From an uncultured Halieaceae bacterium (GTDB taxonomy: Bacteria > Pseudomonadota > Gammaproteobacteria > Pseudomonadales > Halieaceae), in contig CAJXNM010000014.1 in NCBI GenBank assembly GCA_913057135.1, positions 1-63,367 on the forward strand: a stretch of DNA of 63,367 nucleotides. The letters run 5' to 3'. Within the stretch, counting starts at the first letter, position 1, and each line of letters starts with the position of its first letter. Below the pieces are notes generated by a model. It was not told the origin of the DNA. It saw only the letters and a program-made list of their open reading frames with translations, and searched no databases. Below are positions 1 through 63,367 of the stretch, in pieces. A program made the position numbers and the translations under genes.

Positions 1-252
1 TCGATCCCGATGTCGACGAACCGCCGCCAAACGAGCGCGCTGGTTGAGAATTATGGTGGTTCCTGCGGCCAGCCCCAGAAAAATCCCCAAGCCTAAACTG
101 CAGAGCAACCAAAGACCCGAACTGCGCTCGGGCAACGTCGTCACTAAGAGATCGACAGCGAGGGGCTGGGTATTTTGCAGTGCAAACAATGCTCCGGCGA
201 CAATAGCGACAACGACGATGCCGACTCCAAGCAATTTTCCCAGCAGTGCCAC
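1..252 (-). CDS. lapA: LapA-domain inner membrane protein (3' end cut by window)
   Basis: A GTG-started reading frame begins 2 bases after the ihfB stop and runs off the window edge, giving 84 codons. The protein starts VALLGKLLGVGIVVVAIVAG and continues with FALQNTQPLAVDLL, then a second hydrophobic segment (LWLLCSLGLGIFLGLAAG). This two-helix pattern with an N-x-x-P-x-x-V-x-L stretch between helices is typical of LapA (DUF1049), an inner membrane partner of LapB in control of lipopolysaccharide synthesis. Its place after rpsA and ihfB is usual in pseudomonad-like genomes. The C-terminal cytoplasmic tail and any lapB gene lie outside the window. The GTG start is inferred from the tight spacing and the position of the first helix. 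Confidence 0.8.
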   Translation of the reverse strand, partial: MALLGKLLGVGIVVVAIVAGALFALQNTQPLAVDLLVTTLPERSSGLWLLCSLGLGIFLGLAAGTTIILNQRARLAAVRRHRDR

Positions 253-254
253 CG

Positions 255-551
255 CTAGAAGCCTGCCTTTAACGACCGGTTAACCCGCTCACGCAATTCT
301 TTGCCGGGCTTGAAATGGGGAACGTACTTACCCTCAAGCTGTACGGTGTCACCGGTTTTGGGATTGCGCCCTTTACGTGGCTCGCGGTAATGCAGGGAAA
401 AACTGCCAAACCCACGAATTTCAATACGATCGCCCTCAGCCAGACACTCGGTCATATGCTCGATCATCACCTTGACCGCCAACTCGACGTCTTTGGCACT
501 CAGTTGACTTTGCTGAGAGGCAATCAGCTCAATAATTTCGCTGCGCGTCAT
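255..551 (-). CDS. ihfB: Integration host factor subunit beta
   Basis: This 98-residue protein is IHF-beta, a nucleoid DNA-bending protein that works as a heterodimer with IHF-alpha in recombination, replication and sigma-54 transcription. It starts [14 protein letters not shown]. The beta-arm signature [17 protein letters not shown] followed by GRNPKTGD and the C-terminal [13 protein letters not shown] match the HU/IHF family, and the length is normal. It lies downstream of rpsA, as in many gammaproteobacteria, but a clear terminator at 719-744 separates the two, so ihfB probably has its own promoter in 552-718. The lapA-like gene follows after 2 bases and is likely co-transcribed. Confidence 0.97.
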
Positions 552-690
552 AATGGGATTCTTAGTTGCTCAGACGCTATTGTCTACGGCCAGCGCTATG
601 AAGGCAAGTTACTAATTTAAAAAGAGTTTTATCAGCCAGCATGGGACCACAAAGCATCAGGGGGCCACAGAGATGGCACCTACGTACGAT

Positions 691-716
691 AGTGGCTGTC
701 AATAGTGGCTGACAAT
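691..716. repeat. 13-bp tandem direct repeat
   Basis: Two head-to-tail copies of AGTGGCTGNCAAT occupy 691-703 and 704-716, differing at one base (T or A at the N). They sit directly downstream of the rpsA terminator, upstream of ihfB. No function is assigned; the repeat could be a slippage product or part of the ihfB control region. Confidence 0.7.
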
Positions 717-718
717 AA

Positions 719-744
719 AAAAGCCGGCACTGTGGCCGGCTTTT
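719..744 (-). terminator. Rho-independent terminator after rpsA
   Basis: A perfect 10-bp inverted repeat, AAAAGCCGGC paired with GCCGGCTTTT around a 6-base loop, lies 20 bases past the rpsA stop. On the minus strand it is followed by a run of T (continuing to base 717), which is the standard intrinsic terminator form. It separates rpsA from ihfB. The A/T arms are symmetric, so it could work in both directions. Confidence 0.9.
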
Positions 745-763
745 GTTAACGCTAGATCTAAGC

Positions 764-2437
764 TCAGTTATTTTCCATCTGAGCCTTGATCAAGTCACCA
801 ATCGTGCCTGGTGATGCGGCTTCATCTTGCTGTTTCAGCGATGCAACCGCTTCCTTCTCGTCTTCCATATCTTTCGCTTTGATCGACAGACCCAAAGAGC
901 GATTCTTACGGTCAACGTTCACAATCTTAGCTTCGACTGACTCGCCAACGCTGAGGACTGATCGCGCATCCTCAGTGCGATCACGGCTGATATCGGCGAC
1001 CTTGATGTAACCTTCGACCTCTTCAGCCAGTTTGACCAAGGCACCTTTGGCGTCAACTTCGATGATCTCACCGGTCACGATAGCACCACGATCGTTGTCG
1101 CTGGTGTACAGCGAGAACGCATCTTCTTCCATCTGCTTGATACCCAAAGAGATGCGCTCGCGCTCGGGGTCAATCGATAAAATCACGGTTTCGATTTCAT
1201 CGCCCTTCTTGTAATTGCGCACAGCCTCTTCACCGACTTCGTTCCAGCTGATATCGCTGAGGTGGACAAGACCATCGATGTTGCCGTTCAAGCCGATGAA
1301 GATACCAAAATCGGTGATGGACTTAATGGTGCCTGAAATACGATCGCCCTTGGCATGGTCAGCGGCAAAGGCATCCCACGGGTTCTGGGTGCACTGCTTG
1401 ATACCCAAGGAGATACGACGACGATCTTCGTCGATATCCAGCACCATGACCTCTACCTCATCGCCCAGCTGCACGATTTTGGATGGGTGTACGTTTTTGT
1501 TGGTCCAATCCATCTCTGAGACGTGTACCAGACCCTCGACACCCTCTTCAATCTCGGCGAAACAACCGTAATCGGTGAGATTGGTAACGCGCGCCTTAAC
1601 GCGGCTACCCTCGGGGTAACGATTAGTAATTTCGACCCATGGATCCTCACCCAACTGCTTGAGACCGAGTGATACACGGTTGCGCTCGCGGTCGAACTTG
1701 AGGATTTTGACATCCATTTCTTGACCGACTTCGACAATCTCGCTTGGGTGCTTGATGCGCTTCCAAGCCATGTCGGTGATGTGCAGCAGACCGTCGACAC
1801 CACCGAGGTCCACAAATGCACCGTAATCGGTAAGGTTCTTGACGACACCTTTTACAGCCATACCTTCTTGCAGGTTGGCGAGCAGTTCTTCACGCTCTGC
1901 ACTGTTGGCCGCCTCCATCACCGCACGACGTGATACCACGACGTTGTTGCGCTTCTGGTCTAGCTTGATCACCTTAAATTCGAGATCTTTACCTTCGAGG
2001 TGCGTGGTTTCGCGCACCGGGCGTACATCAATGAGTGAGCCCGGTAAGAAAGCACGGATAGAGTCGATATCGACGGTGAAGCCGCCTTTGACTTTACCGT
2101 TGATGATACCGTTGACCACTTCATCGGCGACGTGCGCAGCTTCAAGGCGTTTCCAAGCCTCGGCGCGCTTCGCTTTCTCTCGGGAAAGTTTGGTTTCACC
2201 AAAGCCGTCTTCTACGGTCTCTAGTGCTACCTGAACCTCGTCACCAATGCTCAGGGTGCATTCACCGCTGGCGTTGGTAAATTGATCCAGTGGGATTACA
2301 CCCTCTGACTTCAAGCCAGCGTGTACGGTTACCCACTCGTTGTCGATGTCAATGACCACGCCCGTGACGATGGCACCGGGTTCCATATCGACGGTTTTGA
2401 GGCTTTCTTCAAACAGTTCGGCGAAGGATTCGCTCAT
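764..2437 (-). CDS. rpsA: 30S ribosomal protein S1
   Basis: This 557-residue protein is ribosomal protein S1, which binds mRNA on the 30S subunit and helps start translation. It has the usual six S1 (OB-fold) repeats: two shorter N-terminal ones that bind the ribosome, and four with the typical form, e.g. [20 protein letters not shown], then [41 protein letters not shown] and [20 protein letters not shown]. The length matches the family. It is preceded by cmk with a 95-base gap that probably holds its own promoter and leader, and followed by a strong terminator. The weak Shine-Dalgarno before ATG 2437 is typical of rpsA, which is known in E. coli to be autoregulated through its leader. Confidence 0.98.
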
Positions 2438-2456
2438 TCAATATACCTATTGGTTG

Positions 2457-2472
2457 GGCAGCAATTGCTGCC
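2457..2472 (-). promoter_or_regulatory. Palindrome in the rpsA leader (possible S1 autoregulatory hairpin)
   Basis: A perfect 16-bp palindrome, GGCAGCAATTGCTGCC, lies 19 bases upstream of the rpsA start codon. As RNA it would fold into a 6-bp stem with an AAUU loop. In E. coli, rpsA translation is controlled by S1 binding to a structured leader, so an equivalent role is plausible here. It is an inference from position and symmetry only. The rest of the 95-base cmk-rpsA gap holds a TTGACA at 2499-2504 (minus strand) without a convincing -10 box. Confidence 0.45.
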
Positions 2473-2532
2473 ACCGGTTTCCAGACCAAACCGGGTCATG
2501 TCAAAAGAGCGGTGTTCCGTGGAGTCTGGCCG

Positions 2533-3219
2533 TTAGCCGGAAGCCCGCGTTCCCAATCCCCTCGTAGCAACAAGGTCGAGCACACGGTTGAAGACTGCAT
2601 CTACAGACAGCTCAGTGCTGTCGATGGTGACGGCGTCCTCCGCGGCGACGAGCGGTGACGCATCGCGATTGGCGTCGCGGGCATCCCGCTCCTTGATGGC
2701 TTCAAGAAGGCGCGGCAGGCTAACACTTTCGCCTCGGGCGAGCAACTGTGAATATCGGCGCTGTGCACGCGCCTCCGGAGAGGCCGACAGAAAAATTTTT
2801 AACGGTGCGTCGACAAATACCACGCTACCCATATCGCGGCCATCGGCGACCAAACCCGGCGCTAGCGCCAGCTGCCGTTGTCGCTCGAGTAGTGCGGCCC
2901 TGACATCGGGAATAACGGCGACCGCCGATGCACCATGGCCGCCCTCTTCGGAACGCACTGCACGGGTCACGTCCTGTCCCGCAAGCAACACATCGACGCC
3001 CTCTGAACCCGGCCGAAAAGACACATCAAGGTTTGTTGCCATCTCAGTCACCGCAGGCTCGTCATCCCAGGGGATGCCTGCCAACAAGCAGGCGTGACCC
3101 AAAACTCGATAGAGCGCACCACTATCCAGTAAGTGCCAGCCCAAATGCTCGGCCAGTCGCTTCGCAATGGTGCCTTTACCGGCACCACTGGGCCCGTCGA
3201 TACAGATGACTGGCACCAT
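2533..3219 (-). CDS. cmk: Cytidylate kinase
   Basis: This 228-residue protein phosphorylates CMP and dCMP with ATP, feeding CTP and dCTP pools. The N-terminal P-loop GPSGAGKGT (residues 9-17) follows the family start VPVICID. Further family landmarks are LLDSGALYR (nucleotide-binding start of the NMP domain), LVADGRDMGSVVF and the basic SASPEARAQRRYSQL lid region. Length is normal (E. coli 227). The ATG overlaps the aroA stop by one base, so translation is probably coupled. The aroA-cmk-rpsA order is common in gammaproteobacteria. Confidence 0.97.
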   Translation of the reverse strand: MVPVICIDGPSGAGKGTIAKRLAEHLGWHLLDSGALYRVLGHACLLAGIPWDDEPAVTEMATNLDVSFRPGSEGVDVLLAGQDVTRAVRSEEGGHGASAVAVIPDVRAALLERQRQLALAPGLVADGRDMGSVVFVDAPLKIFLSASPEARAQRRYSQLLARGESVSLPRLLEAIKERDARDANRDASPLVAAEDAVTIDSTELSVDAVFNRVLDLVATRGLGTRASG

Positions 3220-4541
3220 CAGCGTGTACCTGAGGTCGCAGTCGGTATCACCTCTAAACCCAAGCCGGCCTCGGATGCTAGATTGGCAAAGCCGGGGAAG
3301 GACGTTGCCACATGGTCACAATCGAGAATGTCGATGGGACCACGAGCGCGCAGGGCCGCCATGGCAAAACTCATTGCAATACGATGATCGTGAAAGGTCT
3401 CAACAGAACCTGCCCCCAATTCGCCACCGTGAATCACGATGCCGTCAGGGCGCACTTCGTTGTTAATACCCAAGGTCGTCAAGCCTGCAGCCATACTGGC
3501 AATCCGATCACTTTCCTTGACGCGAAGCTCTTCAGCACCACTTAGAATTGTGGTGCCTTCGGCACAGGCTGCGGCGATAAATAGTGCGGGGAATTCATCA
3601 ATCGCCAGCGGCACTTCTTCTTGCGGAATATCAATACCGCGCAGCGGCGCCGATCGCACGCGCAAATCGGCCACAGGCTCACCACCGACTTCCCGCTCGT
3701 TGAGCACAGTGATATCCGCGCCCATGAGCTGCAAAATGGTTAACACACCTGTGCGGGTTGGATTCATGCCCACGTGCTGCAGTAGCAAGTCAGAGCCGGG
3801 CGCAATACTGGCACCCACCAAGAAGAAGGCCGCAGAGGAAATATCGGCCGGAATATCGATATCTGTACCCCGAAGGCTGCCACCGCCCTCAAGACCAATA
3901 ACGCCGTTGTTATTTTCTACGGCATAACCAAACCCTCGCAGCATACGCTCGGTGTGATCCCGGGTGGGTGCGGGCTCAGTCACTGATGTTCGACCCGTGG
4001 CGAACAAGCCCGCCAACAGAACACAGGATTTCACCTGGGCACTGGCCATAGGCAGATCGTAATGGATCCCTTGAAGCGCAGATCCACCGCGCACCGACAA
4101 AGGCGGTAAACCCTTATCCTGTGAGTCGATCGACGCACCCATGCGAGCAAGAGGAGTGATGACACGACCCATCGGACGACGCAGTAAGGACGCATCACCG
4201 GTAAGGACGCTGTCAAAGGACTGACCGGCGAGAATACCGCTAAGCAGACGCATTGACGTACCAGAATTGCCCATATCGAGCACGGCGCTGGGCGCCTGCA
4301 ATCCCGCAAGCCCTACCCCATGAATAGTTAAACAACCTTGATCGGGGCCATCAATCGTCACCCCCATCGCGCGAAAGGCTGCGACCGTGGCCAACGCATC
4401 ATCACCCTCGAGAAAACCGCTGACCTTCGTTACCCCCTCTGCCAGGCTGCCCAACATCACTGAGCGATGGGACATGGATTTATCGCCGGGCACCCGCAAA
4501 GTCCCGGTCAGGCTACCGCCCGGCTGTACGCAAAATTTCAT
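3219..4541 (-). CDS. aroA: 3-phosphoshikimate 1-carboxyvinyltransferase (EPSP synthase)
   Basis: This 440-residue enzyme joins shikimate-3-phosphate and phosphoenolpyruvate in the chorismate pathway. It has the substrate loop RVPGDKSMSHRSVMLGSLAEG near residues 18-38, the LDMGNSGTSMRL motif near residue 90, and the late RVKESDRIASMAAGL and FHDHRIAMSFA motifs. It overlaps the preceding tyrA by 4 bases (ATGA) and the following cmk by 1. In Pseudomonas and Acinetobacter the TyrA and AroA domains are fused into one protein; here they remain separate but overlap, with no sign of a frameshift since both termini look complete. Confidence 0.97.
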   Translation of the reverse strand: MKFCVQPGGSLTGTLRVPGDKSMSHRSVMLGSLAEGVTKVSGFLEGDDALATVAAFRAMGVTIDGPDQGCLTIHGVGLAGLQAPSAVLDMGNSGTSMRLLSGILAGQSFDSVLTGDASLLRRPMGRVITPLARMGASIDSQDKGLPPLSVRGGSALQGIHYDLPMASAQVKSCVLLAGLFATGRTSVTEPAPTRDHTERMLRGFGYAVENNNGVIGLEGGGSLRGTDIDIPADISSAAFFLVGASIAPGSDLLLQHVGMNPTRTGVLTILQLMGADITVLNEREVGGEPVADLRVRSAPLRGIDIPQEEVPLAIDEFPALFIAAACAEGTTILSGAEELRVKESDRIASMAAGLTTLGINNEVRPDGIVIHGGELGAGSVETFHDHRIAMSFAMAALRARGPIDILDCDHVATSFPGFANLASEAGLGLEVIPTATSGTR

Positions 4542-5485
4542 GACCGCGATGTCTCCTTGGCAGCAACCGGTTGCGATCCGATCTCTGAGTCTGAATGGAT
4601 TTCTGTGAGAGGGTTGAGCACAGTGTCATTGGCTCGACGCACCTCCCGGCAGCGCTGGAAGTACCGCTCCATAGCGGCACCATCAGCGTTTTTGATCAGG
4701 GTTTTCAAGCGCGTCAACTCAGCCTCAACATCGTTAAGCGCATCGAGCAAAGCACGCTGATTGGTGACCGCAATATCCCGCCACATAACCGGATCTGAGC
4801 CGGCTATACGCGTCATATCTCGCAAGGCACCACCGCCGTGCTGAAACGGGGCCAGAGGATTATCGGCCAATGCCATTGTTAGCGCATAAGCCACCATGTG
4901 CGGTGAGTGGCTACTGGCAGCCAATGCAGCATCGTGATCGCTGACCGTTAAATGGCTCACTCGAGCCCCGGTTAGCTGCCACATCGCTTCGACCTGGGCG
5001 GTGGCACTGGGGTCAGTGTGTTCGGTGGGGGTGAGGATAATCTCCCGCCCCCTAAAGAGATCCGCGTTGGCTGCCCTCACACCACTGTCTTCGGAACCCG
5101 CAATAGGATGCCCGGGTACATAGCCCTCATAATCACAGCTTGCGCGATCGATTACCCACCCTTTGATACTGGCAAGATCAGTAATAACAGGTCGCTGAGA
5201 CGAGGACTGAAGACGCGGCAATAACTCTGCTAACAGATCGCCGGTGGCAATCGGCGGCGCTCCCACAACGATCATATCCGCGTCTTGGATGACTCTCTCG
5301 AGATCTAAACTCCAACTATCGATAACCCCAAGCTGTTGACCCATTTCAAGGCTGGGTGCACGGGGTCCCCAGGCGGTGATATGACCCGGCCAACCCTGCG
5401 CTTTGAGCGAACGGGCCAGGGATCCTGATATCAGGCCCAGGCCCAAAAGAGCGATTCGCTGACCGGTGAAAGAGACCGTCATCAA
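4538..5485 (-). CDS. tyrA: Prephenate dehydrogenase (TyrA type)
   Basis: This 315-residue NAD(P)-dependent dehydrogenase oxidises prephenate (or arogenate) on the way to tyrosine. The Rossmann motif GLGLISGSLARSLK is at residues 14-27, and the family landmarks TDLASIKGWV, YVPGHPIAGSEDSG and LTVSDHDAALAASSHSPHMVAYAL follow. There is no chorismate mutase domain and no C-terminal ACT domain. The start could be the first or second of two adjacent ATGs. The stop overlaps the aroA start (ATGA). Cofactor and substrate preference cannot be read with confidence from sequence. Confidence 0.93.
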   Translation of the reverse strand: MMTVSFTGQRIALLGLGLISGSLARSLKAQGWPGHITAWGPRAPSLEMGQQLGVIDSWSLDLERVIQDADMIVVGAPPIATGDLLAELLPRLQSSSQRPVITDLASIKGWVIDRASCDYEGYVPGHPIAGSEDSGVRAANADLFRGREIILTPTEHTDPSATAQVEAMWQLTGARVSHLTVSDHDAALAASSHSPHMVAYALTMALADNPLAPFQHGGGALRDMTRIAGSDPVMWRDIAVTNQRALLDALNDVEAELTRLKTLIKNADGAAMERYFQRCREVRRANDTVLNPLTEIHSDSEIGSQPVAAKETSRS

Positions 5486-5495
5486 CCCAAGGCCC

Positions 5496-6611
5496 TCAGA
5501 TGGGTGCGCGGGGATAAGACCCGAGACGCTTTAACATAATGGAGTGCTCTTCCAGCTCGGCCATAATGGCCGCGATAACGTCATCCATGACATGGCCCTC
5601 ACACTCAATGTAGAACACGTAGGTCCATTTCTCTGTTTTCGAGGGTCGGGAGTCGATGCGCGTCAAGCTGACCCCGCTCTCCTCGAAGGGTCTCAGCAAA
5701 CTCAGTAACGCCCCGGGCTTATTCCTTGCGGCCACAAGTATGGATGTCTTATCCATACCGCTACGGGGAACAGAGTCGCGGCCCAGCACCAAAAAGCGCG
5801 TGGTATTACTGGCAATATCCTGAATGGCCTCGGCCACCTTTGTCAGACCATAGGTTTCGGCGGCAAGGTCGCCGGCAATCGCGGCAACCCCTACCGCCTC
5901 TTGTGCCTTTCGCGCCGCCTCGCCATTACTTGAGCAAGCTTCACGGGGTGTTGTGGGATAGTGGGTATCCAGCCAGCCACGACATTGGGCCAAAGCCTGT
6001 TCATGACCATAAATGCGCGTGATAGCGTCCGGCTGAGTGTCGGCTGCAGCCAGCAAATGGTGAACAACCGGTAACTCTACTTCTCCGACAATCTGTAGGG
6101 GTGACTCCAAAAAACTATCGAGGGTTTGTCCCACCATACCTTCAGTGGAGTTCTCGACGGGTACGACTCCAAAATCGCAATGGCGGTCCTCAACCTGCCG
6201 GAAAACCGCGCGAATCGACGGATGCGCACTCGGCACCGCCGATTGGCCAAAATGCTTAAGCGCAGCAGCCTGAGTATAGGTGCCCGGCGGGCCAAGATAA
6301 GCAACACTCAAGGGCTGCTCGAGCGCCAGGCAGCTGGACATAATTTCCCTGAAAATCCGTGCCACCTGATCGTCGGGCAAAGGTCCCGGGTTGCGCTCTT
6401 GTATCGCGCGCAGCACCTGCGCTTCCCGCTCGGGCCGGTAAAACAATGGACTATCGGTTTGACCCGGCAATCCGTCCCTTTGCTGGGCTGCCAGCTTGAT
6501 CTCGGCCACCGTCTGGGCGCATCGCGCCCGCTCGCTAATAAGCTCCAGCAGTGCTTTGTCGATGCGATCGATGTCGGCGCGCACCGCTGCTAATTGTTCG
6601 TCAGTTGCCAT
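5496..6611 (-). CDS. pheA: Bifunctional chorismate mutase / prephenate dehydratase
   Basis: This 371-residue protein makes phenylpyruvate for phenylalanine synthesis. Residues 1-95 are an AroQ chorismate mutase (IDRIDKALLELISERARCAQTV start). A prephenate dehydratase domain follows at about 100-280, beginning VAYLGPPGTYTQAAALKHFG and containing the NTTRFLVLGR catalytic region. A C-terminal ACT domain at about 290-370 includes GALLSLLRPF and RIDSRPSK, the phenylalanine-sensing motifs, so feedback inhibition is likely. It sits 5 bases after serC and 10 before tyrA in one operon. Confidence 0.96.
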   Translation of the reverse strand: MATDEQLAAVRADIDRIDKALLELISERARCAQTVAEIKLAAQQRDGLPGQTDSPLFYRPEREAQVLRAIQERNPGPLPDDQVARIFREIMSSCLALEQPLSVAYLGPPGTYTQAAALKHFGQSAVPSAHPSIRAVFRQVEDRHCDFGVVPVENSTEGMVGQTLDSFLESPLQIVGEVELPVVHHLLAAADTQPDAITRIYGHEQALAQCRGWLDTHYPTTPREACSSNGEAARKAQEAVGVAAIAGDLAAETYGLTKVAEAIQDIASNTTRFLVLGRDSVPRSGMDKTSILVAARNKPGALLSLLRPFEESGVSLTRIDSRPSKTEKWTYVFYIECEGHVMDDVIAAIMAELEEHSIMLKRLGSYPRAPI

Positions 6612-6616
6612 ACCCG

Positions 6617-7696
6617 TCAGCCGTATCGCTGTTCAAAGGTTGTCATGAAAGCACAGAGCGCATCGACTGACGACTCGGGCACCGCGTTGTAAATGCTCGC
6701 TCGCATACCGCCTACCGAACGATGGCCCTTGAGATTCAGCAGATTCTGCTGCTCAGCTTCCGCGAGAAAACGATTATCGAGCGCCGGATCTGCCAAGGTG
6801 AACGGAATGTTCATGATCGACCGATCGCTGGGCTCGATGGGATTACTGTAAAAGTCACTGCTATCGATAAGCGCGTAGAGCTTTGTCGCTTTTCGTTGAT
6901 TCAGGGTCTCAATAGCCGATAGCCCACCTAAGCCCTCAAGCCACTCAAATACCAATCCCGCCAGATAAATCGCAAATGTCGGCGGGGTGTTAGCCATTGA
7001 TTGATTCTCGGCTGCCAATTGCCAACTGAGACTTGCAGGACAATCGGCACGTAGCTGTGACAGCAGCGATCGGCGCACAATGACGAGGGTCAAACCCGCC
7101 GGACCGATATTCTTTTGTGCACCTGCGTAAATAACATCAAATTGATTGACATCGAGGGGGCCAGCCAACAGTACCGATGACATGTCAGCTACCAGAGGAA
7201 CGGGCACACTGGGTATCCATGGGAATGCCAGGCCGCCAATGGTTTCGTTGGGGCAATAGTGGCAATAGCGCGCATTATCGCTGAGCTGCCATGTCGTCTG
7301 TGCAGGAACATAACTGAAACTGGCGGCTTCTGAGCTGGCAACAGCCTTGGCTTGGAGCAAGCGCCCACCCTCTGACAGGGCTTTCTTCGACCACTGTCCC
7401 GAGACAACGTAGTCCGCGGTATCTGTCGCGCTCGCCAAATTTAGGGGCACGGCCGAAAACTGCTGGCTTGCTCCCCCCTGTAGAAACAACACAGCGTAGT
7501 CATCGCTGATCGACAGCAAGCGCCGCAAAGAAGCTTCCGCGGCTTCGATGACAGCCATGAATTCAGCGCTTCTATGGCTGACTTCCATGACCGAACAACC
7601 CAGTCCGCGCCAATCAAGAAGCTCTGCTTGAGCCCGGGCTAGAACTGGCTCGGGGAGGGCCGCAGGGCCCGCACAAAAATTGTGAGCGCGCGCCAC
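6617..7696 (-). CDS. serC: Phosphoserine aminotransferase
   Basis: This 359-residue PLP enzyme converts 3-phosphohydroxypyruvate to phosphoserine, and also serves pyridoxal phosphate synthesis. The start HNFCAGPAALPEPVL, the QGGASQQF phosphate-binding region and the PLP lysine in YAGAQKNIGPAG match the family, as does NTPPTFAIYLAGLVFEWLE. It starts with GTG at 7696, only 3 bases after the gyrA stop, so its translation is probably coupled to gyrA. pdxJ, from the same vitamin B6 route, is elsewhere in this window at 20175. Confidence 0.96.
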   Translation of the reverse strand: MARAHNFCAGPAALPEPVLARAQAELLDWRGLGCSVMEVSHRSAEFMAVIEAAEASLRRLLSISDDYAVLFLQGGASQQFSAVPLNLASATDTADYVVSGQWSKKALSEGGRLLQAKAVASSEAASFSYVPAQTTWQLSDNARYCHYCPNETIGGLAFPWIPSVPVPLVADMSSVLLAGPLDVNQFDVIYAGAQKNIGPAGLTLVIVRRSLLSQLRADCPASLSWQLAAENQSMANTPPTFAIYLAGLVFEWLEGLGGLSAIETLNQRKATKLYALIDSSDFYSNPIEPSDRSIMNIPFTLADPALDNRFLAEAEQQNLLNLKGHRSVGGMRASIYNAVPESSVDALCAFMTTFEQRYG

Positions 7697-7699
7697 CGC

Positions 7700-10372
7700 T
7701 TATACCTCATCATCTACAGCACCATCAGGGCTATCTTTGGACTCTCTGGCTGTGGACTCACTGGACTCGTTGGCAACACCTTCATCGCTCGCGTTTGATG
7801 CATTAACCGGTGCTGCCACCTCACTCGCATCATCGTCTTCAGCGATACGGCTAACACTGACCAAGTGCTCATCATCCCGAGTGCGAATAACCCGAACGCC
7901 CTGTGTATTGCGACCCAGAACTGAAATTTCATCAACGCGGGTTCGTACCGCAGTGCCCGCGTCAGAAATCAACATGATCTCATCACCGGCAAACACCTGC
8001 TCGGCACCCACCAGTGAGCCATTGCGGGCCGTAGTAGCCATGGCGATGACGCCCTTGGTGCCTCGACCTTTTTGTGGGAAATCGGTCATCCCAGTGACCT
8101 TGCCGTAGCCCTTCTCTGACACCGTCAAGATCTGCCCACCGGCTTTTGGCACCACCAGCGACAGCAATCGATGCTCAGGGGGCAGACTGATACCGCGCAC
8201 ACCCCGAGCAGTCCGGCCCATGGCGCGAACCGCATTTTCGGAAAAGCGCACCGCCTTACCTTCGCTCGAGAACAACATGATGTCGCAACTGCCGTCAGTG
8301 ACCGCCGTGCCTACCAACCAATCGCCCTCTTCGAGCTCAATGGCGCGAAGACCGACGCTGCGCTGACGGGCGAACTGTGCCATATCGGTTTTTTTGACGA
8401 CCCCTTTTGCGGTTGCCATAAAAATGTAGTGATTTTCGACGTAGCCATCGACAGGCAGTATGGATGTGATCCGCTCCCCTTCATCGAGGGGCAGCAGATT
8501 AACCATGGGACGACCACGGGAGTTTCGACTGGCCAGCGGAATATGGAATACCCGCAACCAATAGACTTTGCCAAAATTCGAAAAGCAGAGGATTGTGGCG
8601 TGGGTACTTGCGATGAGCAGATGCTCAACGAAATCTTCATCCTTCACCGATGTCGCCGAACGCCCGGTACCGCCCCGACGCTGCGCCTGATAATCGGTGA
8701 GCGGTTGGGTTTTGGCATAGCCTCCGTGGGATATGGTGACCACACGATCTTCCTCGGTGATCAGATCCTCAACCTTGAGATCGTGGGGTGAGTCGGTAAT
8801 CTCGGTTAACCGGTCGTCACCGAATTCTTCCACGATTTCTATCAGCTCATCGCGAATCACACGGCGCAGTCGCTCCGGATCACCCAAAATCTCGAGGTAA
8901 TCGGCAATTTCCGACAGTTTATCCGCGTATTCCTGCAGTAACTTCTCGTGCTCGAGCCCCGTTAACCGATGCAGGCGCAAATCGAGAATGGCCTGAGCCT
9001 GCGCGGGTGATAGGTGATAGTCACCGTCGTGAAGCCCAAATTGAGGCTCAAGATTATCGGGCTTGCACGCATCGGCACCTGCTCGCTCGAGCATGGCGGT
9101 GACATCGCCCGGGGCCCAGGGTCGACTGGTTAGCCGCTCTTTAGCGTCGGCTGAGGTCGGCGAGCTTTTGATCAGCTCGATAATCTCATCGATATTTGCC
9201 AGCGCAATCGCGAGTCCCTCGAGTACATGGCCCCGCTCCCGCGCCTTGCGTAGCAGATAAACCGTGCGCCGGGTCACCACCTCTCGACGATGGCGCACAA
9301 ACGCTTCGATCATCTGCAGTAAATTCAGGACCCGCGGCTGGCCATCGACCAACGCCACCATATTAATGCCGACGACCGACTGCAGCTGGGTCTGTGCGTA
9401 GAGGTTATTGAGCACCACATCGCCCACTTCCCCGCGACGCAACTCAATAACAACCCGCAAGCCATCCTTATCGGACTCATCACGAAGCTCAGTGATGCCC
9501 TCGATCTTCTTTTCTTTGACGAGCTCGGCAATACGCTCAACCAACCGTGCTTTGTTCAGCTGGTAGGGGATTTCGTGGATGATAATAATGTCTTTGCCAC
9601 GGCTCTCATCGGTGATGACCTCGGCTTTTGCTCGCACATAAATGCGGCCTCGGCCAGTGCGGTAAGCCTGCACAATGCCCGCGCGACCATTGATGATGGC
9701 GCCGGTGGGAAAATCCGGACCGGGAATGTACTCCATCAAACCATCGACCGTGATGTCGGGGTTGTCGATGTAAGCGATACAGCCGGCGATCACCTCGCGC
9801 ATGTTGTGGGGAGGAATATTGGTGGCCATGCCCACAGCGATACCCGAAGACCCATTGACGAGCAGGTTGGGCACCCGCGTCGGCAGCACCGATGGAATCA
9901 TCTCGGTGCCATCGTAGTTCTCGACAAAATCAACGGTTTCTTTATCGAGATCGGCCAACAGGGAATGGGCCAGCTTGTCCATCCGAATTTCGGTGTAGCG
10001 CATAGCCGCGGCGGAGTCACCATCGACCGAGCCGAAGTTACCTTGACCATCGACCAAGGTGTAGCGCAGCGAAAAGTCCTGCGCCATCCGCACAATCGTG
10101 TCATAAACCGCCGAGTCACCGTGGGGATGGTATTTACCAATCACGTCACCCACGACCCGCGCGGATTTTTTGTAGGGTTTATTCCAGTCGTTGTTCAACT
10201 CGTTCATGGCAAATAAAACCCGTCGATGAACGGGTTTCAGGCCATCGCGCACGTCGGGCAGGGCCCGACCGACGATGACACTCATGGCGTAATCCATGTA
10301 CGACTGTTTGAGTTCGTCCTCGATGTTGACGGGGAGGACTTCACGGGCAATATTTTTTGGAGTCTCTGCCAT
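7700..10372 (-). CDS. gyrA: DNA gyrase subunit A
   Basis: This 890-residue protein is the breakage-reunion subunit of gyrase, which puts negative supercoils into DNA. The catalytic tyrosine is in AMRYTEIRM near residue 122. The region [19 protein letters not shown] is the quinolone-resistance-determining region, with Ser and Asp at the usual sensitive positions. The C-terminal beta-pinwheel begins near residue 540 and has the GyrA-box QRRGGTGR. The tail (last about 50 residues) is acidic and Ser-rich. It heads the operon continuing to serC and the aromatic genes; the promoter must lie in the 158-base gap to the divergent mtaD. Confidence 0.98.
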
Positions 10373-10530
10373 TCGGCCTGCTTCGCTGCGGGAGGGAAAA
10401 CGGTGCTGTTAACCTGCCGAGAATATCAAATTTCGGCGGCGTCGGCCATTTCATATCGGGCAACGGGACGTCGATAGGTCAGTCCCGTTATACTAACGGC
10501 CGCCGTTGCCACTTCGCTTAGGTTGACTCC

Positions 10531-11868
10531 ATGGCCACCCCCGATCTCATCGTACATCCCCGCTGGTTAATTCCCGTTCGACCTCGGGGTGCGGTGTGGT
10601 CAGACGTAAGTCTAGTCGTCACAGAGGGGCGAATCAGTGCCCTTATGCCGACGGGCGAGGCACGACAGTGCGCTGCCCGAGAGCACCTTGATCTACCCCT
10701 CCAAGTGTTGCTACCGGGTCTCATAAACTGCCACGGCCACAGTGCCATGACCCTGCTTCGGGGCTATGCGGACGATCACTCCCTGATGACCTGGCTGAAT
10801 GACCATATATGGCCCGCTGAACGGGCTTTTGTGGGCGAGGATTTTGTGCGAGACGGCACCGATCTGGCGCTGGCAGAATTACTGCTGGGTGGAACCACCA
10901 CTTTTAGCGATCAATACTTTTTCCCGAATATAACCGCTGAACGGGCTGATCTAGCGGGCCTGCGGGCGCAACTGTGCTTCCCTATTATGGACCTTACCAC
11001 CGCCTGGGCAGCGGACGCCGAGAGCTACCTCACACGGGGTCTGGCGCTGCGAGATAGTTATCGGGATCACGACCGTATTGAAATAGGTTTTGGGCCACAC
11101 TCCAACTACACCGTTAGCGAAGCCACGCTCAGTCGGGTGGCGACACTGGCCAATGAACTCGACGCGCCGCTGCAAATCCATCTCCATGAAAGTCATGGTG
11201 AGGTGCAAATGTCCCAAGAAGCCTTGGGTGAGCGGCCTATCGATCAGTTAGCGCGCATTGGGTTATTGGGACCGCGTACCCAGTGTGTTCACATGACCAC
11301 CCTAAGCGACGACGACATCACAGCCATTGCAGCGAGTGGCAGTCACGTCGTACATTGCCCGCGCTCGAATATGAAACTGGCTTCGGGGATTTGCCCGGTA
11401 CCTAAGCTGCTTAGACGGGGCATCAATGTGGCCCTGGGTACCGACGGCGCGGCCAGTAATAATCGCCTAAACATGCTCAGCGAAATGCAAATGGCAGCGC
11501 TGCTGGCGAAAGTGTCGAGCGGCGAGGCCACCGCGCTACCGGCTATCGAGGCCCTGGAACTGGCCACCATTAACGGCGCTAAAGCCCTGGGGCATGAAGC
11601 CGACCTAGGGTCGCTGGAGCCTGGCAAATGGGCAGATATGATTGCGCTCGGATTGTCTGCGCCGGCCACCCAGCCAGTTCACGATGTGCTATCTCATGTT
11701 GTGTACGCCACCAGCGGCGCCGAACTGAGCCATAGCTGGGTAGCGGGCAAAGCCCTGGTGGCCAATGGCATGTTAAACACACTGGATATCGATACTATTC
11801 ACCATCGCGCGCAGCAATGGCGCGACCAACTTCACGCCTTCAATTCACAAGCCCTGCAGCAGGAGTAA
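10531..11868 (+). CDS. mtaD: 5-methylthioadenosine/S-adenosylhomocysteine deaminase (TRZ/ATZ amidohydrolase)
   Basis: This 445-residue amidohydrolase belongs to the TRZ/ATZ family that deaminates methylthioadenosine and S-adenosylhomocysteine. Metal ligands are visible: HGH in LINCHGHSAMTLLRG (about residue 70), HLHESHGEV (about 215), HCPRSNMKL and GTDGAASNN (about 305-315). Standard family length. The same order, amidohydrolase-ubiG-mupP-yciK, is found divergent from gyrA in pseudomonads. The next gene, ubiG, makes S-adenosylhomocysteine as by-product, which this enzyme could help remove; that link is inferred. Exact substrate is not provable from sequence. Confidence 0.88.
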   Translation: MATPDLIVHPRWLIPVRPRGAVWSDVSLVVTEGRISALMPTGEARQCAAREHLDLPLQVLLPGLINCHGHSAMTLLRGYADDHSLMTWLNDHIWPAERAFVGEDFVRDGTDLALAELLLGGTTTFSDQYFFPNITAERADLAGLRAQLCFPIMDLTTAWAADAESYLTRGLALRDSYRDHDRIEIGFGPHSNYTVSEATLSRVATLANELDAPLQIHLHESHGEVQMSQEALGERPIDQLARIGLLGPRTQCVHMTTLSDDDITAIAASGSHVVHCPRSNMKLASGICPVPKLLRRGINVALGTDGAASNNRLNMLSEMQMAALLAKVSSGEATALPAIEALELATINGAKALGHEADLGSLEPGKWADMIALGLSAPATQPVHDVLSHVVYATSGAELSHSWVAGKALVANGMLNTLDIDTIHHRAQQWRDQLHAFNSQALQQE

Positions 11869-11876
11869 CCGCTTGC

Positions 11877-12590
11877 ATGAGTAGTCACCACAGCAACGTT
11901 GATGCCGCCGAAATCGCAAAGTTCGAAGCTTTAGCGTCACGCTGGTGGGACCCCACCAGCGAGTTCAAACCACTGCACGATATTAACCCGCTGAGGGCAA
12001 ACTGGATCGACGATCACTCACAGGTTGCAGGGAAACGCTTGCTAGATGTGGGCTGCGGGGGCGGTTTGTTGACCGAGGCAATGGCATGGCGCGGAGCTCA
12101 GGTTACCGGTATAGACATGGGTGAGGCGCCGCTCTCTGTGGCGAAGATTCACCGGCTCGAGAGTGAACTGGATATCGACTACCAGCAGACCACCGCAGAA
12201 GCCATGGCCGACCGGTGTCCAGCCAGTTTTGACGTGATTACCTGTTTAGAAATGCTGGAACATGTGCCCGACCCGGGCTCGGTCATTGCCGCGTGTGCGC
12301 AATTAGCGAAGCCGGGGGCTGACCTGTATTTCTCTACCATCAATCGCAATCCCAAAGCCTTTGCCTTCGCCATCGTCGGGGCAGAGTACGTTTTGAATTT
12401 ATTACCTCGGGGCACCCATGAATACAGCAAATTCATTCGCCCCTCGGAGCTGGCCGGCTGGATTCGGGATGCGGAATTGCAACTTGAAGCGATGATCGGA
12501 TTAACCTACAACCCGATCACGCGTCACTACCGTCTCAACCCCAACGACGTATCGGTCAATTATATGGTGCGCGCCCACAAACCCCTCTGA
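11877..12590 (+). CDS. ubiG: Ubiquinone biosynthesis O-methyltransferase
   Basis: This 237-residue class I SAM-dependent methyltransferase performs both O-methylations in ubiquinone synthesis. The SAM motif LLDVGCGGGLLTEAMA is near residue 56, followed by VTGIDMGEAPLSVA and FDVITCLEMLEHVPDP. The N-terminal IAKFEALASRWWDP is diagnostic of UbiG. The reading frame is open further upstream to 11817, but ATG 11877 is chosen because AGGAG lies at 11861-11865, overlapping the mtaD stop, and because the family starts here. It is co-transcribed with mtaD and mupP. Confidence 0.97.
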   Translation: MSSHHSNVDAAEIAKFEALASRWWDPTSEFKPLHDINPLRANWIDDHSQVAGKRLLDVGCGGGLLTEAMAWRGAQVTGIDMGEAPLSVAKIHRLESELDIDYQQTTAEAMADRCPASFDVITCLEMLEHVPDPGSVIAACAQLAKPGADLYFSTINRNPKAFAFAIVGAEYVLNLLPRGTHEYSKFIRPSELAGWIRDAELQLEAMIGLTYNPITRHYRLNPNDVSVNYMVRAHKPL

Positions 12591-12593
12591 CCT

Positions 12594-13280
12594 ATGCGTA
12601 TTCCCCTAATGCCCCAGCGGCCCCAGGCAGTGATCTTCGATCTGGACGGTACGCTGATCGATACAGCCAATGATTTCATCCATGTTGTGCAGCGAATGCG
12701 AAGTCAGCACGGGCTACCCCCGCTGCCAGCTGCAGCCATTCGCCGCCGGGTATCGGATGGTGCCAGTGCACTCGTCACTTTGGCCTTGGGTAGCGAACCC
12801 GAACACCCCGATCACGAGTCGCTACGCCTTGAGTTTCTCGACCACTATGCAGAACTGCTAGGCCAACATGCCAAGCCTTACCCGGGCATGCATGCGTTAA
12901 TAAAACACTTAGGCAGCCAGTCAATACCCTGGGGGGTAGCCACCAATAAAGCACGGCGGTTTGCCGAACCGCTGATGGCCAAAATGAAATTTCTACCGGC
13001 GCCAGGCAGTCTCGTGACCCCCTGTGATGTGACGCAACCCAAGCCACACCCCGAGTCGATCATTTTGGCGTGTCAACAATTAAAGGCGGACCCGGCCAAA
13101 TCCATTTACGTGGGCGACCATTTACGGGATATCGACGCGGGACGCGCCGCCAGTTGTTTCACCATCGCCGCCGCCTATGGCTACATCGATGCCGGAGACC
13201 GTCCCGGTACATGGGGAGCGGATGCAATGGCATCGACTGCCCTGGACTTAACAACCATGATCATGAGGATGACACCTTGA
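12594..13280 (+). CDS. mupP: N-acetylmuramic acid 6-phosphate phosphatase (HAD family)
   Basis: This 228-residue HAD hydrolase has the nucleophile motif FDLDGTLIDT near residue 15, a Lys motif in TNKARRF, and the acidic motif VGDHLRDIDAGRAA near residue 170. HAD proteins of this type are often called phosphoglycolate phosphatases, but in the ubiG-mupP-yciK context the pseudomonad orthologue is MupP, which dephosphorylates MurNAc-6-P in peptidoglycan recycling. The assignment rests on context. A second in-frame ATG lies 15 bases downstream. AmpD and AmpE, related to the same recycling route, are encoded at 53-54 kb. Confidence 0.82.
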   Translation: MRIPLMPQRPQAVIFDLDGTLIDTANDFIHVVQRMRSQHGLPPLPAAAIRRRVSDGASALVTLALGSEPEHPDHESLRLEFLDHYAELLGQHAKPYPGMHALIKHLGSQSIPWGVATNKARRFAEPLMAKMKFLPAPGSLVTPCDVTQPKPHPESIILACQQLKADPAKSIYVGDHLRDIDAGRAASCFTIAAAYGYIDAGDRPGTWGADAMASTALDLTTMIMRMTP

Positions 13281-14032
13281 GTTGCTACCCCGCCAATTGG
13301 CAGCCTGCAGCCGATGAATTATCTGGCAAAACCCTTTTGGTGACCGGTGCCGGTGACGGTATCGGACGGGCGGTGGCGATTGCCTGTGCTGAGCATGGAG
13401 CAGAAGTCCTATTACTGGGCCGCACAGAGAGTAAATTGGAAGCGGTCTACGATGCCATTGTGGCAACCGGAGCCCCCGAGCCGGGCATCATCCCCACCGA
13501 TCTTGGTCGGGTGAACCACGATGCGCTGTGCGCGCTTGCTTCGGAGCTATCGCAATCGCTACCCAAGCTTGACGGTCTCATTCACAACGCCAGCATACTG
13601 GGCGACCGAAAGCCCATCGCTCAAACCAGTGCAGCTTTGTGGCACGAGGTTATGCAAATAAACCTCAATGCCAGCTTTATGCTGACGCAAACACTGCTGC
13701 CATTGTTAACTAAGGCCCCTGCAGCCTCGGTGGTATTTACGAGCTCGGGGGTAGGTCGAGTGGGCCGTGCTTACTGGGGCGCTTATGCGGTCTCAAAGTT
13801 CGCAACCGAAGGTTTAATGCAGGTGCTCGCAGATGAACTCGCGGGTACCTCTCAGATTCGCGTAAATAGCCTCAATCCGGGCGCAGTCAATACCGCTATG
13901 CGGCGTATGGCCTATCCTGGAGAGCAGCCCTCAAACAATCTGAGCCCTGAGGATTTAGTCGACAACTGGCTTTTTCTGATGAGTGACGCCAGCGCCAACA
14001 TAAACGGCCAGGCACTGTCCGCACAGGCCTAA
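13277..14032 (+). CDS. yciK: YciK family short-chain oxidoreductase
   Basis: This SDR protein of 251 residues has the NAD(P) motif TGAGDGIGRAVA near residue 20, an NASILGD motif, and the catalytic Ser-Tyr-Lys set in FTSSGVG and YWGAYAVSKFA. The frame is open far upstream inside mupP, but that segment does not look like SDR sequence. The TTG at 13277, which overlaps the mupP TGA, starts a product with normal family length and N-terminus (SCYPANWQPAADELSGKTLLV). The substrate of YciK is not established. Confidence 0.9.
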   Translation: MSCYPANWQPAADELSGKTLLVTGAGDGIGRAVAIACAEHGAEVLLLGRTESKLEAVYDAIVATGAPEPGIIPTDLGRVNHDALCALASELSQSLPKLDGLIHNASILGDRKPIAQTSAALWHEVMQINLNASFMLTQTLLPLLTKAPAASVVFTSSGVGRVGRAYWGAYAVSKFATEGLMQVLADELAGTSQIRVNSLNPGAVNTAMRRMAYPGEQPSNNLSPEDLVDNWLFLMSDASANINGQALSAQA

Positions 14033-14059
14033 CTCGGTCCCAAAACACAAACAGCAAGC

Positions 14060-14980
14060 TCAGCGCTTTTTCTTGCGGACGAAACCTGCATCGGCGTCAA
14101 ACAGGCGGCGTGCTGTGCGTCGTCCAGCTTTTTTGGCCAGACGCTCAAGCTTGGCTTGCTCGTTATCGGTCAGGGGTTTAGCTGCCTTGGGCGGCAGTTG
14201 TGCCATGGCGTACAACACCTCCACGTCACTGCCGGGAAGCTCCATCCACTCACCTTTTTTCAGCTTGGAAGGGATAAAGACATTGCCATAGCGAACCCGC
14301 TTCAGACGCGACACCGTTAGCCCCTGTGACTCCCAGAGACGGCGAACCTCTCGGTTTCGGCCCTCCATCAGTACCACGTAGAACCAGTGATTGATGCCCT
14401 CACCACCGCCATCGACGATGTCGGTGAAGCGGGCTGGACCATCATCGAGTTCGACACCCGCTTTCAGTCGCTCCAGAACAGCATCGTCCACGCGTCCCAT
14501 CACACGGACCAGGTACTCACGCTCAATCATACTGGAGGGGTGCATTAAGGCGTTGGCAAGCTCGCCATCGGTCGTAAACAGCAACAGACCCGAGGTGTTG
14601 TAATCGAGACGCCCGATGACAATCCAACGACCGCCTTTGAGCGGAGGCAGTGATTCAAAAACCGTGCGACGACCCTCAGGGTCTTTGCGAGAACACACCT
14701 CACCAACGGGTTTGTGATAGAGCAGACAGCGCACTTTCTCCGTTTCGTCGAGTAGTACGGGCTTACCATCGAGCAGCACTTTGACGTCGCCGGTGATACG
14801 GTCGCCCAAACTCGCTACCCGGCCATCTACCGTAAAACGGCCTTCTTGAATCCAGCGCTCCATTTCCCGGCGCGAGCCAATACCGGCTCGAGCCAGCACC
14901 TTCTGCAGTTTTTCACCGCGCTCGTCCGAATCAGTGGACGGTGGGGTCTTCGGTCGACTCTTTGGCTTCGATTGACTCAC
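14060..14980 (-). CDS. rluB: 23S rRNA pseudouridine(2605) synthase RluB
   Basis: This protein isomerises a uridine of 23S rRNA. An S4 RNA-binding domain (EKLQKVLARAGIGSRREMERWI) is followed by the RsuA-type synthase core with catalytic Asp in VIGRLDYNTSGLLLFTTDG. A Lys/Arg-rich tail closes the protein. The frame is open to ATG 15052, but GTG 14980 is preferred because GGAGG lies about 10 bases upstream and the 24 extra residues have no family similarity. This start lies inside scpB, giving a 50-base overlap. Length from GTG is 306 residues. Confidence 0.9.
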   Translation of the reverse strand: MSQSKPKSRPKTPPSTDSDERGEKLQKVLARAGIGSRREMERWIQEGRFTVDGRVASLGDRITGDVKVLLDGKPVLLDETEKVRCLLYHKPVGEVCSRKDPEGRRTVFESLPPLKGGRWIVIGRLDYNTSGLLLFTTDGELANALMHPSSMIEREYLVRVMGRVDDAVLERLKAGVELDDGPARFTDIVDGGGEGINHWFYVVLMEGRNREVRRLWESQGLTVSRLKRVRYGNVFIPSKLKKGEWMELPGSDVEVLYAMAQLPPKAAKPLTDNEQAKLERLAKKAGRRTARRLFDADAGFVRKKKR

Positions 14981-15674
14981 CTGGCATATCCTCCGTAAGC
15001 GCTTCCTCAGCGTGTAGTGGGGGTTCTTCGTTAGCCGTATCCGCGTCACCAATCTCGGTGCTCACGGTACTTGCATCGGTATCGGCATCGGTATCAACGC
15101 GCTCATTGGCGTCGATGTCCTCAAGGGGCAAATTACCCGACAGGTTGTCGAGCTCTCGGATTTCCGCCAACGGCGGCAACTCCTCAAGGGACTTCATATT
15201 GAAATAATCAAGGAATTGGCGCGTTGTGGCGTACATTGCAGGGCGTCCAGGCACATCACGATGACCCACCACCCGCACCCAATCGCGCTCCTGTAGTGTC
15301 TTGATAATATTAGAACTCACCGCCACACCCCGGATTTCTTCAATCTCACCGCGGGTAATGGGTTGGCGATAGGCAATCAAGGACAGTGTTTCAAGCAGCG
15401 CTCGAGAGTAGCGCGCGGGCCGCTCTTGCCACAGGCGCCCAACCCAAGTCGACAAATTCTGACGCACCTGAAATCGCCAGCCACCCGCCACCTCAACCAA
15501 CTCAAAGCCACGATCGTCGCAGCGCTCAGCGACCCGCGTCAGTGCCTCACGTAAGTCGTCATTACTGGGGCGCTCTAAGTCGTCAAACAGCGTGGCGAGT
15601 CGACTGAGGGACAGGGGCTCACCGGCGGCGAGCAGCGCCGCTTCAACAATGTGTACCAAACCCGTGTCTGCCAT
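14931..15674 (-). CDS. scpB: Segregation and condensation protein B
   Basis: This 247-residue protein is ScpB, the winged-helix kleisin-associated subunit of the SMC-ScpAB condensin that helps separate daughter chromosomes. The two winged-helix domains are clear (VHIVEAALLAAGEPLSLSRL; ALLETLSLIAYRQPITRGEIEEIRGV; GRPAMYATTRQFLDYFNM). The last 70 residues are an acidic, low-complexity tail rich in Asp, Glu, Thr and Ala. It overlaps scpA by one base and rluB by 50. The scpA-scpB-rluB order is common in gammaproteobacteria. Confidence 0.95.
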   Translation of the reverse strand: MADTGLVHIVEAALLAAGEPLSLSRLATLFDDLERPSNDDLREALTRVAERCDDRGFELVEVAGGWRFQVRQNLSTWVGRLWQERPARYSRALLETLSLIAYRQPITRGEIEEIRGVAVSSNIIKTLQERDWVRVVGHRDVPGRPAMYATTRQFLDYFNMKSLEELPPLAEIRELDNLSGNLPLEDIDANERVDTDADTDASTVSTEIGDADTANEEPPLHAEEALTEDMPGESIEAKESTEDPTVH

Positions 15675-16552
15675 TAGTTTGATCTCGCCTTGACGTGAAT
15701 AGGCCCGAAAGCCTCGGTTTGAACAATTTCCACCAGTGACTCTTTGATAAGCTCCATCACCGCTAGAAACGTCACCACCACGCCCAAACGTCCCTCCTCC
15801 GCTTTGAACAAGCTCACGAACGGCATAAAACTCGCCGTGCGCAGTGTCTCAAGGACATCGGACATACGCTCTCGGGTTGACAGAGATTCCCGCTGGACAT
15901 GATGACTTTCGAACATATCGGCACGGCGCAGTACATCGCTCAGAGCCAATAACAAATCACGCATGTCCACATCTGGCAACGGTCGCTCCCGCTCAAGATC
16001 CGGGGGCGCCGCACTACCGACCCACGTATCCCGCTCTAGGCGCGGCAATTCGTCGATGTCTTCAGCGGCCTTTTTGAAGCGCTCATACTCCTGCAGGCGT
16101 CGAATGAGGTTGGCGCGAGGATCCTCTTCCTCCTCGTCTTCCTCCTTGGATCGGGGCAGCAGCATACGTGACTTGATCTCGGCCAACATGGCCGCCATGA
16201 GCAAATATTCCGCTGCAAGCTCAAACTGCATGGCATCCATTAACTCAACGTAGCGCATGTATTGCTCGGTGATATCGGACACGTCGATATCAAGGATGTC
16301 GAGATTTTGGCGCCTAATAAGGTAGAGCAATAGATCGAGGGGACCTTCGAAAGCCTCAAGAATCACCTCGAGCGCTTGCGGTGGTATGTACAAATCTTTG
16401 GGTAACTCGGTAACCGCCTGCCCCATCACGACGGCGAACGGCATCTCGCCCTGCTGGGGGGTCAGCATGCGTGTCGCAACCGCCTTGGAGGGCACCAGCG
16501 TTACATTGGGCGCTGCCCCGGAGGGTGTATCTGTCATCGAGTCATCATTCAC
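15674..16552 (-). CDS. scpA: Segregation and condensation protein A
   Basis: This 292-residue kleisin bridges SMC heads in bacterial condensin. The diagnostic N-terminal region EAFEGPLDLLLYLIRRQNLDILDI lies at about residues 68-91, then EYLLMAAMLAEIKSRMLLPR, and a C-terminal winged helix (VVTFLAVMELIKESLVEI). A short acidic stretch (EEDEEEEDP) precedes the middle linker. The N-terminal 60 residues are an extension of uncertain role, and a start at an internal ATG is possible. It overlaps scpB by one base. Confidence 0.95.
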   Translation of the reverse strand: MNDDSMTDTPSGAAPNVTLVPSKAVATRMLTPQQGEMPFAVVMGQAVTELPKDLYIPPQALEVILEAFEGPLDLLLYLIRRQNLDILDIDVSDITEQYMRYVELMDAMQFELAAEYLLMAAMLAEIKSRMLLPRSKEEDEEEEDPRANLIRRLQEYERFKKAAEDIDELPRLERDTWVGSAAPPDLERERPLPDVDMRDLLLALSDVLRRADMFESHHVQRESLSTRERMSDVLETLRTASFMPFVSLFKAEEGRLGVVVTFLAVMELIKESLVEIVQTEAFGPIHVKARSN

Positions 16553-16594
16553 GGGCGCAGTATAGCCTGAACAGGCACCGTTGACGGCAAGGTG

Positions 16595-17215
16595 TCAGGA
16601 AAATACTGCGGTATCGCCCAACCCTTGGCGCACAACAACAGGAGGCTCCGTGGTCATATCAATGACACTGGTAGGCTCCAAACCGCAGTAACCCCCGTCA
16701 ATCACCAGATCGAGTTGGTGCTCTAGGGTTTGTCGGATGTCATAGGGATCGGTCAGTGGATACTCATCGCCCGGCAATTGCAACGTAACACTCATCAGTG
16801 GCTCACCCAATTCCGCAAGTAACGCCTGAGCAGTGGCGTTATCGGGGACCCGCATGCCCACTGTTTTGCGCTTCGGGTGTTGTAAGCGACGGGGCACTTC
16901 ACTGGTGGCTTCCAGTATGAAGGTGTATGGCCCGGGGGTGATCGTTCGCAGCGTGCGGTAAGTGGCGTTATCAACCCTCGCAAACCCGCCAAGCTCCGAT
17001 AGATCACGGCACACCAGGGTAAAGTTGTGATTGTCATCTAACTGCCGGATACGACGTATTCGCTCCAATGCTCGCTTGTTACCGATAGAGCAACCCAATG
17101 CATAGGCGCTGTCCGTTGGGTAGGCAATAACGCCACCAGCACGGATGATCTCAACCGCTTGTCTGACCAATCGAGGTTGAGGATTGTCAGGGTGAATGGC
17201 AAAAAATTGGCTCAC
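16595..17215 (-). CDS. yciO: YciO-type Sua5/YrdC family protein
   Basis: This 206-residue protein has the YrdC/Sua5 fold that forms threonylcarbamoyl-AMP for tRNA t6A. It shows GGVIAYPTDSAYALGCSIGNKRALERI and TLVCRDLSELGGFARVDN, then PGPYTFILEAT. It matches the YciO branch, whose cellular role is less clear than that of TsaC. The start overlaps the stop of the upstream PHP-domain gene by 4 bases (17212-17215), as in the conserved yciV-yciO pair of enterobacteria and pseudomonads. Confidence 0.9.
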   Translation of the reverse strand: MSQFFAIHPDNPQPRLVRQAVEIIRAGGVIAYPTDSAYALGCSIGNKRALERIRRIRQLDDNHNFTLVCRDLSELGGFARVDNATYRTLRTITPGPYTFILEATSEVPRRLQHPKRKTVGMRVPDNATAQALLAELGEPLMSVTLQLPGDEYPLTDPYDIRQTLEHQLDLVIDGGYCGLEPTSVIDMTTEPPVVVRQGLGDTAVFS

Positions 17216-18036
17216 AATACAACCTCCCAGACGCCGGCAACGTCCCGTGCAACGGTTGTCGGCACCCCCAACTCCGGACCGTGCTGCCAGGGTCGGTGAA
17301 AATCACTGCCAACCGACGCATAGAAACCAAATTCCTGCGCTAGTCGCGTCAGTTTCGCAATTTCATCTTGGGTTTGTCGGCCGCTGGAAATTTCAATACC
17401 ACGTCCGCCAGCCTCAGCGAAGTCAGCGCACAGGGCTCGCAGCTTCATTCGGGTCATGGAATAGTGCAGCGGGTGGGCCAGTACGGCCATGCCGCCAGCG
17501 GCGACAAGCTCGGCTACCACCTCGGCAAGGGCTGGCCAGAACGTCTTCACATCCCCGGGCTTCCCTCTGCCCAGATAGCGATCGAAGGCACGTGTCTCGC
17601 TATCGACCAATCCTTCACTCACCATCCATTTCGCGAAGTGTGGGCGCCCCAATTCAGCGCCCTTCGCCACGGACATTGCGCCATCATAGGCTCCAGAGAA
17701 GCCGGCCTGCTCCAAGCGCTGTGCAATTTTTAGGGCCCGCCGCTCCCGCGCTGCGCTCTGACGGGCAATCAGTGCGGTTATGGCTGGAGCTGCCACATCG
17801 AAACCCAAGCCTACGATGTGGATATTGGCACCGCCCCAAAGGCAGGACAACTCCACGCCGGACACCAGCTGCAGATTGTCGGGGACATGAGATGCAGCAC
17901 TCTTAAGCCCTTCTAAGGTATCGTGATCGGTGATCGCCAAGGCCCCGAGGCCCAGGCTCGAGGCTCGCGCCATCAGCGCCGAAGGGCTTAATTCGCCGTC
18001 CGATGCGGAAGTATGTGTGTGGAAGTCGATTAGCAA
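17212..18036 (-). CDS. rnm: PHP-domain phosphoesterase (RNase AM / YciV)
   Basis: This 274-residue PHP-superfamily metal-dependent phosphoesterase starts MLIDFHTHTSASDGELSP, with metal-binding HTH and the LAITDHDTLEG motif near residue 35. Later ligands are in MAVLAHPLHYSM and VGSDFHRP. E. coli YciV/RNase AM hydrolyses 3',5'-nucleoside bisphosphates and trims 5' ends of rRNA; the same role is inferred. Its divergent neighbour is yciB, with a 122-base shared promoter region. Confidence 0.88.
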   Translation of the reverse strand: MLIDFHTHTSASDGELSPSALMARASSLGLGALAITDHDTLEGLKSAASHVPDNLQLVSGVELSCLWGGANIHIVGLGFDVAAPAITALIARQSAARERRALKIAQRLEQAGFSGAYDGAMSVAKGAELGRPHFAKWMVSEGLVDSETRAFDRYLGRGKPGDVKTFWPALAEVVAELVAAGGMAVLAHPLHYSMTRMKLRALCADFAEAGGRGIEISSGRQTQDEIAKLTRLAQEFGFYASVGSDFHRPWQHGPELGVPTTVARDVAGVWEVVL

Positions 18037-18158
18037 GGTCTCTACACTCTCGGTATATTGTGCCCAACCCCTGTACTAGACCATCGGCGTTGGCGACCCA
18101 CTAAGCCTATCAGACATCGGCATGATCGGCGCTATATAAGCGTTCCGCGGAATTCACC

Positions 18159-18770
18159 ATGAAGCAGTTGCTGGAATTTATCCCCATCATTTTATTTGTT
18201 GTCGCTTACAAGTTTGATGGCAGCACCATCAGCCTGGGCGACTGGCAGTACACCCTTGATGGTATTTTCTCCGCCACAGCGGTGCTCATGATCGCTACGG
18301 TGGTGCAAGTGGCGCTCATGTGGCTGATAGACAAGCAACTGGAAAAACGCCTGCTATGGACTGGCCTCGCCGTTGTCATTTTTGGCAGCGCTACCCTGTT
18401 ACTGCGCGACGAGACATTTATTCAATGGAAACCCAGCGTATTCAATTGGGGCATGGCCATTGCTTTTGCGGGGTCACAGTTCATCGGTGAACGCAATTTA
18501 CTCGAGCGTATTATGGGGGCACATCTGGCACTCCCTGCGACTATCTGGACGCGCCTTTGCTGGATTTGGGTGGCGCACTTCACGGTGGTCGGCGTACTGA
18601 ACCTGGTAGTGGCGTACCGTTTTAGCGAAGCTGCGTGGGTTGACTACAAACTGTATTCAGGCTTTGCCTTCACACTGTTTATTATGGTGATCACCGCCGT
18701 TGTTGTCGGGCCACATATCAAAGCCGATACCACGGGTAAAGACACCGCTGAAAACGATCTAAGGCCCTAG
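18159..18770 (+). CDS. yciB: Inner membrane septation protein YciB
   Basis: This 203-residue integral membrane protein begins MKQLLEFIPIILFVVAYKF, the signature start of the YciB/IspZ family, and carries the conserved KPSVFNWG segment near residue 90. About five hydrophobic helices are visible. The family helps keep envelope integrity and is linked to cell division and length control; the mechanism is not defined. It is divergent from rnm, an arrangement seen in other gammaproteobacteria. Confidence 0.93.
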   Translation: MKQLLEFIPIILFVVAYKFDGSTISLGDWQYTLDGIFSATAVLMIATVVQVALMWLIDKQLEKRLLWTGLAVVIFGSATLLLRDETFIQWKPSVFNWGMAIAFAGSQFIGERNLLERIMGAHLALPATIWTRLCWIWVAHFTVVGVLNLVVAYRFSEAAWVDYKLYSGFAFTLFIMVITAVVVGPHIKADTTGKDTAENDLRP

Positions 18771-18802
18771 GTTTTGGGTTGCAACAAGGAGTACTTGAGG
18801 CC

Positions 18803-19516
18803 ATGACAGGGCATCGAACAGGCACAGAATCATCCGTAGCTCGGCACCTTGCACACATCGTGGGGATGGTGTGGCTTGCGGTTGCAGCCATTGCAGGCGC
18901 ACAGGAAACCGTTTATGTCAGCGATAAGCTGTATGTACCCATTCGCAGCGGCGCCGGTGGCGACTACCGTATTCTGCACAAAGGTATTCCCTCGGGTACT
19001 GCGTTAACCCAGCTGGGCATAAACGACGATGAGACCTGGGCAGAGGTTGAAACCCGAGGCGGTATCCGAGGTTTCATGCGCGCCCAGTTTATTCAATCAT
19101 CACCCCCCGCAGCGATGCGGGTCTCTGAACTGGAGGAGCAATTAGAGCAGGTTACCCAAGAACGGGATCGCCTGCGATCATCGCTGTCCAATACCCAATC
19201 AGAGGCAACCGAGGTCACCGGTACCGCATCCGAGTTACGGGATCAATTAACGGCTGTGGAGGCCGAGCTCACCGAAGTCAAACGGGTATCGGCGGCGGCC
19301 CTTGAGCTCGACGCTCAAAACCGCACGCTGACCACCGAACTCGAAACCTTACGGGCCGATGCTGAACTGCTGCGCCTCGAAAACGTTCGATTACAAGAGC
19401 GTATAAGCAATGCACAAATCATTGATGGCGCCCTGGCCGTGCTGCTGGGCGTTGCGATTACTGTGGTGGTACCTCGCTTAGTGCCACGACGCCGTCGCAA
19501 TGACGGCTGGTCATAA
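18803..19516 (+). CDS. SH3-domain/coiled-coil membrane protein (TIGR04211, YgiM-like)
   Basis: This 237-residue protein has a signal or anchor segment (IVGMVWLAVAAIAGAQ), a bacterial SH3 domain at about 37-100 (YVSDKLYVPIRSGAGGDYRIL), a long coiled coil at about 110-205 (repeats of EL, Q and R) and a C-terminal transmembrane helix followed by a basic tail (VPRLVPRRRRN). The layout is that of the TIGR04211/YgiM family, whose function is not established. ATG 18803 is preferred over an upstream TTG at 18779 because AAGGAG lies at 18786-18791. Confidence 0.85.
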   Translation: MTGHRTGTESSVARHLAHIVGMVWLAVAAIAGAQETVYVSDKLYVPIRSGAGGDYRILHKGIPSGTALTQLGINDDETWAEVETRGGIRGFMRAQFIQSSPPAAMRVSELEEQLEQVTQERDRLRSSLSNTQSEATEVTGTASELRDQLTAVEAELTEVKRVSAAALELDAQNRTLTTELETLRADAELLRLENVRLQERISNAQIIDGALAVLLGVAITVVVPRLVPRRRRNDGWS

Positions 19517-19543
19517 TTCGATTACGCAAGAGGACGACTAACC

Positions 19544-20170
19544 ATGCTGATGCTTTCGTTTTGGCGAGACCTACGAGGTCTGTGGCTAAGTACGCTGCTC
19601 GTGTTGTGTACAGGTGTGCACGTCGCACAAGCGGCAGATAGCACTACCACTGAGGGCGAGACGCTAGTAAAGATTGCAACGACTGCGGGTGATATCACAT
19701 TGAAGTTGCTGCCCGACAAAGCACCCGCCACCGTCGAAAACTTTTTAAGCTATGTCGACAGCGGGCACTACGACGGCACGATCTTTCACCGAGTGATCCC
19801 CAACTTCATGATCCAAGGTGGTGGTTTCACTGTTGATCTGGAGGAGAAACCAACGGGTAGCCCCGTGATCAATGAGAGCCAAAATCGCCTGCATAATATC
19901 CGGGGTACTGTGGCCATGGCACGCACCAGCGACCCCGATTCAGCCACGGCGCAGTTTTTCATCAACCAGCGCAGCAACCTGCGACTTGATTGGGCACCCG
20001 GCCGCCCCGGCTACACCGTCTTCGCGGAAGTCATCGACGGTATGAATGTGATCGATTTCATTGCCACAGCCCCTACAGGGCGAGCCATAGCGACAACTCA
20101 GGCTGGGCGAGCGCCTTTTGATGACGTGCCCACAGAAGCCATCGTGATTAAAGCAGTGACGAGGCTATGA
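19544..20170 (+). CDS. Periplasmic cyclophilin-type peptidyl-prolyl isomerase
   Basis: This 208-residue cyclophilin catalyses cis-trans isomerisation of proline bonds. A signal peptide is visible (LWLSTLLVLCTGVHVAQA, cut before ADSTTT), so it acts in the periplasm. The core has APATVENFLSYVDSGHYDGTIFHRVIPNFMIQGG, with the catalytic Arg in FHRV, then GTVAMARTSDPDSATAQFFIN. The family is PpiA/PpiB. GAGGAC before the ATG gives a ribosome site. Confidence 0.92.
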   Translation: MLMLSFWRDLRGLWLSTLLVLCTGVHVAQAADSTTTEGETLVKIATTAGDITLKLLPDKAPATVENFLSYVDSGHYDGTIFHRVIPNFMIQGGGFTVDLEEKPTGSPVINESQNRLHNIRGTVAMARTSDPDSATAQFFINQRSNLRLDWAPGRPGYTVFAEVIDGMNVIDFIATAPTGRAIATTQAGRAPFDDVPTEAIVIKAVTRL

Positions 20171-20174
20171 CTCG

Positions 20175-20930
20175 GTGACACAACTCAGTATCAATCTGAA
20201 CAAAATAGCCCTCATCAGAAATTCCCGGGACACCGCTATTCCCGATGTCGTGGAACATGCTCAGATGTGTATCGACGCGGGGGCTCACGGTATCACTGTG
20301 CACCCGCGCCCGGATCAACGCCATATTCGCGCATCGGATTGCTTTGCCTTGAGTGATGCCATCGATGTTGAGCTGAATATTGAGGGGAATCCGTTTACCG
20401 CGCCCAGACCTAGCGATCGACCGGGCGTCAGTGACTATCCCGGATTTATGGCCCTTGTCGGGGCAGTACGGCCCGCCCAGGTCACACTGGTACCCGATAG
20501 CGATGAACAACTCACCTCTGATCATGGCTTCAATCTGGAGCGGGACGGGAGTCGGCTTCGCCCCATCATCGACCAGCTAAAAAACTGGGGCTGCCGGGTC
20601 AGCCTATTCATGGACCCAATACCCGCTTCAATGAAAGATGCCAAAGCGCTGGGCGCGGATCGCATCGAGCTCTACACCGAGTCATGGGCGGTGGCCCATC
20701 GATCGGGCGACTGGCAAGCGGAACGGGAGCGCTTCGTGGCCACCGCCGAAGCCGCCCATCATTTAGGCCTAGGGGTTAACGCGGGACATGATCTCAACCT
20801 GCATAATTTACCAGACCTGCGCTTACCCCATCTGGCGGAGGTTTCGATAGGCCACGCCTTCACAGTGGATGCGCTGCGCTTCGGTATTAACGAGACCGTA
20901 CAACGCTACCTCAACGCGCTCAATTCATGA
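20175..20930 (+). CDS. pdxJ: Pyridoxine 5'-phosphate synthase
   Basis: This 251-residue TIM-barrel enzyme condenses 1-deoxyxylulose-5-phosphate with 3-amino-2-oxopropyl phosphate, the last ring-forming step of vitamin B6 synthesis. Family motifs: LSINLNKIALIRNSR, AGAHGITVHPRPDQRHI, LNIEGNPF, VTLVPD, and the C-terminal LGVNAGHDLN and EVSIGHAF. It starts with GTG at 20175, 4 bases after the cyclophilin stop, and overlaps the next gene by 4 bases. pdxJ is commonly with recO or acpS; here it is with rluA. Confidence 0.95.
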   Translation: MTQLSINLNKIALIRNSRDTAIPDVVEHAQMCIDAGAHGITVHPRPDQRHIRASDCFALSDAIDVELNIEGNPFTAPRPSDRPGVSDYPGFMALVGAVRPAQVTLVPDSDEQLTSDHGFNLERDGSRLRPIIDQLKNWGCRVSLFMDPIPASMKDAKALGADRIELYTESWAVAHRSGDWQAERERFVATAEAAHHLGLGVNAGHDLNLHNLPDLRLPHLAEVSIGHAFTVDALRFGINETVQRYLNALNS

Positions 20931-21646
20931 CAGCAAACAGCGCACAGAGCGATCTGGCGCTACCACCTTATGTGGTACCTCACAGTCTGGAACCCATCAG
21001 GGTACTGTACAGTGATGATCACCTTCTGATTGTGGACAAGCCACACCTGTTGTTGAGCGTGCCCGGGCGACACCCTCTCAACCGTGACAGCATGTTGGGG
21101 CGATTGCAGCGCTATTACCCAGAGGCGAGTGCGGTCCATCGACTTGATTTGGATACCAGTGGTTTACTGGTCGTCCCCAAACATCGGGAAGCCCTGTCCG
21201 AATTGAGCCGCGGCTTTCAGCAACGACGAGTACACAAAGTATACAGAGCACTGGTTTGGGGTCGCGTGCAGCGCAATCGCGGCATCATCGAATTGCCGAT
21301 TATCAGTGATTGGCACAATCGTCCGTTACAAAAAGTATGTGGGCTGACGGGGAAACCGTCGACGACCCGCTACGAGGTGCTGGCACGTAGTCAGCACCAT
21401 ACACTGTTGAGCTTACACCCCATCACCGGCCGCTCTCACCAACTGCGTATCCATTTGCGGGAATTGGGACACCCCATTTTAGGCTGCGATATGTATGCAC
21501 ATGAGGAGGCTTTTAGAGCGGCACCCCGATTACTGCTGCATGCGACAAAGCTGGCCTTTGACCATCCGATAACCGGCGACCACTTATCCGCTTTCTCCCC
21601 CGCGCCATTTACGATCGGGGGACTGTTGCCAATTCGCCCGGGTTAA
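20927..21646 (+). CDS. rluA: RluA-family pseudouridine synthase
   Basis: This 239-residue enzyme has the catalytic motif HRLDLDTSGLLVVPK near residue 70, and RSHQLRIHLRELGHPILGCDMYA near residue 170, both typical of the RluA family. There is no N-terminal S4 domain, and the length and short form match RluA, which modifies 23S rRNA U746 and some tRNAs at U32. The specific target is inferred. The start overlaps pdxJ by 4 bases (ATGA). Confidence 0.88.
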   Translation: MTANSAQSDLALPPYVVPHSLEPIRVLYSDDHLLIVDKPHLLLSVPGRHPLNRDSMLGRLQRYYPEASAVHRLDLDTSGLLVVPKHREALSELSRGFQQRRVHKVYRALVWGRVQRNRGIIELPIISDWHNRPLQKVCGLTGKPSTTRYEVLARSQHHTLLSLHPITGRSHQLRIHLRELGHPILGCDMYAHEEAFRAAPRLLLHATKLAFDHPITGDHLSAFSPAPFTIGGLLPIRPG

Positions 21647-21716
21647 CAATCACCCAAAGCGTGGGCGATTTCATTGGCGTTAGCTACCATGCACCATTGC
21701 GTGGAGGATTACCTTA

Positions 21717-22220
21717 GTGGTTAGCAGCACAGACCGGGACGGTCGGCACATTATCGTCGCCAAGCCCAACCATTCATCAACATGGCGCGCCAACTTATGG
21801 GCGCTCATTGCCATAGCCGTACCCTCGATGGGTGCGGCTATTGGATTTACCCTGATGGGCGCATGGCCTATCTTGCCCTTGGCCGGTGCTGAGCTCGGCG
21901 CCCTCGGCGGTGCCCTCTATTACGTTAATTGGAAACTGCAATATCGACACGTGATCACCTTCGATAAAGACTCCGTACGCATCGACAAAGGGCACTACGC
22001 CCCCCGGCGAACCTGGACCTTTCCCCGCTCCGAAACCTCGTTGGCCATCACCCCCGAACGCCACCCCTGGGACGGTCCATCCCTGTCAGTTCACAACAAA
22101 GAGCAACGGGTGGCTGTGGGCGAGTTTCTCAATCGAGACGATGCCATGACCCTGTTGGCGTTACTCCGTAAACAATTGCGCACGGGTACTCACAGCCCAG
22201 ACGCGGAACGACAACTGTGA
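21717..22220 (+). CDS. DUF2244 membrane protein
   Basis: This 167-residue protein carries two close transmembrane helices (about residues 27-75; WALIAIAVPSMGAAIGFTLMG and PLAGAELGALGGALYYVNW) followed by a cytoplasmic beta-rich domain. The pattern W-R-x-N-L-W and the two-helix start are those of DUF2244, a family without a known function, often beside cytochrome oxidase genes but not here. GTG 21717 is the start because GGAGG lies at 21703-21707. Confidence 0.75.
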   Translation: MVSSTDRDGRHIIVAKPNHSSTWRANLWALIAIAVPSMGAAIGFTLMGAWPILPLAGAELGALGGALYYVNWKLQYRHVITFDKDSVRIDKGHYAPRRTWTFPRSETSLAITPERHPWDGPSLSVHNKEQRVAVGEFLNRDDAMTLLALLRKQLRTGTHSPDAERQL

Positions 22221-22285
22221 GTTGTTACCGCTGCTGTCGAGCCCACCGAGGGGTACAATAGGATTTTGGCCACACGATAAACACC

Positions 22286-23611
22286 ATGACTTCAGCTTCT
22301 GCTCCCAAGGTGGGCTTTATTTCTCTGGGTTGCCCCAAAGCACTGGTGGACTCGGAGCGTATTCTGACACAGCTCCGATTAGACGGTTACGAGGTGACAC
22401 CTCAGTACGATGATGCTGGGGTTGTCATCGTCAACACCTGTGGCTTTATCGACAGCGCAAAAGCTGAATCCCTGGAAGCCATCGGCGAAGCACTGGCGGA
22501 GAATGGCCGGGTGTTAGTGACCGGCTGCATGGGAAAGGGTGCCGATGCAGAGCGTATTTTAGAGGCTCACCCCAAAGTCCTGGGTATCAGTGGCCCAGCG
22601 GCGTATGAAGAAGTTCTCAGCGAAGTCCGGCGGGTGTTGCCACACACTCGGCAACCTAACCCGCTCATTGATCTGGTTCCCGCACAGGGGGTGAAGCTGA
22701 CGCCCCGGCACTATGCTTATCTCAAAATATCCGAAGGCTGCAATCATCGCTGTCGGTTTTGCATTATCCCCAGCATGCGCGGTGACCTGGTGAGCAGGCC
22801 AATTGGGGACATCATGCAAGAAGCCGAAGGCTTGGTCCGCGCCGGCGTCAGAGAGCTGTTAGTGATATCACAAGACACTAGCGCCTACGGGCTGGACCTG
22901 AAGTATCGAACGGATTTTTGGCAGGGGCGCCCGCTCAAAAGTAACTTACAGACATTAGCTGAGACCCTCGCCGAGTTTGGTATTTGGGTGCGTTTGCACT
23001 ACGTCTATCCCTACCCCCACGTGGACAATCTGATTCCCCTGATGGCCGAGGGCAAGCTGCTACCGTATCTCGACATACCCCTACAGCATGGCAGCCCATC
23101 GGTGCTGGCACGTATGAAACGGCCCGCCGCGGCGGAGAAAACCCTCGACCGTATCAAACGCTGGCGGGATCTGTGCCCGGATCTAACCCTGCGCAGTACC
23201 TTTATCGTTGGCTTCCCGGGCGAGACTGAAGCGGAATTTGAGGAGCTACTCGAGTTCATTGAGGTGGCGGAAATCGATCGAGCAGGCTGCTTCAAGTACT
23301 CACCGGTTGAGGGTGCTGCGGCTAATGAGCTACCCAACCCTGTTCCCGAGGATGTTAAAGAGGCGCGCTGGCAGACCTTCATGGCGGCTCAGCAGGCTAT
23401 CAGCGCCGACAAACTGCAGCGCAAAATCGGTTCAACCATCGATGTACTCATTGATGAGGTGACACCCGAAGGGGCTATCGGTCGCTCCAGTGCTGATGCA
23501 CCTGAAATTGACGGCGTGGTGCATCTACCGGGGGCCGTTGAACTGATGCCCGGGGACTTTGTACAAGGGGAAGTGACCGCTGCCGATGCCTACGATCTGT
23601 GGATCGAATAG
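22286..23611 (+). CDS. rimO: Ribosomal protein S12 methylthiotransferase
   Basis: This 441-residue radical-SAM enzyme adds a methylthio group to an Asp of ribosomal protein S12. The N-terminal MTTase domain ([40 protein letters not shown]) holds three cysteines for the first iron-sulfur cluster; the radical-SAM CxxxCxxC is in [18 protein letters not shown] near residue 150. A C-terminal TRAM domain ends the protein. Length is normal. Confidence 0.97.
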
Positions 23612-23614
23612 TCC

Positions 23615-24334
23615 TTGAATATCGTTCTACTGCGTTCTCAGGATTTTATCGACCCACAGCGCGCCATCCTCAAGGATCGTCGGGCCGAGCATGTACGCCG
23701 CGTACTTCGTGCGGAGCCTGGAGATTGGCTGCGAGTGGGTTTATTGGGCGGTGCTAGGGGCCAGGCCACGATTACCGCCATTAGCCCCACAGACGTCTCC
23801 CTGTCTCTCCCCCAAGCCCTCGACGAACCGCCGCCGGCGCGCCATCCATGGCGCTTGGTACTCGCCCTACCCAGACCCAAAATGCTGCGCAGGGTACTGC
23901 GCTGTTGCGCAGAGTTGGGGGTGGCGAATGTGCACCTAATTCATAGCTATCGGGTCGAAAAAAGCTATTGGCAAAGCCCTTTGCTCTCGCCTTCGGCCCT
24001 TGAGCAAGCGCTGCTGGCGGGGCTAGAGCGAGCCGGCGACACGGTTGCACCGCAGGTAACACTGCACCGCCGCTTCCGACCCTTCATTGAAGATGAACTA
24101 CCCGTGTTAGCGGCAGGGCATCCCATTTACCTTGCCCATCCAGGGTCTAGCCGTCATCTGCCTACCGACGATAGGCAGCAAGCCACCCTCGTCATTGGCC
24201 CCGAGGGCGGCTTTATCCCCTTTGAAGTCGATCTTGCGGAAACCCTAGGCGCCATCCCCTGCAGCCTGGGGCTGCGGGTTCTCAGCGTCGATACAGCGGT
24301 CAATGCCGCGCTGTCTCGGCAGCTTTATACCTAA
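23615..24334 (+). CDS. rsmE: 16S rRNA m3U1498 methyltransferase
   Basis: This 239-residue SPOUT-family methyltransferase modifies U1498 in 16S rRNA. The signature LVIGPEGGFIPFEVDLAETLG and the knot end LGLRVLSVDTAVNAALSR are clear, with an N-terminal PUA-like part containing DRRAEHVRRVLRAEPGD. It starts with TTG at 23615, 3 bases after the rimO stop, so the two are likely co-translated. Confidence 0.95.
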   Translation: MNIVLLRSQDFIDPQRAILKDRRAEHVRRVLRAEPGDWLRVGLLGGARGQATITAISPTDVSLSLPQALDEPPPARHPWRLVLALPRPKMLRRVLRCCAELGVANVHLIHSYRVEKSYWQSPLLSPSALEQALLAGLERAGDTVAPQVTLHRRFRPFIEDELPVLAAGHPIYLAHPGSSRHLPTDDRQQATLVIGPEGGFIPFEVDLAETLGAIPCSLGLRVLSVDTAVNAALSRQLYT

Positions 24335-24370
24335 GCTGGTAAGTCAGCCCGGGTCAGAGGGATGCCCTGG

Positions 24371-25030
24371 TTATACAGTGACACCGGTGCCCATGACACA
24401 GGCGACACCCGTGCCCTTGAGACCACAGTAACCGCCAGGATTTTTGTGCAAGTACTGCTGATGATAGGCCTCGGCGTAATAAAAGGTGGGGGCGTCCATA
24501 ATCTCAGTGGTGATGGTGCCAAAACCAGCAGCAGTCAACTTCTGCTGATAATGCTCACGAGAACGCTCTGCTGCCGCGCGTTGTTCATGGCTGTAGAGAT
24601 ACAGACCAGAGCGATACTGGGTACCCCAATCGTTGCCCTGACGCATACCCTGAGTCGGGTCGTGATTTTCCCAAAAAACCCGCAGCAACTCCTCAAAAGG
24701 GATAAGCGACGGGTCGAACACAATCAATGCCACTTCATTATGGCCGGTTTGACCTGTGCAGACCTCTTGGTAGGTAGGGTTAGGGGTATAGCCCCCTGCG
24801 TAACCGACAGCGGTGGTATAGACGCCCTCTAAGGTCCAAAACAAACGTTCCACCCCCCAAAAACAACCCATGCCAACCAAGACCTGATCGTAGGCTGAAG
24901 GAAAGGGCGGATAGATGGGGCGCTGGTGCACGGCGTGTTCATTGGGCAATGCTATAGGGTCGGGTCGCCCCGGCAGTGCATCCTCGGCGCTAGGTAACGC
25001 ATGCTTACGTCGAATATCAAACAGACTCAT
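24371..25030 (-). CDS. msrA: Peptide-methionine (S)-S-oxide reductase
   Basis: This 219-residue enzyme repairs oxidised methionine. The catalytic Cys lies in [12 protein letters not shown] near residue 55, then [30 protein letters not shown], both typical of MsrA. An N-terminal extension of about 45 residues with [15 protein letters not shown] resembles enterobacterial MsrA. It converges on rsmE and is divergent from the small gene at 25184. Confidence 0.96.
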
Positions 25031-25183
25031 CCTGTGACCCCGTTAACAAATGGTGCGCCATCGTCACAACCTACTCAGGAAAACGCAAGCGAGCGTCTCA
25101 AGGAACGCTGCTCCCGGCGTGTGCTGTCGATAAGCTGTCATATTACGCCATTAAGGTGAATCCAGATTTAGAGGAACCATGAC

Positions 25184-25402
25184 ATGACTCGGGAAAAAAC
25201 CCTTATCCAATTTGATCCATCCGCGTTTTCCAGCCGAAAACTGCTTGAAGTCGCAAGCTCCGGCGCTAGCACAAACGACGTGGTTCAAACGCAGCCAGCA
25301 GACAGTGCTGACATCCCCGCTAAGGCAGCAGTTAATGAACTTGCGCGCCGAGGACATTACTTGACGGAACTCGTCGATCGGGGTCTTATCTCTGCACATT
25401 GA
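25184..25402 (+). CDS. Hypothetical small protein preceding a VWA-like gene
   Basis: This 72-residue protein is not recognised. It starts with ATG at 25184 behind GAGGA (25171-25175). The sequence MTREKTLIQFDPSAFSS then an Ala/Ser/Asp-rich middle and a predicted helix (AAVNELARRGHYLTELVDRG) has no signal peptide or membrane helix. Its TGA stop is in the same frame as the downstream VWA-like frame, so the two form one open frame broken by a single TGA. A 153-base gap to msrA carries the divergent promoters. Confidence 0.65.
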   Translation: MTREKTLIQFDPSAFSSRKLLEVASSGASTNDVVQTQPADSADIPAKAAVNELARRGHYLTELVDRGLISAH

Positions 25403-25420
25403 GTCAGGGAAGCACGCACC

Positions 25421-26113
25421 ATCAGTAAAACACCCTCGACAACTAACCGAACCGACATTGCCGCTTTCACGCGTAAAGCTCGAGCAATACGCACGTTTAC
25501 CAGCCGGCAGACCCGACTATGCTTCGCCCTCGATGCTACCGCTAGTCGAGAACCCACCTGGCAGCAGGCTCAGCGAGCCCACGCCGCGCTCTACTCCGCC
25601 GCAACCGATGCCGAGAGTTTGGCGGTGCAGCTGTGTTACTACCGGGGCTTGTCAGAATTTCAAGCTAGCCCTTGGATCAGCCATGCGCCACTACTGCTGG
25701 AGCGCCTTGAGGCCGTATCCTGTGAAGGTGGCGCCACCCAAATAGAGCGCGTGCTTCGGCACTATCTTCACATCAACACCACCACGGCGCCGGTGCGTGC
25801 CCTAGTGTTCGTTGGCGATGCTGTCGAAGAGACCAGTGCGCGCCTGACTGACTTAGCAGGGCAGTGCGGGCTCAAAAAACAGCCGCTTTTTGTTTTTCAG
25901 GATGGCAGCGATAGCCGAGCAGCACGGGTGTTTGAACAAATGGCCCGCCTCAGCGGCGGCGCTTATGCCCGGCTAAATGATAGCAGTGGCGCGTTACTGC
26001 GGGAGCTACTGGGCGCGGTAGTGCGCTACGCAACTGGCGGTCGCCCCGCACTCACCAGCTCCAACAACGACAGTGATAAACTATTGCTACGGCAGCTACC
26101 GGGCAGCCGCTAA
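25421..26113 (+). CDS. VWA-like protein with probable ATC start codon
   Basis: This frame encodes about 230 residues of a VWA-like domain. The stretch LCFALDATASREPTW (residues 34-48) includes DATAS, which resembles the DxSxS metal-site motif, and later segments (GGATQIERVLRHYL, VRALVFVGDAVEETS) fit a Rossmann-like VWA fold. No ATG, GTG or TTG occurs in frame between the TGA at 25400 and TTG 25619, and a TTG start would remove the DATAS motif. The N-terminal residues after ATC 25421 read SKTPSTTNRTDIAAF, which looks like a natural protein start, and AGGGA lies at 25406-25410. So ATC is the likely start, or ATG was lost by mutation or base-calling error. A J-domain gene follows after 38 bases. 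Function is not known. Confidence 0.72.
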   Translation: MSKTPSTTNRTDIAAFTRKARAIRTFTSRQTRLCFALDATASREPTWQQAQRAHAALYSAATDAESLAVQLCYYRGLSEFQASPWISHAPLLLERLEAVSCEGGATQIERVLRHYLHINTTTAPVRALVFVGDAVEETSARLTDLAGQCGLKKQPLFVFQDGSDSRAARVFEQMARLSGGAYARLNDSSGALLRELLGAVVRYATGGRPALTSSNNDSDKLLLRQLPGSR

Positions 26114-26151
26114 TAGCTACGTTATCGAAACGATTCAGTGTTGGGAGTCCT

Positions 26152-26871
26152 GTGCCTCGTTTAATCATTATTCTTGCAGCCCTGCTTGCCATCGCTATCT
26201 TGGTGCGTCGAATTCAAACCATGCCACCCCAAAAGCGACGAGCCGCCTATTGGCAGCTACTATTTGTTGTGGTTGTCGGTGGCGCGATACTGCTTACCGC
26301 TCTGGGGAAGATGCACTGGTTAGGTGCGGCACTCACAGGTCTGCTAGTGATGGTTCGACAATTACTACCCGTACTCATTCGGTCGGTCCCCACACTGCAT
26401 AAACTCTGGCAACAACGACAAAACGCTCAACCTAGCGGTCAGTATTCCGAGGTCAAAAGCGCGCTGCTAGCAATGACCCTGAACCATGCCTCTGGGGAAT
26501 TAAACGGTCAGGTCTTGGACGGCCCCCTTAAAGACTGGCTATTGTCGGACCTTTCACTGGAACAACTGCAACAGCTATTGCGTTACTGCCAACAACATGA
26601 TGATGATTCAGTGCAGCTGTTAACCAGCTATTTAGAGCAGCGTTTTCCCGAGGGCTTCGACCACCATACCCACGGCGAGCAGCCCACCACCGATAACAGT
26701 TCGATGACACGCTCAGAGGCACTGGCCGTGTTGGGCGTCGCCGACGATGCCAGTGAAGAAGACATCATTCAGGCGCACCGGAGTCTAATGCAGAAGCTCC
26801 ATCCGGATCGCGGCGGTAATGACTATCTAGCCGCCAAACTAAATCAAGCCAAGGATGTCTTAATCGGTTAG
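26152..26871 (+). CDS. Membrane-anchored protein with C-terminal J domain
   Basis: This 239-residue protein starts with GTG at 26152. Two or three hydrophobic helices occupy about residues 3-75 (LIIILAALLAIAILV, YWQLLFVVVVGGAILLTAL, WLGAALTGLLVMV). A soluble middle follows, and the last about 55 residues are a J domain (SEALAVLGVADDASEEDIIQAH) with the HPD motif in QKLHPDRGG, needed to stimulate Hsp70 ATPase. The topology resembles Tim14/DjlA-like membrane J proteins. It follows the VWA-like gene, so it may recruit DnaK to the membrane; the client is unknown. Confidence 0.85.
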   Translation: MPRLIIILAALLAIAILVRRIQTMPPQKRRAAYWQLLFVVVVGGAILLTALGKMHWLGAALTGLLVMVRQLLPVLIRSVPTLHKLWQQRQNAQPSGQYSEVKSALLAMTLNHASGELNGQVLDGPLKDWLLSDLSLEQLQQLLRYCQQHDDDSVQLLTSYLEQRFPEGFDHHTHGEQPTTDNSSMTRSEALAVLGVADDASEEDIIQAHRSLMQKLHPDRGGNDYLAAKLNQAKDVLIG

Positions 26872-26948
26872 ACCGGCTTGCTATCGCGGAGCAGCTATCG
26901 CTAGGGCGGCGGTATGGCTCTTTTGGACTCATCGGTGTTGAGGAACCC

Positions 26949-27227
26949 ATGTCAGAAACGCACATCATCTGCAATCAGGATGGCCACTATTGGGGCCGAG
27001 GTAAGCGCTGGGTTGATGGCCGTGACCTATCAAAAGTGGCTCACTACGGCTATCGGGATGAGGCGGTGAATACCGTGTTTGAACTGAGTTCAAAAGACAT
27101 CGATCTTCGCTGTGATATTAAAATCGTTACGCTTATCGAGGGTAAGCTGCCCAAACTACCTGTATCCGCCACGCCCCTACCCGACCCGGACGACCCACAA
27201 CTAGCGCTACAACCCGAAGCCAGTTAA
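26949..27227 (+). CDS. Hypothetical 92-residue protein
   Basis: I do not recognise this protein. It starts with ATG at 26949 after GAGG. The sequence begins MSETHIICNQDGHYWGRGKRWVDGRD and is acidic with a proline-rich end (PLPDPDDPQLALQPEAS). No membrane segment or signal is seen. The lone gene spacing (77 bases before, 81 after) suggests its own promoter. Coding support is the good ribosome site, and codon use like its neighbours. Confidence 0.6.
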   Translation: MSETHIICNQDGHYWGRGKRWVDGRDLSKVAHYGYRDEAVNTVFELSSKDIDLRCDIKIVTLIEGKLPKLPVSATPLPDPDDPQLALQPEAS

Positions 27228-27237
27228 CCCAAGAGGC

Positions 27238-27267
27238 CTCTTGAAAAACCACGAAAGACACCTATTA
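27238..27267 (+). promoter_or_regulatory. Possible sigma-32 (heat shock) promoter for htpX
   Basis: CTTGAAA at 27240-27246 matches the sigma-32 -35 box. After a 13-base gap CACCTATTA at 27259-27267 resembles the CCCCATNTA -10 box with several mismatches. It is 42 bases before the htpX ATG and follows the palindrome AAGAGGCCTCTT (27231-27242). E. coli htpX is a heat-shock gene, which supports the reading. Confidence 0.5.
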
Positions 27268-27308
27268 AAGACTTATTAGCCCAATCGGGCATTTTAGGAG
27301 CGATCGAC

Positions 27309-28184
27309 ATGCGCATTCTGCTGTTTTTAGCCACCAACCTAGCGGTGATGATTCTGGTCAGTGTTGTGTTTCAGCTCCTGGGCTTTCAAGGGGTGTTAAT
27401 GGCCAATGGTGTCGACCTCAACCTGCAAGCCCTGTTGGTGCTTTGTGGACTGTTCGGCTTTGGCGGCTCATTGATTTCACTGTTGTTATCAAAGTGGATG
27501 GCCAAGCGTAGCACCGGCACGACACTGATTGATCAACCCCGCAATCGTGAAGAGCGCTGGCTACTCGAGACCGTTGAAAGTATCAGCCGTGAAGCTGGGA
27601 TAAAAATGCCAGAGGTTGGGATTTTTCCCTCGGATGCCGCCAACGCATTCGCAACCGGCTGGAATCGCAATGATGCGCTGGTCGCCGTCAGTGCAGGATT
27701 GATGCGACGCTTTCAGCCAAATGAAATTCGTGCGGTACTAGCCCACGAAATAGGCCATGTTGCCAATGGCGACATGGTCACCCTGTCGCTGATACAGGGG
27801 GTGGTCAACACCTTCGTCATGTTTTTTGCGCGAATTATTGGGCATACGGTTGATCGAGTGGTGTTCAAAACCGAGCGAGGATATGGACTCGGTTATTACG
27901 CGGTCACCATCGTTGCAGAGATCGTGTTGGGCTTTCTGGCCAGCGCCATCGTTATGGCATTTTCACGGTACCGGGAGTACCGAGCTGACGCAGCCGGCGC
28001 GCAACTTACCACCCGTGGCGATATGATTGCCGCACTCCAGCGACTTCGCGCTGAACAAGGTGCCCCAGGGGACTTACCCGGCGAACTCACTGCCTTCGGT
28101 ATCAGGTCAGGCAAGTCGGGCTTGGCGAATTTGTTCAGCTCTCACCCACCCCTCGATGATCGTATTAAGGCCCTACAGTCGTGA
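27309..28184 (+). CDS. htpX: Protease HtpX (membrane zinc metalloprotease)
   Basis: This 291-residue M48 family protease degrades misfolded membrane proteins with FtsH. Two N-terminal helices ([40 protein letters not shown]) precede the zinc motif HEIGH in [13 protein letters not shown] near residue 147, followed by two more helices and the third ligand region [16 protein letters not shown] is at 27296-27300. It overlaps the HtrA gene by 4 bases (GTGA), so they form a quality-control operon. Confidence 0.96.
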
Positions 28185-29311
28185 GTTCACAACGGCAGCG
28201 ACACTTATCTGTGGGCCTACCCAGACGATTACTAGCCCTTGTGGCGTTATTGGCCAGTACCGCCTGCGCCGATGACGCTGCCAAACAGCCAGACGCCTCG
28301 GCATCGGGAACCCTTGGAAAGTCCCTTGAATATCTGAGCTTCGCCACCGACGATGAAGCCAACAGTACTGAAATTTTTGCCAAGGCGTCACCCGCGGTGG
28401 TCTTTGTGACCAGCAGTGAACTGCGCCGCAATCGATTTACGTTTAACGTCACAGAAGTCCCTCGCGGCGCTGGCTCCGGCTTTATTTGGAGCGAAGATGG
28501 CCTGGTGGTCACCAACTTTCACGTCGTAGCGGGTGCCGATCGACTCGAGGTGACCATTGGCGACCTGGGTGATTTTAAAGCTGAGGTCGTTGGTGTAGCC
28601 CCCGAGCGGGATCTGGCGGTGCTACGGCTAATCGATCCACCTGAGAACCTTACGGTACTGCCGCTGGGAGACTCCTCTGAACTTTCGGTGGGCCGTAAAG
28701 TGCTGGCAATTGGCAACCCTTTTGGCTTGGATACCACCTTAACGGTGGGTGTTGTGAGCGCACTTGATCGAGAGATTCAGTCGCCCAGTAATCGACGTAT
28801 CAGAGGCGTCATTCAAACCGATGCAGCGATCAATCCGGGTAATTCCGGGGGCCCCCTGTTGAATTCAATGGGTCAATTGGTGGGCGTTAACACCGCCATC
28901 TACTCCCCCAGTGGTGGCAGTGCGGGTATTGGCTTCGCTATCCCAGTGAACATGGTGCGCGAAGTCGTGCCACAGCTTATTGCCTACGGCAAAATGCTCC
29001 GTCCGATTCTTGGGGTGGAGCTTGCCAGTGACCGCTGGACGCGGCGCTATGGTGTTGAAGGTGTCGCTATCGTCCGCGTGTTGCGGGGTCTACCCGCTAG
29101 TGAAGCTGGCCTGATGGGCGCCCAAGCGGGTCCCAGAGGCGAGGTGCGCTTGGGGGACATTATCACCCATATCGATGATGAACCCATCCGCAGCAGTGAC
29201 GATTATTTAGCTGCCCTGGAAAAACATAATATTGGGGATACCGTTCGTTTGCGGACACGCCGGGGGGACCGGGTACTGGAATTCGATATCACCTTATCGG
29301 AGAGCCGCTGA
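28181..29311 (+). CDS. HtrA/DegP-like trypsin-type serine protease with PDZ
   Basis: This 376-residue S1C protease has catalytic His in VTNFHVVAG, Asp in ERDLAVLRL and Ser in [11 protein letters not shown], followed by one PDZ domain at about 270-370 ([46 protein letters not shown]). The N-terminal region has a signal segment ([20 protein letters not shown]) that could be cleaved at ACA or be lipid-modified at the Cys; the -3 residue is not ideal for a lipobox. One PDZ is closer to DegS than DegP. It starts with GTG, coupled to htpX, and overlaps the next small gene by one base. Confidence 0.9.
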
Positions 29312-29457
29312 TGCGCGCTTGGCGAATTTGGCTGCTGGCACTGGGTATTGCCGCGATGGTGATCATTCAGTTTATTCCCGCTAATCCCAGCTCCGAGGAT
29401 CCACATCAAGGGTCGGCAGCGCAGAACGCTGAAATGCCGGTGACCCCTGCTGAGTAG
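29311..29457 (+). CDS. Small membrane-anchored protein (48 residues) coupled to the HtrA gene
   Basis: An open frame begins ATG at 29311, overlapping the protease TGA by one base (TGATG), and ends TAG at 29455. The product starts [20 protein letters not shown], a single hydrophobic helix of about 18 residues, followed by PANPSSEDPHQG and a short polar tail. Its last 77 bases lie opposite the 3' end of the convergent symporter gene. The translational coupling and clear helix support a real small protein. The IQFIP stretch after the helix recalls the start of haem-binding-domain proteins, but too little remains to assign it. Confidence 0.55.
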   Translation: MRAWRIWLLALGIAAMVIIQFIPANPSSEDPHQGSAAQNAEMPVTPAE

Positions 29458-30772
29458 GCCGCTCATAGTCCCCAAGTAATTCTATGGCGATAGGATATAG
29501 AGCCCACAGCGCCAGTAAGTTCACCACCGCCAACAAACCCATAGTGAAATCGGAAAACCCGAATACGGTGCCGAGATCCTGTAGCGATGCCCACCCTATC
29601 AACGCCAAGATGAACAGCCTAAACAGGCCAATGGTGAGTTTTGGGGAGACATCGAAATAGGCAATGCTGTTCTCCCCCAGATAGCAGTTATAGGCGATAG
29701 AACTGACCGCAAACATCACCAGTGCGATACTCACAAGCTGCTCACCAATAGGACCAATATGAGAGGCCAGGGCTATTTGTGTCAGTGCAACCCCTTCTAC
29801 ACCGTCGGCGCCGGGCTGATACACCGGCGATAACAGGATGATTAAAGCGGTGCAGGTACACAGCACAATCGTATCGATAAAGACACTGAGGGCTTGAATG
29901 AGCCCCTGCGAAATAGGGTGATCAACGTCCGCGGCCGCAGCGACATTCGGAGCTGTTCCCAAGCCCGCTTCATTGGAGAACAAACCACGCCGAGCACCCT
30001 GCATAATGACCGCAGCGATACCACCGCCAACCACCTGCTCCAAGCCAAAAGCCGATCTCAGTACCAGACCGAGTGCAGCGGGAATATCGGCGATGTTAAG
30101 CACTAGGACCAACAGCGCCAGAAGAAAATAGCCCACTACCATGATGGGCACGATAATCTCTGAAAAAAGGGCGATGCGACGGATACCACCAAATAATATA
30201 ACGGCCATCAGGGCGGTCAGAGCCACCCCCGATTGCCAAGCGGGAACACCAAATGCACTCTCGATAGAGGCGGTTACGGCATAAGACTGCACCGCATTAA
30301 AACCCAGCCCAGTCGTTAACAGCAGCAGACAAGAGTAAACGACAGGCAAAACGCGCCAACCTAGACCATGTCGCATGTAATAGGCTGGACCACCGCGAAA
30401 ATCATCACCCTCATGCTTGCGCTTGAACAGCTGGGCAAGGGCGCACTCGAATAGGCTGGTGGCCATACCCAGTAGCGCGATGAGCCACATCCAAAACAAG
30501 GCGCCGGGACCACCCAATGTCATCGCTACCGCTACCCCAGCGATGTTGCCGCCACCGACCCGACCTGCCACGCTCACAACCAGCGCTTGGAAACCGCTGA
30601 TCCCGCGACTGGTGCCGGAAAGGTGACTGTGCCAAAGCCCCTTGAACATGGCCCCAAAGAGCCGCAGCTGCACAAATTTTGAACCCACTGTGAACCGAAG
30701 ACCCACCGCTAACAGGGCGGCAATCAAGACATAGGACCAGAGCCAATCGGTGACTGTCGCAAGTATTGCCAT
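29381..30772 (-). CDS. Alanine/glycine:sodium symporter (AGCS family)
   Basis: This 463-residue membrane protein is of the AGCS family, sodium-coupled uptake of alanine or glycine. The signature VGGGNIAGVAVAMTLGGPGALFWMWL is near residues 71-97, then FRGGPAYYM and SNEAGLGTAPNVAAAADVDHP. About 11 helices are visible. The frame opens further upstream to 30844, but ATG 30772, two bases after the stop of the NSS gene, gives normal length. Its 3' end overlaps the small gene at 29311 on the other strand. Confidence 0.9.
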   Translation of the reverse strand: MAILATVTDWLWSYVLIAALLAVGLRFTVGSKFVQLRLFGAMFKGLWHSHLSGTSRGISGFQALVVSVAGRVGGGNIAGVAVAMTLGGPGALFWMWLIALLGMATSLFECALAQLFKRKHEGDDFRGGPAYYMRHGLGWRVLPVVYSCLLLLTTGLGFNAVQSYAVTASIESAFGVPAWQSGVALTALMAVILFGGIRRIALFSEIIVPIMVVGYFLLALLVLVLNIADIPAALGLVLRSAFGLEQVVGGGIAAVIMQGARRGLFSNEAGLGTAPNVAAAADVDHPISQGLIQALSVFIDTIVLCTCTALIILLSPVYQPGADGVEGVALTQIALASHIGPIGEQLVSIALVMFAVSSIAYNCYLGENSIAYFDVSPKLTIGLFRLFILALIGWASLQDLGTVFGFSDFTMGLLAVVNLLALWALYPIAIELLGDYERPTQQGSPAFQRSALPTLDVDPRSWD

Positions 30773-30774
30773 GA

Positions 30775-32124
30775 CTACATCAGCCCGGTGATTAAGATGA
30801 GTGCAATAGCCGGCACTGCCACAAAGCGCAGCAACCAGCGCCATAAGCCGTAGCTCGTCTCACCCATGGCCAGTTCATCAGCACTGTGAGTGGGCGACAT
30901 GAACCAGCCGACAAACAAGGCAATCAATAACCCACCCGCTGGCAGCAGTATCTTGGTCGGCAAGGCATCGGCGACATCATTAAAGTTCATACCCGCGAAG
31001 CGCAGGTCCGCAATAACGTTGTACGACAACACGCTGGCTATGGCACAAACAGTCACGGTCACGACAACGGCCGCGGCACCCATATGGCGGTTAATGCCAA
31101 AACGCTCGTCGATCCATGCGGTGACCGACTCGAGCAAGCCCACCATAGAGGTAACACCCGCGACTGACAGCATAAGAAAGAACAATACCGCAAACACATG
31201 ACCACCCGGCATTTGCGCGAACGCCACGGGTAACGTCTGGAAAATGAGACCTGCCCCGCTAGCAATGTCGAGTCCGTGGTGGAAAACCGCGGGGAAGACC
31301 ACAAAGCCCGCAAGTAACGCCACCAGGGTATCGGCGATAACGACGATAAGCGCACCCTGAGTGATAGAGAATTGCCTGGGCAGGTATGCGCCGTAGGTCA
31401 TCATGCCACCCATCGCCACACCGATAGAGAAAAACGCCTGGCCGACAGCGGCGAGCAGCGTATCGGGACCCACCTTGGCAAAATCGGGGGTAAATAACCA
31501 CTCGAGGGTGGCCATAAAGCCACCGGTGAAGGCGTTGTAAATACCGAGGCCGATGAGCAGTGCAAACATCAACGGCATGAGGATACTGACCGCCCGCTCA
31601 ATACCCTCTTTGACACCGGCGAAAATGATGGTCCCGACAACGACGTTACCCACCAGAGTCCAGAACAACATGCCTGAGCCATCCGCGAGGATATGCTCAA
31701 AGGTTTGTGTGGCACTGTCAGCCGTAAACCCAGCAAATCCGGTGACGACAGCCTTGCTTAGGTACCAAAGAACCCAGCCAACAACCACCGAGTAGGTAAT
31801 AGCGATGGTGAAAGCAGTAAGTACCCCCATGCCACCGACCCAACTCCAATGGCGACTGCGCCCTGATTCCTCGGCAACTCGGGCCATGGACTCCGGGGGG
31901 CTGTGCTGACCACGCCGGCCCACCAACAATTCAGCAATCAGACAGGGCACGCCAATGGCGACGGCACAGACCAAATAAACCAGAACGAATGCAGAGCCGC
32001 CATTTTCACCGGTTACATAGGGAAACCGCCAGATATTGCCCAGACCAACAGCAAAACCCACGGATGCCATGACAAATGCAAAACGACTCGACCAATGGGC
32101 GCTACTCGACGCGGCTCCCGCCAT
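30775..32124 (-). CDS. Neurotransmitter:sodium symporter (NSS) family transporter
   Basis: This 449-residue LeuT-fold transporter moves amino acids or related amines with sodium. The start region FVMASVGFAVGLGNIWRFPYVTGENGGSAFVLVYL is the NSS signature with the unwound helix 1. About 12 helices are visible, and the last (LLRFVAVPAIALILITG) is short. It is just upstream of the AGCS symporter and 122 bases after gspN on the same strand. The substrate is not known. Confidence 0.9.
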   Translation of the reverse strand: MAGAASSSAHWSSRFAFVMASVGFAVGLGNIWRFPYVTGENGGSAFVLVYLVCAVAIGVPCLIAELLVGRRGQHSPPESMARVAEESGRSRHWSWVGGMGVLTAFTIAITYSVVVGWVLWYLSKAVVTGFAGFTADSATQTFEHILADGSGMLFWTLVGNVVVGTIIFAGVKEGIERAVSILMPLMFALLIGLGIYNAFTGGFMATLEWLFTPDFAKVGPDTLLAAVGQAFFSIGVAMGGMMTYGAYLPRQFSITQGALIVVIADTLVALLAGFVVFPAVFHHGLDIASGAGLIFQTLPVAFAQMPGGHVFAVLFFLMLSVAGVTSMVGLLESVTAWIDERFGINRHMGAAAVVVTVTVCAIASVLSYNVIADLRFAGMNFNDVADALPTKILLPAGGLLIALFVGWFMSPTHSADELAMGETSYGLWRWLLRFVAVPAIALILITGLM

Positions 32125-32246
32125 GAATACCTTCCTCTTGATTGGCTATCGACTCGATAGTCGGTTACTCGTCAGGGGCCTATGTGCAAACCAGCATATC
32201 CACCGCGAGGCTGTTATTAAGTTTTTATGACAGATTCGGGTCTAAT

Positions 32247-32984
32247 CTACAACTGGCCGTCCAGGACAACATCAAAGCCATTGTCAGTGGGCACGCCAAA
32301 TAACATTAGCGAAGGTCGTAGACCTTCATTAGCCACCGCAGGACCACTGACATCGAGATCAACCTGCCAATCGCGACCCTCAAAGGCAAGTTCCCCTGCA
32401 ACCACAAGCGGCCCAGACAAGGTAATCACCGAGCCTTTGATAGCACCATCGTTGCCCGACACATCGAGGGCATAATTACCCAGGGCAACATCGCCCTGTC
32501 GCGCCGCCCACACCGCATCCTGCCAGACAACACGAGCGTCCACGGCGGTAAGCTGACCATCATCAACACGCGCTTGATCGAGGGTGATCTGTATCTGACC
32601 ACCCACATATAGGGGCATGAGGTTACGCAAAAAGCGTACGTCGAGCTGTAGGCTGACATCCTCGAGGGACGCGGACCCACCCAACCCAGCAGCCACACGA
32701 CCGTCAAAGCGCTGGCTACCCCAGACACTACTGACATTGATAGAGGGACGCAGGCTCAACAACGACAGCGGCTCCAGATGCCAGCTAAGTCGTCCCAGGA
32801 CAAATCGTTTACCTTCAACAATCACGGCCGCACGGGCAGCAGTACCCTGCCACAGTGTCCCGGTGACGCCCTCAAGCTGTACGGTTGAAGGAAGTAAAAC
32901 CGCCACCACACGGCCGGGGAACTGCTGTAACAGCAAGAACAGGAACAGCACACCGATGACGGTGACAACACGCAATGTCGACAT
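32247..32984 (-). CDS. gspN: Type II secretion system protein N
   Basis: This 245-residue protein is GspN, an inner membrane protein of uncertain role in the T2SS. The N-terminal helix (VVTVIGVLFLFLLLQQFPG) is followed by a large beta-rich periplasmic part with the family opening VVAVLLPSTVQLEGVTGTLWQG. It follows gspM by 5 bases. gspN is absent in some T2SS, but here is the last gene of the operon. Confidence 0.85.
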   Translation of the reverse strand: MSTLRVVTVIGVLFLFLLLQQFPGRVVAVLLPSTVQLEGVTGTLWQGTAARAAVIVEGKRFVLGRLSWHLEPLSLLSLRPSINVSSVWGSQRFDGRVAAGLGGSASLEDVSLQLDVRFLRNLMPLYVGGQIQITLDQARVDDGQLTAVDARVVWQDAVWAARQGDVALGNYALDVSGNDGAIKGSVITLSGPLVVAGELAFEGRDWQVDLDVSGPAVANEGLRPSLMLFGVPTDNGFDVVLDGQL

Positions 32985-32989
32985 AGAAA

Positions 32990-33460
32990 TCAGCCCGCTT
33001 TCGCCAAGCGAAGAGTTGCATTCACACCGCCGCTACGACCCGCTTGACTAATCGAGGCATCGACAATCACCAGCCCGTCGACCACCTCGATGCGGTATAT
33101 CCAACGTACCAAAGCATCGTACTCGACGCTCTCAAACCGCACTTGCACCTCGCCGCGACTGTTGGGTTGTAGGCGGCGTACTGGCAGGCCAGCGAGCTCA
33201 CTCGAGCGACTAATAGCCGCGGTCAGATTGCTGTCGTCACCCGCGCCACCGCTAGCACGCAATCCGATCAATTGGGTCACTTTAGCGTCGACCCGAGCCA
33301 ACAAGGCCACTGCCGCCTCGTTGTTCATCGCCATTTGTTGGCGCTGTGCAGCAGCTGGGGCTAACAACAGTTGAAACACCAACCATAGCGCCACAACAGC
33401 GGCCATTACCAATACGTAGATTTGCTCGCGCTGACTTAAATTTTGAAACCAAGCCTTCAT
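32990..33460 (-). CDS. gspM: Type II secretion system protein M
   Basis: This 156-residue inner membrane protein of the T2SS platform has a short cytoplasmic start (MKAWFQNLSQREQIYVLVM) then a membrane helix (AAVVALWLVFQLLLAP) and a periplasmic ferredoxin-like domain. It works with GspL and GspF. It starts 4 bases inside gspL and is followed by gspN. Confidence 0.88.
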   Translation of the reverse strand: MKAWFQNLSQREQIYVLVMAAVVALWLVFQLLLAPAAAQRQQMAMNNEAAVALLARVDAKVTQLIGLRASGGAGDDSNLTAAISRSSELAGLPVRRLQPNSRGEVQVRFESVEYDALVRWIYRIEVVDGLVIVDASISQAGRSGGVNATLRLAKAG

Positions 33461-34638
33461 GCACCCACCCCCGTTGGCGTTCCCGCAACACGCAAGCGAG
33501 CACGTACTTGCTCATCCCTAGACGACGATGTTTCCAGTGTGGCATCGAGGCCTCGACGTCCGAGCAGCTGCCGCAGCGCCTCAACCGCTGCGAAATCATC
33601 GGCCATTAAATCGAGTCGGACTTCACCCGATGAAGCACTGAAATTAAGGGTACTGAGACTGATGCTCCCCTGTTCCGCCAAACTGGCCGTTATCGCGGCG
33701 AGCAGTGGCGTGAAGGCCAGGCCATTGCTAGAGGGGTTAAATTCAGCAATCTGACGGTCGAGTTGTTTTTCCACATCGACCACCGCGCCCCTGGGATTGG
33801 CCTGTCGGTAACTGTCCTGAATCGCTTGACGGATACGCGTGTTGTCCGCTTTCAGACGCTGGTATTGGGCAACATCGGCACCCAATTGCAGCACCAAGGC
33901 AACCCCGGCGGCCACTGCTACTCGCTGCCACAAACGCCACCAACGGCCCAGGGGTAATTGTGGGGCAAACCGTCCCTGACGAAGATCAAAAGCAGGCCCA
34001 TCTTGGGCTAACAACAACGCACTGCCCAAGTTTCCTTGGCGCCATTGAACCAGGCGCTGAAGATGCTCAGGGACCGTATTCGTATCATCCGCCTGCTGCT
34101 GCCCGTAAATGACGATTGCCGCGGGCTCCGTGTCGAGACTGGCCAGTAGAGGACCCACTAAAGAGCGCTCAATACGTGCGCCGGTCCACTCGCCCAGGCG
34201 CAGGATGGCACTGTCTGCCTCCATCACTATGCAAATCTCACCGAGCTGCCAAGGAAGTAGAAGCGCCTCGGGCAGCCAGTGGCCTTCCCAGCTGTCGGGG
34301 AGAGCCGCTTGCCATGCCTGCATCTGCTCATTGCGCACAACGGCAATGAGATACTGCTCGTCACCTAACCCTTGATACGCAAAGTGGAGATCGTCAACGT
34401 CATCGATGACGTCCTCTTCCAGCATGTAGGGCAGTGCTTTGGAGAGATGTTTGGCCTCATCAGCCGCGATATGCCGGGTGAATAGCCGTACCGAGTCAGA
34501 GGGTACGGCAAAAACCGTATTTTTCGGTAGCGCTGTCGACGCAGCAGGCGCCGGATCACTATCGGATTGACCGGCACGCCAAAGTCGGGGTTCATCACCC
34601 TCGAGGCGCAGTACACAAGCGTTTTCTCTGACAATCAT
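33457..34638 (-). CDS. gspL: Type II secretion system protein L
   Basis: This 393-residue inner membrane platform protein has an actin-like cytoplasmic domain (about 1-230), a transmembrane helix (WWRLWQRVAVAAGVALVLQLG) and a periplasmic ferredoxin-like domain. The cytoplasmic part binds the GspE ATPase. A TTG at 34656 would add 6 residues; ATG 34638 (MIVRENACVLRLEGDEPRLW) is used. It overlaps gspM by 4 bases. Confidence 0.88.
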   Translation of the reverse strand: MIVRENACVLRLEGDEPRLWRAGQSDSDPAPAASTALPKNTVFAVPSDSVRLFTRHIAADEAKHLSKALPYMLEEDVIDDVDDLHFAYQGLGDEQYLIAVVRNEQMQAWQAALPDSWEGHWLPEALLLPWQLGEICIVMEADSAILRLGEWTGARIERSLVGPLLASLDTEPAAIVIYGQQQADDTNTVPEHLQRLVQWRQGNLGSALLLAQDGPAFDLRQGRFAPQLPLGRWWRLWQRVAVAAGVALVLQLGADVAQYQRLKADNTRIRQAIQDSYRQANPRGAVVDVEKQLDRQIAEFNPSSNGLAFTPLLAAITASLAEQGSISLSTLNFSASSGEVRLDLMADDFAAVEALRQLLGRRGLDATLETSSSRDEQVRARLRVAGTPTGVGA

Positions 34639-34689
34639 GTTAGACAGGCCAAACAAAAGGTGAATCGGCGGAAGTGTCGGAAGCCCCTA

Positions 34690-35820
34690 TCATAACTCGC
34701 CTTGGCTTCGATAGCGGCTTTTGATGCTGCGCCCATCCCGGTGCATCACACTGTACAAGCGCAATTCACGGTCGGCAATCTCTACACTGGCATTCAGCAA
34801 AAACCACTCGCTATTGGTCATCAGGGAATCCCCAAGTTGCGACGTTTCACCGCCCGCGAACGCAAAGTCCGCCAAAAAGTCCTCAACACTTTGGATGTCT
34901 CCAGTGGCGCGCAGTTCGATCAAGCGCTGGGCATCCATGGCTGACAAAGGTTCCAGCAATCCATCAATGTTGAGACTGCGAATGACCGGTAGCGGCGCTG
35001 TTAACAGGTTTAACTTGCCACCCTCCTGCGGCCAAACGGTCACAAAGGGAGCTAATGCTTGGTAAAGCTCGGGGGTCATTCCCTGTACCGACCGCAACTC
35101 ACTGACACTGGCCAAAGGTTGATTCGCCGGTAAATAGCCAGGGTTTGCATTTCGATAGGCCTCAGCCTCAGCCCCCTCCAGCCGACGCTGCTCATCACTA
35201 TCGATGAAATCACTAATCGACTCGGTCAGCGCCATGGCCTGGGCTTGAGAAACCGGTACGCCCTCTAAGCTTTGCAACAATCGAATAAACTGGATTTGGC
35301 TGGGTGTGAAGCGGGCGGCCTCAGCATTGGCAGTGGCGCCACCCGTGGGGGGCGCTGGGGTATCCTCGTCTTCGTCATCCTCAGGATTGGGATCGGATGC
35401 ATCACCGCGGTCGGCGCCATCATTTGCATCATTGCTATCCGCAGACAACACCAGATTGTTGAGGTTAAACCGCCCCTGTAGATCCTCAAGTTGCCCCATC
35501 AACCAACCGCCCTCACCCAGTGCGTAAGGGGTTGCCTGAGTTGCCCAAAGTTCCGTCAGATCATCCCGCGGCGCCTCTCGCAGGGCGTCTTGATCCGCAT
35601 CATAACGCAGGGCTGTGGCAGCGAGTTCCTCGGCGCCTCGCAAATAAGCCCACCCTTGCTCCATTAGCAGAGCGTTACTGCTGCGTTGCAATTGCAGGGC
35701 AAAATCCCGCTGCAAACCCACCATGAGCGCGGCTGCTAGGGCGAACACCATCAGCGCAATAATAAGCGCGGCACCGCCCTGGCGGTGTGGCCCCAATGTC
35801 CTAGAGCGGCGGTAGAACAT
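34690..35820 (-). CDS. gspK: Type II secretion minor pseudopilin K
   Basis: This minor pseudopilin of 376 residues caps the pseudopilus tip with GspI and GspJ. The prepilin-like start RQGGAALIIALMVFALAAALMVGLQ is at residues 13-37; it lacks the usual Glu at position 5, which is normal for GspK. The large C-terminal domain includes ESISDFIDSDEQRR and NLLTAPLPVIRSL, and an Asp/Glu-rich insertion (DPNPEDDEDEDTPAPP). The frame opens to 35946, but ATG 35820 fits the family. It overlaps gspJ by 20 bases. Confidence 0.9.
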   Translation of the reverse strand: MFYRRSRTLGPHRQGGAALIIALMVFALAAALMVGLQRDFALQLQRSSNALLMEQGWAYLRGAEELAATALRYDADQDALREAPRDDLTELWATQATPYALGEGGWLMGQLEDLQGRFNLNNLVLSADSNDANDGADRGDASDPNPEDDEDEDTPAPPTGGATANAEAARFTPSQIQFIRLLQSLEGVPVSQAQAMALTESISDFIDSDEQRRLEGAEAEAYRNANPGYLPANQPLASVSELRSVQGMTPELYQALAPFVTVWPQEGGKLNLLTAPLPVIRSLNIDGLLEPLSAMDAQRLIELRATGDIQSVEDFLADFAFAGGETSQLGDSLMTNSEWFLLNASVEIADRELRLYSVMHRDGRSIKSRYRSQGEL

Positions 35821-36454
35821 ACAAGCGCTCCAGTTCACCCCAGCCTTCAATCTCAAATCGCACTTCCACCGCCACGGGCGGTTCAACAACCGTTCCCGGT
35901 TGCGACACGTCCGCAATCCAACTGTCTTGCCACAACCGCCGGTCAATATCGATACCCCGATTGACCCGAAGATTATTCGTGCTGGCTAGAAAGCGCACAT
36001 CAAACCCCTGAACCCGATCGATCAATACCGCCCGCCGAGGTTCGATAGGTCCCGATAAATCAAGCACCGGCCAGCTAAGGCGCACCAGCTGTTCATCTTC
36101 CAGTACGTAAGCCACCCGCTGCAGGGTGCTTCGGGGAATGTCTACCGTGTTGTGCCACCCCGCACGGGTAAAAGCCAGCATATGCTGGGCGAGTACCCCC
36201 CCTTCGAGGGCCGATGAGGGCTGTCCAAACTCATTGATAACGGGTCTATCTGCAAATTGACGGATGTCTCGGGATAGAACACTGAACGCCCGATTGACCT
36301 CGTGCATTCTCTCGGCTTGAGCACGGGCACCATCGACGCCACTGATCACTGCAGACAAGCTGGTGTAAGCAACCAGCGATACGAACGCGGTGATTGCCAT
36401 GGCAATGAGCACCTCGATCAGCGTAAAACCGTCGACCTGTCGATTAGAGCCCAT
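35801..36454 (-). CDS. gspJ: Type II secretion minor pseudopilin J
   Basis: This 217-residue minor pseudopilin carries the prepilin cleavage motif G|FTLIEVLIAMAITAFV near its start and the family feature RDIRQFADRPV near residue 60. It forms the pseudopilus tip with I and K. An in-frame GTG precedes ATG 36454 by 3 bases; the ATG is used because GGAGG lies 6 bases upstream. It overlaps gspI and gspK. Confidence 0.9.
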   Translation of the reverse strand: MGSNRQVDGFTLIEVLIAMAITAFVSLVAYTSLSAVISGVDGARAQAERMHEVNRAFSVLSRDIRQFADRPVINEFGQPSSALEGGVLAQHMLAFTRAGWHNTVDIPRSTLQRVAYVLEDEQLVRLSWPVLDLSGPIEPRRAVLIDRVQGFDVRFLASTNNLRVNRGIDIDRRLWQDSWIADVSQPGTVVEPPVAVEVRFEIEGWGELERLYVLPPL

Positions 36455-36848
36455 CACCTTCCTCCGGGGCGAAGAAGGCGGTTAACACTTGTAGTGGCTC
36501 ATTCTCCCCATCGGGCTCCAACGCCACTTTAATCTCAACCCTGACAAAGCCCGGCAGTTCCGTGTTTTCCGGCACAATCCACCAGTACCAATCTTGCTCG
36601 GCCAAACGGTATTCACCGTTCTGCACGGCTGTGGGAACCCGTTGCTGCTGATCGACGACTAGGCGCAACTCTGCCAACTTATTTGCTGCGACCCAACTGG
36701 CAAGGGTGCGCTCACGCAAATATCCCGCGCCGTCGATCTGCTGAATCAGTGAGAACAGCAGGGCCGGTAATGCCACAGCCACCACCGCCATAGCGACCAT
36801 CACCTCGACCAGGGTAAAGCCTTGCCGGCGTCGCCCGTTAGAACGCAT
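36444..36848 (-). CDS. gspI: Type II secretion minor pseudopilin I
   Basis: This 134-residue minor pseudopilin has the cleavage motif QG|FTLVEVMVAMAVVAVALPAL at residues 10-30 and the family feature ASWVAANKLAELRL. The GspI-J-K trimer starts pseudopilus assembly. It overlaps gspH by 11 bases and gspJ by 11. Confidence 0.92.
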   Translation of the reverse strand: MRSNGRRRQGFTLVEVMVAMAVVAVALPALLFSLIQQIDGAGYLRERTLASWVAANKLAELRLVVDQQQRVPTAVQNGEYRLAEQDWYWWIVPENTELPGFVRVEIKVALEPDGENEPLQVLTAFFAPEEGDGL

Positions 36849-37410
36849 CGTCGGTGGGTTCCTCGCCTTTTGGCATGATGGTCATTCGGCCAAATAAATC
36901 CCAGCGCAGTCGATACAGGAGGTCACCGGTACGGCGGTCAACCCAATCGAGTTCACCCTCAGTGATCTCACCGCCGGCGAATAACTGAATTTGAGGGGGC
37001 GGATTAAGCTCAGGATCCCGCGGCGCGATCGCCCTGTCGGGCAAACCCACCAAGCTCAACACCAAATCGACGTCTCGTTGAAAGCGAAAAGGCTCAAGCA
37101 CATCCGCGCTGCCCCGGGGTTCAGACCAGCCCTGGTCATATCGCCTCAACCAGTGGCCGACATAGCGCGTTTCCCCATCTTCAATGCGACGCTCAAGAAA
37201 CAAACCGTGATCGGCACCCGAGAATTCCGCCTCTGACTGGGCATAACCCAAGGTTGCCGCCAACTGTCTTACCTCCTGCTCACGCTCTAAGTCAGCGCCA
37301 CCAGAACCCACATTTAAACTCACCACTGAGGTCAGCAGCACGACGACCATGACAGCGACCAGCAGCTCCACCAAACTGAAACCTTGCTGTTGGCGATGGG
37401 CATGAGTCAT
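36838..37410 (-). CDS. gspH: Type II secretion minor pseudopilin H
   Basis: This 190-residue minor pseudopilin has the cleavage motif QG|FSLVELLVAVMVVVLLTSVV at residues 9-30, followed by LAATLGYAQSEAEFSGADHGLFL, typical of GspH. It is downstream of gspG by 24 bases and sits on the tip side of the pseudopilus. Confidence 0.92.
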   Translation of the reverse strand: MTHAHRQQQGFSLVELLVAVMVVVLLTSVVSLNVGSGGADLEREQEVRQLAATLGYAQSEAEFSGADHGLFLERRIEDGETRYVGHWLRRYDQGWSEPRGSADVLEPFRFQRDVDLVLSLVGLPDRAIAPRDPELNPPPQIQLFAGGEITEGELDWVDRRTGDLLYRLRWDLFGRMTIMPKGEEPTDDAF

Positions 37411-37434
37411 GGCAGAACCGGCGTGAGAACCGAT

Positions 37435-37866
37435 TTACTCGGTATCGGCGTTCCAGTTACCGATATCGGCGCTCTGGTCTTCACCACCGGGCAAGCCGTC
37501 GGCACCTAAACTGTAGATATCCACCTCGCCGTTCTCTCCCGGGGACAAATAGAGATACTCTCGACCCCAAGGATCTACAGGCACCTCGGTGAGGTAACCC
37601 CCTTTTTTGAAATTACGCGGCTCGGGCTCCAGCGTGCTGGGTTGCACGAGGGCAACCAGGCCCTGCTCAGTGGTGGGATACACGTAGTTGTCGAGCCGGT
37701 AGATCTTCAGCGCGGTTTCGATGGCCTTAAAGTCCGCTTGCACTTTTTGTAGTCGGGCGTCATCGGCGGAATTCAACACCGTGGGTGCAACGACACTAAT
37801 CAATAAACCCATGATGACCAGTACCACTAGAATCTCGATCAGCGAAAAACCCTGTTGCCTTTGCAT
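37435..37866 (-). CDS. gspG: Type II secretion major pseudopilin G
   Basis: This 143-residue major pseudopilin builds the pseudopilus shaft. The cleavage site is QG|FSLIEILVVLVIMGLLISVVAPTV, with Glu5 after cleavage. The C-terminal calcium-loop region is marked by VDPWGREYLYLSPGENGEVDIYSLGADG and GDIGNW-like ending, typical of GspG. Length is normal. Confidence 0.96.
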   Translation of the reverse strand: MQRQQGFSLIEILVVLVIMGLLISVVAPTVLNSADDARLQKVQADFKAIETALKIYRLDNYVYPTTEQGLVALVQPSTLEPEPRNFKKGGYLTEVPVDPWGREYLYLSPGENGEVDIYSLGADGLPGGEDQSADIGNWNADTE

Positions 37867-37870
37867 CCTC

Positions 37871-39091
37871 TTACCTCACCATCGTGTTCAAATCAAAGAT
37901 TGGCATTAATATCGCCATAACTATAGTGAGTACTAACCCACCCATTACAACCACCATCATTGGCTCGAATAACCCCATAACCGTACCGAGGGTCATTTCA
38001 AGTTCACGCTCTTGGTTTGTCGCCGAGCGCGCCAACATCGTCTCCAAGTCACCACTGGTCTCACCGGATGCCACCATATGGACCATCATCGGCGGGAAAA
38101 AAGCTTCTTGGGCCAGGGCCCGGTTCAAACTACTGCCCTCTTGAACACGAACTGCAACGTGTTTTGCCGCATCACGCAACACCAGGTTACCCATCACCGC
38201 ACCGGCAATACGCAACGCGTCGAGTAAGGGCACACCACTGGCCATTAAAATACTCAGCGTAGACGAAAAGCGCGCGGTGTCCATACTGGTGATAACCCCT
38301 CGAATACCAGGTACTTTGAGCAATAAGCCATGCCAGTGTCGACGCCGTTTAGGCTCTTTAATCAACTGTTGAAAGCCGACGACCCCGATCACGATAGCAA
38401 TGAACATGACCACACCGTAGGCCTGAAGAAAATCGCTGGTGGCGATAAGGGCTACGGTGAGTGGTGGTAGCGCTTTCTTCGTGTGAGTAAAAATACCCAC
38501 CAACTCAGGCACCACAAACACCATGAGCGCTGTCACCACGGCGATGGCCACAGCCACCAACACGAACGGATAAATCATGGCCATCTTTAGCTTTTGGGCC
38601 GTGTGCTGACTGTTTTCGGTGTAGTCTGCCAACTGCTCAAGCACGGGCGCTAACTGTCCAGCTTGCTCCCCCGCATGCACCATAGCCCGATACATATCAC
38701 CAAAGGCCTGAGGGTACTGGGCCATTGAATCAGCAAGGGTGTAACCCTCTGCCACTTTTGAACGTACCTGTAACAAAATGGCTTTGGTTTTGGCCTTTCG
38801 GGTCTGCTCTGCTGCGGCTTGCAAACATTCATCGAGGGGCAGCGAAGACGCCACCAAAGTGGCTAGTTGCCTTGTGATAAGCGAGACCTCGGAAGCACTT
38901 AAGCCTGGTCTGAACAACTGCAGTGAGAACTTGCTACCGCCACCCGATCGGGTGTTCGCTTCAACCACTTCAACGGGACGCAGTTGCTTAGCCCGCAGCT
39001 GGCTTCGGATCTGGCGCTCTGAATCACCCTCGAGTACGCCCTTGACCAGCTTGCCGGCGCTGTTCAGTGCTTTGTAGCGGTATGCGGACAT
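37871..39091 (-). CDS. gspF: Type II secretion inner membrane platform protein F
   Basis: This 406-residue polytopic inner membrane protein has two similar T2SSF domains, each ending in hydrophobic segments, with RQLATLVASSLPLDECLQA, MAMIYPFVLVAVAIAV and the last helix PMMVVVMGGLVLTIVMAILMPIF. It is the platform core on which GspE works. Start ATG 39091 is 3 bases after the gspE stop. Confidence 0.96.
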   Translation of the reverse strand: MSAYRYKALNSAGKLVKGVLEGDSERQIRSQLRAKQLRPVEVVEANTRSGGGSKFSLQLFRPGLSASEVSLITRQLATLVASSLPLDECLQAAAEQTRKAKTKAILLQVRSKVAEGYTLADSMAQYPQAFGDMYRAMVHAGEQAGQLAPVLEQLADYTENSQHTAQKLKMAMIYPFVLVAVAIAVVTALMVFVVPELVGIFTHTKKALPPLTVALIATSDFLQAYGVVMFIAIVIGVVGFQQLIKEPKRRRHWHGLLLKVPGIRGVITSMDTARFSSTLSILMASGVPLLDALRIAGAVMGNLVLRDAAKHVAVRVQEGSSLNRALAQEAFFPPMMVHMVASGETSGDLETMLARSATNQERELEMTLGTVMGLFEPMMVVVMGGLVLTIVMAILMPIFDLNTMVR

Positions 39092-39094
39092 GGT

Positions 39095-40657
39095 CTATTT
39101 CACCGCTGTAACGCGGAGCACCTCTTCGACGCTGGTTTCACCCGCCAAAATTCGGCGTCGACCATCAGCATCAATCCCGGGGTAGCGTTTTCGGGCTTCC
39201 GCTAACATAGTTTGCTCTCCCGCGCCCTCGTGGATCATTTGGCGCAGGTCGTCATCTATTTCGATGAGTTCATAAATACCCGTGCGGCCCCGATAACCCG
39301 TATGGTTACACTCGGCGCAGTCACCGGGTCGATACAGGGTAATTGGTTCATCGGGGCCTACCTGCAATAAGCTTCGCTCGGTAGCACTGGGCTCCGTGGG
39401 TACACGACAGTTCTTGCACAACAGCCGAACAAGGCGTTGAGCCATGACCCCAAGCAGAGAGGAGGACAACAGGAACGGCTCAACACCCATGTCCTGCAGG
39501 CGAGTCACGGCACCGATGGCAGTATTGGTATGAAGCGTTGAGAGTACCAAGTGACCCGTGAGCGACGCCTGAACCGCAATTTCGGCGGTCTCAAGATCGC
39601 GAATTTCCCCCACCATCACCACATCGGGGTCCTGTCGCAAAATAGCGCGCAAGCCCCGAGCAAAGGTCATGTCAACTTTCGTATTGACCTGTGTTTGGCC
39701 AACCCCCGGCAACATATATTCGATAGGATCCTCAATAGTGAGGATGTTTCGGGAGCTCTGGTTGATGCTGGATAAGCCCGCATACAGCGTGGTGGTCTTA
39801 CCTGAACCGGTGGGGCCGGTTACCAAGATAATGCCGTGTGGACTCAGCAGGGCCTTACGGTAAGCACTGTAAACCTGCTCGTTCATGTTGAGCTGGGTTA
39901 ACTCTAGCTGACCCGCCTGTTTATCGAGCAATCGGAGCACAACCCGCTCACCGTGCGCCGAGGGAATCGTGGACATGCGGATATCGATAGCATGTCCAGC
40001 AATACGCACCGATATTCGCCCATCCTGGGGAATGCGCTTCTCGGCAATATCGAGCTTTGCCATAACCTTCAAACGCGATACCAGCAGTGGTGCCAACATA
40101 CGTTTCGGCGACAGCACCTCGTTTAAGACACCATCTACTCGGTATCGGATACTGAGACGATCCTCGAAGGTCTCAATATGAATATCCGATGCCTGCTCCT
40201 TAACCGCCTGAGATAACACTGCATTGATCAAGCGAATAATGGGGGCGTCATCCTCAGCGTCCATAAGGTCGCCAAGATCCGGAATTTCATCAACCAACTT
40301 GCTCAGATCGACATCGGCACTGATGTCCTCTGCCATTTGGGCTGCTTCGTTATTGGTGCGTTGATAGGCAAGGGTTAAACGACGCTGAAAATCCGTTGGC
40401 TCGACCGCCTGCACGTCAAAAGCGACACCCGTAAACCGTCGAACTTCCAGTAATGTATCGATCTGCAGCGGTGGCAAATAACAGACCGTGGTTTGATTGC
40501 CCTCCCGCTCCAGTAGCACGCCCTTTGCCTTGGCGTAGCTGAAGGGAAGTAAACCCAATGCGGTTGCTTGAGAGTCGATAATTTCCGCAGCGTCAGCGGC
40601 GCCGGACTCCAGTCCGTCAACAGCACTGGAGAGGGATTCAGCGAGGGCCTCGGTCAC
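39095..40657 (-). CDS. gspE: Type II secretion ATPase E
   Basis: This 520-residue cytoplasmic ATPase powers pseudopilus assembly. Walker A is [11 protein letters not shown] near residues 279-289, followed by Asp box [14 protein letters not shown], Walker [17 protein letters not shown] and His box [12 protein letters not shown]. Two CxxC pairs (CKNC, CAEC near residues 413 and 446) form the zinc site of GspE. The start overlaps gspD by 4 bases. Confidence 0.97.
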
Positions 40658-42702
40658 TGGTCCGTACCCTGCTCATCGATCTGTTCATCGGCCTCGGGTA
40701 ACTGCTCAATCTGCTGTGCCCACTCGGGCACCACCGGCAGATTGCCGTTATCGAGGAACATCAAACCGCGCTCACGACGTTCCAGCTGCTGGTCGCGAAT
40801 GAAGCGATATTTTTCAGCGGTAGCACCACGCAGATCTTCATCACTCCTCACAATCGTGGGCTTAATGAACACCAGCAAATTCGATTTGGTCACTGACACT
40901 GTGTCGCTTCGGAACAATCGACCCAACAGGGGTATGTCGGACAATAGTGGAACCCCCTGCTGACTGTCTTGCACATCGTCCTTGACCAAACCGCCCAGGA
41001 CAACAATATCGCCATCTTTTGCCAACACTTTGGTCTCGATTTTGCGCTCATTGGTAATCACATCGGAGGCGCGCAGGAGCTGTGCCGTACTCACACTCGA
41101 CACCTCTTGCACAATATCGAGCACAACAGAATCGCCCTCGTTCACCTGCGGTGTCACCTGTAAGGTGACCCCCACATTTTGCCGCTCAATGGTTTGGAAC
41201 GGGTTCTGGACATTGCCAGCGCCGCCGGTATTGGTGAACGACCCCGTAACAAAGGGCACCTGTTGACCAACTGTAATAAACGCCTCTTGGTTGTCGAGGG
41301 TTAGCAAGCTGGGGGTAGACAGGATATTGGCATTACCTTGGGTTTCTAGTGCATTGAGAATGACCGCCATCGTCAAATCCGAATCAACCACGCCCCATCC
41401 AAGGGTCGCACCGGGGCTTTGCGCCAGGGCACCGGCAACATTGCCCACGTTAATATCGTTGCTGGTGACACCGTTGTCATCGGCACCGGGAATAATAGCC
41501 CCCGCAAGCTCCGCATTGCGGGACAAGCGCGAGCTGTCGGCACTGATATTGCTGCCGAAAATACCGCTATCATTTGAGAACAACCATTGCAGACCGAGCT
41601 CTTGGCCCTCGGAAAATTCCATTTCAACAATGATGGCCTCGACCAACACCTGGGCTCGACGAATATCCAAGCGATGGATAACCGCTTCAAGGGCTGCCAT
41701 TTCGTCCGCATCTGCGGTAATAATGAGTGCGTTGGTACCCTCATCGGCTTCGATGGTGGAATTACTGTTGGATGAGCGCTGACGATTGCCCTCGTCGTCG
41801 AGCCGTGTGATGTTCTGCATCACACGGGTTAGCACCTCGGCGATCTCCACAGCGTTGGCATACTCCAGGTACATCACCTTGACGTTTCCGCTCTGCTCCA
41901 GGGGCGTATCAAGGTAATTGATAAGCTCACGTACCCGCTCAGCACTGAGCTCGTCGGCGGTCACAACAACGCTGTTGGTGCGCTTGTCCGCAACCAGCGT
42001 AAGTTCTTTGTCCGCATCGCCGCCTTCAGAGTTGCGGGACTCCTCGAGGGTCTTGAGCATATTGACGACATCTTCAGCAACGCCGTATTTCAGCTTGATC
42101 ACCTGTGTCGTCTGCACCGCCGAGCGGTCCATACGATTGATAATCTCGAGCACCCGGGAAATATTCGAGCGGATATCAGAGATAATAATGGCGTTAGACG
42201 GGGCGTACGCCGCCAAGTGCGCCTGCTGCGGCACGAGTGGTCGCAATACCGGTATTAACTTCGCAGCAGATACGTTCTCGAGTCGCACCACCTGGGTCAC
42301 ATACTCATCGTTCATGAGCGTATCGTCTGTGTCACCGACGGGTACCGGGGCCGATCGCGCGTCTTTGTTCTGAATAACTCGAATTACCTGGCCACTGCGC
42401 ACCGCCGTATAACCATGCACATCGAGAATCGACAGGAACAAATCATAAAGCTCGGCTTTGCTCACGGGTTTCGATGAAATGACCTTCACCTCACCACGAA
42501 CGTTAGGATCCACCACAATCGTTGTGCCAGTAACATCGGCAACGAACTTAATGAATTCCTGTATGTCGGTGTTTTTCAGGTTAACCGTAAACTCCTGGGC
42601 ACGGAGCTCAGCTACCGGTTGCAGCAACACCACCGCAAGCGCAAGCACAGTCGACGTGCTGCGGATAACGGTCTTACATGTCGAGGTTAATCGTACCCAC
42701 AT
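40654..42702 (-). CDS. gspD: Type II secretion secretin D
   Basis: This 682-residue outer membrane secretin forms the exit channel. A signal peptide ends at LRA, followed by N0 ([22 protein letters not shown]), N1-N3 domains (repeats of [12 protein letters not shown] and [13 protein letters not shown] type) and the secretin core with [32 protein letters not shown] and a [16 protein letters not shown] motif. The tail (about 60 residues) is acidic. It follows gspC by 11 bases. Confidence 0.97.
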
Positions 42703-42713
42703 TGGGTGTACTC

Positions 42714-43715
42714 CTACTGAATATCGGTGAGGCTGATCGAAACCGTGATCATGGTACCACTGCGCTCAACTTCGAATGTGGCATCGGTGGTATCACGCAT
42801 TAACTGATAGAGACGCACGGTGTTGCTGGGATCGGCTAGCGAGTAACCATTGATGGCGGTGACGATATCACCGCGTTGAAAGCCCAGCTGCGCAAACTGC
42901 TCTGCGTCGCGACCCGGGGATAAACGATAACCGCGCAAGCCACCGTTCTCTCGTACCGCAGCAATTCGCACCAGATCACGCAGTGCATCGGGGTTTTTGT
43001 AGAGCTGAGCGCGATAATCTGACGCCAGTGCAATCGCTTCTTCATCGCTCACACGGACGTTTGAGGGCTTCTCACTGTCCTTAGCAGTGCGCGCCAGCTC
43101 ACGCTCAGCCACGTCACTGAATTCATCCTTATCAAACAACTTGAGTAACTCGTAAGTGCCGTTGTTGTCGATAACCACCTGTTTAGCCATGACTTTGGCC
43201 AAACTCACCGAGCCCGCCGCCGGCAGCTTATCCCCAACCGAGTAATTGGCTTGAGCACCTTTTGCCGCAATGATGACAGTGCCTAAACCATCTTCAGAAG
43301 ATGCCAAGATACCCGTGAGCTTCAGATCAAGGCGGGTCTCACGGGCGCCTTGCTCAATACCGTCCCGATCCCCTTTCAACTCTGGCGTAGCAAGTTCTGG
43401 GGCCGCAGACTCGTTGGTAGGATCGCCAAATAGACCCAGGCCCAACATACTGTCGAGATCGACGTCTACACGCTGCCGACTAGCTTGGACAACCGTGACT
43501 GGGTTAATGATGTCGGCATCCTGCGCTTGCGTGGAAGCGCCGGGCCAAACCGCCCAGAATGCGCTCACAAGATTCACCAACGCCCACAAACCGAAGATGA
43601 CGACCAACAGCTGTTGCAAGCGTCGCAGGTGTGTAGGCTGCGACAATGCGACAACCATTACGCGCAAATAGTGCACGACGGGGTCTAAGGAGTCTCTGGT
43701 GAGTTGGCGTGGCAT
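42714..43715 (-). CDS. gspC: Type II secretion system protein C
   Basis: This 333-residue bitopic inner membrane protein links the platform with the secretin. There is one N-terminal helix (LQQLLVVIFGLWALVNLVSAFWAV), a homology region at about 120-185 (ETRLDLKLTGILASSEDGLGTVIIA) and a C-terminal PDZ domain (residues about 245-330; FAQLGFQRGDIVTAINGYSL). It starts the gspCDEFGHIJKLMN operon. Confidence 0.94.
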   Translation of the reverse strand: MPRQLTRDSLDPVVHYLRVMVVALSQPTHLRRLQQLLVVIFGLWALVNLVSAFWAVWPGASTQAQDADIINPVTVVQASRQRVDVDLDSMLGLGLFGDPTNESAAPELATPELKGDRDGIEQGARETRLDLKLTGILASSEDGLGTVIIAAKGAQANYSVGDKLPAAGSVSLAKVMAKQVVIDNNGTYELLKLFDKDEFSDVAERELARTAKDSEKPSNVRVSDEEAIALASDYRAQLYKNPDALRDLVRIAAVRENGGLRGYRLSPGRDAEQFAQLGFQRGDIVTAINGYSLADPSNTVRLYQLMRDTTDATFEVERSGTMITVSISLTDIQ

Positions 43716-43734
43716 CTTTTCCCAATAGGATGTG

Positions 43735-43746
43735 GCGTAGCTACGC
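43735..43746 (-). promoter_or_regulatory. Palindrome upstream of gspC
   Basis: A perfect 12-bp palindrome, GCGTAGCTACGC, lies 20 bases upstream of the gspC ATG, flanked by further TACG-type repeats. It could be an operator for the T2SS operon or a structure in the leader. There is no known consensus match and the role is open. The rest of the 162-base gap between the GAF-GGDEF gene and gspC has no clear promoter. Confidence 0.4.
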
Positions 43747-43877
43747 TACGACCTACTCCGTGCGTAAACCCGCAAGTAAATGGCAAATCTATGACAATGA
43801 CATGACGGTACCCTGCGACACCCGTCTGCACCAGATTGATGGCTCAAGGTGTGAGCTCCATCACCTCTAGGGCCCTA

Positions 43878-45026
43878 TTATTCACTATCGGCGATCGTGT
43901 GAGAAGATTCAGAGTCTATTGAGCCTCGCTGGTGGTTGTCAGCAGCCATAGCGATAGTGGCCACAGCCTGCTGCACTGCACCCGTCAGGTGTTTAGGCTC
44001 AATCTCAGTGGGGTACATAACCAGGTAGCCTACCGCCGGATCAATTTCAACTAAGCCACCCCTACCGTCATCTAAGGTGTGACCACGCAGGTCGGTTTCG
44101 TATCGCAGTGCCACATCCGGAACCACCGTAGCGGGTGCATCGACCATTAACACCGCGAAACTGAAGGTGCCAATCCGAGCCATGGTGTCGGTGGCGCGCA
44201 AGCTACCAGCCACCCGAGTCGCAATATCGGACAGGACTTTGTTCTGTAAATGCCGCTGAGACAAGTTGCCCATCCCACTCAAGCCCTCGAGCGCAATAGT
44301 GACCAGTGCCACAGCCTGATCATTCCTCTGCGCTCGCCCCAACTCCCGCTCAAGCGCCTGCTCTAGCCCCGCGCGATTGGCCACCTGGGTAACCGGATCA
44401 ACGAGCATCAGTTCAGCACTTATCTGTGTGCTGGCGGCGCGGCGTAACACGACCGGGAAAAACACACCAAAATCGTCAAGCAAGGCTAACTCATGGGGCG
44501 TCTGCAGCGCGGGGGCATTGGGGTCTGCGCAGACGATAGCGCCTACAACAATATGGTCTTCAACAATGGGAATCGCCAGTACCGAACGACTCATACTGTC
44601 GGGCACAACCCCCAAATCTTCAGCTTGCTGCGCTGTAAACCATTTATGGCTTGCAGGTTCACCGAACAGCGAGGTCACAACATCGGAGTCGGGAGTGAGG
44701 TGCAGCTGATCACCGGCACTCGAGCGATCAGGGAACAATCGCGCAATCTCTCCAACAGGGTCGTGCAAGACAAACCTGACGCTGTCCGACTGCAACAGGC
44801 ATGACATCCCCGCCACCCCCTCTGCGATCAGCGCATCGACTCGATCAACCTCCACCAAGGCCCTTTGCAGATGTTGGAGCTGCCGCCAAAAAGAAGTATC
44901 GATGGCAAAGGGCGAGGCAAGCGAAAGGTCTTGGTCCACATCAGTCGGCAGCCCCAACACGATTTCCTCTATCGCAGCGCCATCCTTGAGGGATTCTGAT
45001 GGATCTGGGTTGTGCTCTTTCGTCAT
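43878..45026 (-). CDS. GAF plus degenerate GGDEF domain protein
   Basis: This 382-residue soluble protein has a GAF-like sensor domain at about 55-205 and a GGDEF-like domain at about 215-365 (LMLVDPVTQVANRAGLEQALERELGRAQR). The GGDEF loop itself reads RIGTFSFAVL (about residues 283-292), so the catalytic Gly-Gly-Asp/Glu-Glu-Phe set is missing and it is unlikely to make cyclic di-GMP. It may act as a sensor or scaffold. It is upstream of gspC on the same strand and divergent from the thiamine operon. Confidence 0.78.
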   Translation of the reverse strand: MTKEHNPDPSESLKDGAAIEEIVLGLPTDVDQDLSLASPFAIDTSFWRQLQHLQRALVEVDRVDALIAEGVAGMSCLLQSDSVRFVLHDPVGEIARLFPDRSSAGDQLHLTPDSDVVTSLFGEPASHKWFTAQQAEDLGVVPDSMSRSVLAIPIVEDHIVVGAIVCADPNAPALQTPHELALLDDFGVFFPVVLRRAASTQISAELMLVDPVTQVANRAGLEQALERELGRAQRNDQAVALVTIALEGLSGMGNLSQRHLQNKVLSDIATRVAGSLRATDTMARIGTFSFAVLMVDAPATVVPDVALRYETDLRGHTLDDGRGGLVEIDPAVGYLVMYPTEIEPKHLTGAVQQAVATIAMAADNHQRGSIDSESSHTIADSE

Positions 45027-45062
45027 GCCTCGGGGTCCTGTGCGCGGGTACCAGAATATCGC

Positions 45063-45068
45063 TATACT
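45063..45068 (+). promoter_or_regulatory. Probable -10 box of the thiamine operon
   Basis: TATACT at 45063-45068 lies 10 bases before the TPP riboswitch P1 helix, which fits a transcription start near 45075. No good -35 box is seen at the expected distance. The call rests on position. Confidence 0.5.
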
Positions 45069-45077
45069 ATCGCGGAA

Positions 45078-45161
45078 ACCTGCGGGGTGGCCACGCGCCT
45101 GAGACGTCTTTTAGACGAACCCGTTGAACCTGAACCGGATAACGCCGGCGTAGGAACAGGT
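45078..45161 (+). ncRNA. TPP riboswitch (THI element)
   Basis: The conserved THI-box core is present in order: ACCTG (45078-45082) as the 5' P1 arm, GCGGGGTG, CTGAGA at about 45099-45104, a variable P3 hairpin (GACGTCTTTTAGACG), then ACCCGTTGAACCTGA, CCGGATAACGCCGGCGTAGGAA, and CAGGT (45157-45161) as the 3' P1 arm. These are the bases that bind thiamine pyrophosphate. It lies about 140 bases before the TonB receptor start, so when TPP is plentiful it should reduce expression of the operon. No strong U-tract terminator follows; a hairpin at 45183-45217 and GGCGC/GCGCC at 45256-45268 could be the expression platform. Confidence 0.93.
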
Positions 45162-45182
45162 GCAAATCGCTCTCCGATTGTC

Positions 45183-45268
45183 GTCTGCCCGGCCGCTATC
45201 CCTCTACATAGGCAGACACATGTCACCGCAACAAGCTTGTAGCCATCGGCTAGACGGCGCCTTGCGCC
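45183..45268 (+). promoter_or_regulatory. Possible expression platform of the TPP riboswitch
   Basis: Two inverted repeats follow the aptamer: GTCTGCC (45183-45189) with GGCAGAC (45211-45217), and GGCGC (45256-45260) with GCGCC (45264-45268). Neither is followed by a U-run, and no good Shine-Dalgarno precedes ATG 45301. Control may therefore be at translation or by Rho; this is an inference. Confidence 0.35.
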
Positions 45269-45300
45269 AACACCCCAACATCGCTGAACAACCCTTTGTG

Positions 45301-47370
45301 ATGAATTCGCGTCTACTGAGTGGCATCTTGCTAACCGCCCTGGCTTCCACAACGCACGCCACATCGCCGGTGCTCGAGGAGATTATTGTCAATGCTTCAT
45401 TGCAGCCAGAGCTCAACAGCCGCAGTTCAGTGACGGTATTTACCCCCGCACTCGTTTCCCAGCGGGGAGCTAGACACCTGGAGGATCTGTTATCAGCGGC
45501 ACCCAACGTCAATGCTGCCAGCGGCGCATCCCGGGGCCGTTTTTTTCAAGTGCGTGGCATTGGTGAGCGCAGTCAGTTCGTCGAGCCTGTCAATGCCTCG
45601 GTAGCAATGCTCATCGATGGTATCGACTTCACTGGCATCGGCGCCGTTGCCACCACCTGGGACATAGCACAAGTTGACATCCTGCGCGGCCCTCAAGGCA
45701 CGTTATTTGGGGCGAATGCACTGGCAGGTCTCATTAACTTCAGCACACAGGGGGCCGATAGCGATGCCCCCTCCACCTTGAGTGTTGGTGTTGAAAATGA
45801 CAATGGCCGCCGAATTGGATTAGCTTACGGCACCCAATGGGGGGAGCACTGGCATGGTAGAGCGGCACTGCAGCGCTATCAGAACGACGGCAGTGTGACC
45901 AATACGTGGCTCAACCGCAGCGACACCAATGCCCAAGACGAACTGACTGGCCGGATTTCAATGGCATGGGTTGGGGACCAACATCGCATCGACCTAGGTT
46001 TATATCGCATCGATATCGACAACGGGTATGACGCATTTTCCCTCGATAACACCCGCCAAACCCTTTCGGATCAGCCCGGTAAAGACCAGGCGACCACCGA
46101 TGCCGCTCGGCTACATTGGCAATTCGCGGGTCCTGTTGAGTGGTCAGCCCAATTGAGTATGGCCAACACCGACACCCTGTACAGCTACGATGAAGATTGG
46201 AGCTACGTGGGTATCGCGCCAGAGTTGGAATATAGCTCCTTTGATGCCTATCAACGTGATCGCGACATGACCAGCTTGGAGTTGCGTGCGGCGCAACAGT
46301 CCGAGTCCCTGTCCTGGGTGGTAGGCACCTATCTTCGGGACGAGGACGAGGCCCTGGAACGACGCTACACCTATCTGGACAAGCCCTTCACCAGTAATCT
46401 CGCCATCGAGACTCGCGCCCTATTTGGACAACTGGACGTACCACTATCTGAGCGCTGGTCAAGTTATGTGGGTGCCCGTTTCGAGACCCGCGACACGAAT
46501 TACAGCGACAACGCCGGTGTCACGGAGACGTTTTCAGATAGTTTGTGGAGCGGTCGACTTGGTCTGGAGTGGCAACTCAATAACGCGCATCGCTTCTACG
46601 GTGGCCTCAGTCGAGGAGTACGGGCTGGCGGTGTCAACGCCGACTTGCTGGCCAGCCTCAATGCGCTCGATGACGATGTATCGATATCCTTGGGTGGGCT
46701 TGGTATTTTCAAGGAGGAGTCCCTTCTGAATATGGAAATCGGTTGGCACTGGCGCTCACCCAATGGACAAATAGTCAGTGACATCACCTTGTTCTCCATG
46801 TTGCGGCGGGATCAGCAAGCCAAAAGCTCACTCACGATACCCCGAGCGGATGGCAGCACCGCTTTCATCGATTACACCAACAATGCAGCGCGAGGCCACA
46901 ATCGAGGATTGGAGTGGCAGGGGCGATGGCAAGTATCCAGCCGCTTCCAGCTACGCGGTGCTTTGGGCTTGCTTGAGGCCGAATTCGATAACTACGTTAC
47001 CCCGCTAGGTGACGATTTATCGGGGCGAGAAACCCCGCAATCGCCACAGACCATGGCACAAATTGCTGCGAGCTATACCCTCTGGCAGGGGCTGGATGTC
47101 GGGCTTGAGCTTACCACCATGGATGGCTATTTCTTCTCCGATCGACATGACACCCGCGCACCTAGTCGCCAACTGGTTAATGCAAATCTAAACTGGCGCG
47201 CCGGTAATTGGTCTGCGCAGCTATGGGCTCGCAACCTGAGTAATGAAACCTACTACACCCGCGGGTTTGGGAGCTTCGGCAACGATCCACGCAAAGCCTA
47301 TGCGGTTGAGCCCTATTACCAATTGGGCGAACCGCGCCGCTTTGGCTTAGATCTCAACTACAGCCTTTAA
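45301..47370 (+). CDS. TonB-dependent outer membrane receptor, predicted thiamine/precursor importer
   Basis: This 689-residue protein has a signal peptide (MNSRLLSGILLTALASTTHA), a TonB-box-like stretch (VLEEIIVNA), a plug domain at about 35-160 (LEDLLSAAPNVN, FFQVRGIGERSQF, VDILRGPQGTLFGANALAGLIN) and a beta-barrel to the C-terminus ending RRFGLDLNYSL with the terminal aromatic-like pattern. The frame is open to 45160, but ATG 45301 starts the signal peptide. The TPP riboswitch and the downstream genes indicate that it brings in thiamine, a phosphorylated form or a precursor. The barrel itself does not reveal the substrate. Confidence 0.87.
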   Translation: MNSRLLSGILLTALASTTHATSPVLEEIIVNASLQPELNSRSSVTVFTPALVSQRGARHLEDLLSAAPNVNAASGASRGRFFQVRGIGERSQFVEPVNASVAMLIDGIDFTGIGAVATTWDIAQVDILRGPQGTLFGANALAGLINFSTQGADSDAPSTLSVGVENDNGRRIGLAYGTQWGEHWHGRAALQRYQNDGSVTNTWLNRSDTNAQDELTGRISMAWVGDQHRIDLGLYRIDIDNGYDAFSLDNTRQTLSDQPGKDQATTDAARLHWQFAGPVEWSAQLSMANTDTLYSYDEDWSYVGIAPELEYSSFDAYQRDRDMTSLELRAAQQSESLSWVVGTYLRDEDEALERRYTYLDKPFTSNLAIETRALFGQLDVPLSERWSSYVGARFETRDTNYSDNAGVTETFSDSLWSGRLGLEWQLNNAHRFYGGLSRGVRAGGVNADLLASLNALDDDVSISLGGLGIFKEESLLNMEIGWHWRSPNGQIVSDITLFSMLRRDQQAKSSLTIPRADGSTAFIDYTNNAARGHNRGLEWQGRWQVSSRFQLRGALGLLEAEFDNYVTPLGDDLSGRETPQSPQTMAQIAASYTLWQGLDVGLELTTMDGYFFSDRHDTRAPSRQLVNANLNWRAGNWSAQLWARNLSNETYYTRGFGSFGNDPRKAYAVEPYYQLGEPRRFGLDLNYSL

Positions 47371-47395
47371 GACCACTCATCAGGGAAAACCCACT

Positions 47396-47668
47396 ATGCG
47401 ATTATCTGCTGAACTCAGTCTTTACCCGCTTGCTGGCAATGTCGAACAACCCGTGCTGGATTTCATTGATGATCTAGTCGCGTCGGGTGAAGTGTCCGCC
47501 GTCACCAATGCCATGAGCACCCAGATCGTTGGCGATGCCGCAGCGGTATTTCGCGCTGTAGAGCAGGCGTTAACTGCTAGTTACGAGCGGGCCGGTCGAC
47601 AGGTCTTGGTCGCTAAATTCATACCCGAGCTAAAGCTCGATATTGCCGCTGCAGCAAACACGGAATGA
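47396..47668 (+). CDS. MTH1187/YkoF-family thiamine-binding protein
   Basis: This 90-residue protein matches the thiamine-binding MTH1187/YkoF family (COG0011): it begins MRLSAELSLYPLAGNVEQPVLDFIDDL and has MSTQIVGDAAAVFRAVEQAL, the ferredoxin-like fold pattern. YkoF in Bacillus binds thiamine or hydroxymethylpyrimidine and sits with the ykoFEDC transporter. Here it has no signal peptide, so it is probably cytoplasmic. Its stop overlaps the pnuT-like start (ATGA). Function as carrier or sensor is an inference. Confidence 0.82.
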   Translation: MRLSAELSLYPLAGNVEQPVLDFIDDLVASGEVSAVTNAMSTQIVGDAAAVFRAVEQALTASYERAGRQVLVAKFIPELKLDIAAAANTE

Positions 47669-48246
47669 CCACGCCTTCGGTGCTAGAACTTGCGGCGGTA
47701 CTGCTTGCACTTGTCTACGTTGTGTTGGCCATTCGCCAACGACGCAGTTGCTTCTATGCTGCCAGTTTTAGTGCAGTCCTCTATATCGTCATCTTTGCCA
47801 AGGCCCGACTGTACATGGAGGCTGCCCTGCAGATTTTTTATGTGGCGATGGCGGTTTACGGCTGGTTTATATGGGGACAACACCACAGCGCCGAGCAACG
47901 TCCCGTTACACGCTGGCCACTTGCCCGCCAAGGATGGCTGATTGCGGGGGTTGTTGCCATTGCGGCGGGAATCGGTGAACTACTGAGCAGGTACACCGAC
48001 GCAGCGCTTCCCTTTGCCGATAGCCTAACAACGGTAGCCGCCTTGGTAGCAACCTGGATGGTAACTCGCAAAATACTCGAAAATTGGCTTTGGTGGATTG
48101 CGATAGACCTGCTTTCCATAGGGCTGTATGTTGAGCGAGAATTGTGGGCCACCGCGGTTCTGTTCGCAGGCTATGTTGTACTGGCGTGGGCCGGCTACCT
48201 CGCTTGGCGCCAGACCTTATCGCAGCCGGAAAGTGCGCTCAGGTAA
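47665..48246 (+). CDS. pnuT: PnuC-family vitamin permease (PnuT-like)
   Basis: This 193-residue integral membrane protein has about 7 helices and PnuC-family features: early VLAIRQRRSCFYAASFSAVLY, then AVYGWFIWGQ and the late ENWLWWIAIDLLSIGLYV. PnuC proteins carry nicotinamide riboside; the PnuT branch carries thiamine and is found with TPP riboswitches. The operon context selects PnuT. Uptake by this family is facilitated diffusion, so a kinase is needed to trap the substrate, and one follows. Confidence 0.85.
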   Translation: MTTPSVLELAAVLLALVYVVLAIRQRRSCFYAASFSAVLYIVIFAKARLYMEAALQIFYVAMAVYGWFIWGQHHSAEQRPVTRWPLARQGWLIAGVVAIAAGIGELLSRYTDAALPFADSLTTVAALVATWMVTRKILENWLWWIAIDLLSIGLYVERELWATAVLFAGYVVLAWAGYLAWRQTLSQPESALR

Positions 48247-48252
48247 CTCAGC

Positions 48253-49086
48253 ATGCTCATTGAAACCATTCTAAACCAGTACGACAGCTGGCAGCTCACA
48301 GAGCCCTTACTCGCCCCTCCCGAAATCGTAAACCATCTTACGCGAGGCACGACCCACCGGGCGGTCAAGGTCTGTGGCCCTACAGCCTCTGGATCTCGGT
48401 GTTTTGTGATTCGCTACGCATCCCGCGATCTCGCCACGTTAGCGATGCCACCGGAACACGAGCGACGCGTCATGCAGCAGGCATGCTCAATGGGCCTGGC
48501 GCCGCGCTTGGTCCACTGGCACGACAACGCCCGCGTGACCGTCTCTGAATTTGTCAATGGCCACATGGATACACCCGACCCTGCGCTGTTGGGTCAAACC
48601 CTGAGACGGATTCACGAGCTTCCCATCAAGGCCGACCCCATCTCACTCAGCACCCATCTTCAGCGATACACCAGCCACGCGATAGAGCGCGGTGTGGCAC
48701 CGGAGCAATTGATCGACCCCAATTTTGAGCCCTTGGCCCGCGCTATCTCGCTCCTTGAATCGAGTGCCCCCGTGCTGTGCCATAACGATCTCGGTCGAGG
48801 TAATCTTATTATCACGGGTGAGCAGGCCGTGGTTATCGATTGGGAGTACGCAGCGATGGGTAATCGTTACTTCGATTTAGCAGCTGCCACCGCTGGCTGG
48901 CCAGAACTCGATCCAGGCGCTGTTATCGCTGCAGCCATTCCCAGGGACTTCTCCCCAATGGAGTGGCAGGCCGCTCTAGGGGTGTACGCGGCAATTGAAT
49001 GGAATTGGTATCAGGCGTCCGGATTGCCGATGCCCGAACACTTGAGCGCCGACGCTCTGGTTGAACGGCTCAATAGCCTGCCGTGA
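48253..49086 (+). CDS. Choline/aminoglycoside phosphotransferase-fold kinase, predicted thiamine kinase
   Basis: This 277-residue protein has the phosphotransferase catalytic loop VLCHNDLGRGNLIIT near residues 174-188 and the metal-binding AVVIDWEYAAMGNRYFDLA near residues 194-212. The family includes ThiK, which phosphorylates thiamine. Position after PnuT supports a thiamine kinase that traps imported vitamin, but choline or other substrates are possible. Start is ATG 48253; the stop overlaps the next gene GTG. Confidence 0.75.
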   Translation: MLIETILNQYDSWQLTEPLLAPPEIVNHLTRGTTHRAVKVCGPTASGSRCFVIRYASRDLATLAMPPEHERRVMQQACSMGLAPRLVHWHDNARVTVSEFVNGHMDTPDPALLGQTLRRIHELPIKADPISLSTHLQRYTSHAIERGVAPEQLIDPNFEPLARAISLLESSAPVLCHNDLGRGNLIITGEQAVVIDWEYAAMGNRYFDLAAATAGWPELDPGAVIAAAIPRDFSPMEWQAALGVYAAIEWNWYQASGLPMPEHLSADALVERLNSLP

Positions 49087-49988
49087 ACCCGTGGCATATT
49101 TTAGGGGCCGGCGCCATTGGCAGTCTGTTTGCCTTGCGCCTTCATGACTTGGGTGAATCGCTACAACTCATTCGTCGCACAGATGACGGCAATACCCTCA
49201 CACTGACATTCCAGCACGCCGCTAACGACAAGCCACAGCAGCAGCGAACCATCGTGCTACCACAACAAACCGCCGCGGCTGAAGATCCGATAACCCACCT
49301 CCTCGTGGCGACCAAGGCCTTCGACGTCGAGCATGCCATCGCCTCCATCGCACAACGATTATTGCCAAAGGCCACGATCCTGTTGGTTGGCAACGGTATG
49401 GGCTACCACGAACGGATAAAAGACGCCTATCCACAATGCGTCGTCTACGCCGCCACAACCACCGCAGGTTGTTATTGCAGCGGAGTCAGAGAACGCATCA
49501 TCGTTAGCGACGGTCATACGGATATCGGTCGACTCGACAACCAAAGTGACACACCCGGATGGTTTCGCCCATGGCAGCGCGCAGCGTGGTCTTGTCGTTG
49601 GCGCACGGACATGACACACCGTCTACTCACCAAACTGGCGATTAATAGCGTTATCAACCCGCCAACTGCCTTGCACGATGTCCCAAACGGTGCGCTGCTA
49701 TCACCACCGCTGTTGGCAGAATTCGAGCAAGCCATCACCGAGACGGCGCGGCGATTACACTGGGCTGGGTTTTCCGATGTTGCGCAGCTACTGCCGCAGC
49801 GCGCCATTGAGGTAGCCAGCAGCACACGACATAACACCTCTTCAATGCGCGCCGATAAACGCGCCGGCAAACCGACAGAGGTGGACGCCATACTCGGCCA
49901 CCTACTCAACGAGCTACAGGGTCCAGCACCTGCGCCAGAAGCACCACTGCTGACACATTGGTTCAGTCAGCTGCAACCTGTCGACTGA
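49083..49988 (+). CDS. 2-dehydropantoate 2-reductase (PanE/ApbA) family protein
   Basis: This 301-residue NADPH-dependent enzyme family reduces ketopantoate for pantothenate synthesis. The Rossmann motif ILGAGAIGSLFALRL is at residues 5-19, and KLAINSVINPPTALHDVPNGALL at about 185-207 is the substrate region with the catalytic Lys and Asn. It starts with GTG at 49083, coupled to the kinase. ApbA/PanE was historically linked to thiamine phenotypes in Salmonella, so its presence in a riboswitch-led operon is of interest. Its 3' end overlaps the kinase gene on the other strand by 26 bases. Confidence 0.8.
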   Translation: MNPWHILGAGAIGSLFALRLHDLGESLQLIRRTDDGNTLTLTFQHAANDKPQQQRTIVLPQQTAAAEDPITHLLVATKAFDVEHAIASIAQRLLPKATILLVGNGMGYHERIKDAYPQCVVYAATTTAGCYCSGVRERIIVSDGHTDIGRLDNQSDTPGWFRPWQRAAWSCRWRTDMTHRLLTKLAINSVINPPTALHDVPNGALLSPPLLAEFEQAITETARRLHWAGFSDVAQLLPQRAIEVASSTRHNTSSMRADKRAGKPTEVDAILGHLLNELQGPAPAPEAPLLTHWFSQLQPVD

Positions 49989-51357
49989 AATCCTGCAATA
50001 GTCCCGACCAAATACCAGCCGACTCAGTGGCCACCATACTCACCTGATGCCAATGCACATCCAGTCCTCGCTGATGCTCACCGATCAACTGGCAGAAGGT
50101 GGTTTGACAGCTTAACGAGACCGTCAAGGATTGAACCTCCGCATCTGCCTCACTCTCAAGAAAGCCCGCTTGCAGCTGCTCAATGAGCCAAGTCCTATTA
50201 AGTTGTGACGGCATGGGTGTATTAGGTGTAATGGCCATGCTGTCCACAATGACAGTGATGTCAGTTGACTGACGTTGTTGTCCCATTAACGCAACGGCCA
50301 TCAGAATCAGTAGTGCAGCGCTGAACGTCAAACCCGCAACCAGCGGCTTTGGCCAGGATGTTGAACGAACCATGGCGCGAGCAAGCCCCTTGGGAAAGTA
50401 CCCGCCATCCCGCTGATGACGATGTGCACCATGCCCGCGGTGATGATCCAATGAGGTCATTAGCTCGGGGGAAGAGGGCTCCAAAGCGGCCGAATCGTCA
50501 TCCTGAAAAACATGACCCATCAACACCTGTCGACCACCATCAATCCCCTCGGGTAACTCATAGCGGGCCTCGGCTAACTGTTGTACCACCCTATCGGCGG
50601 TGGCTCTCTGCTTCGGCTCGGGGGTCGTGAGTGCAGTGGTGCAATGCCAAAGGGTGGTTGCCAAATTCACCATTGGGCCGTCAGGCGTAGCACAGCATAC
50701 CCGATAGCTGCCATCTCCCTGTTCAAGCAATTCTGGCGTAGCACCCGAGAGCCCCCAATGAAGCAATGCCCCCAGCGAGTAGCAGTCAGTGGCCTCCGAT
50801 AGCAACCCTCCAAGCCTGGTTTCCGGTGCACGAAAACCTGGAACGACCGCGTTTAATGCGCGTTCCCCCGTGCGGGCCATTTGACCAAAATCAATAAAGC
50901 GGGCGTGGCCATGGTGATCAACCACCACATTGCCGGGGGCAATATCCCCGTGCACCAAGCCGGCTTTGTGCAAAGCCGCCAGCGCAGACGCCAAATCTAC
51001 CGCCACGGCATACCAGGCACTCAGGCCAATAGGGCTATCCATCCCGGTCAAATCGACCAGCGGCATGCCTTTGACATATTCGATCACCAGCCACTGAGCA
51101 CCCTCGTGATGCAGGCTATCGTATACAGTAGGCACCTGAGGCAGATCGGCGCCTGCCATAATCGTCAACCAGTCCGACTCCGCGCCTTGCTGCTCTGACG
51201 ATAAACGTTTGAGCACAACCGACCGACCCAGCCGCGGATCCTGTGCAAGCCATGCGACACCCTCACCACCCGCGCCAAGGGTACGGATCGGGATAAAAGG
51301 GGGCGGTAGCGTCAGCTGGGCAGATCTGCCCCCGTTGCTGCGAAAAAGTGCTGCCAC
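49963..51357 (-). CDS. Membrane-anchored Ser/Thr protein kinase
   Basis: This 464-residue Hanks-type kinase has a glycine-rich loop GAGGEGVA (28-35), the ATP Lys in SVVLKRL (K50), the catalytic loop HGDIAPGN (136-143), DFG (156-158) and APE (177-179). HRD is changed to HGD, which makes it a non-RD kinase, with the catalytic Asp and Asn kept. A transmembrane helix at about 338-357 (LVAGLTFSAALLILMAVALM) leads to a 107-residue extracytoplasmic domain with two cysteines (C417 and C422, in CQTTFC). It follows the FHA-sigma-54 gene by one base, so they form an operon and probably a pathway. Confidence 0.88.
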   Translation of the reverse strand: MAALFRSNGGRSAQLTLPPPFIPIRTLGAGGEGVAWLAQDPRLGRSVVLKRLSSEQQGAESDWLTIMAGADLPQVPTVYDSLHHEGAQWLVIEYVKGMPLVDLTGMDSPIGLSAWYAVAVDLASALAALHKAGLVHGDIAPGNVVVDHHGHARFIDFGQMARTGERALNAVVPGFRAPETRLGGLLSEATDCYSLGALLHWGLSGATPELLEQGDGSYRVCCATPDGPMVNLATTLWHCTTALTTPEPKQRATADRVVQQLAEARYELPEGIDGGRQVLMGHVFQDDDSAALEPSSPELMTSLDHHRGHGAHRHQRDGGYFPKGLARAMVRSTSWPKPLVAGLTFSAALLILMAVALMGQQRQSTDITVIVDSMAITPNTPMPSQLNRTWLIEQLQAGFLESEADAEVQSLTVSLSCQTTFCQLIGEHQRGLDVHWHQVSMVATESAGIWSGLLQDFSRQVAAD

Positions 51358-51358
51358 G

Positions 51359-52906
51359 CTAGGTCAATCCAAGTTGCCGCAAACGCGGCCGCAAGGCGTG
51401 ACGGGACACTTTTAAACGTCTAGCCAAATCGGCCAAATCTGCGCTGTCGGACGCAACACGTCGGATCTCATCATCACTAATATCAGTTATCAACACGAGA
51501 TCTGGGTGCTCAACCACTCGACGCCGAAGACTAGCGCGATTCATCCCTAGAGCATCGGCAGTGGCCTGCAACTCATAGTCATGTGCCGCAAATACCTCGG
51601 CTAAATACTCCGGCGTAATGGAAGTGTCGGCCTCGTCTTGAGGGTCGATTTTGCTGGGCATACGATGATTGAGTTCGATCAGCGCCTGATCACCACTTGC
51701 CGCGCGGGTTACCAGTTGCAGCAACTCTCGCGAGTTACCCTTAAACGTCAATTTCAACAGATTGAAAAAGAACCGAGCCCAGGCAGCGGCCAACAGGCCA
51801 TTGGAGCCACAGTTTAAAAATGTAAGGTGGCTCACAATGGCATGGGGGTTTCGAATCAGCCAAGCGACCCCTTGGGTACCCACGTCCTCGAGACGATAGC
51901 GCAGCGGAGGCACCACAATACGATGTCCCGACAAACGCGTGAGTAGTGCATGACGAAACTTTGACCCCTCACCGAGATCGGCGTCCGTTGCAGCGATGAA
52001 ACGAACATCTACACGCTGAATACCGCCGCCAACCACCTGTACTTCACCCTCTTGTACAGCACGCAATAATTGGGCTTGAACCGATTCGGGGGCATCGGCT
52101 ATTTCATCGAGAAATAAACTTCCTCCGTCGGCTTCTCGCATGTAGCCAAGCCTAGCTAGCGCACCGGTGTAGGCACCCTTAACACAACCAAACAACTCGG
52201 AGGCCGCCAATGTATCTGGGATCACTGCCATATTGACAGCAACCATTGGCTGTAAGGCACGCGCACTTAAGCGATGTATTTCACGGGCCGCTACCTCCTT
52301 GCCAGAGCCCGACTCACCCAGTAACAACGCTGGCATGGCGGTATTAGCCGCCTGCAAAACGTTGTAACGCAAGCGTGCCATCTCAGGTGACGTACCCACA
52401 AGTCCACTGCTTTGTGCGGGAGCTTGGGGCACCGACTCGGGACAATCAGGGTCTTGTACAACGCGCAGCAGAAGCACCACGCCATGACCCAGCCGCAACC
52501 CGATGCCTCGCAATAACTGCTCGGGATCTGCAACACACTGGGTTAACTCCTGCGGCCCGATGAGACCACTTGCACCCTCAGGGATACGAAGGCGCAAACT
52601 GGGGACGGCCCCATTAACTCCCTCGAGCATCTCTGGATTTGGGGGACCCAATGTAATGTTCAGCGCGCTGCGACTGACATGGGGTTCCAACAAGGGCTTG
52701 TCGTCACTGAAGGCAGGGGAAAAGCGCCCCACCTCTAATGGCTTGCTCATGGAACATCGATCATTCCACTGAAGTACATCAACGAAGTGACCGACGCGTT
52801 GCCAATCGGGATGAAACACAACCGTCAACCGCAAACGCCACGGATATGACGCTTTCTGGTGACCCTGCGTAATTAATGCAGGCGCAGTTTTCAAGGTTGT
52901 TTGCAC
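51359..52906 (-). CDS. FHA-domain sigma-54 transcriptional activator
   Basis: This 515-residue protein has an N-terminal FHA-like domain at about 25-110 ([22 protein letters not shown]), a region of unclear role, then an AAA+ domain with Walker A GESGSGKE (about 199-206), the sigma-54 contact loop GAYTGA (variant of GAFTGA, about 243-248), and Walker [14 protein letters not shown] Fis-type helix-turn-helix ([19 protein letters not shown]) and a second HTH-like segment at the end ([19 protein letters not shown]) follow. It would bind phospho-Thr proteins by FHA and drive sigma-54 promoters. The kinase gene follows after one base. Confidence 0.88.
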
Positions 52907-53011
52907 GGACCGCCACCGCTGTCGTTATGGCATTGTTAACCACAGCATAACGATTTAAGGCTACCTCGCCCACTTTGGTGGTGGGCGTGATCTAACAATG
53001 ATGCTTAATGG

Positions 53012-53815
53012 TCAGAAAAGAAGGGTCAAAAGTGATACCACGACCACCCAGGTGACCAGTCCTCGCTGCAGCGATTGGCGTACACGCAAAACATGGGCAA
53101 CGGGGTCATCGGCAGAAGCCGGTTGAGCAAACTCGACCCCTAGCAACAATAATTCATCGGTCTCAACATCCGGATCAAGTGCCTGCTCTCGCAGGATTCG
53201 ACGAGCGTTAGAAAAATCACCGCCTAAGATGATCGTTAGTAACAGGGCTCTGGATGGCAGCCAGTCAACAAGATGACGCAGTGATCCGACCGGCACTTGG
53301 CGGTCAGCGGCGCTGAGCTGCAACAACCGGTATGCAACTGCCCAGAAGGGACCGAGCAAGATGAAATAAAAAACCGGCGCAAACCATCGCTGATAGCCCT
53401 CGTACACGAACACGCGGGCAGCGTGCCGGCCGAGTTCATCGATATCCTCTGCGGCAACCGCGGCACCTGCTTCCTCCAAGACCAACGCGCCCCCCTGATA
53501 ATCGCCAGCGCTACAGCGCGCGTTAAACCGCTCTATCAAGGCGTCGTAGTCGGCGCGACCAAAAGCGAAGTACAAAGCCGCGGTACCCAAAAGCAACATC
53601 GCGGCGCCGCCAATAACAACCTGCAACATGCCAAATAACAAAGCCATTACCATACAGGGAGCCACAATGAGCAGTACAAACCCCAGCCAAAACGAGGGCT
53701 CAATGGCATCGACCCGTTGCTGCAGCTGCTTATACCAATCATCCCGATGCATCGGGCCTCCTGGGCCAAGCAGTAGCAGCAGACCAGTCGCAAACAAAAA
53801 TGCCAGGTACGTCAC
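53012..53815 (-). CDS. ampE: Membrane protein AmpE
   Basis: This roughly 267-residue inner membrane protein matches AmpE, which accompanies AmpD and is linked to control of beta-lactamase induction. It starts MTYLAFLFATGLLLLLGP from GTG 53815; ATG 53848 would add 11 residues, but GGGAG upstream of the GTG and the family start favour 53815. There are several helices, including FWLGFVLLIVAPCMVMALLF and WFAPVFYFILLGPFWAVAYRL. It follows ampD as in E. coli. Confidence 0.85.
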   Translation of the reverse strand: MTYLAFLFATGLLLLLGPGGPMHRDDWYKQLQQRVDAIEPSFWLGFVLLIVAPCMVMALLFGMLQVVIGGAAMLLLGTAALYFAFGRADYDALIERFNARCSAGDYQGGALVLEEAGAAVAAEDIDELGRHAARVFVYEGYQRWFAPVFYFILLGPFWAVAYRLLQLSAADRQVPVGSLRHLVDWLPSRALLLTIILGGDFSNARRILREQALDPDVETDELLLLGVEFAQPASADDPVAHVLRVRQSLQRGLVTWVVVVSLLTLLF

Positions 53816-53874
53816 GTCATACTCTCCCGTAGGGTTGTGTGTGCCCAAGTAGCATCAACGGTGTCAGTCCGAGC

Positions 53875-54438
53875 TCAAGACAAGGCACGCTGCAATCGCT
53901 GCCAGTCGAAGGCCGGTCCAGGATCCGTTTTACGCCCCGGGGCTATATCGCTGTGGCCAACAATAGCACTCGTCGCGATACGGGGATATTCCCGTCTGAG
54001 ACATTGAATAAGCTGAGCCAGCTGTTGATACTGCTGTGCGCTGTAGGGACTATAATCGGTGCCTTCAAGCTCAATACCAATACTGAAATCATTGCAGTTA
54101 TCCCTGCCACACCAGCTAGACACACCCGCGTGCCATGCACGTTCCTGAGTCGAAACAAACTGACTAATAGCCCCTTGCCGATCAATAAAAAAATGGGCGG
54201 ATACCCGTAGCTCGGCAATCTCAGCGAAATAAGGATGGGCATTGCTATCGAGGGTATTGCAAAACAGCTCGGTAACATGATCCCCACCAAAACAGCCCGG
54301 TGGCAAAGAGATATTATGAATCACAATCAAGTCGACCAGTGAGCCTGGGGGACGCGCGTTAACGTTGGGCGAGGGAACACGTCTGGCACAAGTGAGCCAG
54401 CCGTCGCACAATAGCCACTGTTCAGAGTCTGTCGTCAT
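53875..54438 (-). CDS. ampD: 1,6-anhydro-N-acetylmuramyl-L-alanine amidase AmpD
   Basis: This 187-residue zinc amidase removes the peptide from anhydroMurNAc in peptidoglycan recycling. Zinc ligands: His in [12 protein letters not shown], His and Asp in [20 protein letters not shown]; the substrate start [17 protein letters not shown] is typical. The frame is open to 54471; ATG 54438 (MTTDSEQW) fits the family. It is divergent from nadC with about 55 bases between, a conserved arrangement. No export signal, so it is cytoplasmic. Confidence 0.95.
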
Positions 54439-54493
54439 CCCCGTAGAATATCGCAACCTCGCGTCGCGCACCTTGTTTTGGAATGAAACCCCT

Positions 54494-55324
54494 ATGCTCG
54501 ATCCAGCTTACGTTCAAAGCGTCGTAGCCGCCGCTCTCGCAGAAGATATTGGCAGTGGCGATGTGACTGCCGGTCTCGTGCCCGAAGGTACCCACGTCAC
54601 CGCACAAGTCATTTCTCGAGAGCCCGGTGTGCTTTGCGGCACCGACTTCGTCGACGCAGTATTTCAGGCCCTCGACAACAGTCTCGAGGTCGTATGGCAC
54701 AAGCGGGATGGCGATGTGCTTGTGGATAATGACCTACTGTTCACCGTCGCTGGCTGCGCTCGTCACATTCTCACGGGGGAGCGAACAGCGCTCAATTTTT
54801 TGCAGCTGTTATCGGGTACAGCAACACGCTGCCAACGCTATGCCAAACAAGTAGCTGACACGTCAGTGAAGTTGCTCGACACGCGAAAAACAATACCGGG
54901 CCTACGTCTGGCACAAAAATACGCCGTCCGATGCGGTGGTTGCTACAACCATCGTATCGGGCTTTATGACGCCTTTCTCATTAAAGAAAATCACATTGAA
55001 GCCTGCGGTACGATTGCCGCGGCGGTAGCGGAAGCCCGACGGCAAGCGCCGGGTAAGCCTGTCGAAGTGGAAGTGGAGTCACTCGAGGAGCTGACCCAAG
55101 CCATAGCGGCAGACGCAGATCGAATTATGCTCGACAATTTTAGCGTATCGATGATGCGAGAAGCTGTTCAGTTGAACCTAGGCAGGGCAGAACTTGAGGC
55201 CTCGGGCAACGTTACCGATGACAACTTGCGCAGCATCGCAGCCACGGGTGTCGACTATATTTCCATCGGCGCCCTCACCAAAGGCGTGGAGCCCCTAGAC
55301 CTTTCGATGCGGCTACAACGTTAG
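54494..55324 (+). CDS. nadC: Nicotinate-nucleotide pyrophosphorylase (quinolinate phosphoribosyltransferase)
   Basis: This 276-residue enzyme converts quinolinate and PRPP to nicotinate mononucleotide in NAD synthesis. Motifs: [57 protein letters not shown] with the phosphate-binding residues, and [10 protein letters not shown]. The frame is open back to 54365, but ATG 54494 fits the family start [19 protein letters not shown]. Divergent to ampD. Confidence 0.96.
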
Positions 55325-55349
55325 TCCAATGGTCACAGGGCAACCCCAA

Positions 55350-55841
55350 TTAGGCATCTAGCTGGCGCGGACTGACGATCACGCCGTTACGGTCCGCGTA
55401 CAGCCACCATCCCGGTTGCACGAACACCTCGCGCAATGACACCCCGACGTCTCGATCACCGAGACCACGCTTTTGGGTTTTGCAGGGAATGACCCCCAAA
55501 CTGAATACGCCAATGTCTAGGGTATCGATGATCTCAACATCGCGCACCGCACCCATCACGACAATGCCGGACCAGCCCTGGTCGGCAGCAGAGCGCGCCA
55601 GATTGTCGCCTAGCAACGATCGATCGAGGGACTCGCGACCATCAACCAGGAGTACTCGTCCGCGACCCGGTTCGGCCACGGCCTCTGCGACCCGGGAATT
55701 ATCTTCGAAACACGCCACGGTCGAGATGGGACCTGCAAAACGCTGACGTAGTCCAAATCGCTGGAACTGATACCGCAGTACCTGCGCCTCTGGGTACGCA
55801 TCCGATAAATCGGGTGTCGTGAAATCCGTTGTATCCGTCAT
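55350..55841 (-). CDS. rraA: RraA family protein
   Basis: This 163-residue protein matches RraA, a regulator that binds RNase E in enterobacteria. It has FTTPDLSDAYPE at the start and GWSGIVVMGAVRDVEIIDTLDIGVFSLGVIP followed by KTQKRGLGDRDVGVSL and WWLYADRNGVIV. Many family members are instead aldolase-like or of unknown role. ATG 55841 gives the usual length; ATG 55856 overlaps the acyl-CoA dehydrogenase stop. It converges with nadC. Confidence 0.88.
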   Translation of the reverse strand: MTDTTDFTTPDLSDAYPEAQVLRYQFQRFGLRQRFAGPISTVACFEDNSRVAEAVAEPGRGRVLLVDGRESLDRSLLGDNLARSAADQGWSGIVVMGAVRDVEIIDTLDIGVFSLGVIPCKTQKRGLGDRDVGVSLREVFVQPGWWLYADRNGVIVSPRQLDA

Positions 55842-55846
55842 TACCG

Positions 55847-57610
55847 CTACAACCATTCTAAAGAGTATTTCGAGAGGGTATCACCCGCTGCCAAAATAGT
55901 ACCGGCACAGGCCGTACATCGGGGCAAAATCCGCTCACCGTAGAAGCCCGCTGTAGCCATCTTGCGCTCACAAAAATCCGTTTTCTCCCCCGACTTAAGC
56001 AGTTCCTGGGCCACCAATGCTGAGCGCCCCAGTTGCCATCCACCGAACAGGTAACCGGTCTGCATTAAATAGTCGAAAGATCCGCCGAGTGCTTCAAACC
56101 GATCGGCTGTTAATTCGTTCAACAAATGCGCGGTCGTCTTAATGTGATCGACCAATGCGGTTTTTAGATGCTGCCCCAGCCCTTGTAGAGCGTCGTGCTC
56201 AGATGCCAACAAATCCTTGATAACGGCTTCTATCTCGTCGTGTATACCCGCCATCGTGGCACCACCATCTCGCCCCAACTTGCGATTGAGTAAATCGGCA
56301 GCCTGAATCCCGTTGGTACCCTCATAAATAGAGGTGATGCGAACATCTCGCAGGTACTGAGCAGCACCCGTCTCTTCGACGTAACCCATACCGCCGTGAA
56401 CCTGAACACCCAGGGAGGTTACCTCCAAGCCCACCTCAGTACTCCAACCCTTGATCACCGGGATCATCAAATCAATGCGCCGCTGATACTCGGGACGTTG
56501 CTCAGGATTGCCATAATGAGCCAAGTCCATGGTCACCGCCTCGGAATAGGCCAGTGCACGCATGCCCTCCACCAGCGAGCGCATGGTGAGTAACATACGC
56601 TTCACATCGGCATGCTCGATGATGCTAACACCGCCCTGTACGCGTTCTCGGGCGTACCCCACGGCCTTCTGATAGGCGCCCTCTGAGGCCCCAATACCCT
56701 GGAGTCCCACTTTTAACCGGGCCTCGTTCATCATCGTGAACATGCACGCAAGCCCCTGGTTTTCCTCACCTACCAGATAACCAATAGCTCCTCCCTGGTC
56801 ACCGTAAGCCATGACGCAGGTAGGACTGCCGTGAATACCTAATTTATGCTCGGTAGATACGGGATAAACGTCGTTGCGCTCCCCCAGCGATCCGTCGTCA
56901 TTGACCAAATATTTAGGCACCAAAAATAAGGAGATACCCTTTGAGCCGGGCGGCGCATCGGGTAAGCGTGCCAGCACCAAATGAATGATGTTGTCGGTGG
57001 CGTCGTGGTCACCCCAAGTGATATAGATTTTTTGCCCAAAAATTTTGTAGTGATCACCGCAGCGTTCAGCCCGGGTTTTCATTGGCCCAAGATCGGAACC
57101 AGCCCCTGACTCGGTCAGGTTCATAGTGCCCGCCCACTCACCGCTGTTAATCTTTTCGAGGTAAATGGCTTTTAGGCTGTCGCAGGCGTGTGCACTGATC
57201 GCCAGCGCAGCGCCCGAGCTCAAGAAAGGTTCCAGGGCAAATGCCATGTCGGCACCATTCCACACTTCGCACGCCGCGGTGCCATAAAGCTCAGGAAGAC
57301 CCTGCCCCCCCGCATTCTGATCGGCGGTAATGCCTACCCAACCACCAGCACCTAATTGCTGAATGGCTTGGGCGTATCCGGGCGATATTGTCACTTTGCC
57401 ATCGGCGCAGACCGCGGGATGGGTATCACCGACACGACGCAGTGGCGCCAGTACATCTGCACCGAAGCGTGCCGCCTCATCGAGCAGTGCTGTCGTCAAA
57501 TCGCTACCGACACCCATGTCTGCAAAACGGGGCAAGCCACCCAAGGTGCCTTCCGCATCGAGAACGTCGTCAATCAAAAACTGCATATCGTCAGTGGGCG
57601 CTTGGTACAT
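55847..57610 (-). CDS. Acyl-CoA dehydrogenase
   Basis: This 587-residue FAD enzyme oxidises acyl-CoA to enoyl-CoA in beta-oxidation. The catalytic Glu lies in RITSIYEGTNGIQAADLLNRKLG near residue 430, and FAD contacts in MNLTESGAGSDLGPMKTRAE and YITWGDHD. An extra C-terminal domain (about 460-587) marks the long form with the PF12806-type end. Divergent from a LysR gene with a palindrome between. Substrate chain length is not known. Confidence 0.93.
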   Translation of the reverse strand: MYQAPTDDMQFLIDDVLDAEGTLGGLPRFADMGVGSDLTTALLDEAARFGADVLAPLRRVGDTHPAVCADGKVTISPGYAQAIQQLGAGGWVGITADQNAGGQGLPELYGTAACEVWNGADMAFALEPFLSSGAALAISAHACDSLKAIYLEKINSGEWAGTMNLTESGAGSDLGPMKTRAERCGDHYKIFGQKIYITWGDHDATDNIIHLVLARLPDAPPGSKGISLFLVPKYLVNDDGSLGERNDVYPVSTEHKLGIHGSPTCVMAYGDQGGAIGYLVGEENQGLACMFTMMNEARLKVGLQGIGASEGAYQKAVGYARERVQGGVSIIEHADVKRMLLTMRSLVEGMRALAYSEAVTMDLAHYGNPEQRPEYQRRIDLMIPVIKGWSTEVGLEVTSLGVQVHGGMGYVEETGAAQYLRDVRITSIYEGTNGIQAADLLNRKLGRDGGATMAGIHDEIEAVIKDLLASEHDALQGLGQHLKTALVDHIKTTAHLLNELTADRFEALGGSFDYLMQTGYLFGGWQLGRSALVAQELLKSGEKTDFCERKMATAGFYGERILPRCTACAGTILAAGDTLSKYSLEWL

Positions 57611-57685
57611 AAAAAGCCTCTCTTATGGGTCATTTGTCTACTACTAATGGCGAATACCCTCTAATGATGAGACAGATATAATTCA

Positions 57686-57703
57686 CCAATGTAATAACAT
57701 TGG
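57686..57703. promoter_or_regulatory. Inverted repeat, likely LysR operator
   Basis: A perfect inverted repeat CCAATG-N6-CATTGG lies in the 120-base gap between the divergent acyl-CoA dehydrogenase (start 57610) and LysR gene (start 57731). LysR regulators typically bind an interrupted dyad between themselves and their divergent target, so this is a strong candidate operator for both. Confidence 0.6.
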
Positions 57704-57730
57704 AATCTGCATTCGCCGGGAGAATACCTA

Positions 57731-58762
57731 ATGAAAAACCTTAACCGGATAGATCTTAACCTACTTGTGTATCTAGACGTGTTACTTCGCGAGTGCAATG
57801 TCACCCAGGCAGCCAATCAACTCGGCTTGTCCCAACCGGCCATGAGCAATGGACTGCGCCGATTAAGGGACCTATTTAGCGACCCACTGTTAGTGCGCAC
57901 CTCCGACGGCATGACGCCCACCGCCCGCGCCCTTGAGCTGGAACCTCTCATTCGGGACATACTGTCAGGGGTCGATAGAGCAATCCAGCCCACCTCAGAA
58001 TTTGATCCCAGCACCGCCGATCAAGTCATTCGGGTGATGGCGTCGGATTACGCCGAGTCCACGCTGTTCCCCGCGGTAATGCAACAACTGCGTGAACAGG
58101 CACCGGGACTGACACTCGACATCATGACCCCGTCAGATGTGAGCTTCCTCGACGTCGAGCGGGGCAAAATCGACCTTGTTATTAACCGTTTTGATCAGAT
58201 GCCTCAGTCGTTTCATCAGATCACACTTTGGCAAGACAGCTTCTCCTGCTTGCTGAGCCCCGAGAACCCCATCCTTGCGAACTTCAGCCTCGATAGCTAT
58301 CTCAGCGCCAACCACATTTGGGTTAGCAAAACCGGTATGGGTGTGGGAGTGGGCGTCGACCCTGACGATGTGCAGCGCCTGGGCTGGGTCGATGCCGCGC
58401 TCGCGAACCTTGGAAAGAAGCGACGCATTCGGGTGTTCACCCGTCACTACCAAGCAGCCATGACACTTGCGGAGCAAAATGACCTCATTGTCACGCTGCC
58501 CACCCGCGCCACTTGGCTCAAACGCGATAACCCCCGTGTGGTTACCCGAGAGGTGCCTTTCAACGTGCCGGCCCTTGAGCTGAAAATGGCGTGGAGCCCG
58601 CTGCTGCAACATAATCCAGCCCATCGCTGGGTACGCCAACTCATCACCCAAACCGCCCGCAACTTGGGGCCCGACGGGCTTAGCTTGCAAGAGCCGACGC
58701 CCCTGACCACCGCTAACGTGAAAGGCAAAGCCGCCGCACCTCGCAGGCGGGCGGCAGGCTAA
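57731..58762 (+). CDS. LysR-type transcriptional regulator
   Basis: This 343-residue regulator starts MKNLNRIDLNLLVYLDVLLRECNVTQAANQLGLSQPAMSN, the winged-helix DNA-binding domain (about 1-70). The effector domain (95-310) resembles the NodD/NahR-like branch, with DQVIRVMASDYAESTLFPAV. A basic, Ala-rich tail ends the protein. It is divergent from the acyl-CoA dehydrogenase gene, which it probably controls. The effector is not known. Confidence 0.92.
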   Translation: MKNLNRIDLNLLVYLDVLLRECNVTQAANQLGLSQPAMSNGLRRLRDLFSDPLLVRTSDGMTPTARALELEPLIRDILSGVDRAIQPTSEFDPSTADQVIRVMASDYAESTLFPAVMQQLREQAPGLTLDIMTPSDVSFLDVERGKIDLVINRFDQMPQSFHQITLWQDSFSCLLSPENPILANFSLDSYLSANHIWVSKTGMGVGVGVDPDDVQRLGWVDAALANLGKKRRIRVFTRHYQAAMTLAEQNDLIVTLPTRATWLKRDNPRVVTREVPFNVPALELKMAWSPLLQHNPAHRWVRQLITQTARNLGPDGLSLQEPTPLTTANVKGKAAAPRRRAAG

Positions 58763-58922
58763 TTAGGCGCTCTCACAACCGACCACTATTCCATAAGGTG
58801 ATGCCAGCAGCGCAACAATAAATGTACTGAATACCGGCAATCGAACAGGTCTGTGGTTTGTCGATCAAGCTAACCGCAAACTGTGCAGTCAGAAGGTATT
58901 CATGCATGGCGGGAGTAGAACT

Positions 58923-61097
58923 ATGAATAATCGGGTTGAATGCGCTGGTCTGCAGGTTGATGAGCGACTGCATGCGCTGTTGGAGCAAGAAATCATTCCA
59001 GGAACTGGCGTTGATACCGCTGTATTTTGGCAGGGTCTCGCCGACATTCTCCGTGAATTTATGCCCCGTAACGCCGAGCTACTCCGGGTGCGCGAGTCAC
59101 TCCAGACCCAGCTGGACAATTGGCACCAGGAACATACAGCCGAGCCAATCGACCCCGCTGCATACCGGGCTTTCCTCGAGGACATCGGCTATCTGCTGCC
59201 GCAGCCAGGGGATGTTCAAGTCAGCACAGAAAACGTCGATGATGAAATTGCACGCATTGCGGGACCGCAGCTAGTAGTACCTGTCATGAATGCACGGTTC
59301 GCCCTAAACGCGGTCAATGCACGGTGGGGCAGTCTCTATGATGCACTCTATGGCACCGATGCCATCAGCGAAGACGGCGGCGCAGAGCGTGGTCCCGGCT
59401 ACAACCCTACCCGCGGCCAGCGTGTGATAGCGTGGGGACGAAAGTTTCTCGATGAACATTTTCCACTGGTGGCAGCCAGTCATTCGGAGGCGAGCAGCTA
59501 CGCCATCGATAACAACGAACTTCAGGTAGTCTGCGATAGCGGTACCACAACGCTGGCGCAAGCCACGCAACTGGTGGGCTACACCGGCGACCCCACCCAA
59601 CCCACATCGATACTGCTTTGCCACCATGGGCTACATGTTGAAGTGCAATTTGACGCTCAACACCCCATCGGCAGTACCGATCGCGCGCACATTAAAGACC
59701 TTTACCTCGAGTCGGCTCTGACCACGATCCAGGACTGTGAAGACTCAGTGGCAGCGGTGGACGCGGAAGATAAAGTCATTGTGTACCGCAATTGGCTGGG
59801 GTTAATGAAGGGCGACTTGAGCGAGACCTTCAGCAAGGGCGGCCAAACCCTGACCCGCCGCATGAATCCCGACAGAGTGTTCACCGGGCTCGATGGCAGT
59901 CCCATCACACTACCCGGGCGCAGCCTGTTGTTTGTTCGCAACGTTGGGCACTTGATGACAAACGACGCCATTATCACCGCAACTGGCGATGAAATCCCCG
60001 AGGGCATCATGGATGCCATGTTCACTGTGCTGTGCTCTATGCATGATTTGGCCGGTAATGGTGCACTGAAAAACTCCCGCACGGGCAGTATTTACATCGT
60101 AAAACCCAAGATGCATGGACCTGACGAGGTGAGCTTCACTGTCGATCTGTTCAGCCGTGTCGAGGACATTCTGGGCTTACCGAGGAACACCATCAAAGTC
60201 GGCATCATGGACGAGGAGCGCCGAACCACGGTTAATTTGGCAGAGTGCATTAAACGTGCCAGTGAGCGTGTTGTGTTTATCAATACGGGCTTCCTTGATC
60301 GCACCGGCGATGAAATTCACACCAGCATGGAGGCGGGGGCGTTCACGCCAAAATCGGCGATGAAGGGTGAGACCTGGATTAACGCCTACGAGGACTGGAA
60401 CGTTGATGTGGGGCTGGCTTGCGGCTTACGGGGCAAGGCGCAAATCGGCAAAGGCATGTGGGCAATGCCCGATCTTATGGCGAGCATGCTGGAAGCAAAA
60501 GTCAGCCACCCGAAGGCGGGCGCAAACTGTGCATGGGTGCCCTCCCCTACCGCTGCCACCCTACACGTGACTCACTATCACGCGGTCGATGTGTTAAGTG
60601 TTCAGGGGCAACTCGCCGGCCACATGCGGCGCAGCCTTGATGAGATCTTAGAGATCCCCTTAAAAGGTGCCCGCGGCATGGATGCGGATGCGATTCAGCG
60701 AGAGCTCGACAATAACGCACAGGGTATTCTCGGCTACGTGGTACGCTGGATTGATCAGGGCGTTGGCTGCTCAAAAGTGCCCGACATCAATAACGTTGGC
60801 CTTATGGAAGACCGGGCAACTTTGCGCATCTCAAGCCAGCACTTGGCCAATTGGCTTCGACACGGCGTGGTATCGGAACAGCAAGTACGCACCACCCTTG
60901 AACGCATGGCGAGTGTTGTAGACGCGCAAAATGCCCATGACGCTAACTACCAACCCATGGCCGATGACCTAGCAAACAGCATTGCTTTCCAAGCAGCTTG
61001 TGACCTGGTGTTTCTTGGCACTAAACAGCCCAGTGGTTACACCGAGCCCCTGTTACATCAGCGCCGCAAAGAATTTAAAGCGCGTGTGAGAGCCTGA
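58923..61097 (+). CDS. glcB: Malate synthase G
   Basis: This 724-residue enzyme joins glyoxylate and acetyl-CoA to malate. It matches the monomeric G form: [58 protein letters not shown] and [24 protein letters not shown] 58923 has GGGAG at 58911-58915. The neighbour acyl-CoA dehydrogenase gives acetyl-CoA, which fits growth on fatty acids; isocitrate lyase is not in the window. Confidence 0.97.
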
Positions 61098-61103
61098 GGG
61101 AGT

Positions 61104-61130
61104 AACCCCGCCATTGGGCGGGGTTTTGTT
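61104..61130 (+). terminator. Rho-independent terminator after glcB
   Basis: AACCCCGCC (61104-61112) pairs with GGCGGGGTT (61117-61125) around a 4-base loop, followed by TTGTT. It starts 7 bases after the glcB stop. Confidence 0.92.
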
Positions 61131-61180
61131 AGGTGATTGGTGCTGGCCTCTATTTACACTCTCTCGGCTGGCGCGTCTCT

Positions 61181-62302
61181 TTACACTCTTTCGGCTAAAG
61201 CCTCGTGGGCGGGTATGTAGTCCTCACCCAGAGCGCGAGCTACGGCTTCGTAGGTGATATGTCCAGCATGCACGTTGAGGCCGTTGCATAAATGCGGGTC
61301 GTCGCGCAGGGCTTGTAAACCCTTGTCCGCCAGCGCCAAGGCATAGGGCAAGGTCGCATTGGTGAGCGCCATGGTTGATGTACGGGCAACACCACCTGGC
61401 ATATTGGCCACACAGTAGTGCACGACATCGTCGATCACGTAAGTGGGTTCTTGGTGGGTCGTGGCGTGGGAGGTTTCAAAACAGCCACCCTGATCAATGG
61501 CTACATCCACTAATACTGTGCCCTTTTTCATGGCCGCCACGTGCTCTCGGGTAATGAGCTTAGGCGCAGACGCACCGGGGATGAGCACAGCCCCAATCAC
61601 CAAATCAGCCTCTAGCGCGTAGCGCTCAATGGCATCCTGGGTGGAATAAATACCTGTAACCCGCCCCTGAAATAGATCATCGAGTTGCTGCAGCCGGTCT
61701 ATCGATCGATCGAGTATGGTGACTTGGGCCCCCATACCCACCGCCATACGAGCCGCATTGGTACCCACAACACCGCCGCCAATGACACACACTTTTGCGG
61801 GCTGAACACCGGGCACTCCCCCCAGTAACATGCCATTGCCACCTTGGGCTTTTTCCAGATGATGGGCACCTGCCTGAATAGACATACGCCCTGCCACTTC
61901 CGACATGGGCGCCAAGAGAGGTAGACCGCCTCGGGCACCGGTAACCGTCTCGTAGGCAACCGCAGTACAACCCGATGCCTTCAGCAAACGTGCTTGATCG
62001 GGGTCGGGTGCCAAATGCAGGTAGGTAAACAACAGCTGGTTCGACCTCAGCATCTTGCACTCATTGGGCTGAGGCTCTTTGACCTTAATAATCATGTCCG
62101 CCTCGGCAAAAATAGCCTCGGCACTCGCCACTATGTCGGCACCTGCGGCTCGGTAAGCGGCGTCATCAAACCCAATATCAGCCCCCCCCTGAGTCTGGAC
62201 CATCACAGAATGGCCGTGACTCACCAGCTCTCGAACACCCGCAGGTGTCATGCCAATACGGTATTCATGGTTCTTGATCTCTTTCGGGATACCTATACGC
62301 AT
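61181..62302 (-). CDS. ald: Alanine dehydrogenase
   Basis: This 373-residue NAD-dependent enzyme interconverts alanine and pyruvate with ammonia. Family start [26 protein letters not shown], with substrate Arg; then the Rossmann motif [21 protein letters not shown] near residue 172. Active-site His in YTYLHLAP-like FTYLHLAPD. It is divergent from an Lrp/AsnC gene with 259 bases between, which suggests that regulator controls it. Confidence 0.96.
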
Positions 62303-62408
62303 AAACGTCTCCTGACTAGGGCAAGCTGGGTAAAGAACGAGTATTCACACATGCGATCTTTCAAGACGTGATAGAGCGGGTTCGCAGTGCTACCGACCTC
62401 ACCGACTG

Positions 62409-62547
62409 TAGCCGATTAAAAAAGGCGTAATGACCATAATTTTGTCTTGCTTAGAGTCGACTAGAGGGAATTTTTAATAATTATTAGCTGTATCGACTAT
62501 CATACGGCCAGCAGTCGCTAAAAATATTCATCGCTTATAGCCGATAG
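62409..62547. promoter_or_regulatory. ald/lrp intergenic region with repeated AGYCGAYTA-like motifs
   Basis: The 259-base divergent gap holds five similar short motifs: TAGCCGATTA (62409-62418), AGTCGACTA (62455-62463), ATCGACTAT (62492-62500), AGTCGCTAA (62513-62521) and AGCCGATAG (62539-62547), and an AT-rich stretch (about 62470-62486). Multiple spaced sites are typical for Lrp/AsnC proteins, which bind as octamers. The motif as operator is an inference. Confidence 0.45.
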
Positions 62548-62561
62548 AGAGGACCGATTAC

Positions 62562-63020
62562 ATGCACGCCTCAGACCCAGTTCCACTCAGCCGAATCGAT
62601 TTGCGGCTGCTTCGCCTACTCGAGCAGGACGGACGGCTTTCCTATGCAGAGCTGGCTCGGCAGGTAGGGTTAACGACCACCCCCTGCAAAGAGCGGGTAA
62701 AACGACTGGAGCGTGAGGGCTTCATTACCGGCTACCACGCACAGCTTGACCCCGAAAAACTGGGGCGGGGGCTGGTGGTATTCGTGCAAATCTCACTACA
62801 ACGCACCGCGGGTGACGCATTTAAGGAGTTCACCGAGGCCGTGCGCGATATCCCCGCCATTGAAGAGTGTCACTTAGTCGCGGGTAATTTCGATTACCTG
62901 ATTAAAGCTCGAGTCAAAGACATGAACGAGTACCGAGAGTTCTTGGGGGGTAGCCTCATGCAGCTGCCGGGGGTTCAAGAGAGCACGAGTTATCCGGTGA
63001 TGGAGGTGGTCTTGGGGTAA
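62562..63020 (+). CDS. Lrp/AsnC family transcriptional regulator
   Basis: This 152-residue regulator resembles E. coli Lrp: the DNA-binding part SRIDLRLLRLLEQDGRLSYAELARQVGLTTTPCKERVKRLEREGF and the RAM effector domain with IEECHLVAGNFDYLIKARV. It is divergent from alanine dehydrogenase, so alanine or leucine is the probable effector and ald the probable target. Confidence 0.93.
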   Translation: MHASDPVPLSRIDLRLLRLLEQDGRLSYAELARQVGLTTTPCKERVKRLEREGFITGYHAQLDPEKLGRGLVVFVQISLQRTAGDAFKEFTEAVRDIPAIEECHLVAGNFDYLIKARVKDMNEYREFLGGSLMQLPGVQESTSYPVMEVVLG

Positions 63021-63193
63021 TGTCCGCGGCCGGGACTGACGTTTTGTGACACACCTCGCAAAGCAAGGTGACATTTATTGTCAGCTTGGTGCCTTGTATG
63101 GCACGGGACCGAGGGTAATAAACGAAGGTTATTTTTGGTGGAGGTGGCGGCAGAGCGCGCACGTGCCGCGCTTCGTGGCCGCAAGCAAACCTT

Positions 63194-63209
63194 TGGCACG
63201 AACATTGCT
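63194..63209 (+). promoter_or_regulatory. Sigma-54 promoter of the prepilin gene
   Basis: TGGCACG-AACA-TTGCT at 63194-63209 matches the sigma-54 -24/-12 consensus exactly (GG and GC 12 bases apart). It is 105 bases before the prepilin ATG. pilA genes in pseudomonads use sigma-54 and PilR. The rest of the 294-base gap (63021-63314) has no gene. Confidence 0.9.
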
Positions 63210-63314
63210 AAATCACAGGCGCGCTCTACTACGATTTTATTGCGCGCAAACCGCGTCGTACATAGTCAGCGCATTGATTAAACCCGCAGCACCCTCACGA
63301 CCAGGAGTAGTGTC

Positions 63315-63367
63315 ATGATTCAGACTAAACAACAAGGCTTCACACTTATCGAACTCATGATCGTTAT
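63315..63367 (+). CDS. Type IV prepilin (5' end only)
   Basis: ATG 63315 opens a frame MIQTKQQGFTLIELMIV, the short leader ending in Gly, then the prepilin N-terminus with Phe1 and Glu5. The gene runs off the window. AGGAG at 63303-63307 is the ribosome site. With the sigma-54 promoter this is probably pilA, but other minor pilins start the same way. Confidence 0.88.
   Translation, partial: MIQTKQQGFTLIELMIV

What the first reader, a model, noticed from the sequence alone, without database searches (positions are those of the whole stretch)
45063..49988. TPP-riboswitch-led thiamine uptake and salvage operon with an uncommon gene set
The riboswitch core is seen directly. It is followed by five closely spaced, same-strand genes, three of them with 4-base overlaps: TonB receptor, MTH1187/YkoF-type protein, PnuC-type permease, phosphotransferase-fold kinase, PanE-like reductase. 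TonB receptor plus PnuT plus a kinase is known from Bacteroidetes thiamine loci; adding a YkoF-type protein and a PanE-like enzyme in a gammaproteobacterium is a combination I do not recognise.
Basis: partly seen in the sequence, partly recalled or inferred. Interest (0 to 1): 0.75.

Follow-up and report, generated by a model that had tools for sequence, protein, structure and literature searches.

The report
Riboswitch-controlled thiamine uptake operon
This stretch is a vitamin B1 import-and-trapping operon in a marine bacterium that appears unable to make the vitamin itself; its odd fifth gene looks like an ordinary vitamin B5 gene that came to sit behind it when a neighbouring gene disappeared.

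Summary
Riboswitch and five same-strand genes are real. The TPP aptamer (72.4 bits, cut-off 54.3) is the only one found in this genome. TonB receptor, YkoF-like protein, PnuC/PnuT permease and APH-type kinase form a unit found beyond this family. Of 61 sampled Halieaceae genomes 57 have a TPP riboswitch, each with one right before this receptor. The window's genome shows no ThiC, ThiE or thiamine pyrophosphokinase and no credible ThiG, but has ThiL. Simplest reading: intact thiamine is imported, phosphorylated to TMP by the operon kinase, completed to TPP by ThiL. HMP/thiazole salvage is not supported. PanE is the genome's only ketopantoate reductase and belongs to the old divergent yajQ|panE pair. 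In 34 family loci yajQ lies between kinase and panE; in 13 without it, and the window, panE abuts the kinase. So the fifth gene was probably captured by yajQ loss; whether TPP now controls it is the new testable point. Known kind of system, a variant. Two, not three, junctions are 4-base overlaps.

The parts
45073..45173 (+). TPP riboswitch aptamer (RF00059)
   Evidence: 72.4 bits, gathering 54.3; only one in genome
45183..45217 (+). possible expression platform: 7-base inverted repeat (45183-45189 / 45211-45217) just before the likely receptor start codon ATG 45220
   Evidence: seen in sequence and in the MFE fold (fold of the whole leader not unusual, z -0.83); pairing test not significant in the window (p 0.55); in the family 12 of 37 loci p<0.05
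45220..47370 (+). TonB-dependent outer-membrane receptor (omr1/OMthi-like); start 45220 likely, 45301 possible
   Evidence: PF00593, PF07715; 45-56% identical to 11 family receptors
47396..47668 (+). single-domain YkoF/MTH1187-type thiamine-binding-like protein, 90 aa
   Evidence: PF01910 23.0 bits, cut-off 24.9; 13 of 14 aligned proteins PF01910, 12 of 14 PF07615; YkoF structures
47665..48246 (+). PnuC-family permease, PnuT by context
   Evidence: PF04973 170.9 bits; TIGR01528 85.3 bits, cut-off 42.45
48253..49086 (+). APH/choline-kinase-fold small-molecule kinase, proposed thiamine kinase
   Evidence: PF01636; TIGR02721 thiK 65.5 bits, cut-off 299; invariant HNDL..N and DWE in 12 of 12 aligned
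49083..49988 (+). PanE/ApbA ketopantoate reductase, probably captured by the operon after yajQ loss
   Evidence: PF02558, PF08546; TIGR00745 171.4 bits, cut-off 141.35; 31% identical to E. coli PanE
43878..45026 (-). GGDEF protein, conserved divergent neighbour upstream (not part of the operon)
49963..52906 (-). protein-kinase gene and sigma-54 activator gene, conserved convergent neighbours downstream (not part of the operon)

Best explanation
A TPP-repressed thiamine uptake and trapping operon in a thiamine-auxotrophic member of Halieaceae. When TPP is low the riboswitch lets the receptor be made; thiamine crosses the outer membrane through the TonB receptor, crosses the inner membrane through the PnuT permease, may be bound in the cytoplasm by the YkoF-like protein, and is trapped as thiamine monophosphate by the APH-type kinase; ThiL elsewhere in the genome makes TPP, which closes the loop. 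Shown here: the RNA, the genes, their conserved order, the missing biosynthesis genes, the presence of ThiL. Inferred: the substrate of receptor, permease and kinase, the direction of regulation, and the role of the YkoF-like protein. The fifth gene is the genome's only panE, an ordinary pantothenate enzyme that came to lie behind the kinase when yajQ was lost from between them.
For: Riboswitch. In a sample of 61 family genomes 57 have a TPP riboswitch at E up to 0.001 (56 over the Rfam cut-off) and 57 of those 57 have one right before this receptor (within 800 bases, same strand); of 62 sites, 58 precede the receptor and 1 precedes PnuT; the other 3 lie next to ThiC in the three genomes that have it. 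Own genome: no ThiC, no ThiE, no TPK, only a 21-bit fragment, below cut-off, for ThiG, ThiL at 299 bits. With no TPK, imported thiamine needs a thiamine kinase before ThiL, and this kinase is the only match to itself in the genome. Across the order the unit TPP-receptor-YkoF-PnuT-kinase recurs: 22 of 53 PnuT loci carry all five features (2 of those 22 are in this family). Papers: four cultured OM60/NOR5 strains all needed thiamine (PMC3679898, passages); in Bacteroides with biosynthesis deleted, loss of OMthi or pnuT gave severe growth defects under 100 nM thiamine (PMC5613172, passages). PanE: with yajQ between, the kinase-PanE gap is 314-984 bases in 29 loci and 4.5-7.8 kb in 5; without yajQ it is 113 or less in 13 of 13; the genomes of those 13 have no yajQ match anywhere; E. 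coli has the same divergent yajQ|panE pair.
Against: No activity is shown. The kinase scores far below the ThiK equivalog cut-off (65.5 of 299); across 12 family kinases the best single match is to GntI (5e-35) rather than ThiK (1e-27), and their profile's best solved relatives are choline kinases. The permease passes the PnuC (nicotinamide riboside) model, so PnuT rests on context. In 12 family loci the kinase is not with the riboswitch, receptor and permease, so its link to thiamine there rests on the missing TPK. 9 of 53 order loci have PnuT alone and 7 have PnuT and kinase without riboswitch motif or receptor in the stretch. The RBS-hiding hairpin is not significant in the window. Polarity of yajQ loss rests on E. 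coli and on the assumption that yajQ did not re-insert at the same place; on the unrooted tree four changes suffice, and the midpoint-rooted tree has yajQ-less branches near the root.
Confidence: 0.85

Rival explanations
1. The PanE-like enzyme is a true thiamine-pathway enzyme: it reduces a thiamine breakdown product or precursor, and its place behind the riboswitch reflects that role.
For: 4-base overlap with the kinase in the five sampled genomes of the genus (in L102 by a possible GTG start) although PanE is only 37-41% identical between the window and its genus relatives.
Against: It is the only PanE match in the genome and PanB is present; it passes TIGR00745; many residues shared with E. 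coli PanE are kept; of 53 order loci PanE was seen near the unit only in two, both of this family; in 12 family loci it stays near the kinase where the riboswitch, receptor and permease are absent. The Salmonella panE-thiamine link concerns HMP-P synthesis by ThiC (PMC5965847, start of abstract in a listing), and ThiC was not found in this genome.
Confidence: 0.05
2. The system imports pyrimidine (HMP) or thiazole precursors rather than thiamine, with the YkoF-like protein as HMP binder.
For: YkoF is listed as a thiamine/HMP-binding protein (PMC10881298, passage).
Against: No ThiE match in the genome, and ThiE over its cut-off in only 4 of 61 family genomes, so HMP and thiazole could not be joined by the known route.
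Confidence: 0.05
3. The kinase is not a thiamine kinase but serves another amino-alcohol or nucleoside-like substrate, and thiamine is phosphorylated by an unknown enzyme.
For: Below the ThiK cut-off; GntI and choline-kinase relatives; retained without the transport genes in 12 family loci.
Against: Order-wide linkage to TPP-receptor-PnuT; TPK found in 0 of 61 genomes while ThiL is present, so some thiamine kinase is needed.
Confidence: 0.1

Closest known systems
omr1(OMthi)-pnuT-tnr3 thiamine operon of Bacteroidetes
   Same: TPP riboswitch, TonB receptor, PnuT permease and a thiamine-phosphorylating enzyme in one operon (PMC5613172, passages)
   Different: no Tnr3/TPK-type enzyme found here (TPK 0 of 61); an APH-type kinase that needs ThiL takes its place; a YkoF-like gene is added
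omr1 near a TPP riboswitch in SAR86 and Flavobacteriales marine genomes
   Same: receptor with nearby TPP riboswitch in marine bacteria (PMC10881298, passages)
   Different: the passages that I saw do not describe the YkoF-PnuT-kinase set or panE
TPP-receptor-YkoF-PnuT loci in Shewanella pneumatophori and S. fidelis
   Same: TPP core motif, receptor, YkoF and PnuT in the same order (L187 and L192)
   Different: no match to this kinase or to PanE in the part of the stretch examined (about 6-16 kb of it) at E 1e-3
E. coli ThiK (YcfN) + ThiL route
   Same: thiamine to TMP to TPP with two separate kinases (ThiK route recalled; E. coli not among the TPK control matches)
   Different: the kinase here does not reach the ThiK model cut-off
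yajQ|panE divergent pair of Gammaproteobacteria
   Same: divergent neighbours in E. coli and in the family loci that have yajQ beside panE
   Different: no yajQ in the five sampled genomes of the window's genus, so panE joins the thiamine operon

Membership tests
TPP riboswitch (RF00059) | score at or above Rfam gathering score | tested here: met
   72.4 against 54.3 bits
TPP riboswitch (RF00059) | gene control by TPP | not testable with these tools
   needs reporter or RNA-seq
Bacteroidetes-type omr-pnuT-tnr3 operon | TPP riboswitch + TonB receptor + PnuT together | tested here: met
Bacteroidetes-type omr-pnuT-tnr3 operon | Tnr3/TPK-type thiamine pyrophosphokinase | tested here: not met
   TPK_catalytic in 0 of 61 genomes, control matches in 7 of 14
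ThiK thiamine kinase (TIGR02721) | curated equivalog cut-off | tested here: not met
   65.5 against 299.45 bits
ThiK thiamine kinase (TIGR02721) | kinase catalytic motifs (HxDxxxxN, D-W-E) | tested here: met
   invariant in 12 of 12 aligned; motif meaning recalled
ThiK thiamine kinase (TIGR02721) | phosphorylates thiamine | not testable with these tools
   assay needed
Thiamine_BP / YkoF (PF01910, PF07615) | Pfam gathering score | tested here: inconclusive
   window protein 23.0 against 24.9; 13 of 14 and 12 of 14 aligned proteins match at E up to 0.01, cut-offs not shown for the others
PnuC family (TIGR01528) | curated cut-off | tested here: met
   85.3 against 42.45 bits
PnuT (thiamine-specific PnuC) | transports thiamine | not testable with these tools
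   context only: TPP riboswitch, missing biosynthesis genes
Ketopantoate reductase PanE (TIGR00745) | curated subfamily cut-off | tested here: met
   171.4 against 141.35 bits
Ketopantoate reductase PanE (TIGR00745) | sole copy beside PanB in the genome | tested here: met
   one PanE match, one PanB

The most novel reading that the evidence does not exclude
In this genus the TPP riboswitch has captured panE, so that the only ketopantoate reductase of the cell, and with it pantothenate and CoA synthesis, is made in step with thiamine need: loss of yajQ rewired one vitamin pathway to the sensor of another, and the wiring has been kept over deep divergence within the genus. Against it: a terminator-like site sits on the kinase/panE junction of the window (49079-49096), though it was not found at the junction in four genus relatives.
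Probability: 0.27. Interest if true: 0.5.

Novelty: new variant of a known kind. Interest (0 to 1): 0.37.

Why it matters
It gives a compact, checkable model of how a marine family in which most sampled genomes lack vitamin B1 synthesis genes obtains and activates the vitamin, with a kinase that the ThiK model does not recognise. It also gives an example of how a gene can come to lie in a riboswitch operon through loss of a spacer gene, which warns against reading function from operon membership alone. Whether CoA synthesis is now tied to TPP is directly testable.

Tried and rejected
Rfam over ten narrow relative loci gave 0 matches, most likely because their 1.5 kb flanks did not reach the riboswitch; wider stretches were then taken. 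Transcriptional terminator as expression platform: no terminator-like site on the + strand between the aptamer and the receptor. Translational platform by RBS pairing: enriched in the family (12 of 37 loci p<0.05) but median p 0.22 and p 0.55 in the window, so left as inference; the shuffles there kept base composition only. The sigma-70 promoter scan found none in the region nor at the junction in four relatives. The idea that yajQ was inserted rather than lost was considered because of the midpoint-rooted tree and set aside because E. coli has the same divergent pair. ThiG low-score matches: 16 of 61 genomes are over the 23-bit cut-off, but only 3 above 26 bits; the rest, and the own genome's 21.4 bits over 84 of 247 positions, were taken as fragments of other proteins. 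No structure prediction was run. Not checked: ThiD, TenA, ThiM, PanC, IlvC, and the TonB/ExbBD genes.
Full report
What is there. The aptamer at 45073-45173 is a full match to RF00059 (72.4 bits, gathering 54.3) and the only one in the genome. Five genes follow on the same strand: a TonB-dependent receptor (likely start 45220, end 47370), a 90-residue YkoF/Thiamine_BP-like protein (47396-47668), a PnuC-family permease (47665-48246), an APH/choline-kinase-fold kinase (48253-49086) and a PanE/ApbA reductase (GTG 49083-49988). Junctions are +25, -4, +6 and -4 bases; so two, not three, are 4-base overlaps. The YkoF assignment is just under the Pfam cut-off for the window protein; 13 of 14 aligned proteins match PF01910 and 12 of 14 PF07615 at E up to 0.01, and their profile finds YkoF structures.

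Where it is. The window lies in an assembly of 2.86 Mb, 97.7% complete. A genome of the same family code shares an exact 2 kb stretch with Parahaliea mediterranea TN14-10, which NCBI places in Halieaceae. I therefore call the family Halieaceae; this rests on that one match.

Co-conservation. A search of 145 genomes drawn from the order with the permease found matches in 55, the window included. I fetched wider stretches for 53 of the other 54 (G129, a weak split match, was left out). By ORF comparison and a core-motif search, 22 of 53 carry TPP motif, receptor, YkoF, PnuT and kinase; 5 more carry all but YkoF; 9 have PnuT alone; 7 have PnuT and kinase only; the other 10 are partial, several at contig ends. 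Only 2 of 53 have PanE nearby, both in this family (L034, L057). Beyond these, two Shewanella genomes have TPP motif, receptor, YkoF and PnuT (16 of the 80 loci were examined).

The family. In a sample of 61 genomes of the family (window included) TPP riboswitches were found in 57 (62 sites; in one genome, G178, only below the Rfam cut-off). All 57 have one right before the receptor (same strand, within 800 bases); of the 62 sites 58 precede the receptor and one precedes PnuT; the other three lie next to ThiC in the three genomes that have ThiC (for two of the three the stretch itself was not fetched, only the coordinates compared). ThiC is in 3 of 61, ThiG above 300 bits in the same 3 (13 others pass the low 23-bit cut-off with 23-26 bits), ThiE over its cut-off in 4, TPK in 0, ThiL over its cut-off in 50. 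The own genome shows none of ThiC, ThiE and TPK, no credible ThiG, and has ThiL. Controls in 14 well-known genomes: ThiC found in 13, ThiG in 14, ThiE in 11, ThiL in 14 (9 over its cut-off), TPK in 7. Four cultured strains of the OM60/NOR5 clade all needed thiamine (PMC3679898, passages), and Congregibacter litoralis is described as needing thiamine (PMC2654016, passages).

Mechanism. With no detected route to make thiamine and none to join its halves, the cell must import intact thiamine (or its phosphates). With no TPK, imported thiamine must be phosphorylated once by a thiamine kinase before ThiL can act. The operon kinase is the only match to itself in the genome, has intact kinase motifs, and lies with the permease in many genomes of the order. 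Import by a PnuC-type facilitator drawn by phosphorylation is the known logic of PnuC systems (recalled). The kinase does not reach the ThiK equivalog score (65.5 of 299). For the window's protein ThiK is the best NCBIfam match, but across 12 family kinases the best single match is GntI, and the best solved relatives are choline kinases; so I say it works like ThiK and do not file it as ThiK. The YkoF-like protein begins without an evident signal peptide (alignment, judged by eye), so a cytoplasmic thiamine binder or buffer is my guess.

Control. No terminator-like site was seen between aptamer and receptor. Family members often have a hairpin that pairs with the Shine-Dalgarno sequence (12 of 37 loci at p<0.05, where about 2 are expected; median p 0.22), but the window's is not significant (p 0.55). 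Translational control is therefore inferred.

The PanE question. In Halieaceae the kinase lies beside the yajQ|panE pair. In 47 of 58 family loci both kinase and PanE are in the stretch. Where YajQ lies between (34 loci) the gap is 314-984 bases in 29 and 4.5-7.8 kb in 5; where it is absent (13) the gap is 113 or less. Three of the 13 gave large negative values (L145 -302, L141 -94, L102 -88) through over-long ORF starts: L102 has a GTG that gives a 4-base overlap, and the alignment starts put L145 and L141 near +7 and -1. The genomes of all 13 have no YajQ match anywhere, as has the window's (40 of 61 have one). In E. coli K-12 panE and yajQ are divergent neighbours, as in Halieaceae, so the pair is old and yajQ was most likely lost. 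A tree of PanE and the two downstream proteins (43 rows out of window plus 58 loci: those with PanE and at least one of the other two) needs four changes at least; if yajQ never returned, its midpoint-rooted form shows seven yajQ-less groups (my reading of the tree, quick method). In 12 family loci kinase and PanE are found while riboswitch motif, receptor and permease are absent from the locus (in L139 PanE is 6 kb from the kinase); all 12 genomes have the riboswitch and receptor elsewhere. PanE is the single copy, passes TIGR00745, keeps many residues shared with E. coli PanE, and PanB is present. So PanE is best read as ordinary pantothenate synthesis that was brought behind the thiamine operon. 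The 4-base overlap holds in the five sampled genomes of the genus, so co-translation with the kinase is plausible. Against common transcription stands a terminator-like site on the junction of the window (49079-49096), which is not seen at the junction in four genus relatives (one has a site 26 bases inside panE). Whether TPP controls panE is open.

Literature. Searches for PnuT/TonB/riboswitch, Halieaceae thiamine auxotrophy, YkoF/riboswitch, THI regulons, ThiK/TonB, OM60/NOR5 thiamine, Shewanella TPP regulons and ApbA/thiamine showed the Bacteroidetes system (PMC5613172), omr1 with TPP riboswitch in SAR86 (PMC10881298), and predicted thiamine receptors with PnuT (PMC2771747), all seen as passages; passages of PMC3400609, PMC10470507 and PMC3766115 were also seen. 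I saw no description of the four-gene set in Halieaceae or of panE behind it, but the library lacks most subscription journals, most listed papers were seen only in listings, and I did not see the RegPrecise collection or the text of Rodionov 2002, which may well list the four-gene set.

Verdict. Real, well conserved, mostly of a known kind. The uncommon look comes from panE, which has a simple historical explanation; the possible capture of panE by a TPP riboswitch is the most interesting open point.

Noticed in passing
G146:C17:78992-84437 (L178), G173:C1:1864146-1869659, G191:C2:8727-14229: Three of 61 family genomes have ThiC, ThiG and ThiE close together beside a second TPP riboswitch; looks like regained or kept thiamine synthesis, possibly by gene transfer.
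   Followed up: no
L159, L161-L168, L171 and L072: In part of the family a TPP-receptor-PnuT unit without this kinase lies elsewhere in the genome with more diverged receptor and permease, while the kinase (in four loci with YkoF) stays near panE.
   Followed up: partly
L170 (G197:C1:1098401-1098506): A second TPP riboswitch directly before PnuT with no receptor between.
   Followed up: no
window 43878-45026 (-): A GGDEF protein (weak GAF match) is a conserved divergent neighbour of the locus in many family genomes.
   Followed up: partly
window 49963-52906 (-): A protein-kinase gene and a sigma-54 activator gene form a conserved pair downstream of panE across the family; function not examined.
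   Followed up: no
G189:C7:63240-63737: A 56-bit ThiE-like stretch inside a 325-residue open frame, below the ThiE cut-off; perhaps a fusion protein.
   Followed up: no
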